From assembly GCA_945865695.1 (NCBI GenBank), contig CAMBFX010000008.1, positions 1-42,081 on the forward strand: a stretch of DNA of 42,081 nucleotides. The letters run 5' to 3'. Numbering within the stretch: the stretch's first letter is position 1; the number at the start of each line of letters is the position of its first letter. This DNA is from Chryseobacterium gleum (GTDB lineage Bacteria; Bacteroidota; Bacteroidia; Flavobacteriales_D; UBA2798). Below are positions 1-42,081 of this stretch, in pieces. The notes beneath the pieces were generated by a model, which made no database searches, had not been told where the DNA came from, and saw nothing but the letters and a program-made list of their open reading frames with translations. The position numbers and the translations under genes were made by a program.

Positions 1-40
1 TCTAGATAATCAATCTCGATAGAAGCATTAATAAAATTTA

Positions 41-1324
41 TTATTCTTTTTCGAATTCCCATAAAATTTTTGGACATGTAAAACCAGGTAAAACATCAAA
101 TGAATAAGAACTTATTCCTTCAACTTCTACAATACTAAATTCCAAAACATCAATTGGAAATAATATAATACGTTGAGCATTGACATCCGAAATAAGTCTT
201 ATTTTATAACTGTCTTTATTGAAAAAATCTTTAGGTAATTTAATCTTGTAAACATAGGTTCCTATTTCTTTCAAACCAGGTTCAATATTATGTGAAGTGG
301 ATGTAAACATGATATCATCAGCTAACGTTAAAACTTGTAAATTAAATCGAAAATTTCGTACTGGGGTATTTAGTTTAATTAGACAAGAAATTTCAATTTC
401 TTCATTTGAAGAAAATGAGTTTTTCAATTGGGATTTTGATTGAATACTAACTTCATGAAGTTCTAATTCCTTATTACCTGGGAAATTTTCTAACCATCTA
501 ATTTTTGAATCTTGCTTTTCACCACCAGCCATACTCGACTCATTATACTTTTTTATAGTTGATTCTATATCACCTTGAAATGTTTGACGTCCATTTTCCA
601 ATAATAAACCTTGAGTACATAACCTTCGCAGGCTGGCTAAATTATGACTAACAAAAAGTACTGTTCGTCCACCATTAGCACTTACTTCTTTCATTTTACC
701 AATGGCCTTTTTCTGAAATTCGGCATCTCCAACAGCCAAAACTTCATCTACAACTAATATTTCAGGCTCTAAATGGGCAGCAACAGCAAAACCTAAGCGA
801 ACACGCATACCGCTTGAATACCTTTTTACTGGAGTATCAATAAAGTTTGCTACCCCCGAGAATTCAACTATTTCGTCAAATTTTTTCACTATCTCACTTT
901 TTTTCATTCCTAAAATGGATCCATTCAAAAAAATATTTTCACGGCCGGATAATTCTGGATGAAAACCTGTTCCAACCTCCAATAAAGAAGCTATTCTACC
1001 TTTAATTTTCAATTGTCCTGTAGAAGGAGAGGTAATGCCTGAAAGAATTTTCAATAAGGTTGATTTGCCTGCTCCATTACGCCCAATAATACCTAAAATT
1101 TCACCTTTCTCTACTGAAAATGAAATATCTTTTAAAGCCCAAATATTTTCAGCACCTTTTATGTCTCTTTTATTTTCTACAGCGACTTTCAATAGAGGAT
1201 CCTCTTTCCCCTTTAAACTCGCCATCCATCTTTGAATATCTTGTGTAAATGAACCTGTACCAATTTTTCCCAATCGATAGTGTTTAGAAATAAGTTCTGC
1301 CTGAATTACTATATTCTTACTCAT
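41..1324 (-). CDS. ABC transporter ATP-binding protein, polysaccharide/O-antigen export (Wzt-like) with C-terminal cargo-type domain
   Basis: Walker A GRNGAGKST, signature YSSGMRVRLGFAVAAHLEPEILVVDEVLAVGD typical of TagH/Wzt ATPases; ~170-aa extension after the ABC domain. Confidence 0.93.
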   Translation of the reverse strand: MSKNIVIQAELISKHYRLGKIGTGSFTQDIQRWMASLKGKEDPLLKVAVENKRDIKGAENIWALKDISFSVEKGEILGIIGRNGAGKSTLLKILSGITSPSTGQLKIKGRIASLLEVGTGFHPELSGRENIFLNGSILGMKKSEIVKKFDEIVEFSGVANFIDTPVKRYSSGMRVRLGFAVAAHLEPEILVVDEVLAVGDAEFQKKAIGKMKEVSANGGRTVLFVSHNLASLRRLCTQGLLLENGRQTFQGDIESTIKKYNESSMAGGEKQDSKIRWLENFPGNKELELHEVSIQSKSQLKNSFSSNEEIEISCLIKLNTPVRNFRFNLQVLTLADDIMFTSTSHNIEPGLKEIGTYVYKIKLPKDFFNKDSYKIRLISDVNAQRIILFPIDVLEFSIVEVEGISSYSFDVLPGFTCPKILWEFEKE

Positions 1325-1326
1325 AA

Positions 1327-2184
1327 TTAAATTGTATCAATAAAGCTCTTCTGCACTCTCGAAAACAATAATAATCCAGCAAACCAAAAAGCTATTGCTG
1401 AACAAATACTAATCAATAAAACATTTATATTGGGAAAGCTTCCGTTTAAAAAAATACTTCGTGAACATTCTATTAAACCAGACATTGGATTCAATTCAAT
1501 AATTGTTCTTAATTTGCCTTCAGCCAAATTTAATGGAAAAATTACGGGTGAAAAATACATTAGTAATTGAATCCCAAATTGCAATAAAAATCTAAAATCA
1601 CGATATTTTGTCGTTAATGTCGAAAATATTAACCCTAAAGCCATACCTAATAGCATAGTAAAAAAAAGTATTATTGGTAAAAATAATATCATTGGCAAAA
1701 AGGATTCTATCTTAATTTCACCATTTATAAAATATACCAACCAAATAATACTAAAAATAATGAAGCTAAATGAAAATTTAATTAATGAAGTGAAAACAAT
1801 TGAAAATGGCATTACTAATCTTGGGAAAAACACTTTCGAAAACAAATCTGAATTAGTGATAAAGGTATCAGCTGATTTTTGAAAAATTTCTGCGAAAAGT
1901 GACCAGAATAATAAACCTGAAAAATAGAATAGAAACTTTGGATAACCATCGGTTGTTATTCCCATCAGATTTCCAAAAATTACCATAAAAACTAAACTGG
2001 TAAGTAAAGGCTGTAAAACCAACCAGAATGGCCCTAAAATCGTTTGCTTGTAAATTGTAGATAAATCTCTTTTCACAAATAAAAAAAGTAAATCGCGATA
2101 TTTAAAAGTGTCTTTTAATCCTAGGGAAACTTTGTTTTTTCCTCCAATAATTTGATCCCACTTTTCATTATTTATCGTATCCAT
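1327..2184 (-). CDS. ABC-2 type permease for polysaccharide export (Wzm-like)
   Basis: Multi-TM protein with KRDLSTIYKQTILGPFWLVLQPLLTSLVFMVIFG motif; start reassigned to ATG at 2184 (MDTINNEKWDQ) because the longer ORF runs antisense-frame through the wzc tail. Confidence 0.9.
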   Translation of the reverse strand: MDTINNEKWDQIIGGKNKVSLGLKDTFKYRDLLFLFVKRDLSTIYKQTILGPFWLVLQPLLTSLVFMVIFGNLMGITTDGYPKFLFYFSGLLFWSLFAEIFQKSADTFITNSDLFSKVFFPRLVMPFSIVFTSLIKFSFSFIIFSIIWLVYFINGEIKIESFLPMILFLPIILFFTMLLGMALGLIFSTLTTKYRDFRFLLQFGIQLLMYFSPVIFPLNLAEGKLRTIIELNPMSGLIECSRSIFLNGSFPNINVLLISICSAIAFWFAGLLLFSRVQKSFIDTI

Positions 2185-2188
2185 CTTC

Positions 2189-4591
2189 TCATTTAATTTT
2201 TTTATCCTCATTGCCAGAGTCACTATAACTTTTGCCATAGCCGTAACCATATCCATAACCATAACCGTAACCATAACCATAGCTATATTTACTGTAATAG
2301 TATTTAAATTTGCTTGGGACAACACCATTTAAAATCACCGCACAATTAGTTAAAGCATTTCTCTCAATGATATTCTCAATAAAATTTACCTCTTGCCTTC
2401 TAGTTGTTTTAGTATTAAAAACAAAAATATTGATATCAGAATGTTTCATCATCACTAAAGCATCTGAAATCAAACCAACTGGTGGAGTATCAATAATGAT
2501 AAAATCATATTGCTCTCTAGCTCGATCTAAAAACAATTTTAAAGAATCGTATAAAACCATTTCAGAAGGGTTAGGTGGAGTTGGGCCACATAATGCAAGA
2601 TCAAGAAATTCATTATCCGTTTTTGTAATCACATTTTCGAATGTTGATGCATTAATTAAAAAAGAGGTTATCCCTGAAGAGGACCCCTTAAATGAAAATG
2701 CTTTATAAATTCTTGGCTTATGCAAATCTAATTCAACTAATAAAACTTTTTTATTTGATTTTGAAATGATGTTAGCTAAATTGATAGAGGAAAATGTTTT
2801 ACCTTCGCCTGGGGCCACTGAGGTTATCAATACAACTTTCGAGCTTTTGGCTGGACTGAAATATTGTAAATTAGTTCTTATAGAGCGAAAAGATTCTGTG
2901 GTTGCAGATTTAGGGTCATTACCCATAGAAATAGCATCAGCATTCTCTTTTAATCTAAATACCTGCCCTAATAATGGAATTTTAGTGATATCAGCTAATT
3001 CAGTTAGAGTGGAGATTTTTCTTACGAATGCTTCCCTCCAAAAAACATACAGGGATGAAATCAAAAAACCAATCAAAGAAAAATAAATAATGTATTTATT
3101 TTTATTCGGTCTCGTTTTACCCATTGCCTGTGGCTCTTCAATTACCTTCGACTCGGGAATAATCCCTGCCTTAGCAATGATAGTGGAAAATTTCTTTTCC
3201 TGGAGATACATGTATAATTTTTCATTAATACTTAGTCTACGTGTAATGCTTTGCATCGCTCTACTTGTAATAGGTAATCTTTGTAATTTCCCTTTGAAAA
3301 TATCTATTTCTGTTTTTATGGAAGCAAGATGATCGCGCACCGCTACTTTAGAATTATCAATATAAGTTAATAAATTTGATTTCAAACCAGCCAGTTTACG
3401 ATCAATTTCTCTCACTCTTAAACTCTTTTCAGTTGAGTTAGTCAAAGCAGCCGTACGTTCCACTTGTAGGCTATATAAGTCTTCAATTGTCTTTTGGAGA
3501 AATCCATCTTTATCTCCTACATAAAAAGAAGAAGGTAAGGTTTTATCAAGTGGGGAGTTCAAGGAATCAATATAGGATTCTAGTGATAGAAGATCCTTAT
3601 ATCTTAAATTCAAACTTCTGTATTGATTATCAAAATCCATCAATTGTTCAAAATATCCTTCTTCTTCTCGACTAAGGTTAATTACAGCATTTTCAGAATT
3701 GAATATTTGAAGCGTGTCTTCAATACCTCCTAAAATATTGGTGACAGTGTCTAATTGTTGGTGAATTGAAAAAATAGTTCGATCACTCACTGTCATTTTC
3801 GAATCAGTCGTTTGTCGAATATAAACCTGACAAAGTGTATCTAAAAACAAAACTGCTCTCTCCTGCAAAATATCCTCAACAGAAACCTGAAGAATACTCG
3901 TGTTTTCTATGTTCTCAATTTGAATGGAGGCAGCGTATTTACTTACGAGATTTTCTCTGTTATGAATAACAAAATAATAATTCACTTTTTTGATGTTTTC
4001 TAAAAAATCCTTAGAAAACCTAAAACTTTTTTCAATGACAATGGATAAATCGCTGTTTTCAATTCTTTCACTAAAATTTGCTTCAATTTCCTTTTTTTCG
4101 TTATTCAATAAATATGAAATTCTGAAAGAATTATCATTTAGAATCTCTATGTATATTTCTTTTTCGTTCAGTGATTTAACCTTACATTTTCCTTTAACCT
4201 CGAATGGAATACCTTTTAATGTTTCAATGGTTCTTATTCGACCTACAATAAAATAACTCACATCAAAATTCAAAACATCCAGTGTTTTTCGCACAATATC
4301 TCTTGATTTAATTACTCTCTGCTCATTTTGGATGTTTTCATAAACCCCATAATAACCTATTGAATTATAGATATTTTCTTGATAATCAAAGGTTTCGTTA
4401 GAGTTAATTAAAATCTGGCAAGAAGCCCCATAATAATCTGGAAGTTTATATGAATAAAAATATCCTACTAAACCAAACATCAACGGAATAGCAAGAAGAT
4501 ACGTAATATTCCGTTGAATGATGCGAAGATATTTTGTTATATCTTTTATATCAAAGAGTTGTTGACTATTTGTATTCGGGGTATTTTTCAT
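2189..4591 (-). CDS. Wzc-like polysaccharide co-polymerase / tyrosine-protein kinase (BY-kinase)
   Basis: Wzz-like N-terminal domain with two TMs, Walker-like VVLITSVAPGEGKTFSSINLA, LLVELDLHKPRI and FIIIDTPPVGLISDA motifs, Tyr-rich C-terminus; ATG at 4591 preferred over the ORF-track start at 4639. Confidence 0.92.
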   Translation of the reverse strand: MKNTPNTNSQQLFDIKDITKYLRIIQRNITYLLAIPLMFGLVGYFYSYKLPDYYGASCQILINSNETFDYQENIYNSIGYYGVYENIQNEQRVIKSRDIVRKTLDVLNFDVSYFIVGRIRTIETLKGIPFEVKGKCKVKSLNEKEIYIEILNDNSFRISYLLNNEKKEIEANFSERIENSDLSIVIEKSFRFSKDFLENIKKVNYYFVIHNRENLVSKYAASIQIENIENTSILQVSVEDILQERAVLFLDTLCQVYIRQTTDSKMTVSDRTIFSIHQQLDTVTNILGGIEDTLQIFNSENAVINLSREEEGYFEQLMDFDNQYRSLNLRYKDLLSLESYIDSLNSPLDKTLPSSFYVGDKDGFLQKTIEDLYSLQVERTAALTNSTEKSLRVREIDRKLAGLKSNLLTYIDNSKVAVRDHLASIKTEIDIFKGKLQRLPITSRAMQSITRRLSINEKLYMYLQEKKFSTIIAKAGIIPESKVIEEPQAMGKTRPNKNKYIIYFSLIGFLISSLYVFWREAFVRKISTLTELADITKIPLLGQVFRLKENADAISMGNDPKSATTESFRSIRTNLQYFSPAKSSKVVLITSVAPGEGKTFSSINLANIISKSNKKVLLVELDLHKPRIYKAFSFKGSSSGITSFLINASTFENVITKTDNEFLDLALCGPTPPNPSEMVLYDSLKLFLDRAREQYDFIIIDTPPVGLISDALVMMKHSDINIFVFNTKTTRRQEVNFIENIIERNALTNCAVILNGVVPSKFKYYYSKYSYGYGYGYGYGYGYGYGKSYSDSGNEDKKIK
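2234..2281 (-). repeat. Hexanucleotide-type tandem repeat encoding (Tyr-Gly)8 in the Wzc tail
   Basis: Eight consecutive [acc/gcc/tcc][ata/gta] codon pairs on + strand = (YG)8 on - strand. Confidence 0.93.
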
Positions 4592-4856
4592 ATTATCATT
4601 ACTACTAGCAAACTTAATAAGAAAATATGGTTTTATCAAAATAGAAAAATAAGACTGGGGTTTATATTTTATTCTCTTAAAACTGTAAAATGGTCACTTA
4701 ATCCGTAAATAAGTGTATCTCATCATCGTTTATATAATAATCCAAAATAGCTATAAACGTTTATAAATAACCCTAAAAATTTCATTCTTTAGCAAGGATA
4801 AAATCCTTTAAACAGTAATATCCATCTTCTTGCCTAAAAAAAAGAAAAAAAATGTA

Positions 4857-4884
4857 TTTGGAACCGTCAATTTTATTATTTTTG
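4857..4884 (+). promoter_or_regulatory. Candidate Bacteroidota sigma-A promoter (TTTG ... TATTTTTG)
   Basis: TTTG at 4857-4860 and TATTTTTG (TAnnTTTG) at 4877-4884 with a 16-nt gap, just upstream of ATG 4900. Confidence 0.5.
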
Positions 4885-4899
4885 TATAAATTGTTTTTT

Positions 4900-7284
4900 A
4901 TGAAAAATTTATTGCTTCTTATATCTATCCTTCTAGGAAGTTTAGATCTTAATGCCGGAACGTTCACTTCATTAGTTAATGGTGCTTGGAATGCAGCAGG
5001 TACATGGACAGCCGTTGGAGATAGTGATAGCATTCCTGATATAGATGACGATGTCACTATACAAGCAATTCATAATGTTACTGTAACGGGTACTGGCCAT
5101 AATTGCCGAAATTTAGTTGCAAATGGCATACTAACACTAACCAGTTCTTGTAATTTAAGTATTTTGGGTAACTATACCTTGAGCGGAAGTGAAGCTGGAT
5201 CAAACGGCTCTCTATCTTTAAAAAGCAGTAATGGTACAATTTCGGGTGCTGGAACTTTTGGTTCTCTGGTACGTTATTCATTTGTAGGGTCAAATTATAC
5301 CATAAGTTCAGAAGTGGTTATTTTAAAATCCATAGTATGTAGTGCAGATAACGGAACCATTACCAACAACGGTTATGTCAGATGGCACCGTATATATGGA
5401 AATAATTCAACTTGGATAAATAATTCCGGCTCGACTTTGGAGTTTGGTTATTATATAATTAACAGTTGGAATGTGACACTTAATACATCAGCAGCAAATA
5501 ATACCGTGATTTACTCTGCAAGCAGTGGATCTCACATTATGAAAGATCCAGTGAATAATACCTATCATCATTTAATTTTTAGAGGAAGCGGCTCTACAAA
5601 AAGGATGCCTGATGATATCATTGTGAATGGTACATTTACGTTAAGTACGAATGCTTCTGCTGATTCCGAAGGATTTGATCTTTATCTCAGAGGTAATTTT
5701 TCAAAACCACAATTTTCGGGTGCTATCACTCAAGATGCAGGAACAGTAATAAATTTTGATGGCACTTCAGCTCAAACAATCACCTCAACAGGCGCTATGA
5801 CTTTAAATGATGTGGTGTTTAATAATCCAACTTCTGTCTCATTTTTAGCAGGTCTATTCAATATTTCAAATTCGATGACGGTATCTCAGGGTACGGCCGT
5901 CTTAGGAACCGCATTGCTTACTCTACAATCGAACGTCACAAAAACCGCCTATATCGGTGAATCCGCAGGAACCATTTCCGGTACCATGACTATACAACGT
6001 TTCGTTAGTGCCCGAGCAGATGGCTATTCCGATATGTCAAGTCCTATTAGCGGATCTACTTTCGCACAACTGGATGACGACTTTGAAATGCTCTTCGTAT
6101 CTGTTGTCACTAACCAAACCTCACCCTCCGCTTTTGGATATAATGAAACCAGTTGGGATTATTTTGCCATTGACCAAACTTCAGATCCTATGAATCCTGG
6201 AGAAGGATATGAGGTTTATTTAGACAATGATGGCTCAAACGCCACTTCTTGGAATGCTACTACTATAGATTTTATAGGTACACCTAACCGTGGAAATATT
6301 ACTTTTCCTGCAACTACAAATAATGACGGTTTTAATTTAGTTGGAAATCCCTACGCATCTTTTATCAGCTTTGCCACTTTCAGGACCAACTCGGGTATTT
6401 CTATGCAAAACTATTTTCAAGTTTATGATGAAACCATTCTTGATTTTACAACTTTGGCAGGTACTGAAAATATTGCACCAGGACAAGGTTTTTGGATAGA
6501 AGCAACCACTGCTGGCTCGGCAACATTTCGAGAAAACAACAAAATTATCTCAACTAGTTCTACTTATCGTAGCATGAATATTAATGAGGATTTATTTGCT
6601 TTGCGTGTTAGTACTCCCTCAGTTACCAATAGATCACATACGTATATTCGCTTTGATGATGCAGCCGCAGAATATTACGAATCCGGTCAAGATATCTCTT
6701 TTTTAAAAGTACCTCAGCCCAATGCCCCTTCTCTTTATACGCTAAGCTCCGATCAAAAAAAATTGAGAATAAACGAAATGAAAGGAAAAGATGAGATGGC
6801 CATTCCTGTTTATTTTAAAGCGGGGATTGATGCGAGTTATACATTGAGTTCTCTAAATATCGAGTCAGCTGAATTAGAAGGATACAAAAAAATTATCCTT
6901 GAGGATAAAAAACTGGGCATTTTTCATGATTTAAAATCTGGTGATTATTCTTTCCTTAGTGAAACTAAAGAAGACACAGATAGATTTATTCTTCACTTAT
7001 ATAAAAATGAATCTCAAGAACTTCTTTCAACAAACAATTTACCTGAAATAAGCTTTACACAATCATTGGAAGGAACATTTGTGAATTTTAATTTATCTGA
7101 AACAAAAAATGCAACAATTTCATTATTTGACATTCTCGGTAAAGAATTAATCTCAACCAGAAGTTTAACTACATCTACTAGCCGTGAAAATATTATTTTA
7201 CCTTCATCTTTTAGCGGAGTTTACTTCATACAGGTAGTAATTGAAGACAAGATTTTTACTCAAAGATTTTTTAAAACACTTTAA
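4900..7284 (+). CDS. Secreted surface protein with T9SS type A C-terminal sorting domain
   Basis: Signal peptide MKNLLLLISILLGSLDLNAG; C-terminal ISLFDILGKELISTRSL...GVYFIQVVIEDKIFTQRFFKTL; ATG 4900 preferred over 4852. Confidence 0.87.
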   Translation: MKNLLLLISILLGSLDLNAGTFTSLVNGAWNAAGTWTAVGDSDSIPDIDDDVTIQAIHNVTVTGTGHNCRNLVANGILTLTSSCNLSILGNYTLSGSEAGSNGSLSLKSSNGTISGAGTFGSLVRYSFVGSNYTISSEVVILKSIVCSADNGTITNNGYVRWHRIYGNNSTWINNSGSTLEFGYYIINSWNVTLNTSAANNTVIYSASSGSHIMKDPVNNTYHHLIFRGSGSTKRMPDDIIVNGTFTLSTNASADSEGFDLYLRGNFSKPQFSGAITQDAGTVINFDGTSAQTITSTGAMTLNDVVFNNPTSVSFLAGLFNISNSMTVSQGTAVLGTALLTLQSNVTKTAYIGESAGTISGTMTIQRFVSARADGYSDMSSPISGSTFAQLDDDFEMLFVSVVTNQTSPSAFGYNETSWDYFAIDQTSDPMNPGEGYEVYLDNDGSNATSWNATTIDFIGTPNRGNITFPATTNNDGFNLVGNPYASFISFATFRTNSGISMQNYFQVYDETILDFTTLAGTENIAPGQGFWIEATTAGSATFRENNKIISTSSTYRSMNINEDLFALRVSTPSVTNRSHTYIRFDDAAAEYYESGQDISFLKVPQPNAPSLYTLSSDQKKLRINEMKGKDEMAIPVYFKAGIDASYTLSSLNIESAELEGYKKIILEDKKLGIFHDLKSGDYSFLSETKEDTDRFILHLYKNESQELLSTNNLPEISFTQSLEGTFVNFNLSETKNATISLFDILGKELISTRSLTTSTSRENIILPSSFSGVYFIQVVIEDKIFTQRFFKTL

Positions 7285-7292
7285 TCCTATTT

Positions 7293-7532
7293 ATGACTAA
7301 AAAGATTTTTATCATTTGTTTTTTACTGTTGCTAGTTAAATCTGGAGACAACCTATATGCTCAGATGGGTATGGGGCCCCCTAACCCTCCTTGCGATAAT
7401 GATCCTTCAACTAATTTCCCTCCATGCCCACAGTCTGTTCCTATTGACGGTGGTATCTTTTTGCTGGTAGGAGCTGGTTTAACATTAGGAGCTCGAAAAT
7501 TATTAAAGAAAAAAGAATCAGATTCACTCTAA
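7293..7532 (+). CDS. Small PID-CTERM-like exosortase substrate (79 aa)
   Basis: Signal peptide, short Pro/Cys-rich mature part, then PIDGG + hydrophobic helix + RKLLKKK tail; directly upstream of the exosortase. Confidence 0.75.
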   Translation: MTKKIFIICFLLLLVKSGDNLYAQMGMGPPNPPCDNDPSTNFPPCPQSVPIDGGIFLLVGAGLTLGARKLLKKKESDSL

Positions 7533-7538
7533 AATAAT

Positions 7539-7562
7539 TCCCGCTTATGGCGGGTTTTTTTT
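7539..7562 (+). terminator. Rho-independent terminator/attenuator between the PID-CTERM gene and the exosortase
   Basis: CCCGC-TTATG-GCGGG hairpin followed by nine T, ending directly at the ATG at 7563. Confidence 0.85.
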
Positions 7563-8129
7563 ATGCTCAAATATTTGAAACAACCTATTTTTTTATTTTT
7601 TCTAAAATTCCTGTTGCTTTATTTCATTTGGTTTTTGTTTTATGAAGTAAGTTTGCGTTCACCAGGAGATTATATTCCGGTAGGAGAATCAGAACCTGAA
7701 AAAACATCTGCGCTTGATTTTTGGGTAATTCAAAAAACAACCGCTACTTCTGCAAATATTTTGAATGCCTTGGGTTATGATGTTTTTTTTGACGGTGGAA
7801 GATCATTAAAAATAAATGATTCGGGAGGTGTCTGGGTGGGTGATTCATGCAATGCGATTTCAATTATGGCTTTATTCGCTGGAATTATTATTTCTTTAAA
7901 TGGTATCTGGTGGCATAAATTAATTTTTATTTTAATCGGGTCATTTTGTATTTGGTTTTTAAATGTTTTACGTCTGATTTTACTTACTATTTTAAGTTGG
8001 AAGGATCCGGCATCGGTAGATTTTAATCATACCTATACTTTTACAATAATTATTTACGCTTTTATTATTGGATGTTGGTTCGTTTGGATACATTTTTTTA
8101 ATGACAAAAAGCGACATGAAATCTCGTAA
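7563..8129 (+). CDS. Exosortase/archaeosortase family protein
   Basis: Multi-TM protein with Cys (VGDSCNAIS), Arg (NVLRLI) and His (NHTYTFTIIIY) in exosortase-triad arrangement. Confidence 0.85.
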   Translation: MLKYLKQPIFLFFLKFLLLYFIWFLFYEVSLRSPGDYIPVGESEPEKTSALDFWVIQKTTATSANILNALGYDVFFDGGRSLKINDSGGVWVGDSCNAISIMALFAGIIISLNGIWWHKLIFILIGSFCIWFLNVLRLILLTILSWKDPASVDFNHTYTFTIIIYAFIIGCWFVWIHFFNDKKRHEIS

Positions 8130-8622
8130 AATATTCTTAATCTCATTTTTTTTAGTGCTTCTAATTGCAACTGGTTTTTTAAGAGAACAACTATTTCGGT
8201 CAATTAACTATATTATTCTTTACCGTGACGTGAATCCATTTATACTTGGTAAATCGTTTATTACCGATTGGATGAATGGATTTTCGAATCATGACTTACT
8301 ACTATTAAAATGGATATTGACATTTGTTTTCTCGTTTGCATTTCTAATCTATACAATCTCATTGTCTAAAATAATATTTCCAAAATCATCATTTACCAGA
8401 TTCATTCTTTTCATATATGCGGCGGGTATTTTTATTTCATGTGCAGCGATTTTGTTAGGAATAATTATACCAACAATAAATGGAAAAACTTACTATTTTG
8501 CGAGATTAATTATGGGAGCAGAACAATCACCGCTACTTTCGGGAATAATAATTATGGCATTGAAAGCTTTTGATAGCATTGAGAATAATTCCACTAAAAA
8601 TTTTAATCAAAAACTGGAATAA
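8116..8622 (+). CDS. Exosortase-associated integral membrane protein
   Basis: Overlaps the exosortase 3' end; several predicted TMs; start 8101 or 8116 more plausible than 8068. Confidence 0.6.
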   Translation: MKSRKIFLISFFLVLLIATGFLREQLFRSINYIILYRDVNPFILGKSFITDWMNGFSNHDLLLLKWILTFVFSFAFLIYTISLSKIIFPKSSFTRFILFIYAAGIFISCAAILLGIIIPTINGKTYYFARLIMGAEQSPLLSGIIIMALKAFDSIENNSTKNFNQKLE

Positions 8623-10150
8623 CGCTTTGAGCCGCATCCGAATTAAATGCCTCAATCGCATTCTTTCTCCACTGTATGGCTGCTGCTGCATTTAATACCT
8701 CGTATCTAGGAAACTCATCCGTTAATATCTCCGCATCATTTAAATCAACTTCACTTAAATTAATAAATTCTTTATTTTTCCATTGATGATTTAAATCCTT
8801 AATTGCAACAAATTCCAAATTACGATTATCTTCATCACCTGGTGTTGGCCAAATAATTGCATTCATACCAGAATGGAGAATAGTTTTATAGATACTTCGT
8901 GAACCTATGCCTAATTCTCCATCCAAATAACCAAATGAATTTACAATCATCACTCCTTTATCGTCTAAAATAGTTTTTACCTTATCTAAACTTTCAGTGG
9001 TAATAATATGTGATGGTGTTTCTTCTCCACGAAATGTATCAAAAATAATTACATCATACTTTTTATTATTGGTATTTATAAAATGTCGAGCATCATCGAT
9101 GGTCACCTTTATATTTTCAGGAAGTCCGAAATATTTTTTTGCCACAAACTCCATTCTTGAATCTAGTTCACAAACTTCAACATTAAACCCTCTTATGTTT
9201 AAATTTTTTGCAATACTTCCACCTCCAAGTCCCAAAATCAAAACATCTTTTCTATGTTCGGGAAAAGTATCCACTATCTTATTAATATAGTAAACATAAC
9301 TAAAATATTTTTCTTTATCAGAAGAGTCCGGCAACGATAAATCTTCCATTGTTTGAGAAATCCGATTTACAAATAACCACCTAACAACGTCATTCTTTTT
9401 GGAGGGATTGTTCTCATAATAATTTTTCGGATAATCTAAAACCACTATTTGGCCTAAAATCCCATCCGACTCGTAAATAACCTTTACAACCCCTCTGTTA
9501 TCAGGTAAAGAATACCGGTAAATACTATAAGATAAAACCAATAAAAAAAAAGTGGCTGTACCAGAAAATCTATTCTTAAACAATACTACTAGAGGAATAA
9601 TTCCTAATATAAAACCAGTTATAAACGCGGGCCATGTAAGCCCAAATTCAGGAATTATATAAAAACCAAAAATAAATGTTGAAAAAATTCCACCCATTGT
9701 AGAAATTGCGTAAACAATTCCACTTGCTTTGCCTGCATTGAAAAAAGTTGAAATATTTGAAATAATTAATGGCGATACAGTACCCATCATAAAAACCGGT
9801 GGAAATAAAATAAATAATGAGGAAATAATAACTGACCATTGCAATGACATTTGTCCAAAAATTAAAAATACAATTTTTGAAATATAAGGCATTGCTACAG
9901 TAAATGTGGCTGCCATAACTAAAACTGTATAAAGTATTTTCTCCTTATTACTTTTTTCACTCAAAATTCCGCCAACGAAATAACCAGCAGCCAATCCGAA
10001 TAAAGTTACTGCCATTACTGCCGACCAAACATATAATGAACTTCCAAAATAAGGTGCCATCATTTTTGCACCCAATAATTCGGCCGCCATCACAGAACCT
10101 CCTTCGAGAAAGGAAAGCCCCAGAAAAAACCAAAGTTTGCTTTTTATCAT
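8603..10150 (-). CDS. Fused membrane transporter-like / spermidine synthase-like methyltransferase-fold protein
   Basis: N-terminal TMs, then VLILGLGGGSIAKNL, VEVCELDSRM, IDDARHFI and YDVIIFDTFRGEETPSHI motifs. Confidence 0.85.
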   Translation of the reverse strand: MIKSKLWFFLGLSFLEGGSVMAAELLGAKMMAPYFGSSLYVWSAVMAVTLFGLAAGYFVGGILSEKSNKEKILYTVLVMAATFTVAMPYISKIVFLIFGQMSLQWSVIISSLFILFPPVFMMGTVSPLIISNISTFFNAGKASGIVYAISTMGGIFSTFIFGFYIIPEFGLTWPAFITGFILGIIPLVVLFKNRFSGTATFFLLVLSYSIYRYSLPDNRGVVKVIYESDGILGQIVVLDYPKNYYENNPSKKNDVVRWLFVNRISQTMEDLSLPDSSDKEKYFSYVYYINKIVDTFPEHRKDVLILGLGGGSIAKNLNIRGFNVEVCELDSRMEFVAKKYFGLPENIKVTIDDARHFINTNNKKYDVIIFDTFRGEETPSHIITTESLDKVKTILDDKGVMIVNSFGYLDGELGIGSRSIYKTILHSGMNAIIWPTPGDEDNRNLEFVAIKDLNHQWKNKEFINLSEVDLNDAEILTDEFPRYEVLNAAAAIQWRKNAIEAFNSDAAQSVIPVFD

Positions 10151-10164
10151 CGCTATAAAGATAC

Positions 10165-10188
10165 ATGATAAAATTCTATCTTTATCAT
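10165..10188. promoter_or_regulatory. Inverted repeat ATGATAAA-N8-TTTATCAT in divergent promoter region, candidate operator
   Basis: Perfect 8-bp arms with 8-nt spacer between divergent starts 10150 (-) and 10208 (+). Confidence 0.5.
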
Positions 10189-10207
10189 AAAAATATTCAT
10201 TTATACT

Positions 10208-11554
10208 ATGAAATTAATTGGTAAATATCCTGTATTTTCAATTCTTTTAACTGGATTAATCGTGCGATTAATACTTTATTTTATTTCCAGACAATATGGT
10301 TATACTTCCTTTTTTCTATTTGATTCATACAGGTATTTAAACCTCGGAACAAACTTGTTCGAAGAAGGCTGGTATACAGATAAAATGACCGAGCCCATTT
10401 TTGAATCGATTTATTTAACTCCAGTAGCGCCTCTTATTTTTTATTTTCTTCGTTCCTTAGGGGGATTGGATGCCATTATTATTTTTCAGATTATTTGTCA
10501 ACTTATTACTTGTTACTTTCTGATTAAAACAGCAAAAATATTTTTCCCTCATCTTAAAAAATTTGCCGTATTGTTTTGTGGATTGCTTTTTGCATTTGAT
10601 ATACCTACCATTGTTTTAGGAAATGTAATTATGACCGAATCCATTTTCAACCTATTCTTTTTTCTTTTTGCTCATTACTTCATTCAATATTTGTTATCCG
10701 ATTCTTCGAAGAAAATTTTACTATCCTCGTTATTTTTAGGTTTAGCTGCATTAACCCGTCCCATAATCATTTACCTTCCTTTTTTAATTTTCATTATTAT
10801 ATTTATTCGCTTTTATAAATCGAAGAAATTTCAATTTAAAAATTTGCTTTATTTTTTATTTCCTTTTTATATCTTAACCGGAACATGGACTTACATCAAC
10901 TACCAAAAACACGGTCATTTTTTTTACAGTATGGTAGGCGAATTTAATTTGATGTATTTTCAAGCTTCTACTATTTATGCAGAGATAAATACTATTTCAT
11001 TAGAAGAAGCCAGAATAAAACTGTATAAAGAAATAGAAAATTCATTCAGCGAATCGGAATATGAAAATTTAGATCAATATATTTATTTTAAAAGGGGCGG
11101 TGAAATTGCTCGTCAAATTATTTTAGAAAATCCTACCCTTTTTTTAAAAAATATGGCCAAAGCCAATATTAATTTATTTTTTCGACCGGTGCGTGATTAT
11201 TTAAAAATTACTCTTGGAAGTAATGAGCTTTTTCATACCCGAAGCAAAAACCATTCGGCATTTATTTATTTTACCGATTATTGGCAAATATTCATCAATA
11301 TTTCATTATTTATATTACTCTTCCCTGGCATCATTTATATTTACCTAATAAATCCGCAAATTGCTTTTTTCATGATTTGCATTTTCGGTTATTTTATGTT
11401 GGTTTGCTCGGGCCCCGAGATTGACGGGCGTTTTCGTGTTCCTTTAGTTCCCGTTATTTTAATAAATGCCTGTGCGGGAGTGGTTTTCATTATTAATAAA
11501 ATTAAAGCAAGAAGATTTTCTGCTTCAACCAATAATTCTACTTTTGTACCATAA
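10208..11554 (+). CDS. Glycosyltransferase family 39-like integral membrane protein
   Basis: Poly-TM with early [24 protein letters not shown] acidic loop and [15 protein letters not shown] motif. Confidence 0.75.
11539..11546 (+). promoter_or_regulatory. Candidate -7 element TACTTTTG for glyA
   Basis: TAnnTTTG match 20 nt before ATG 11566, inside the 3' end of the preceding gene; no clear -33 TTG. Confidence 0.4.
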
Positions 11555-11565
11555 AATTTACCCCT

Positions 11566-12840
11566 ATGCAAAGAGACACCGCCATATTCGACCTTATTCA
11601 AAAAGAAAAAGAACGTCAGCTTCATGGAATAGAATTAATCGCTTCTGAAAACTTTGTAAGTGATCAAGTAATGGAAGCAATGGGTTCTGTGATGACCAAT
11701 AAATACGCTGAAGGTTTACCGGGAAAAAGATATTATGGTGGTTGTGAAATTGTAGATCAATCAGAACAATTAGCCATTGATAGATTAAAAAAGATATTTA
11801 ATGCAGAATGGGCAAATGTTCAGCCTCATTCGGGCGCTCAAGCGAATGCCGCAGTGATGTTAGCTTGTATTCATCCAGGTGACTCTATTTTAGGTTTCGA
11901 TTTATCACATGGCGGACATCTAACTCATGGTTCACCAGTGAATTTTTCAGGAAAATTATATCGTCCTAACTTTTATGGTGTAGAGGAAGCAACTGGACTA
12001 ATTGATTATGATAAAGTAGAGGCAAAAGCGAATGAAGTAAAACCTAAATTAATTATTTGTGGTGCTTCAGCTTACTCTCGTGATTGGGATTATGTTAGAT
12101 TGAGAAAAATTGCTGATAAAATAGGAGCATTATTATTGGCTGATATTTCTCATCCTGCTGGTTTAATTGCAGCTGGTTTATTAAATGATCCGATGCCTCA
12201 TTGTCACATAGTCACTTCTACCACACATAAAACTTTACGTGGTCCTCGAGGAGGAATCATCATGATGGGAAAAGATTTTGATAATCCATGGGGATTAAAA
12301 ACTCCTAAAGGAGAAATCAAAAAAATGTCGGCATTATTAGATGCTGCCGTTTTCCCAGGAACGCAAGGTGGGCCTTTAGAACATGTCATTGCAGCCAAAG
12401 CAATTGCTTTCGGAGAAGCATTAGATCCTTCCTATAAAACCTACTGCCAACAAGTGATAAAAAACGCATCCATGATGGCAGATGAATTGGTTAAACGAGG
12501 TTATAAAGTAATTAGTGGTGGAACCTCTAATCATAGTATGTTGATTGATTTAAGAAGTAAAAATCTTACTGGTAAAATTGCAGAAGCTGCTCTAGGAAAA
12601 GCGGATATTACTGTCAACAAAAATATGGTTCCTTTCGATGACAAATCTCCATTCGTTACTTCCGGAATTCGTGTAGGAACTCCTGCAATCACCACTCGAG
12701 GAATTAAAGAAAATGATATTCCGAAAATTGTTGAACTGATAGATAGAGCATTAATGAATGCAGAGAATGAAACAGTGTTGAATGAAATCAAATTAGAAGT
12801 AAAATCGTTGATGAATGGGAAACCATTATTTGCTTGGTAG
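11566..12840 (+). CDS. glyA: Serine hydroxymethyltransferase
   Basis: [41 protein letters not shown]-lysine region [15 protein letters not shown]. Confidence 0.98.
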
Positions 12841-12870
12841 GAAAAAATTCAAAATTTAAATTTCCATTTT

Positions 12871-13617
12871 CTATTGCGAAATAAAAGTATAAAGAATCCA
12901 ACCGTTTTGCAATTCGGGGGCAACAGTTGAAACTGAGAAACGTGATTTTTTTGCATAGGTTAATGCGTTTTCTCCAATGCAAGCTTCCTTATAATTGGAA
13001 CCTCTTTTATCAATTGTAGCTTCAATCACTAGACCTTCTCTATCCACCGAAATATTTACTTTTACTGTACCGCTTCCCTTGCAGATATAAGCCGGAATAG
13101 GTAATTTCTCATCTCTTCTTTGGATGAGTTCATACATTGCAGTAACGCTACCCTTGAAAGATCCAGAAGAAGATTTTACTTCTTCACTTTCTTTGGTATT
13201 GGTTTTAGTTTTATTTTCTTCTTTATTTATAGAAACTTCTTGTTTATTTTCCTTTTTATACTTGGCAAATTCCTTCGCTTCAAACTCTTTTAACTCTTTT
13301 TCTACTTCTTCTTGAATGGATTTTTCGGTACGAGAATCATATTTCTCTTCTGAATATTCTCGTTTATCTTCGGTATTAAATGTTTTATTTGAAACAGGTT
13401 CATTTTTTTTAGGCGCCATCATTTCTTTCATTTCCTCTGGCATATCCTCAGGATCCATAAATTCAACGGGGGTTACTTTTTGAACCATATCCACTGATTC
13501 GTAACTTTCCCAAACCATTGTTTTATTAATGGAATATACAATGAACCCAGCATGAATTAAAACGCTGAGTGATATAGCAATGATGGTTAATAATAAGATC
13601 GATCTACTTTGATACAT
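12871..13617 (-). CDS. TonB-like energy transducer family protein
   Basis: Single N-terminal TM, Lys/Glu-rich linker, C-terminal GTVKVNISVDREGLVIEATI...TYAKKSRFSV. Confidence 0.7.
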   Translation of the reverse strand: MYQSRSILLLTIIAISLSVLIHAGFIVYSINKTMVWESYESVDMVQKVTPVEFMDPEDMPEEMKEMMAPKKNEPVSNKTFNTEDKREYSEEKYDSRTEKSIQEEVEKELKEFEAKEFAKYKKENKQEVSINKEENKTKTNTKESEEVKSSSGSFKGSVTAMYELIQRRDEKLPIPAYICKGSGTVKVNISVDREGLVIEATIDKRGSNYKEACIGENALTYAKKSRFSVSTVAPELQNGWILYTFISQ

Positions 13618-13684
13618 TTTTGCAAAAATCGGTAAGAAAATCGAGAACTACACCAAGTATCCATAATTTTATCGTAATTCGTGT

Positions 13685-14557
13685 ATGCTCCGTAACGGAA
13701 TCGGCTATATTTTAGTTTCAACTTTCTGCTTTTCGCTGGTAAATGTCTGTGTGAAGTACCTCGAGAATGTTCCTACCGCAGAAATTGTGTTTTTTCGCTC
13801 AATAGTAACTTTTGTCATCACAGCCTTTTTAATCCTTCAATTAGGAATTCCGTTTTGGGGAAATCAAAAAAAATGGTTGCTTTTGAGAGGGGCAGCTGGA
13901 GCCGTTGCACTCACCTTATTTTTTTATACTATAAAATTAATGCCCATCGGTACTGCGGTTACTATTCAATTCCTCTCCCCTGTTTTTACTATTTTATTGG
14001 GAATTTATTTTTTGGGTGAAAAAGTAAAAAATCTACAATGGTTATTTTTTATAATAGCATTTGCCGGAGTAATTGTTGTGAAAGGATTTGACCCAAGTGT
14101 TTCTTGGTTTTACCTCGGAATGGGTGTTCTTTCTGCATTTTTCTCGGGAGTGGCTTATAATGCAATTGTGAAATGTAAGAATACAGAACATCCGTTGACA
14201 TTGGTGATGTATTTTCCTTTGGTGGCCATACCTATCACTGGAATTTGGTGTTTGTTCGAATGGAAAACGCCCAATTCTGAGGAATGGATTTTGTTGCTCG
14301 TTGCAGGATTACTTACTCAAATTGCACAAGTTTGTATGACAAAAGCTTTGCATATGGGAAAATCATCGGTGATAATTCCATTTAAATATTTAGGAATTAT
14401 TTATGCCTTATTTTATGGGGTATTTTTCTTCAATGAATCCTATTCGGTAACAGTAATTCTGGGAATAATATTGATTTCTTTTGGCGTAATTACCAATGTT
14501 GTTGTTGGCAAAGAGAAAAAGCCGTTGGATTTAGTCAATCGAATTAAAATCAAATGA
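13685..14557 (+). CDS. EamA/DMT family transporter
   Basis: About ten TMs in two repeats, IQFLSPVFTILLGIYFLGEKV. Confidence 0.9.
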   Translation: MLRNGIGYILVSTFCFSLVNVCVKYLENVPTAEIVFFRSIVTFVITAFLILQLGIPFWGNQKKWLLLRGAAGAVALTLFFYTIKLMPIGTAVTIQFLSPVFTILLGIYFLGEKVKNLQWLFFIIAFAGVIVVKGFDPSVSWFYLGMGVLSAFFSGVAYNAIVKCKNTEHPLTLVMYFPLVAIPITGIWCLFEWKTPNSEEWILLLVAGLLTQIAQVCMTKALHMGKSSVIIPFKYLGIIYALFYGVFFFNESYSVTVILGIILISFGVITNVVVGKEKKPLDLVNRIKIK

Positions 14558-14559
14558 GG
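14522..14559 (+). repeat. Copy A of a ~38-nt direct duplication (covers the EamA stop codon)
   Basis: ccgttggatttagtcaatcgaattaaaatcaaatgagg; differs from copy B at 14613-14651 by four substitutions and one indel. Confidence 0.85.
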
Positions 14560-14611
14560 TGTTAACAAGTTTAAACCGATAAATAAAGCATCGAGTAATT
14601 AATTAGAAAAT

Positions 14612-14777
14612 ACCGTTGACTTTAGTCAATGGTATTAAAATCAAATGGAGGTACCCGGCTTTAGCCGAAAATAAATCTAAAATTTCATTGGCTTAAGCCA
14701 ATTATAGCCGAATGTTTTTGTTGGGCTAAAGCCCGGAAAAATACAATAATTTATATTCTGCCGACTAAAGTCGGCAG
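14612..14777. repeat. Array of five palindromes with a shared CTTTAG/CTAAAG-type core between convergent genes
   Basis: accgttgaCTTTAGtcaatggt (14612-14633), cggCTTTAGccg (14656-14667), attggCTTAAGccaat (14687-14702), gggCTAAAGccc (14723-14734), ctgccgaCTAAAGtcggcag (14758-14777). Confidence 0.9.
14613..14651 (+). repeat. Copy B of the ~38-nt direct duplication
   Basis: ccgttgactttagtcaatggtattaaaatcaaatggagg. Confidence 0.85.
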
Positions 14778-14780
14778 CTA

Positions 14781-15452
14781 TCATTTATATCCCAAACCTT
14801 TTGTAATAAATTCCATTAATGGTTTACCAATTTCATGGTGAGCGATTATTTTTTTCATGAAATCCTTTTTCAAACAAGCTTCAGCATCCAATTCGGCAAA
14901 CCAATAAAATTGCTTATTCAAAATTAACGGTTGCTTTTCTGCTTTTTCTTTTAACTCTTTTGGTAAACGAACCTGTTGTTCTCCTAGCACCACTCCAAAA
15001 TGCTTGATGAATTTTTTATCCATCACTAACTTATTGAAAGCAGTTAAATTTTTAGCAATGTATTTTCTTAATTGATCTAATTTGGCCGTTTCAATCATAT
15101 AGGCTCCTTGGTAAACTCTGATATGTTCTGGGCCTAATTCAATATATAAACCTGGATAATCTTTATTTCCTTTTCCTTCGGGAGAAATAATTGCCGATGT
15201 ATTTAATTTGTAAGGTGATTTATCCTTTGAAAAGCGAACATCTTTATTAATTCTGAAAATAGCATCTTTTGGTCCTATTTTTATTTTTTTGTCTTTTTTT
15301 GCTACTTCAGTAATCAAATCCTGAATGAAAATTTGCATGGGTATCTTCACCTCTTTCTCATAGCGAGTGCGATTTAAATCGAACCAATCCTTATGATTGT
15401 TTGGTGCTAATTCCTTGAAGAATTGGAGGAAGTCGGGTGAGAAATAGGACAT
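14781..15452 (-). CDS. DUF2461 domain-containing protein
   Basis: LQFFKELAPNNHKDWFDLNRTRYE, FRINKDVRFSKDKSPYKLNTSAII, GLYIELGP. Confidence 0.9.
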   Translation of the reverse strand: MSYFSPDFLQFFKELAPNNHKDWFDLNRTRYEKEVKIPMQIFIQDLITEVAKKDKKIKIGPKDAIFRINKDVRFSKDKSPYKLNTSAIISPEGKGNKDYPGLYIELGPEHIRVYQGAYMIETAKLDQLRKYIAKNLTAFNKLVMDKKFIKHFGVVLGEQQVRLPKELKEKAEKQPLILNKQFYWFAELDAEACLKKDFMKKIIAHHEIGKPLMEFITKGLGYK

Positions 15453-15599
15453 AATTATAATATTTAGGTTTTAGATCCGCGATGCATAGCGGATGTTATT
15501 GGTTTTAAATTATTGATTTACTCCCTTAAAGGGCATTTTCATCTCTAAAACTACATAATTTTTCTTCTCCTTATTTATTTAACATTTGACATTTAACAT

Positions 15600-15607
15600 T
15601 ACATTTG
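15600..15607 (+). promoter_or_regulatory. Candidate -7 element TACATTTG for the PDH E1-beta gene
   Basis: TAnnTTTG match 20 nt upstream of ATG 15627. Confidence 0.4.
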
Positions 15608-15626
15608 TTTCCCTAAGAAATCAGAT

Positions 15627-16607
15627 ATGAGAGAAATTCAATTCAGAGAAGCATTACGCGAGGCAATGAACGAAGAAATGCGCAGAGATAAAAGTGTGTT
15701 TTTGATGGGCGAAGAAGTAGCCGAATACAATGGTGCTTATAAAGTAAGCCAAGGAATGTTAGAAGAATTTGGGCCAAAAAGAGTTATTGATACTCCCATT
15801 GCTGAATTAGGTTTTGCAGGTATTGGTGTGGGTGCTGCGATGAACGGCTTGCGCCCAATCGTAGAATTCATGACATGGAATTTTGCTATTTTAGCTGCGG
15901 ATCAAATCATCAACTCCGCTGCAAAAATGATGCAGATGAGTGGTGGACAATACAACGTTCCAATTGTTTTTAGAGGCGGAAATGGGACAGCAGGACAATT
16001 AGGAGCAACACATTCACAAAGTTTCGAAGCATTTTATGCTCACGTTCCCGGATTAAAAGTTTTAACTCCATCCAATCCCTACGATGCAAAAGGCTTGTTG
16101 AAAGCTGCCATTCGTGACAATGATCCTGTTGTATTTTTAGAAAGTGAAAAAATGTATGGTGATAAAGGACCTGTTCCCGATGGAGAATATATTATTCCCA
16201 TTGGTGTAGCAGATATCAAACGAAAAGGAAAAGATGTGACTATTGTTTCTTTCGGAAAAATTATCAAATTAGCTTATGCTGCTGCCGAAGAATTAGCAAA
16301 AGAAGGAATTGATTGCGAAATTATTGATTTAAGAACGATTCGCCCAATAGATTATAATTGCATTATTGAATCAGTAAAAAAAACCAATAGAATGGTTGTT
16401 GTTGAAGAAAGCTGGCCATTAGCTTCTATTTCGTCTGAGTTGGCTTATTGGGTACAACGTTATGCGTTCGATTATTTAGATGCACCCGTATGGCGCGTAA
16501 CACAAACAGACACTCCCTTTCCTTTTTCACCTTCATTAATGAATGAAGCAGCTCCAACTGTTCCAAGAATTGTGAGAGCGGTGAAAGAAGTGATGTATAA
16601 GTTTTAG
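15627..16607 (+). CDS. pdhB: Pyruvate dehydrogenase E1 component, beta subunit
   Basis: MREIQFREALREAMNEEMRRDKSVFLMGEEVAEYNGAYKVSQGML, FRGGNGTAGQLGATHSQSFEA. Confidence 0.95.
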   Translation: MREIQFREALREAMNEEMRRDKSVFLMGEEVAEYNGAYKVSQGMLEEFGPKRVIDTPIAELGFAGIGVGAAMNGLRPIVEFMTWNFAILAADQIINSAAKMMQMSGGQYNVPIVFRGGNGTAGQLGATHSQSFEAFYAHVPGLKVLTPSNPYDAKGLLKAAIRDNDPVVFLESEKMYGDKGPVPDGEYIIPIGVADIKRKGKDVTIVSFGKIIKLAYAAAEELAKEGIDCEIIDLRTIRPIDYNCIIESVKKTNRMVVVEESWPLASISSELAYWVQRYAFDYLDAPVWRVTQTDTPFPFSPSLMNEAAPTVPRIVRAVKEVMYKF

Positions 16608-16958
16608 AAGAAGGCGGGAAGAAGGCAAAAGGCAAGAAAAAGTCATGAGAGAAAAGAGAAAAAAGATTCAAGATTTGACGCTTTAATAATTCAAAAGCGC
16701 TTTACCGACGAGAATTATTCTTTTCTCCTTCTAGTTCATAACCTTTCTGTTTTCTTACTAGGAGCAATTGAACAACCGTTACCTTAAATTTCAATATTCG
16801 AAATATCAATATTCGAAATTCCCAAATGACACCCCACTCCGCAAACCTTGCCTGTAAAAAGCGCGGAGCAGGTATCATCTTCTGTCTGGCGACAGCTTCT
16901 CCAATTACTTTTGCTATTGGTATTTTCTTATTGGCTTATTTGCTAATTCGCTTACTCG
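16608..16958. repeat. Intergenic repeat-rich island
   Basis: gaaggcgggaagaaggcaaaaggcaag; aaatttcaatattcgaaatatcaatattcgaaatt (~16786-16820); ctgtc-tggc-gacag hairpin (16882-16895); ttatttgctaattcgcttactcgctaattagc. Confidence 0.6.
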
Positions 16959-17636
16959 CTAATTAGCAGCAAGCATCAACACAATCGTATCCTTATAATT
17001 ATTCGCATTTTTATATTCTGCAGTTCCTTTTCTGAGTTTGGTTTTATTTAATACCAAATCATAATCCGTAACATTTGTTCCAGTGCGATGAATTTTTAAA
17101 ATTTCTTCTCCTAGAAAAACAAATTGCGTGCTTTCTCTCACATCACCGTATTGTTCATCGAAACTGATTTTATCTTCATTCATATCATAATAAGCGATAA
17201 CTGGATTCTGCATGCCTTCACGAAATTTTTCAAAATAATCCAACTTTGTTTTTTCATTGCACGAAAGCGGATATTTTTCTTTTGAATTCATAGAAGGCAT
17301 CATAATAAATTGTGCTGCTCCCATAATATTATTAATTTTTTTATCTGCGCCTTGCCAATAGGTAATCAACACACTATCGGGAGCAATTAAATCAATTTTT
17401 TGGAATTTCTCCTTCATGAATTCAGGTGTAGCTAATAATTGTTGTTCAATGCCATTGGTATATGCCACCACAGGTAAATAACCCTGTCTGAAATCACCTT
17501 CTGTCATAATTTTCTCGAGTGAAGTTTCTTTTTTATCAGATTTAGAATCCGTTGCATCTTTATTTCCAGAGCAAGAAATAAAGGAAGTCACCAGCAAACT
17601 TGCCAGTGAAAATTTAAATAGTTGTGTGGTAGGCAT
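16959..17636 (-). CDS. Putative lipoprotein of unknown function
   Basis: Signal sequence with lipobox-like SFISCSGNK; complete 225-aa ORF. Confidence 0.75.
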   Translation of the reverse strand: MPTTQLFKFSLASLLVTSFISCSGNKDATDSKSDKKETSLEKIMTEGDFRQGYLPVVAYTNGIEQQLLATPEFMKEKFQKIDLIAPDSVLITYWQGADKKINNIMGAAQFIMMPSMNSKEKYPLSCNEKTKLDYFEKFREGMQNPVIAYYDMNEDKISFDEQYGDVRESTQFVFLGEEILKIHRTGTNVTDYDLVLNKTKLRKGTAEYKNANNYKDTIVLMLAAN

Positions 17637-17770
17637 AAGTTTTGTCAGTTTGATACTTCAAAAGTCATCAAAGCTTTGCATACCTTATATAGTAAAATAT
17701 TATTCGCGGGGATTAGGTTATTATTTGCGGCCTCTCCGCCTCATACCCCTCTGCCTCGAAGACTCGACAT

Positions 17771-17790
17771 CTCCCCTAAGATAAGGGGAG
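17771..17790. repeat. Hairpin CTCCCCT-aagata-AGGGGAG in intergenic repeat island
   Basis: 7-bp perfect stem, 6-nt loop, no T-tract directly following. Confidence 0.7.
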
Positions 17791-17881
17791 AATTGGTGTA
17801 GTAGTTATAATAAAATTGGTTTTACTGAGCGGTTTTGGTCTTTCAAATTCGAAATCCGAAATTTCAATATTCGAAATTCCC

Positions 17882-18979
17882 CTAGAAATCCACACATTCC
17901 TTCATTCTCACTTTCTTTATATTTTTAGAACGTGATTGCACTTTTTCAAATAGAACTTTATCATCAAATTCAATCACTAATGCAATTTCATGAGAACCCA
18001 TGCTTGATGTTTTGAGATGAGAAACGGTGAAATCAAAACTATAACATAAACGCATGCGATTATATTTATTGAGCGGTGTGATTAATCCTAAATTAAAAAT
18101 GAATGAATCAAATCTTTTTCCAGCTAAAGAGAAATTTTTATTTCTGAACCAAAATCCTGCATAAATCGGATTTTTCACTGTATTGAAACCGATTTGAAAA
18201 GTTTCTAAATTAGATTGCTTTTCATAAATAAATCCTGGTGAATAAATAATATTATTCGGCCCTAAAAAATTAAACGTAGCATGATAAACTGATTTGATAG
18301 GCAATCTACCATCAATTCCCATTAAAGCATCTTTAGGTTTGGTTAAATGATGGAATGAAGCACCTATAGTGGAAGTCACTTTCGCTTTTTTATCCTCGGA
18401 ATGGCCTAAATTAAATTTCACCACTGCACCTGCACCAAAATCAGGATAAATAATTCTATCATTAGCCGGAATTACGAAATTACTTTCATTTACATTTCCA
18501 AAAACCTGATCTAGATTATCACTAAAAACTAATTGATCCCAATCAATTCTTTTATGAACGAAGGTGGTGGAAAATCCTACTTGTACTTTTAAATTTTTTG
18601 TTTCAATCGGACGATAAGAATAAATACCACCAATTAAATTCGTACGCAAATTTCCTTCGCCTTCATTATCTGAAACCGCAATTACACCTAATCCAGTATT
18701 TCCAACTGCTTGTGCATCGAGTGACATCGAAAAAGTATTAAACTTACTTGGAATGGGTCCCCATAAATTTCTGAAATTACTTCTAAAACGCATACCATCA
18801 TCCAAGGCCGTCATTCCAGGGTTGTAATAAATAGGATTATTAAAAAATTGCGAGAAATTAGGGTCTTGTGCGAGAGAAATGAAAGAAATGAAAAATAAAA
18901 AAATGACTAATGAAGAACGTTTACTCGAATTGAATAATTTTCTTGTAAAAAAAACAATATTTAATTGACGCATTCTCAT
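17882..18979 (-). CDS. PorP/SprF family type IX secretion system outer membrane protein
   Basis: AQDPNFSQFFNNPIYYNPGMTALDDGMRFRSNFRNLWGPIPSKFNTFSMSLD; start at ATG 18979, which forms an ATGA overlap with the upstream stop codon. Confidence 0.92.
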   Translation of the reverse strand: MRMRQLNIVFFTRKLFNSSKRSSLVIFLFFISFISLAQDPNFSQFFNNPIYYNPGMTALDDGMRFRSNFRNLWGPIPSKFNTFSMSLDAQAVGNTGLGVIAVSDNEGEGNLRTNLIGGIYSYRPIETKNLKVQVGFSTTFVHKRIDWDQLVFSDNLDQVFGNVNESNFVIPANDRIIYPDFGAGAVVKFNLGHSEDKKAKVTSTIGASFHHLTKPKDALMGIDGRLPIKSVYHATFNFLGPNNIIYSPGFIYEKQSNLETFQIGFNTVKNPIYAGFWFRNKNFSLAGKRFDSFIFNLGLITPLNKYNRMRLCYSFDFTVSHLKTSSMGSHEIALVIEFDDKVLFEKVQSRSKNIKKVRMKECVDF

Positions 18980-21900
18980 TTTATAATCGTTACGGTTCCT
19001 GATGCGCGATAAAATCCATTTGGATATTTCATTCCTTGCCAAATTTGTTCATCTAAAAATGTTGCATCCACTTTCCATACATAAGCATCTTGAGGTAAAG
19101 GCTGTCCATTAAAAGTTCCATCCCAAGCTTCTTTCGGTCGAGTATTTTCTATCGCTTCGGATTCCCATATTAAATTTCCCCAAGCATCCCAAATGGTGAT
19201 ATGATAGGTTTTCAATCCAACACCTTTGGGTAAAAAATGTGAAACTTCATAAAATGGACTTCCTGGTTGAATAGCATTCGGCACAAATAAACCACCAAAA
19301 TAATCTACATCGATGGTTTGATAAATGGTATCTGTACAACCAAAAGCATTTGTTGCACTCAATAACACTCCGAAAAATCCAAAATAATCGTAACGTTCAA
19401 TTGGATCTACCTCAACCGAAGAATCTCCATTACCAAAATCCCATTCATAACTTATTCCTCCTGAAGTTTCATTGGTAAATTGAATGGTTCCACTATTCGG
19501 ATCTCCAATATTTTGATAGGTAAAATCTGCAATTGGTGTTGGGAAAATTTCAATAACATTATTGATGGTTATTACATCCGTACATCCGCCCAATCCAGTA
19601 ACCGTAAAAGTTACATCGTAAACTCCTGCGTTAACAAAAATATGATTCGGATTTTCATCAGTAGAAGTTTCTCCATCACCAAAATCCCAGAAGTAAGAAA
19701 CTCCATTGGTATCAAGTGATGTAAATGTTACGGGTTGTCCTGCACATCCAGTTGGATTCACAGCGAAATCTGCTTCTGGTGTTGGATAAATAGTATAAAC
19801 AAAAATGCTGGTGTCTAAACATCCATTCAATGAAGTTGCAATTAATGTGATGGTATTACTTCCTGTTGTGGTAAAGGTAACAGAAGGATTATTTAAAACA
19901 GAGGTTTGTCCATTACCAAAATCCCATTCAAATCCAACTGCATTCGTGGAATTATTATTCATATTCACGGTATGCGGAGCGGAGCAGAAACTACTATCAG
20001 AAGGAAAAAATGAGGCCCCCGGTTTTGGAAAAACAGTTACTACTACATAAGCGGTATCTGTACATCCATTGGTACTTTGTGCAGCCAACATCACTGTATA
20101 ATTTCCAGCATTGGTATAAGTATGCGAGGGATTTACTTGGATAGAAGTATTTCCATCACCAAAATTCCAAGCATAAAATGTTGCACCTGTGGTATTATTT
20201 GTAAATGAAACATTCAACGATTCGCAACCTTGCAACGGAGAAGGAACAAACGAAGTAATTGGATTTACTCTAACCACAATATCATGCGAAATACTTGCCA
20301 AACATCCATTTACTAATGAAGTTCCTGTGAGTGTAACGGTATACGTTCCTGTGGCGGGATAAGAATGCGTTGGATTTGTTAATGTAGAAAATGTTCCATC
20401 ACCAAAATCCCAATTAAATCCTCCTACTCCAGTAGATAAATTTGTAAAGGTGAAATTTTGATTCACACAAACCGAATCTGGTACGGTAGAAAAATCTAAT
20501 TGTGGCTCTGGAAAAACAGTTATTTGAACCGAGGTGGTATCAAAACTACAACCATCATTTATCATTAAAGAAACAGTATAAATTCCATCTGTTGCAAAAG
20601 TATGAGTTGGACTTTGGTCAGTAGAAACATTTCCATCACCAAAATCCCAACTATAAAAATTTGCGCCAGTAGAAAACTGTGTGAAATCTACAGTGAGTGG
20701 TGCACAACCTGAAGTTATACTTGTATTAAAAAAAGCATTGACAATATTTGGTAATACCGTAATCGTTTGGGTGGTTGTATCTGCTCCGCACTCATTTTGC
20801 AAAATAAGTGTAATGGTAAAAGTAGTATCTTCTAATCCAGTAACAAATGTATGCGTAAACAAAGAATCAGAAGTATTTCCGAATGTTCCATTGCCAAAAT
20901 CCCAACTAAATGAATCAGGTAATCCCACCGAATTATTCGCAAATATTGGATTGAATGGAGAACAACCTACGCTGAAATCTGTTCCGAATATAGCAGTAGG
21001 AATAGGCATTACCTTTACAGAATCATTATGAAAAACGGTTCCGCAAAAATTGGTTACCTCTAAAGTGATATAATAAGTGGTATCCGCTAAAAAACCTGCA
21101 TTGTAAATTTCATTACCAGGATTGGCATTGGTAGAAGTATTTCCATTTCCGAAATTCCAGAGATAAGAAATTCCAGCACCAGAAGATAAATCGGTGAAGG
21201 CAACTGTTAAAGGTCCACAGGCAGAATCTGGAGCAAGAGAGAAATTTGAAGTGGGCGGCTCTAAAACATTAATGGTAGAAGTCATCACATCATCGCAACC
21301 AAAAGGAGTAGTAGCCGTTAAAGTAATGGTATATGTTCCGATGGATAAATAAATATGTGAAGGATTTTGTTGTAAAGAAGTTCCTCCATCACCGAATGTC
21401 CAACTCCATTGATTGGCAATTGTAGTTGTATTTGTCATTACTGCCGCAGCACCAACACAAACATTAGCGGGATGAGTAAAATTCAATACTGGTAATGGAC
21501 GAACATTAATAATTCTTGTGCTGGAATTCTGGCAACCTGTTACTGGATCCGTTACTGTGTAGGTGATAATGTGTGAACCCACTCCTGCAATTGCTGGATT
21601 AAAAGTTCCGTTAATCACATTGGTAATTCCTGTACCACTCCATGTTCCTCCTAATGGGTTTCCAACTAAATCGAATGGCAAACGGTCAGTACAAGCATTC
21701 AAATCAATTCCAGGATCAATAAAGGGTAAAGGATGAACAATGACTTGCATCTGATCAAAAGTCTGACAGTTTCCTACACCTGTTGTATAAGTCAAAGTAT
21801 AAGTTCCTGCTGTGAGCGGAGAAAAAAGTCCCGCTTGTGAAACACTCGTTCCTGCCCAAAATCCACCTGCAGGCAAACCAGTAAGGTTCAAAGATGGTGA

Positions 21901-24900
21901 ATTCAAACACATTTGCTGATCTAAACCTGCAACAGATGGAACAGGATCAATTACAGTAATTATTTTATCATCCGAATCTGTACATCCAAATCCTACTGTA
22001 GTAAAAGTATAGGTTACCGTAAATGTTCCCACTCCACTCGGAGTAAAAACTCCTCCTGTGGTAATATTTGGTCCGCTCCAAGCTCCTCCTATTGGAGTAG
22101 CAGAAAAATTTATTGGAGCAGGTAAATTACAAATGGTCGTATCTAATCCAACATTTACTGATGGTAAAGCATTAACATCGGCAATTAAATTATCTGTATT
22201 TACACATCCATTCACAACCGATGTAAGTGAATAAGTCAAAGTAAAACTTCCCATTCCTGCTGTTAATGGATTAAAATTATTTCCCGTAATTCCTGTTCCG
22301 CTCCAAGTTCCGCCAATAGGTGTTCCACTAAGAGAAACGATTCCATTATCTACACAAACAGCAAAATCGGGTCCTGCATTTACTACAGGTAAAGCTAAAA
22401 CAGTTATATCAACATTATCGCTAGTCTGACAAGATCCTGCTCCCAATGAATAGGTCAATGTAAATACTCCTACACTTGAAGGAGTAAAAATTCCACCCGC
22501 TGTTACATTTGTTCCGCTCCATGTTCCTCCTGCAGGTAATCCCACTAAATTTAATGCAGAAGAATTTAAGCAAACTTGTGCATTATTTCCTGCATTAAGA
22601 GGAACAGGATTTATTACTGTGATATTTGCATTATCCGATGCAGTACATCCATTTATATTGGTAAAAGTATAAGTAACAGTAAAAACACCTACTCCACTTG
22701 GAGTGAATGCTCCTGCTGGGGTGAGATTGGGCCCACTCCATGTTCCTCCAATGGGAGTTCCATTCAATTGTTCAGCGATAGGTTGATTACAAAATGATAA
22801 ATCTGGTCCTGCAGAAACAGCTGTTGCATTATTCACAGTAATAGTAACTGAGGCAATTCCATCACAACCGGCACCTGTTCCTGTCAAAGTATAGGTAGTA
22901 GTTACACTTGGAGAAACATTTAAAATTGCATTTGTTCCCACTATTGAAGTTCCATCACTCCAAGAATAAGTAGTTCCACCATTTGCAGTGAGCGTAACAT
23001 TTTCTCCTCCACAAATTGTAGTGGTAGAAGGAGTAATAGTAACAATTGGTGCAGGATTAACAACCACATTTGTTGTTGCACTCGCACCCGTACATCCATT
23101 TACTGTTGCAAAAACAGTATAAATTCCTGATGTGGCAGAAGAAGCTGAGGCGATGAAAGGATTTTGGGATACAGAAGAAAAAGTATTCGGTCCACTCCAA
23201 GTATAACTGGCATTAGCGATAGTACTTGCTGTTAAATCTAATTGTTCTCCTTCACAAATAGGAGAATTATTATTCGCAACTGGAGCAGGCGGAGAATTAT
23301 TCACTGTAATATTTTGATTTGCATTTACTGTTCCACATGCATTGGTGACCGAAATATTTATCAAAGGAGTTCCTCCAGCGGAGAACGTAATTGTTCCTGG
23401 AATATTTGCAGAAGAGTTAGTAGGTGTTCCACCGGGAAATGTCCAAGAATAATTAGTGATGGGAGAGGAGCAATCAATATAGTTTGCCACTGGAGTGATA
23501 GATTGCGAAGCACAAATAGAACCAATTGGATTCAATGTTACTTGTGGTGGTCCATTTACAACAACAGGTTTTGTGGCAACAATAGCACCACATGAATTTG
23601 ATATAATCAATTTCACGGTGTAATTTCCCACTTCATTAAAAGTGATTTGCGGCTCAAAAGAATTTGCATTTGTTCCATTGGTAAATGCAAAAGTTCCTGC
23701 GGAAGGAAGACAAGGTGAACCATTAAATAAAACGGTCCAAACATAATTGACATTACAAGTATTTAAAGTAGTAGATGTATTATCAATATTTGATACTAAT
23801 GGAAAACATCCTGTTGAAGCTGAAAGAGTAAATGCTGGCACTGGAGGATTTTCTACGCAAATAACATGACTCTCTGTTGTTGTTGTGCATGAATTTTGCG
23901 CACTTAAACTTACCGTATAAGTTCCAGGTGCGGTAAACGTATGAGCTTGCGATGAGTTGTTCAAAACAGTTGTCGTGGGAGAACCATCACCCCAATTCCA
24001 AACAAAAACAGTGTTTGAACTACAAGCAGAATTATATCCTAAAACGGATGTATTGGTAAATGATACTGATGAGTTTGTACAAACTGGATTCTGAAACGGT
24101 GTAAAATGTGCTTCTGGCCCTGCAAAAATACGAATAGGTGTAACCGTTGCCGTTGAGCTATCACAAGCATTTCTGGCTGTAATAGAAAAAACATATGCGC
24201 CAGCAAGATTAGGACAAGATGATTGAGTATACGTATGACAAATACTAGAGGGAGGAGGATGAGGAAAATACTCAAAAGGAGAACCATCTCCGTAATCTAC
24301 TCGGTAAGTAGTGGAAATATGATTTCCAGCTGCATTTGAGAGAGGAAAACAAAGGGTTATAGGCGCACAACCATTTGTACTACCAGGGTTAGCAACGCCA
24401 ATAGCAGGATTCGTAATATTGGAGACTAATTGTGTTGCTGTGTTCACGCATCCATTTGTTCCAGTAACCGTATACGTCAATGTAAAAATTCCAGCGGTTG
24501 AATAAGTATGTGTTGTACCTCCGCCAGGAAAAGTACCAGCGCCCGCTGTAAAATTGGGAGAACCATCTCCCCAGTTAATCACCCAACTATTATTAGAAGC
24601 TGGAATAGTATTATCAAAAACTTGCAAATTAAAAGTACTTCCATCACAATTTTTAAAATCAGTAAATGGATCTAGCAATGAAGCGCCAGGAGATTGATTC
24701 ACCGTGATAGTATTTGTAACAGTGTCCGTGCAACCAAATAAATTTTGTATCACTAATGAAACATTGAAGGTTTGGGTTCCATTTCCGGGAGCCACAAAAA
24801 GATGGGTTGGATTTTGAAGGGTAGAAGTATTTAAAGAACCAGAAGCTGGATTACCAAAATTCCAAGAATAAGTTAATCCAACTCCTATTGAAGTGTTGGT

Positions 24901-25278
24901 AAAAATCACTGGCGTTGAAGAGCATTGATTATTGGGAGAAGAAGTAAAAGCCGCCGTAGGCACAGGGTTAACATTAACTGTTGCTTGATCATTATCAACA
25001 TTAGCTCCATCATCAACGGTTAAAATATAGGTTGTTGTTGTTGTAGCCGTACAAATTGGGTTCGGGCAATTAGTGCATGATAATCCCGCAGCAGGGGACC
25101 AATTGTAAGTATAAGTTCCAGTTCCTCCTATGGCAGATAGAATGCCACCTAAAGTAACGGAGTCTCCAACGCAAATATTTTCATTAGGCCCTGCATTTAC
25201 ATTGAGTGGTTGAGCTATCATCTCCTTAGAAAAGAAAGAAAATACAGTTAGAATAACAATATAAAGAAATTTTCTCAT
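18976..25278 (-). CDS. Giant (2100 aa) PKD-repeat surface protein with gliding-motility/T9SS type B C-terminal domain
   Basis: Signal peptide; many PKD motifs (WDFGDG.S..NP.H.Y); C-terminus LFVPNAIQPG...YHITIWDAWGNLIWES...WDGTFNGQPLPQDAYVWKVDA. Confidence 0.93.
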   Translation of the reverse strand: MRKFLYIVILTVFSFFSKEMIAQPLNVNAGPNENICVGDSVTLGGILSAIGGTGTYTYNWSPAAGLSCTNCPNPICTATTTTTYILTVDDGANVDNDQATVNVNPVPTAAFTSSPNNQCSSTPVIFTNTSIGVGLTYSWNFGNPASGSLNTSTLQNPTHLFVAPGNGTQTFNVSLVIQNLFGCTDTVTNTITVNQSPGASLLDPFTDFKNCDGSTFNLQVFDNTIPASNNSWVINWGDGSPNFTAGAGTFPGGGTTHTYSTAGIFTLTYTVTGTNGCVNTATQLVSNITNPAIGVANPGSTNGCAPITLCFPLSNAAGNHISTTYRVDYGDGSPFEYFPHPPPSSICHTYTQSSCPNLAGAYVFSITARNACDSSTATVTPIRIFAGPEAHFTPFQNPVCTNSSVSFTNTSVLGYNSACSSNTVFVWNWGDGSPTTTVLNNSSQAHTFTAPGTYTVSLSAQNSCTTTTESHVICVENPPVPAFTLSASTGCFPLVSNIDNTSTTLNTCNVNYVWTVLFNGSPCLPSAGTFAFTNGTNANSFEPQITFNEVGNYTVKLIISNSCGAIVATKPVVVNGPPQVTLNPIGSICASQSITPVANYIDCSSPITNYSWTFPGGTPTNSSANIPGTITFSAGGTPLINISVTNACGTVNANQNITVNNSPPAPVANNNSPICEGEQLDLTASTIANASYTWSGPNTFSSVSQNPFIASASSATSGIYTVFATVNGCTGASATTNVVVNPAPIVTITPSTTTICGGENVTLTANGGTTYSWSDGTSIVGTNAILNVSPSVTTTYTLTGTGAGCDGIASVTITVNNATAVSAGPDLSFCNQPIAEQLNGTPIGGTWSGPNLTPAGAFTPSGVGVFTVTYTFTNINGCTASDNANITVINPVPLNAGNNAQVCLNSSALNLVGLPAGGTWSGTNVTAGGIFTPSSVGVFTLTYSLGAGSCQTSDNVDITVLALPVVNAGPDFAVCVDNGIVSLSGTPIGGTWSGTGITGNNFNPLTAGMGSFTLTYSLTSVVNGCVNTDNLIADVNALPSVNVGLDTTICNLPAPINFSATPIGGAWSGPNITTGGVFTPSGVGTFTVTYTFTTVGFGCTDSDDKIITVIDPVPSVAGLDQQMCLNSPSLNLTGLPAGGFWAGTSVSQAGLFSPLTAGTYTLTYTTGVGNCQTFDQMQVIVHPLPFIDPGIDLNACTDRLPFDLVGNPLGGTWSGTGITNVINGTFNPAIAGVGSHIITYTVTDPVTGCQNSSTRIINVRPLPVLNFTHPANVCVGAAAVMTNTTTIANQWSWTFGDGGTSLQQNPSHIYLSIGTYTITLTATTPFGCDDVMTSTINVLEPPTSNFSLAPDSACGPLTVAFTDLSSGAGISYLWNFGNGNTSTNANPGNEIYNAGFLADTTYYITLEVTNFCGTVFHNDSVKVMPIPTAIFGTDFSVGCSPFNPIFANNSVGLPDSFSWDFGNGTFGNTSDSLFTHTFVTGLEDTTFTITLILQNECGADTTTQTITVLPNIVNAFFNTSITSGCAPLTVDFTQFSTGANFYSWDFGDGNVSTDQSPTHTFATDGIYTVSLMINDGCSFDTTSVQITVFPEPQLDFSTVPDSVCVNQNFTFTNLSTGVGGFNWDFGDGTFSTLTNPTHSYPATGTYTVTLTGTSLVNGCLASISHDIVVRVNPITSFVPSPLQGCESLNVSFTNNTTGATFYAWNFGDGNTSIQVNPSHTYTNAGNYTVMLAAQSTNGCTDTAYVVVTVFPKPGASFFPSDSSFCSAPHTVNMNNNSTNAVGFEWDFGNGQTSVLNNPSVTFTTTGSNTITLIATSLNGCLDTSIFVYTIYPTPEADFAVNPTGCAGQPVTFTSLDTNGVSYFWDFGDGETSTDENPNHIFVNAGVYDVTFTVTGLGGCTDVITINNVIEIFPTPIADFTYQNIGDPNSGTIQFTNETSGGISYEWDFGNGDSSVEVDPIERYDYFGFFGVLLSATNAFGCTDTIYQTIDVDYFGGLFVPNAIQPGSPFYEVSHFLPKGVGLKTYHITIWDAWGNLIWESEAIENTRPKEAWDGTFNGQPLPQDAYVWKVDATFLDEQIWQGMKYPNGFYRASGTVTIIK
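19430..21430 (-). repeat. Nine tandem PKD-type repeats, ~240-bp period
   Basis: W(D/N/T)FG(N/D)G motifs at about 19433, 19678, 19916, 20157, 20399, 20639, 20897, 21147, 21393. Confidence 0.85.
21630..22800 (-). repeat. Six tandem ~73-aa repeats (L.G.P.GG.W.G....G.F.P...G..T.TY)
   Basis: GTWSG-type core codons recur near 21633, 21853, 22074, 22297, 22511, 22731 (~220-bp period). Confidence 0.85.
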
Positions 25279-25292
25279 TTAAACTATGATGA

Positions 25293-25309
25293 CAAATATA
25301 TCAAATATA
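25293..25309 (-). promoter_or_regulatory. Two adjacent TATATTTG (-7 type) elements for the giant adhesin
   Basis: caaatata at 25293-25300 and 25302-25309 on + = TATATTTG on -, 15-31 nt upstream of ATG 25278; no clear -33 TTG. Confidence 0.45.
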
Positions 25310-25385
25310 TAAGAGAATTCTAGTACGTAGTTTACCCTAATTCATCAACCGAGAAATGTTTGCAATAATTTATTTGAGGAGAGAA

Positions 25386-25874
25386 CTATTTCATCCCTTT
25401 TAGCATGTCCATATCCACATTTTCCTTGAATTCGATATCTATTTTTTTACCGATTCCCCAAACTCTACCTTTAATCCAGCCTTTTACTTTTACGGTTACC
25501 TTTCCACTTCCCAATGAAGTTAAAGCCGATTTTAAGGCTGCGCTCATCAGTTGCTCTCGATCGGTAGAAATAATAATATCGTAATTATCCTCTGTTTTTT
25601 TCTTGATGATAATTTTATCTCCTAAATCTGCTTTTCCTGCTTCAGTTCCTCCAATAAAAAGATCTAGTTTAGCTTTTACCACTTTTATTTTGAAATTATT
25701 TGGGTTATCCAGTTTAACATTGATAGTAATTTCAATATTATCGGAAGTCATTGAACCCACTGAAACATCATTTATTCCGTTAAATTCTAATTCCTGAATT
25801 TTACAAGAGCTACCAAAAAACATCAGCGCCAACATAGCAGCGCTGATAATATACTTAAAGTTCAATTGAATCAT
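25386..25874 (-). CDS. LEA type 2 family lipoprotein-like protein
   Basis: Signal + FFGSSCK lipobox, KLDNPNNFKIKVVKAKLDLFIGG LEA14-like motif; start ATG 25874 overlaps the upstream peptidase stop. Confidence 0.75.
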   Translation of the reverse strand: MIQLNFKYIISAAMLALMFFGSSCKIQELEFNGINDVSVGSMTSDNIEITINVKLDNPNNFKIKVVKAKLDLFIGGTEAGKADLGDKIIIKKKTEDNYDIIISTDREQLMSAALKSALTSLGSGKVTVKVKGWIKGRVWGIGKKIDIEFKENVDMDMLKGMK

Positions 25875-25878
25875 TTTT

Positions 25879-27249
25879 TTATTGGTGGCTTTCTCCAAAA
25901 TAACGAAAGAACAACGGAATAGTTTCAATTCCTTTCAAATAGTTAAAAACTCCGTAATGTTCATTGGGTGAATGAATCGCATCTGAATCTAAACCAAATC
26001 CAAATAATACTGAATCTAAACCTAATTCCTTCTTAAACAAAGCAACAATTGGAATACTTCCTCCACCTCTAGTAGGAACTGGTTTTTTTCCAAAAGCTTC
26101 TTCCATTGCACGACTTGCTGCTCTGAATGCTGGTGAGTCCATCGCAATAACAATTGGCTCTCCACCATGATGAGGACGAACTTCCACTTTAACGCTTGGT
26201 GGAGCAATTTTATTAAAATGATCGGTAAATAATTTAGTGATTTCACTCGAAACTTGATTAGGAACCAAACGCATCGAAATTTTCGCGAATGCTTTAGAAG
26301 GCAATACCGTTTTTGCTCCTTCTCCAATGTATCCACCCCAAATTCCATTTACATCTAAAGTTGGACGAATACCTGTTCTCTCGGTTGTGGTATATCCTTT
26401 TTCGCCATGTAAATCTGCAATATCTAAATGCTTTTTATATTCCGCTTCATTGAAAGGTGCTTTGCCTAATTCATCCCGTTCTGCTTTTGAAAGTTCAGCC
26501 ACTTTATCATAAAATCCATCAATGGTAATATGATTATTTTCATCGTGCATCGATGCAATCATTTTTGCAAGAATATTGATTGGATTTGCCACCGCACCAC
26601 CATAAACTCCCGAATGTAAATCACGATTTGGTCCAGTTACCTCCACTTCTAAATAACTTAATCCACGAAGACCAGTATCAATAGAAGGAATATCATTGGC
26701 TATCATTGCTGTGTCTGAAATCAAAATAATATCTGCTTTCAATCTTTCTTTATTGGCGGCAACAAAAGTTCCTAAATTATCTGAACCCACTTCTTCTTCA
26801 CCTTCTATCATGAATTTCACATTACAAGTAAGTGAATTTGTTTTTAGCATGGTTTCAAATGCTTTTACATGCATATACATTTGACCTTTATCATCACAAG
26901 CACCACGTGCATAAATTTTTCCATCTTTAATCACTGGCTCGAATGGAGGTGATGTCCACAAATCGAGTGGATCGGCAGGTTGAACATCATAATGACCGTA
27001 AACCAAAACGGTTGGTAATTTAGCATCTAAGAACTTTTCTCCATAAACAATTGGATAACCTTTTGTAGGACAAATTTCTACTTTATCGGCACCTGCTTCA
27101 ATTAATCTTTTTTTCACTTCTTCGGCCGTTCTCAAAACATCGTTTTTATATTTTGGATCTGCACTTACAGAAGGGATTCTTAATAAATCCAACAATTCAT
27201 TGATGAAACGATCTTTATTTTGATCGATATAGGCTTTGTGTTCATTCAT
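25879..27249 (-). CDS. M20/M25/M40 family dipeptidase
   Basis: VYGHYDVQPADPLDLWTSPPFEPVIKDGKIYARGACDDKGQ, EGEEEVGS, GGSIPIV. Confidence 0.95.
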   Translation of the reverse strand: MNEHKAYIDQNKDRFINELLDLLRIPSVSADPKYKNDVLRTAEEVKKRLIEAGADKVEICPTKGYPIVYGEKFLDAKLPTVLVYGHYDVQPADPLDLWTSPPFEPVIKDGKIYARGACDDKGQMYMHVKAFETMLKTNSLTCNVKFMIEGEEEVGSDNLGTFVAANKERLKADIILISDTAMIANDIPSIDTGLRGLSYLEVEVTGPNRDLHSGVYGGAVANPINILAKMIASMHDENNHITIDGFYDKVAELSKAERDELGKAPFNEAEYKKHLDIADLHGEKGYTTTERTGIRPTLDVNGIWGGYIGEGAKTVLPSKAFAKISMRLVPNQVSSEITKLFTDHFNKIAPPSVKVEVRPHHGGEPIVIAMDSPAFRAASRAMEEAFGKKPVPTRGGGSIPIVALFKKELGLDSVLFGFGLDSDAIHSPNEHYGVFNYLKGIETIPLFFRYFGESHQ

Positions 27250-27268
27250 TTTTGTAATTTTTTATTTG

Positions 27269-27276
27269 CAAATATA
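27269..27276 (-). promoter_or_regulatory. Candidate -7 element TATATTTG for the dipeptidase
   Basis: caaatata on + = TATATTTG on -, 20 nt upstream of ATG 27249. Confidence 0.4.
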
Positions 27277-27427
27277 GAATTATTGTATTGTCTAAAAAAG
27301 GAAAAATAATTGTTAGCAAAAATTCAGTCTTGATTCAAAAGGTTTATTTTTTAACTTACTGTGGTGGAATGCAACCTTTAATGGTTTTTTATAGTCAAGA
27401 TTAATGTAAACATGATAAATTTACTGA

Positions 27428-29050
27428 ATGAAAAAACTATTTCTACTTACCATTTTGATAAACATCTTCAATTTTGGTAAGGCTCAGATGAACACCACTA
27501 CTGGAATGACTCCGTTGCAATACGTACAAAATGTATTATTGGGTAATGGAGTTACTGTTTCAAATGTAACCTATACAGGTTATCCGGGTGCCATTGGTGA
27601 GTTTAACATTGCAGGTTCTACCAATTTAGGAATGAGCAACGGTTTGGTTTTAACTACTGGTACGGTTTCATTAATCGATCCTGTGTATGGATTTGGTGGT
27701 CCCGATGGACCAATGGGGCCCAATAATTCTACTGGTTCTGGAGTTGACAATACTGAGCCAGGCGATCCCTATTTAACTACAATTGCTGGCACACAAACGT
27801 ATAATGCTGCTATTCTTGAATTTGATTTTACTCCCGTTGGTGATACCGTAAAATTTAATTACGTTTTCGGAACAGAGGAATACATGGAATGGATCACGGG
27901 TGGATTTGCCGATGTTTTTGCGTTTGTGCTTTCAGGAGTAACAACTGTTTTACCTGCTGTTAATATTGCAACACTACCTGTAACTGGACAACCCGTGACA
28001 GCATTAAATGTAAATGCGAATGTGAATTCTCAATATTATATAGATAACGAAACGGTACCTGGGCAAACGGTGCAATACGATGGATTTACTGTAGTACTAA
28101 CGGCACAACATCCGGTTATTTGTGGAGAAACTTATCATATCAAAATCATGATTGCAGATGCCATTGATGGAGCTGTAGATGCTGGAGTATTTCTCGAAGC
28201 TGGAAGTTTCGGTTCAGAAGGTGTTACCATTACGGCTTCATCGGTAACGGGAGGATCAACAATTGCCGAAGGATGCGGAACAGCTGTATTTAATTTTATT
28301 CGTCCTGATACAACTGGAAATTTCACTATCAATTTTGAAATTGGCGGAACAGCCACTCCAGGAACTGATTATACTGCTGTACCTGATAGTATCATTATTC
28401 CACAAGGACAAACAACCGGAACCATTACGGTAGATGCATTTCCAGATACTGATTCGGAAACACAGGAAACCATTACATTTTTTATTATTTACGCTAACGG
28501 ATGTGGAAATGATACCGTGCAAGCAACCATTTTAATTGATAATGTTACACCATTGGCAGTAACCACGAGTGCGCCCATAGAAATATGCACAGACGCGGGG
28601 CAATTTGCTATAATGAGCGCAAGTGGAACAGGAGGATATGGGCCGTTGACTTATTCATGGGATAATGGAGCTGGATTTGGAGATACTGTTGTGGTGGCTC
28701 CATTAGTAACCACCAATTATACCTTGACTGTTTCCGACACTTGTGGAAATTCTACTCAACAATCGATTGAAATTGTAGTGCAATGCGATATTGTTATTCC
28801 AAATATTTTTACACCTAACAATGATGGAATCAATGAGTTTTTTGAGATCTTATATTTAGACCAATATCCAAATTCAAGAGTAGTAGTTTTTGATCGTTGG
28901 GGAAAAAAGATTTATGAAAATGCCAACTACCAAAACAATTGGGATGGAGATGGACATTCGGATGGAACCTACTATTATACTGTGACACCCTCTGATCCTG
29001 ATCAAGAAGAACAGCATGGACATGTGACGTTGATTAGGGAGAAGAATTGA
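27428..29050 (+). CDS. Choice-of-anchor L / Calx-beta-like surface protein with T9SS type B (gliding motility-associated) C-terminus
   Basis: GMTPLQYVQNVLLGNGVTVSNVTYTGYPGAIGEFNIAGSTNLGMSNGLVLTTG; IPNIFTPNNDGINEFFEI...VVFDRWGKKIYE...WDGDGHSDGTYYYTV. Confidence 0.93.
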   Translation: MKKLFLLTILINIFNFGKAQMNTTTGMTPLQYVQNVLLGNGVTVSNVTYTGYPGAIGEFNIAGSTNLGMSNGLVLTTGTVSLIDPVYGFGGPDGPMGPNNSTGSGVDNTEPGDPYLTTIAGTQTYNAAILEFDFTPVGDTVKFNYVFGTEEYMEWITGGFADVFAFVLSGVTTVLPAVNIATLPVTGQPVTALNVNANVNSQYYIDNETVPGQTVQYDGFTVVLTAQHPVICGETYHIKIMIADAIDGAVDAGVFLEAGSFGSEGVTITASSVTGGSTIAEGCGTAVFNFIRPDTTGNFTINFEIGGTATPGTDYTAVPDSIIIPQGQTTGTITVDAFPDTDSETQETITFFIIYANGCGNDTVQATILIDNVTPLAVTTSAPIEICTDAGQFAIMSASGTGGYGPLTYSWDNGAGFGDTVVVAPLVTTNYTLTVSDTCGNSTQQSIEIVVQCDIVIPNIFTPNNDGINEFFEILYLDQYPNSRVVVFDRWGKKIYENANYQNNWDGDGHSDGTYYYTVTPSDPDQEEQHGHVTLIREKN

Positions 29051-29055
29051 GAGGA

Positions 29056-29118
29056 GACTTTGGACTTTAGACTTTAGACTTTAGACTTTAGACTTTAGAC
29101 TTTAGACTTTAGACTTTA
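29056..29118. repeat. Heptanucleotide tandem repeat (GACTTTA)n, nine units
   Basis: gactttg + eight perfect gacttta units immediately after the upstream stop codon. Confidence 0.97.
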
Positions 29119-29133
29119 GAAATTTAAAAAATT

Positions 29134-29161
29134 ATCCCGGATTCAGCAATGAGTTCGGGAT
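29134..29161. terminator. Probable bidirectional terminator between convergent genes
   Basis: atcccgga ... ttcgggat stem (one G-T), T-rich on both sides. Confidence 0.55.
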
Positions 29162-29162
29162 T

Positions 29163-30071
29163 TTACTTTAATGGAATTTCAATCGTAAAAACAGATCCAG
29201 AAGGAGAATTATCACTTACGTCAATTTTTCCATGATGACTATTCACTAAATTAGAAACGATGTATAATCCAAGTCCCGTTCCCTTGGTAGAACGAGTTTC
29301 TTCATTTTGAATACGGATAAATTTTTCAAATATTTTTTTGCGATCTTCTTTTTTAATTCCTTGCCCTTGATCTAAAACTATTAATTGAAATGTGTTAGAA
29401 GTGGAAACCAATTTCACACTAATTTCAGCATCTTTGGGAGAATATTTTACTGCATTATCTACTAAATTGATGAGTATAGAAATTATCGCTTGCTGATCGG
29501 CTTCCGCAAAAATTTCAGGGTTTATTTCCAGATGAAAACGATGATTTTTACCAATAGAAGTTTCCATACTCTTCAAATTATCCTTGATCAATTTAGAAAC
29601 ATTAATTTTCGTTTTATGAATTGGAAAATTTCCCGAATCCATATGAGCCGATTGCAAAATATTTTCAATTAAAACATTTAATCTATCGGTATCTGAAAGT
29701 GCATTATTCAAGAAAAGTTTTTTCTGTTCTTCATTCAATTCACGTGCTTGTAATGTTTCGATGAGTAATTTTAACGAAGCGACTGGAGTTTTCAATTCGT
29801 GCGTAACAGAAAGCAAAAAATTCTTCTGTTGACGAGCTAAATATAATTCTTTGAGATAGGCTTTATAAGTAAAAATAAATCCGATGAAAAGAAGTAAAGC
29901 AAACACTAATCCTTCACCCCACACCATCCAAACACGTTGATCTAATTTGGGATTATCGGCATAAACTACATTGGTGAGTTTGGTAATTAGAAATGCCCAC
30001 CATCCCAATTGCGCAAGAATATAGGTGAAAAGCAATAAAAGTAATAAGGGAATATTAGAGCGAGATTTCAT
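29163..30071 (-). CDS. Sensor histidine kinase (orphan)
   Basis: Two TMs, SVTHELKTPVASLKLLIETL H-box, LVDNAVKYSP N-box, GTGLGLYIVSNLV G-box. Confidence 0.94.
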   Translation of the reverse strand: MKSRSNIPLLLLLLFTYILAQLGWWAFLITKLTNVVYADNPKLDQRVWMVWGEGLVFALLLFIGFIFTYKAYLKELYLARQQKNFLLSVTHELKTPVASLKLLIETLQARELNEEQKKLFLNNALSDTDRLNVLIENILQSAHMDSGNFPIHKTKINVSKLIKDNLKSMETSIGKNHRFHLEINPEIFAEADQQAIISILINLVDNAVKYSPKDAEISVKLVSTSNTFQLIVLDQGQGIKKEDRKKIFEKFIRIQNEETRSTKGTGLGLYIVSNLVNSHHGKIDVSDNSPSGSVFTIEIPLK

Positions 30072-30231
30072 GAGGCAAATCTAGGGAATAAGCTTTGTTA
30101 AATTTTTAAATCAATTGAAATATTCTAGATTTTTATACTTAATATCACGTTAAATCAATTAATTATCTTTCAATTTTTAGTGATTGAATTGAAAATAACA
30201 CTAACTTACTAGCCAAATAAAATTTAAATGA

Positions 30232-30255
30232 CCACTCGACCACTCGACCACTCGA
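30232..30255. repeat. Short tandem repeat (CCACTCGA)3
   Basis: Three perfect 8-nt units in intergenic DNA. Confidence 0.9.
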
Positions 30256-30430
30256 CTCCGCCTCGCTTTGCGATTCGGACAAGCACTCGATAAAACATAC
30301 CTTTTCCTCTTTTTTTATACAGAAAGGAGGTTTTTATTCAATAAGCTGTAACCTTACCTTTTAAACTTTCGTCTTGGGAGTGAGATGAAAATCAATTTTA
30401 AAAAATCATAACTAAATAATTAAAATTTAC

Positions 30431-31375
30431 TTGAGTAAATTCTTTGTCATAATTATCTTTTCTCTATCAAATTTTGCTTATTCCCAAAATTTAATTCCAA
30501 ACGCAAGTTTTGAGGACACATTATTTTGTCCGACTGGTACAGACAACTCACAAGCACTAGTTGGCTGGTTTAATCCAACATCTGCATCACCTGATTATTA
30601 CCATGAATGTAACAATGGTGGGGCTGGAGTACCTTCAAATGATTGGGGATACCAAAATGCTAAAAATGGAATTGCTTATATTGGTTTGTCTACTTACTGG
30701 AATGATCCTCTCCTAACGAATTATCGAGAATATTTAGAAATAGAATTATCTGCTCCTTTGCAAAATGGAACTAAATATTATTGGTGCATGTGGGTATCAT
30801 TATTAGATAGTATAGAATATGCTTCAAACAATATTGGAATTTCCTTATCAGATACAACAATTACCAATCCATCCAGTCAATATTTTTTAAATGTTAATGT
30901 ATATGGTAATAATCAATCCATAATTACAGATAACTTAAATTGGGTTGAAATTGGAGGTAGTTTTATTGCAGAAGGCGGTGAGCTATTTCTCGTTATAGGT
31001 AATTTTTTTTCCGATGCGCAAACATTAGTCACTCAAATACAGCAAAACAATACAGGGGGCCCTGGAGCATATTACTATTTGGATAATTTGTATCTAGGAG
31101 AATCCCAGTGTTTCTCTGGTGAAATTTACATTCCCAATGTATTTACACCTAATGGAGATGGAATTAATGATTTTTTCAAAATGGAAAATGCATGGGGTAA
31201 TACAGAGATGTATATATTCAATCGGTGGGGAGAGATTATTAATTATCTAGAAGGAAATAATTGCAATTGGGATGGATTTACAAGTGTAGGCGTTAAATGT
31301 CCTGATGGCGTTTATTATTATTTGATAAAAGTTGAAGATAAAGAATTTAAAGGATTTATTCAAGTAATGAGATAA
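30431..31375 (+). CDS. Secreted protein with gliding motility-associated/T9SS type B C-terminus
   Basis: Signal peptide (TTG start), LIPNASFEDTLFCPTGT, IYIPNVFTPNGDGINDFFKMENAWGNTEMYIFNRWGEII...CPDGVYYYLIKVEDKEFKGFIQVMR. Confidence 0.9.
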   Translation: MSKFFVIIIFSLSNFAYSQNLIPNASFEDTLFCPTGTDNSQALVGWFNPTSASPDYYHECNNGGAGVPSNDWGYQNAKNGIAYIGLSTYWNDPLLTNYREYLEIELSAPLQNGTKYYWCMWVSLLDSIEYASNNIGISLSDTTITNPSSQYFLNVNVYGNNQSIITDNLNWVEIGGSFIAEGGELFLVIGNFFSDAQTLVTQIQQNNTGGPGAYYYLDNLYLGESQCFSGEIYIPNVFTPNGDGINDFFKMENAWGNTEMYIFNRWGEIINYLEGNNCNWDGFTSVGVKCPDGVYYYLIKVEDKEFKGFIQVMR

Positions 31376-31387
31376 AATCTTATTACC

Positions 31388-34159
31388 ATGAAAAAAATAT
31401 TTTTTACCTATATGTTATTGTATTTTTCGATCATTAGCTTTGGTCAAAGTACAACTGCCACAAATGCACAAAACCCACCTCAAAATAGGTTCCTTGGTTT
31501 TACAAATAATTTTCCTTTGTTTACACAAACAAATGGAATTGTAAGAACTAGGTTAAATCACAATTTTACAACTACCGTCAATGGAGTGAACAAGCAATTC
31601 AACGGCTATTTCGGTATAAGTCCACTAGGTTTTTTTAATAACAATACTCCTTATGCCATGCTCCATCTATATGGTCAGGATAATAGTGGTTTTAATGCAG
31701 GTGCAGGTTGGCGCCAATGGATGGAAACTGGATTGTTGATGAATGAAAATTCGGATGGAATGTATGTAGGTTTAAAACAAGAGATAGGAACAAACCGCAG
31801 CGATGCAATAGTAAATTGGAGTGATGATCCAAATGGCAGCTCTGGGCCTGACAAACTACGTTTTATACATACAGGAGCGAATTTAGGAAATGGAGGAACA
31901 CAAACTGATCCTCGTGATCCTTTTTCATTGGATGGATATGAATATATGCGAATGACAGCACAAGGTGCAGTCAATGCTTTAGGTTATGCTTCTGGACATA
32001 TTGGAATTGGCCCATTATTCACAACTGCAAATTTTCCTCAAGCCAGAGTACATATGCATTCAGAAGATGATTTAACTAACTACATTCAAATTTCAATAAA
32101 TGCATCAACAGGTATAGGAGCAACAGACGGAACACGATTGGGTGTATTAGGTGCACAAAATAATTTAGCTGAAGAAGGAAATGCATTATTATACAATCAG
32201 GAACAGGATCGTCATTTACTATTTTCTACGGGTTATGCAACACCAACAAATATTGCAAACACACGAGAACGGGTGCGATTAACTTCTTATGATGCTCCAA
32301 CCACTTTGCCCAATGGAATTTATGGAAATTATATACCTGATGCTGCAAATGTTCCAGTAAATACTGATATTACTAGAATGTCAATTTCTCATAATCCTTT
32401 ACAACCAGTAACAAGACCTCTTAGTTTACTTCATTTAGGATATAATACTGGTGCAGTTTCTTTTTTACCAGGCCCAACCGATGGATGGAGAGCATGGATG
32501 GATATAGGAATGTTTACTTCTAACGGAACCGATAATGTTTATATCGGATTGAAAAAAGAAAAAGCATCGGTAACAAATCCAACCGACAGACACGATGCAA
32601 TAATAAATTGGGGAGATAATCAAGCTTCAGGCCCTACTTTTGCTGGTCCAGACCACATGCGATTTGTATTTACCGCAACTCAAACTGGAATTCCAACTAC
32701 CGCTCCTGCTAATGGTTTTGATGGATTAGAGGCAATGAGAATGACTCCTACATTAAATACAGGTGTGTTATCAGGTATTGGAGGTGATCCATCGTTTAAT
32801 CAATATTTTGGAGGAAGTGATAGCCCTACGAATACTTTAGAAGTAAACTCATGGGGATTGGTATCAGACCCAGGAGGTTCTAGCGGATTAAGATTTACAG
32901 ATTTAAATACAAATTCACCAACCATAACAAATCCTGGTCCAGGGGTTTTGGCTGTAAATGATAATGGAGATGTGATTTATGTTCCAGGAGGAGGTTTAGG
33001 AAATTATTGTGGATTACCTAAAAATTCCTTAACAGCAGATTATGAAATTGACATGGATGATAAAAATCTGTTCTTCAGAAGAGGAGGAACCATGTTCATA
33101 GGTGATGTTAATTGTGGACAAACTCAAAATGCAAGAGTATTCTTAAGAAATTCATTTTTCCCAACATACACTAAGCCCATTGCTCTACAAGTGGAATCAA
33201 GTCATGCTTCTGGAAATAATTTTGCTGGATTTTTTCAAGCTCAAAACTCAGGAAGCTTTAATGTAGCACTATTTGGCAGATGTGTTCCTGTTAACCCAAC
33301 TGCACCCACATATCCACCATCACCAACTACCGGTAATTTCGCAGGTTATTTTGATGGAGACACTTATGTTTCAGGTAGGGTTTATGTTACTCAAGTTGGT
33401 TTAGTTATTTCTGATCAAAATATTAAAACTGATATCGATTCTTTAACTGATGCTTTATCGTTGATTGATCAATTAAAACCAAGATCATTCTATTATGATT
33501 CAACTGCAATACCTGATATGCAAATGTCAGAAGAAAAACAATATGGATTTATTGCTCAAGACGTAGAAATGATACTTCCAGAACTAGTAAGTCAACAATA
33601 CTCAGTAGCAAAATTTGATTCCTTGGGAAATGTTACAAATACTCCTCAACTAATCAAAAACCTTAATTATAATTCGTTCATCGCTATTTTGACAAAAGGA
33701 ATCCAAGAATTAAAATCGGAAAATGCAATTTTGAAAACTGATTTAAATAGTCAAGATTCAATTAATAACTCATTACAAGAACAAATCAACACACTCTATT
33801 CAATGATTACTTCTTGTTGTAACAATAATTCAAATACAGAAAATAATGCTATCCAACAAAATCCAACATTAGATGTAACACTATCAGATAATGTTTCAAG
33901 TATTGTGTTAGATCAAAACGTACCTAATCCTTTTGCTGAACAAACTACCATCACTTATACTTTAACTGAGGGCGTGAAAAAAGCTCAGATGTTATTTTAT
34001 CATATCGAAGGTAAATTAATTCAGGCAACAGAATTATCAAATACATCTGGTCAAGGACAAATGAATGTTTTTGCCAATGATTTGAGTACTGGTGTTTATA
34101 CTTATACTTTAGTTGTTGATGGTGAAATTAAAGGAACGAAGAGAATGGTGAAAGAGTAA
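31388..34159 (+). CDS. Surface protein with peptidase S74-like intramolecular chaperone domain plus T9SS type A sorting domain
   Basis: ISDQNIKTDIDSLTDALSLIDQLKPRSFYYDS...QYGFIAQDVEMILPELV...LNYNSFIAILTKGIQELKSE; C-terminal DQNVPNPFAEQTTITYTL...GVYTYTLVVDGEIKGTKRMVKE. Confidence 0.9.
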   Translation: MKKIFFTYMLLYFSIISFGQSTTATNAQNPPQNRFLGFTNNFPLFTQTNGIVRTRLNHNFTTTVNGVNKQFNGYFGISPLGFFNNNTPYAMLHLYGQDNSGFNAGAGWRQWMETGLLMNENSDGMYVGLKQEIGTNRSDAIVNWSDDPNGSSGPDKLRFIHTGANLGNGGTQTDPRDPFSLDGYEYMRMTAQGAVNALGYASGHIGIGPLFTTANFPQARVHMHSEDDLTNYIQISINASTGIGATDGTRLGVLGAQNNLAEEGNALLYNQEQDRHLLFSTGYATPTNIANTRERVRLTSYDAPTTLPNGIYGNYIPDAANVPVNTDITRMSISHNPLQPVTRPLSLLHLGYNTGAVSFLPGPTDGWRAWMDIGMFTSNGTDNVYIGLKKEKASVTNPTDRHDAIINWGDNQASGPTFAGPDHMRFVFTATQTGIPTTAPANGFDGLEAMRMTPTLNTGVLSGIGGDPSFNQYFGGSDSPTNTLEVNSWGLVSDPGGSSGLRFTDLNTNSPTITNPGPGVLAVNDNGDVIYVPGGGLGNYCGLPKNSLTADYEIDMDDKNLFFRRGGTMFIGDVNCGQTQNARVFLRNSFFPTYTKPIALQVESSHASGNNFAGFFQAQNSGSFNVALFGRCVPVNPTAPTYPPSPTTGNFAGYFDGDTYVSGRVYVTQVGLVISDQNIKTDIDSLTDALSLIDQLKPRSFYYDSTAIPDMQMSEEKQYGFIAQDVEMILPELVSQQYSVAKFDSLGNVTNTPQLIKNLNYNSFIAILTKGIQELKSENAILKTDLNSQDSINNSLQEQINTLYSMITSCCNNNSNTENNAIQQNPTLDVTLSDNVSSIVLDQNVPNPFAEQTTITYTLTEGVKKAQMLFYHIEGKLIQATELSNTSGQGQMNVFANDLSTGVYTYTLVVDGEIKGTKRMVKE

Positions 34160-34176
34160 TTTAAAATTAATAATTC

Positions 34177-34201
34177 GCGAGGGGAAACCTTCGCCTTTTT
34201 T
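34177..34201 (+). terminator. Rho-independent terminator with GAAA tetraloop
   Basis: GCGAGGG-GAAA-CCTTCGC (one G-U) followed by C and six T, 18 nt after the stop codon. Confidence 0.8.
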
Positions 34202-34300
34202 GTTTGACTAAATCATCCTCACAGACTCTGAAAAAATCCCGATAATTATCGCGACAGAGTGACCCATAGAATGACATCAGCGCGACGTCCGAACTAAATA

Positions 34301-35185
34301 TTATTCCTCTACCTTCTTCGGTTTCTTGATGGTAAAAACCCTTGATAAATTAAATCCGAAATAAATATCAGCCTTTGTCCAATCTCCTGTTGTTTCTCCA
34401 ATAAAAGCTTTGTCAATCATGGTGGCAGAGTTGGTGAAATGCAATTGAAAAACATGTCCGCCTGTTTCGATATCTACACCAAGTGAAAGTGAATTATTAA
34501 AGCTAGGGTCCAATTGTCCAGATGGAACATACATGTATTCTCCATTCAAAGAAAGTCGTTGAGTGATTTTTACTCTTGTTGCCATTCCAGTTGCAAAAAC
34601 GGTATTTTTCTCAGCCACTGTCAAAACGAAATTGCGGTGAAGCACAGATGGCATTACTTGCAAAGTGAACTTAGAAGAAAATTTTCTGCCAATAATCAAT
34701 TGATGTAAATAATTCAAGCGAGTTGTAAAAACTCTAGTATAAACCGAATTGTCAAATTTCAATCCATTCATCGACATGCTCGAATACCAAACCAATGAAA
34801 TAGGCATTTTATTGCTTCCTTCTGTTTGCCATAAAATTCTTGCTTTAAAACAACCATCCACTGTTTTTTCAAACGTACTTCTACCAATTCCAATTTGAAT
34901 ACGATCATTAATTCCATAATCAAATCCCATTCGCATGGTGGCTTGATCTAATCCAAACATTTCATAGCCACCGCCTGATAAACTCCCAAAACGATGTTGA
35001 ATTTTAAAATCCAATAAACCTGCAGCAGTTGTTTCTAATGATTGGGCGTTTACTACTCTGCTGTTTTTAAAAGTTGCAATAACGTGCAGAGGTTCATCTG
35101 TTTCACCTAATTCGGAAAGTAAATCTTCCTGTGAAAATGATAATTGACTAATGAATAATGAAAGAATGACTAATACGTGTTTCAT
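34301..35185 (-). CDS. DUF5777-like beta-barrel protein
   Basis: Signal peptide; beta-barrel-like IQHRFGSLSGGGYEMFGLDQATMRMGFDYGINDRIQIGIGRS. Confidence 0.75.
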   Translation of the reverse strand: MKHVLVILSLFISQLSFSQEDLLSELGETDEPLHVIATFKNSRVVNAQSLETTAAGLLDFKIQHRFGSLSGGGYEMFGLDQATMRMGFDYGINDRIQIGIGRSTFEKTVDGCFKARILWQTEGSNKMPISLVWYSSMSMNGLKFDNSVYTRVFTTRLNYLHQLIIGRKFSSKFTLQVMPSVLHRNFVLTVAEKNTVFATGMATRVKITQRLSLNGEYMYVPSGQLDPSFNNSLSLGVDIETGGHVFQLHFTNSATMIDKAFIGETTGDWTKADIYFGFNLSRVFTIKKPKKVEE

Positions 35186-35194
35186 GTAGGAATT

Positions 35195-35746
35195 TTATTT
35201 TTTCAATACTTGATAATCAGAAATAGAAATTTTAATAGAAATTTCTTCAGCAATTTTTTTGCCAATCATTGAAGGATCTTCAATTCCGTAATCTTTCAAT
35301 TTGATTTTAAAATCACATTTAGCCGAAATTTTTCCGTCTTTTACTGTGAATTTTGCTGTTTCTTCAACATCTTTTGTAACATTATGAATGGTTAATTTTC
35401 CTTTCACTTTTGCATCATACGTAACGTCTTTTTTCAAATCTAAATCTTTTCCATCAACAATATCACCTTTGAAAGTAGCTTTCGGATATTTTTCAGATTC
35501 CATATAATTTTCATTGAAGTGTTCTTGCATCAATGCTTTTTCAAATTCAAACGAACGAATCAACATAGAGAATTCAATTTTCCCTGTCTTGGAATCCAAA
35601 ACAGAAGTAACACTTTTATTGGTCGCTTCAATATCTTCTACAGAGGTTGCAGAATAGAAAGATGCTTTTCCACTTTTGGTATAATATTTATCTTGCGCAA
35701 ATAAAGTAGTGGGCAAAATAAAAAGGAGTAGGATTAATTTCTTCAT
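35195..35746 (-). CDS. YceI family protein
   Basis: Signal peptide; KIEFSMLIRSFEFEKALMQEHFNENYMESEKYPKATFKGDI, GKLTIHNVTKDVE. Confidence 0.9.
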   Translation of the reverse strand: MKKLILLLFILPTTLFAQDKYYTKSGKASFYSATSVEDIEATNKSVTSVLDSKTGKIEFSMLIRSFEFEKALMQEHFNENYMESEKYPKATFKGDIVDGKDLDLKKDVTYDAKVKGKLTIHNVTKDVEETAKFTVKDGKISAKCDFKIKLKDYGIEDPSMIGKKIAEEISIKISISDYQVLKK

Positions 35747-35775
35747 GATAGTATTATTTATTTTTTAGTATTATT

Positions 35776-36219
35776 TTATTCTACAATTACGCCCATATTA
35801 AAAACAAGATCTGTATCAAAACCGTTGAAAATACCTTTTGCTGTAATTTTTTCGCCCGATTTATATTTCTTCAAAACATCCGCCATTTTAGGAATCATGG
35901 TAACTCGAACGCTTCTTCCAATTCCTAAGTCATCTGTTGCGGTGGTTTCTAATGAAACACTTAAATTATTCTCATCTTCTGTTTGCATTTCAACAATCGT
36001 GCCCGATATTTCAATTACCGTTTCATTGTATTTTTTACTTGCGGATTTCGAATCCTTTATAAATTCTTGCATTACTGTTTCTGCGTCCACTTTCATGTCT
36101 GTGGCTAAATCTTCTGCTGTTTTGGGCACTCGATTGAATTCACTAAATCCATAATAAGCAAAATAAGCTCCTACACCCAAACCTACAATTACAATTCCCC
36201 AAATAATTTTCTTCTTCAC
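35776..36219 (-). CDS. Membrane-anchored OB-fold (tRNA_anti-like) protein
   Basis: N-terminal TM; VIEISGTIVEMQTEDENNLSVSLET...EKITAKGIFNGFDTDLVFNMGVIVE. Confidence 0.7.
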   Translation of the reverse strand: MKKKIIWGIVIVGLGVGAYFAYYGFSEFNRVPKTAEDLATDMKVDAETVMQEFIKDSKSASKKYNETVIEISGTIVEMQTEDENNLSVSLETTATDDLGIGRSVRVTMIPKMADVLKKYKSGEKITAKGIFNGFDTDLVFNMGVIVE

Positions 36220-36265
36220 TATAAAATTTTTAATTCCTAATTAATTTTTCACTTCGTTCAAGAGA

Positions 36266-36640
36266 TTAGTTATTCAGCATTCCCTCAGCTACCCATTTTT
36301 CAATAGTGGCAATAATACAATCACTTAATTTTGCTCTGCCAAAAGGCATTTTAGCTGCACCGTTAACGTGATTGATTTGCGGTAAAACAAATCCGTTATT
36401 TATAGCATCTGTAACACCAGCATACGTATCCAAGATAATACCATTTTGTGCTACAGTAGTACTATGACATTCGTAACAATTATTTTGCAAAATAGGCTTT
36501 ATATTATTTTGATAACTCACCAAACCATCTGCGCAAAATATTCCATCTCCTAATATTGTAGCTTCGTTTTCTTTCGTACAAGAATTCAACATTATTCCCG
36601 AAAAAGTGAGTGAAATAAATAAAATAAAAAAAAGCTTCAT
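36266..36640 (-). CDS. Small c-type cytochrome-like lipoprotein, CXXCH
   Basis: Lipobox MLNSCTKE; NNCYECHS heme motif; MPFGRAKLSDCIIATIEKWVAEGMLNN. Confidence 0.8.
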   Translation of the reverse strand: MKLFFILFISLTFSGIMLNSCTKENEATILGDGIFCADGLVSYQNNIKPILQNNCYECHSTTVAQNGIILDTYAGVTDAINNGFVLPQINHVNGAAKMPFGRAKLSDCIIATIEKWVAEGMLNN

Positions 36641-36811
36641 ATAATTCCTTTATCTGTTTTTAAACTGTGTCGAGCAAAATTAATCAAATTTGTAAACTAA
36701 AAACATCTTGCAGCAATAATAAAGTTGAAAACCGTCAAAATGTACCGATAATTCCATATTTCCTCCGAATTATACTAGCTCATAGAACAAAATTCTGATC
36801 TTATATAATTG

Positions 36812-37192
36812 TTAATTATTCTGCATTCCTTCGTCAATCCACTTTTGCAAAGTAAAAATTCGGCATTCATTCCACTTAGGTTTGCCTTTTGGCATTGGTG
36901 AAAAACCAGAAGAATGATTAATTACGCCCATCAATGATCCATTTGCCGCGTAATTCTTAACATCTGCATAATTATCTAATCTAACATTGCTACTAGGTGA
37001 ACTTCCCGAATGACAAGAATTGCAAGAAGTGTTCATCATGGGTAAAATACTAGTGTTAAAACTTACTAAACTATCTTCACAGTAGATTACCGACCAACGA
37101 AGTTCTTGTTCGTTTTCTTTAGTACAAGACTGAAAACAAAAAATTAATCCAATGATTATATGTAAAAAAATCCAAGTTGATTTCATATTCAT
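36812..37192 (-). CDS. Small c-type cytochrome-like lipoprotein, CXXCH (paralog of the 36266-36640 gene)
   Basis: FQSCTKENE lipobox; TSCNSCHSG heme motif; MPKGKPKWNECRIFTLQKWIDEGMQNN. Confidence 0.8.
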   Translation of the reverse strand: MNMKSTWIFLHIIIGLIFCFQSCTKENEQELRWSVIYCEDSLVSFNTSILPMMNTSCNSCHSGSSPSSNVRLDNYADVKNYAANGSLMGVINHSSGFSPMPKGKPKWNECRIFTLQKWIDEGMQNN

Positions 37193-37551
37193 TTTCTATC
37201 TTGAAATACAATTTTAAAGCACATTTTTACCATTTTTTAAATATTTATCATTATTGATATAGTTGATTCAAAGACGAAATATAATTAAAATGGGTTGTCT
37301 TTAAGTATTAAAAATATTAAATTTCATAATTTATTCCACCTCACAATAGTAGTAAATTATTGAAAATAGACTTAGATTAAAAATTATAAAGGGACCATTA
37401 TTCAAATTATTTATACAAATTCAGTGGATTATACTGTGTAACAATTAAATAGTCAGTTTGATAAATAGGAGTTGATCACTATTTTTAAGGATTAATATGA
37501 GAAAATTTTTATTATCTATATTTTCCTATAAATTTGTTCAAAACAATACAT

Positions 37552-38790
37552 ATGAAATTTAAATACAATCTTCTGGCTTTAACTTGTCTATTAATCATAC
37601 AAAAAGATACATTACAGGCACAAACTACAAAAAACAAAACAGCTGATCAGATTAAAGGAAATCAAAAATTTCAAAAGGTAGCTGAAGAGTGCAAAACTTA
37701 TAATCAAAACGTTATTGCAAATCAATTTCTACAAGATGAAGCAACTCGTATTGTCACTCACAAAAGACAGTATACCGAATTCACCTCTAAATTAATCAAG
37801 ACCGGAAAAAAAGACCCAGCTGGAAATGAAATCCTACATGTAGCTTTATATTTGAAAGATGTGCTTACCTATTACCTATTGCCCGATTTTGAAGATTATC
37901 CATTGCATTACCTCTGGTATGACTGTTCCCCAGAATTGGTCAGTAATCCAAAAACAGGGGAAAGGCGGAATTTTTGTAGATCGACCTCACTTATTCCTAC
38001 TTCAGGTCAATCTTTCATGTACAATCATGATAATAATATTGAAATCACGAACAGTAAAAAATCCATGGATTATGATGGCGGTGTTAGTACATGTCTTTTT
38101 GCGTTTAAAAAATACGGAATGGCTGCTGGCGAACAAGAACAAGCAAATCGTAATGTTGAACGATTCAAAAATGATTGGTTTGCCACTTGGAATGCTGCTG
38201 ATGCTTGGAATACACGCATGCTAAAAAAAGCGGAAGAAAAAACATATGATGAATTGATTAAAGAATTTGTGGTAGGAGACGCTTTTCTTTTGAGATCAGG
38301 TTTAATGGATTCCTGTAAAGTGAGTTTTAAAAATGATGCCGCGGGTAAGGTAGAAGAAATTACTTTTCAATTTCCATTCATTGATAATAAATATTATGAC
38401 AAAGAAAAATTCTATGTAAAGGCAGTAAAAAACAAAAATGGTTTTTTTGAAATTAAGAATACGCAACCTGATTTAGCAATAAAGGATGGGTCAGTGATTA
38501 TTCCATTAGAAGGAAGATTATTTCTAACTTATTATGATTATGGTCATAAAGCATATACTATACGTCAATGTATTTCAACTATTTTTTATGATGCTATGTA
38601 CCGCAGTATTTTTGCTGAAAACCGAATTTTCGGAATTGCGAATACTGAGGAAGAGACAATCAATGAATCGGATGAAGAATATGGTGTTTGGTGGAAGAGA
38701 AAATACTTAGAAACTTCTTATGATTCATCCAAAGATTTGATTTTATTTAGCAATTTTTTTACCAAATATGCATCAACATTTAAAATGTAA
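37552..38790 (+). CDS. Secreted hypothetical protein, ~412 aa
   Basis: Signal peptide MKFKYNLLALTCLLIIQKDTLQAQ; long complete ORF; ATG 37552 preferred over TTG 37534. Confidence 0.75.
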   Translation: MKFKYNLLALTCLLIIQKDTLQAQTTKNKTADQIKGNQKFQKVAEECKTYNQNVIANQFLQDEATRIVTHKRQYTEFTSKLIKTGKKDPAGNEILHVALYLKDVLTYYLLPDFEDYPLHYLWYDCSPELVSNPKTGERRNFCRSTSLIPTSGQSFMYNHDNNIEITNSKKSMDYDGGVSTCLFAFKKYGMAAGEQEQANRNVERFKNDWFATWNAADAWNTRMLKKAEEKTYDELIKEFVVGDAFLLRSGLMDSCKVSFKNDAAGKVEEITFQFPFIDNKYYDKEKFYVKAVKNKNGFFEIKNTQPDLAIKDGSVIIPLEGRLFLTYYDYGHKAYTIRQCISTIFYDAMYRSIFAENRIFGIANTEEETINESDEEYGVWWKRKYLETSYDSSKDLILFSNFFTKYASTFKM

Positions 38791-38796
38791 AAATAT

Positions 38797-39675
38797 ATGA
38801 AAAAAGCTTATATTTTTCCGGGCCAAGGTTCTCAATTCGTAGGAATGGGAAAAGATTTATATGAATCCAATCCACTTGCCAAAGAACTTTTTGAGAAAGC
38901 GAATACCATTTTAGGATTTCGCATTACAGATATCATGTTTGCAGGAACCGATGAAGAACTAAAACAAACGAAAGTAACTCAACCTGCTATTTTTCTTCAT
39001 TCGGTGATTTTAGCGAAAACATTGGGAGAAAATTTTAAACCGGATATGGTAGCCGGACATTCACTCGGAGAATTTTCTGCATTAGTAGGAAATGGTGCTT
39101 TATCATTTGAAGATGCATTACAATTAGTTTACAAGCGTGCGTTAGCAATGCAAAAAGCTTGTGAAATAAATCCGAGCACAATGGCGGCCGTTTTAGGAAT
39201 GGAAGATGCGAAAGTGGAAGAAATTTGTAAAACCATTCCAGGAATTGTGGTTGCGGCAAATTATAATTGTCCGGGGCAATTAGTTATCTCTGGAGAAATA
39301 GATGCAGTTAATAAAGCTTGTGAAGCATTAAAAGCGGCAGGAGCAAAACGTGCATTATTGTTACCTGTAGGTGGAGCTTTTCATTCTCCTTGTATGGAGC
39401 CTGCGAGAATAGAATTAGAAGCAGCAATTAATTCAACAAATTTTAATACTCCTACTTGTCCGGTATATCAAAACGTAACCGCATCTGCAGTATCCGATCC
39501 CAATGAAATAAAGAAAAATTTAATTTCTCAATTAACCGCTCCAGTTCGTTGGACGCAATCTATTTTAGCAATGACCAATGATGGCGCTACACATTTTGTA
39601 GAAGTTGGGCCAGGAAAAGTATTACAAGGATTGGTGAAGAAGATTAGTGCGGGTGCAGAGGTGATGAGTGCGTGA
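38797..39675 (+). CDS. fabD: Malonyl-CoA:ACP transacylase
   Basis: AYIFPGQGSQFVGMGKDLYE, VAGHSLGEFSALV, PVGGAFHSPCM, FVEVGPGKVLQGL. Confidence 0.97.
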   Translation: MKKAYIFPGQGSQFVGMGKDLYESNPLAKELFEKANTILGFRITDIMFAGTDEELKQTKVTQPAIFLHSVILAKTLGENFKPDMVAGHSLGEFSALVGNGALSFEDALQLVYKRALAMQKACEINPSTMAAVLGMEDAKVEEICKTIPGIVVAANYNCPGQLVISGEIDAVNKACEALKAAGAKRALLLPVGGAFHSPCMEPARIELEAAINSTNFNTPTCPVYQNVTASAVSDPNEIKKNLISQLTAPVRWTQSILAMTNDGATHFVEVGPGKVLQGLVKKISAGAEVMSA

Positions 39676-39680
39676 ATTAA

Positions 39681-39721
39681 GTTGGAAAGTTTAGAAAGTT
39701 GGAAAGTTGGAAAGTTTAGAG
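39681..39721. repeat. Quasi-tandem repeat of gttggaaa / gtttagaaa modules
   Basis: gttggaaa-gtttagaaa-gttggaaa-gttggaaa-gtttagag directly after the fabD stop. Confidence 0.9.
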
Positions 39722-39780
39722 GTTTTGAAATTTCGGAAGAAAACTTTATAACTTTTAAACCTTATAACTTTTGAACTTTT

Positions 39781-41985
39781 CTATTTCCACTCAATCCCGA
39801 TCACCCCTTTCACCATTTTAAAATATCCCTCTCCTGCTTTTCCATTCTCCTTCAAATCTTTTTGCAAACCTGATTTTCCCTTTGAAATTAATTGTTCAAT
39901 GATGGCACCCGTCATTTTTTTTCCTCCTATTTCATAAGGAATTTTAAAATCACAACCGTTTTTCCAATTGCTACAACCGAGTGCTGATTTTCCTTGAAGT
40001 AATCCGATAGATTTACATTTTGGACAAATAATTTTATTGGGATCAAAAACTACTTTTTCGTTTTTTGTTTTTTGTTTTTCGTTTGGAGTCTCCAATCTTT
40101 GTTCTTGGCTCTTTGTTCCTTTTTCTTTCTTACTCATCACTTTTGCCTCATCACTTTTGGCTTGTGGCTTGTCACTTGTGGCTCCCTCTATCGCAAATAT
40201 CTTATGCGTAACCACAGTCGCATTCACTTCTGCAATTAAATTCACCACCATTGCTGTCAATTCATCTTTGAAAGTATCCACTTCGTATTCGCCTTTTTCA
40301 ATCATTCGTAATTTACGTTCCCATTGCCCAGTGAGTTCGGCACTTTTTAATAAATCTGTTTGAATGATTTCAATTAATTTTATTCCGGTATCTGTTGGAA
40401 CTAAATTTTTCTTTTCTTTCTTGATGTAATTTCTTCGTATAATCGTTTCAATAATGTTGGCTCTAGTAGATGGTCTGCCAATTCCATTATCCTTCATTAG
40501 CTCGCGTAATTCTTCATCGTCTACTTGCTTTCCCGCTGTTTCCATGGCACGAAGTAAAGTTGCTTCAGTAAAATATTTAGGTGGAGAAGTTTGTTTTTCA
40601 CTCAGCGTTGGTTCATGCGGACCTTTTTCTCCCTCTATGAATTTTGGTAAAACTTGTTTGTTGTCTTCGTTCTGTTTCTCATTCTCTTCTTCTGGTTCTT
40701 CTACTCCGTAAACAATTCTCCAACCCGCTTCTAAAATTTGTCTTCCTGTTACTTTAAATTCTAATTCCTTTACATTTCCCAATACTGTTGTATTTGAAAC
40801 CACACAATCAGGATAAAAAACGGCAAGGAATCTTTTTGCAATCATATCATACACTCGCAATTCATCATAAGTTGCTCCCGAAGGTGCAATTCCTGTAGGA
40901 ATGATCGCATGGTGATCGGTGACTTTTGTATTATCAAAAACTTTTTTCGATTTGCGAATTTTATCTGCCAAAAGTGGTGCGACTAAAGCATCATATACTT
41001 TCATTCCTTTCAATATTCCAGGAATTTTTGGATAAATATCATCCGAAAGATAAGTGGTATCCACACGCGGATAAGTTACCCATTTTTTTTCATAGAGTGA
41101 TTGAACCGTTTTCAATGTTTCATCGGCAGATAAACCGAATTTCTTATTGCATTCTACTTGGATAGAGGTTAAATCAAATAATCGAGGTGGAAGTTCATTC
41201 GCTTTTTTTACTTGCACCGATGCAACGGTAAATTCAGATAATTTTATTTCGGCTAAAAATCCAGCTGCTTTTTCTTTTTCATTGAATTTTCCCTCTGTAC
41301 AATTGAAAGTAACGCCTCGATAAATCGTTGCTAATTCCCAATACGTTTCGGGTTTGAAATTGACAATTTCTAAATGACGATGAACAATCATTGCTAAAGT
41401 TGGAGTTTGTACTCTTCCAACAGAAAGCACTTGTTTGTATCCGCCATATTTTAAAGTAAACAATCTTGTGGCATTCATCCCAAGTAGCCAATCACCAATA
41501 GCACGAGAATTTCCAGCTGCAAATAATCTTTCAAAATCTTTTCCTGGTCGTAATTTTTGAAAACCTTCCTTGATAGCTTCTTCTGTTAAGGAAGAAATCC
41601 ACAATCGTTTGATCGGTTTCGTGTTTTTCGCTTTGGATAAAACCCAGCGTTGAATCAATTCTCCTTCTTGCCCAGCATCACCACAATTAATTACTTCTTC
41701 GCATTGCTGAACTAATTTTTCTATGGTGGCAAACTGTTTTTCTACACCCGAATTCTTAATCAATTTTATTCCAAATTTTGGTGGAAGTATTGGTAAAGAA
41801 TTTAAACTCCAAGATTTCCATTGGGGAGAATAATCTTCGGGTTCTTTGAGTGTGCATAAATGTCCGAAGGTCCAGGTAACGCAATAGCCGTTTCCCTCGA
41901 AATATCCATCACGTCTGGTGTTGGCTCCAAGAACTGCAGCGAGATCTTTTGCTACTGATGGTTTTTCGGCAATACACAATTTCAT
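39781..41985 (-). CDS. topB: DNA topoisomerase III (type IA)
   Basis: MKLCIAEKPSVAKDLAAVLGA, NCGDAGQEGELIQRWVL, SVGRVQTPTLAMIV, GIGRPSTRANIIE, C-terminal zinc-ribbon/TopoC-like CPKCKSIGLLQGKSALGCSNWKNGCDF. Confidence 0.97.
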   Translation of the reverse strand: MKLCIAEKPSVAKDLAAVLGANTRRDGYFEGNGYCVTWTFGHLCTLKEPEDYSPQWKSWSLNSLPILPPKFGIKLIKNSGVEKQFATIEKLVQQCEEVINCGDAGQEGELIQRWVLSKAKNTKPIKRLWISSLTEEAIKEGFQKLRPGKDFERLFAAGNSRAIGDWLLGMNATRLFTLKYGGYKQVLSVGRVQTPTLAMIVHRHLEIVNFKPETYWELATIYRGVTFNCTEGKFNEKEKAAGFLAEIKLSEFTVASVQVKKANELPPRLFDLTSIQVECNKKFGLSADETLKTVQSLYEKKWVTYPRVDTTYLSDDIYPKIPGILKGMKVYDALVAPLLADKIRKSKKVFDNTKVTDHHAIIPTGIAPSGATYDELRVYDMIAKRFLAVFYPDCVVSNTTVLGNVKELEFKVTGRQILEAGWRIVYGVEEPEEENEKQNEDNKQVLPKFIEGEKGPHEPTLSEKQTSPPKYFTEATLLRAMETAGKQVDDEELRELMKDNGIGRPSTRANIIETIIRRNYIKKEKKNLVPTDTGIKLIEIIQTDLLKSAELTGQWERKLRMIEKGEYEVDTFKDELTAMVVNLIAEVNATVVTHKIFAIEGATSDKPQAKSDEAKVMSKKEKGTKSQEQRLETPNEKQKTKNEKVVFDPNKIICPKCKSIGLLQGKSALGCSNWKNGCDFKIPYEIGGKKMTGAIIEQLISKGKSGLQKDLKENGKAGEGYFKMVKGVIGIEWK
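40056..40190. repeat. Short-period repeat tract inside topB (linker-coding)
   Basis: cgttttttgttttttgtttttcgttt; 14-nt period ctcatcacttttgc|ctcatcacttttgg|cttgtggcttgtca|cttgtggctccctc at 40133-40188. Confidence 0.85.
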
Positions 41986-42081
41986 GATTTAAAAGATAGA
42001 ATCACTTCGTGATATTTTTGCCGCGGATTTCGAGGATTAAAAAGGATTAAATACAGTAATGCATTTAATCCAGTACTAAAT

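Follow-up and report, generated by a model that had tools for sequence, protein, structure and literature searches.

At positions 7293–8622 of the window (the whole 42,081-nt stretch of DNA that was analysed), a gene for a preprotein of only 79 aa with a C-terminal sorting tail is followed by genes for a predicted exosortase and a small membrane protein. The first-pass annotation took the preprotein for a dedicated substrate of this exosortase, which raises the question of whether such an enzyme can be devoted to one miniature target, whether the arrangement recurs among relatives, and what so small a sorted product might do. The facts of that account have been confirmed and most of its interpretation holds; the trio it described is already represented in NCBIfam.

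The three-gene module and its surroundings

The preprotein is encoded on the forward strand at 7293–7532. It had been described as a signal peptide, a proline-rich part with two Cys and a PIDGG-TM-KKK tail, and profile analysis bears this out: the NCBI model PID_CTERM (NF046080) matches residues 49–73 of 79 with 33.4 bits against a cut-off of 26, and in a profile search of the genome the sorting signal (7437–7511, forward strand) scored 35.2 bits across all 25 model positions. The signal peptide, assigned by eye, ends in LYA, with Q as the next residue. The mature part, QMGMGPPNPPCDNDPSTNFPPCPQSV, consists of 26 residues, eight of them Pro and two Cys, and is followed by PIDGG, a transmembrane helix and then RKLLKKK. 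Its segment MGMGPPNPPC is unchanged across three genomes of the window's family. Between this gene and that of the exosortase (xrtX) lies an intrinsic-terminator-like hairpin, CCCGCTTATGGCGGG followed by eight T (7540–7562, forward strand), which stops just 5′ of the xrtX start and could yield more substrate than enzyme. A like hairpin occupies the same place in another locus of the family (L038); since one was present in only 9 of 75 loci order-wide, the terminator was rejected as a general stoichiometry device.

The exosortase itself (7563–8129, forward strand; 188 aa) had been recognised by Cys, Arg and His residues occurring in order, a reading that held when profiles and alignments were applied. 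Both general profiles match above their cut-offs, PF09721 with 35.5 (cut-off 25.7) and TIGR04178 with 40.8 (cut-off 23), and the triad of C96, R137 (in an NxxR motif, N134–R137) and H156 aligns with columns that are invariant in 23 Flavobacterium-type XrtF sequences. The top specific model was XrtX (NF046081) with 136.2 bits, under its cut-off of 170, and the XrtF model came second (75 bits, cut-off 90). In tree analysis the enzyme falls within a 54-row XrtX set (98% SH-aLRT), apart from XrtF, and joins orthologues of its own family at 87% in a quick tree where it forms a long branch; a quick tree also places XrtF as the sister group of XrtX. The AlphaFold model of the enzyme has a mean pLDDT of 80. 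A fold search with this model against solved structures gave zero matches at E ≤ 0.001, and a sequence search for a solved structure of a relative found none. Judged by its sequence, the window enzyme is a member of the exosortase superfamily within the XrtX group, and cleavage of a C-terminal tag is its predicted activity.

All three ORFs lie where the annotation had located them. The third (8101–8622, forward strand) is open from a TTG at 8068; on a reading of the sequence, its start is likelier the ATG at 8101 or 8116, giving an overlap with the exosortase gene of 29 or 14 nt, respectively. Its product matches the model for XrtX-associated membrane proteins (NF046082) with 34 bits, under the cut-off of 75, and a homologue adjoins xrtX in 88 of the 89 loci of the window's order. 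This constant adjacency is the part of the proposed accessory subunit that stood firm, and because of it an accessory role is a fair supposition. In one genome of the same family (G001; loci L037/L124), a toxin-antitoxin-like pair of small genes separates xrtX from the associated gene, and the mini-substrate gene is found about 7 kb from xrtX on the opposite strand.

The best matches, the gene order and the tail are all common to the window module and the NCBIfam trio NF046081, NF046080 and NF046082, but the enzyme and third protein of the window score under the respective cut-offs, and the enzyme sits on its long branch. As far as the literature search reached, neither PID-CTERM nor exosortase X is named in any paper. 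The module is a divergent copy of a curated, apparently unpublished NCBIfam system.

The neighbourhood includes a gene for a Wzc-type polysaccharide tyrosine autokinase (2189–4639, reverse strand; TIGR01007, 147.7 bits, cut-off 108), which is divergent from the module; the genes after it encode ABC transporters of the kind that exports polysaccharide. A homologue in the same divergent arrangement flanks 71 of the 89 XrtX loci, so that the cell-surface and polysaccharide context is stronger than the annotation had noted, and these neighbours are in keeping with the established association of exosortases with exopolysaccharide loci (PMC1569441). By eye, the C-terminus of the kinase (2189–2400, reverse strand) reads YGYGYGYG and resembles the tyrosine cluster of bacterial tyrosine kinases. 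Only 8 nt 5′ of the mini-substrate gene ends a gene for a T9SS type A cargo protein (4852–7284, forward strand; TIGR04183, 40.9 bits). The two genes possibly share one transcript; a cargo gene is also found 5′ of the mini-substrate gene in two loci of the same family (L004/L038) and is not general; it is to be taken as a neighbour, not as a proven part of the system. Further away, at 17882–25278 on the reverse strand, a huge repeat-rich surface protein is encoded, followed by a gene that seems, by eye, to be PorP/SprF-like.

Pairing of enzyme and tail among relatives

The draft genome that holds the window (96.6% complete) has one exosortase match and one PID-CTERM match, the latter remaining single even with E-values up to 10. 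This is one enzyme and one target per genome, the sense in which a system is called dedicated (PMC3237569), and it bears out the earlier claim, as do the relatives in the order, which usually have one match of each kind. More than one PID match per genome does occur, in few genomes of the order. Among 299 genomes of the order, an XrtX-type enzyme was matched in 138 and a PID tail (E ≤ 0.001) in 103; 101 had both, 37 the enzyme only, 2 the tail only and 159 neither. A class-wide sample gave 69 with both, 23 with the enzyme only, one with the tail only and 56 with neither. Some of the 37 genomes of the order with an enzyme and no PID match at E ≤ 0.001 are incomplete, and some enzyme-only genomes perhaps carry divergent tails.

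The order of substrate, exosortase and membrane protein, which the annotation had put forward as a point to check in relatives, is conserved along with the pairing. In 75 of the 89 loci of the order the small protein is encoded directly 5′ of xrtX, with a median gap of 9 nt and often with the genes overlapping or abutting, and the third gene is present at the frequency given above. Neither of the two outcomes named by the annotation as fatal to its account appeared: the exosortase profiles do match a protein with the triad, and the small protein is not missing beside orthologous enzymes.

At the level of predicted proteins, miniature substrates are the rule for PID-CTERM tails: no match above the cut-off lies in an open frame longer than 196 codons in the order or 153 codons in the class sample. 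Taken from the first residue past the signal peptide up to PID, the mature part of the 75 adjacent mini-substrates of the order measures 22 residues in the median, with 33% proline. It begins with Gln in 69 of these, contains at least two Cys in all 75, and its commonest form is PPCWPPPC[IV]-P[IV]DGG (29 of 75). The exposed N-terminal Gln agrees with the Bacteroidetes Q-rule (PMC5837995). Ten close pairs of XrtX-type mini-substrate genes were compared, and nine gave dN/dS values of about 0.02–0.24; in the tenth, synonymous sites were saturated. Pairs from Flavobacteriaceae, which were more distant, gave 0.08–0.48. This purifying selection means that the genes are real and constrained. The sorting signals, catalytic triad, pairing, synteny and coding selection of the module are thereby established as features of the sequence.

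Two variations were seen elsewhere. In loci L129–L133 (family f10, for the most part genus g34), the PID-CTERM proteins have a mature part that is longer and rich in Cys, and they are encoded away from xrtX. A second PID mini-protein, in the style of those of Flavobacteriaceae, is found in genome G279 (L127) on a 4.9-kb contig and is possibly contamination.

A candidate substrate for XrtF in Flavobacteriaceae

In F. johnsoniae, deletion of xrtF (Fjoh_1448) or of its associated gene (Fjoh_1449) lowers biofilm formation and colonisation and abolishes zorbs, and the substrates of XrtF were left to later work (PMC10936215). No mini-substrate gene adjoined xrtF in the four XrtF loci that were read, and a genome-wide search was therefore carried out. 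One Flavobacteriaceae genome had a PID-CTERM mini-protein elsewhere, and a relaxed search recovered similar short proteins in Flavobacterium. The NCBI PID_CTERM model proved too noisy at a relaxed E-value on Flavobacterium, and profiles of our own, built from these finds, were used instead, on 81 Flavobacterium genomes and then on 400 genomes of Flavobacteriaceae, with F. limi as the genome representing the genus of F. johnsoniae.

The protein recovered is a proline-rich, PID-like preprotein of 60–75 aa. Among the 400 genomes, 221 had both XrtF and this mini-protein, 14 XrtF only, 6 the mini-protein only and 159 neither, absences being less certain than presences because scoring was limited to 15 candidates per genome. 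Tallied per genus, there were 141 with both, one with XrtF only, 5 with the mini-protein only and 90 with neither. Fisher tests of the co-occurrences reported here and in the preceding section gave p-values of 3e-45, 5e-21 and 1e-85, which disregard shared ancestry and hence overstate the independent evidence, an effect that tallies by genus lessen and do not abolish.

In 40 Flavobacteriaceae loci that were read, every mini-protein has a signal peptide, a mature part, PID, a helix and a basic tail. The mature part has a median of 16 residues and 56% proline, and usually takes the form ...PPPPxPPPPPGL; Cys is present in one of the 40. The idea of a disulphide, raised by the annotation for the window protein, thus survives for the adjacent mini-substrates of the window's order, with their constant Cys pair, and was rejected as a system-wide principle. 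Instead of adjoining xrtF, the gene has ribE and pdxA as neighbours in 38 of the 40 loci, and likewise in most Flavobacterium loci. From its signals and distribution, the ribE-pdxA mini-protein is likely to be the missing XrtF substrate. Some Flavobacterium genomes (L301, L302, L317, L325) have a second type of mini-protein (QGGPPPPGLPDEGSDLPIDGHC...), encoded off the ribE-pdxA site.

The XrtF system, with its exosortase F system-associated protein (TIGR04128; Fjoh_1448/1449), has the same triad and the same two-gene enzyme block as the XrtX system, and, as found here, it is likewise co-distributed with a tiny PID-like preprotein. It differs in that this preprotein is unlinked to the enzyme, Cys-free and encoded at the ribE-pdxA site. 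The XrtX- and XrtF-associated proteins are only weakly alike (hhalign probability 47%).

The PID_CTERM model gave a weak match in 20 of 25 aligned Flavobacterium-type mini-proteins, and of four that were scanned, three scored 13–19 bits (cut-off 26) and one had no match, so that the NCBI model would miss most XrtF-type mini-proteins. Such drift of the tails, together with the existence of PITG and PIPG tails, the second mini-protein type in Flavobacterium and the 37 enzyme-only genomes of the order, gives some room to the idea that the exosortase serves other substrates with tails unseen by the PID model and that the mini-protein is not the important one. This is nevertheless unlikely to hold, given that the window genome yields its single PID match even under the most permissive E-values and that mini-protein and enzyme stay neighbours at most loci.

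Proposed route and role of the peptide

We consider it probable that the window module is a dedicated XrtX-type sorting system, which anchors a tiny peptide at the cell surface, and that XrtF acts likewise on the ribE-pdxA mini-protein. The preprotein would be exported by Sec, and signal peptidase I would leave Gln at its N-terminus, which would probably be cyclised to pyroglutamate, as is usual in Bacteroidota. The protein would stay in the inner membrane by its C-terminal helix, so placed that PIDGG is close to the outer face. There XrtX, aided by the product of the third gene, would cut at the PID signal by means of its Cys/Arg/His site and pass on the proline-rich peptide of about 26 residues, the most likely acceptor being a component of the membrane or envelope. 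In this way the peptide would become anchored to the cell surface at the place of polysaccharide export, and XrtF of Flavobacteriaceae would treat its proline-rich mini-protein in the same way. It is the family of the enzyme that makes cleavage, transfer to an acceptor and a function of the peptide plausible, and it is the F. johnsoniae phenotype, together with the polysaccharide neighbours, that points to a role in surface attachment.

The mini-protein might instead remain uncut and serve the exosortase as a lasting small subunit or as a regulator, comparable to other tiny membrane proteins; its size, its close and often overlapping position next to the enzyme gene, and the second membrane protein near xrtX at almost all loci would suit this. 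A signal peptide combined with a typical tripartite sorting tail would not, nor would the Flavobacteriaceae mini-protein, which is unlinked to xrtF yet co-distributed with it, and the clade with larger Cys-rich mature parts on the same tail fits cargo better, so that a subunit seems quite improbable. Release of the cut peptide as a signal or pheromone, for which its small size, its mature sequence strongly conserved within the family and an N-terminal Gln protectable as pyroglutamate (PMC5837995) could be cited, is very improbable, since the conserved neighbours include no receptor or regulator and point instead to polysaccharide export, and known relatives of the enzyme leave their substrates anchored (PMC11980579).

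Even under the preferred reading, that of a peptide anchored at the surface, one common job for the mature peptides is not assured, because their make-up differs between those with a Cys pair and the Cys-free ones of Flavobacteriaceae. It could be speculated that across the Bacteroidia the main task of XrtX and XrtF is the processing of a single tiny proline-rich peptide in each cell, and that this peptide becomes attached to a lipid or polysaccharide of the envelope which the neighbouring Wzc/ABC-transporter system makes or exports, serving there as a minimal anchor or organiser of surface glycans, although so wide a proposal must be regarded as rather unlikely.

Several known sorting systems offer parallels. 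The PEP-CTERM/EpsH exosortase shares the tripartite tail, the Cys/Arg/His motifs and the link to exopolysaccharide, but PEP-CTERM systems have several targets (PMC1569441), whereas the window has one tiny target and a PID motif. In GlyGly-CTERM/rhombosortase pairs the enzyme adjoins a single target, as here, but rhombosortase is an unrelated serine protease (PMC3237569). In the MYXO-CTERM tail the helix is preceded by a Cys, a feature shared with the window's order, but myxosortase is an unrelated CAAX-type enzyme (PMC11980579) and Cys is not universal in PID mini-proteins.

The module deserves attention for the general rule of miniature substrates and for the candidate substrate of XrtF. The adjacent pair in the window shows what an XrtF-type substrate looks like, and a profile on the mini-protein pattern gives one candidate per Flavobacteriaceae genome, at a fixed site beside pdxA and in nearly the same genomes as XrtF. 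The question of the XrtF substrate is thereby reduced to the deletion of a single gene, and products of just 12–30 residues are seen to be enough to occupy an entire class of sorting enzymes.
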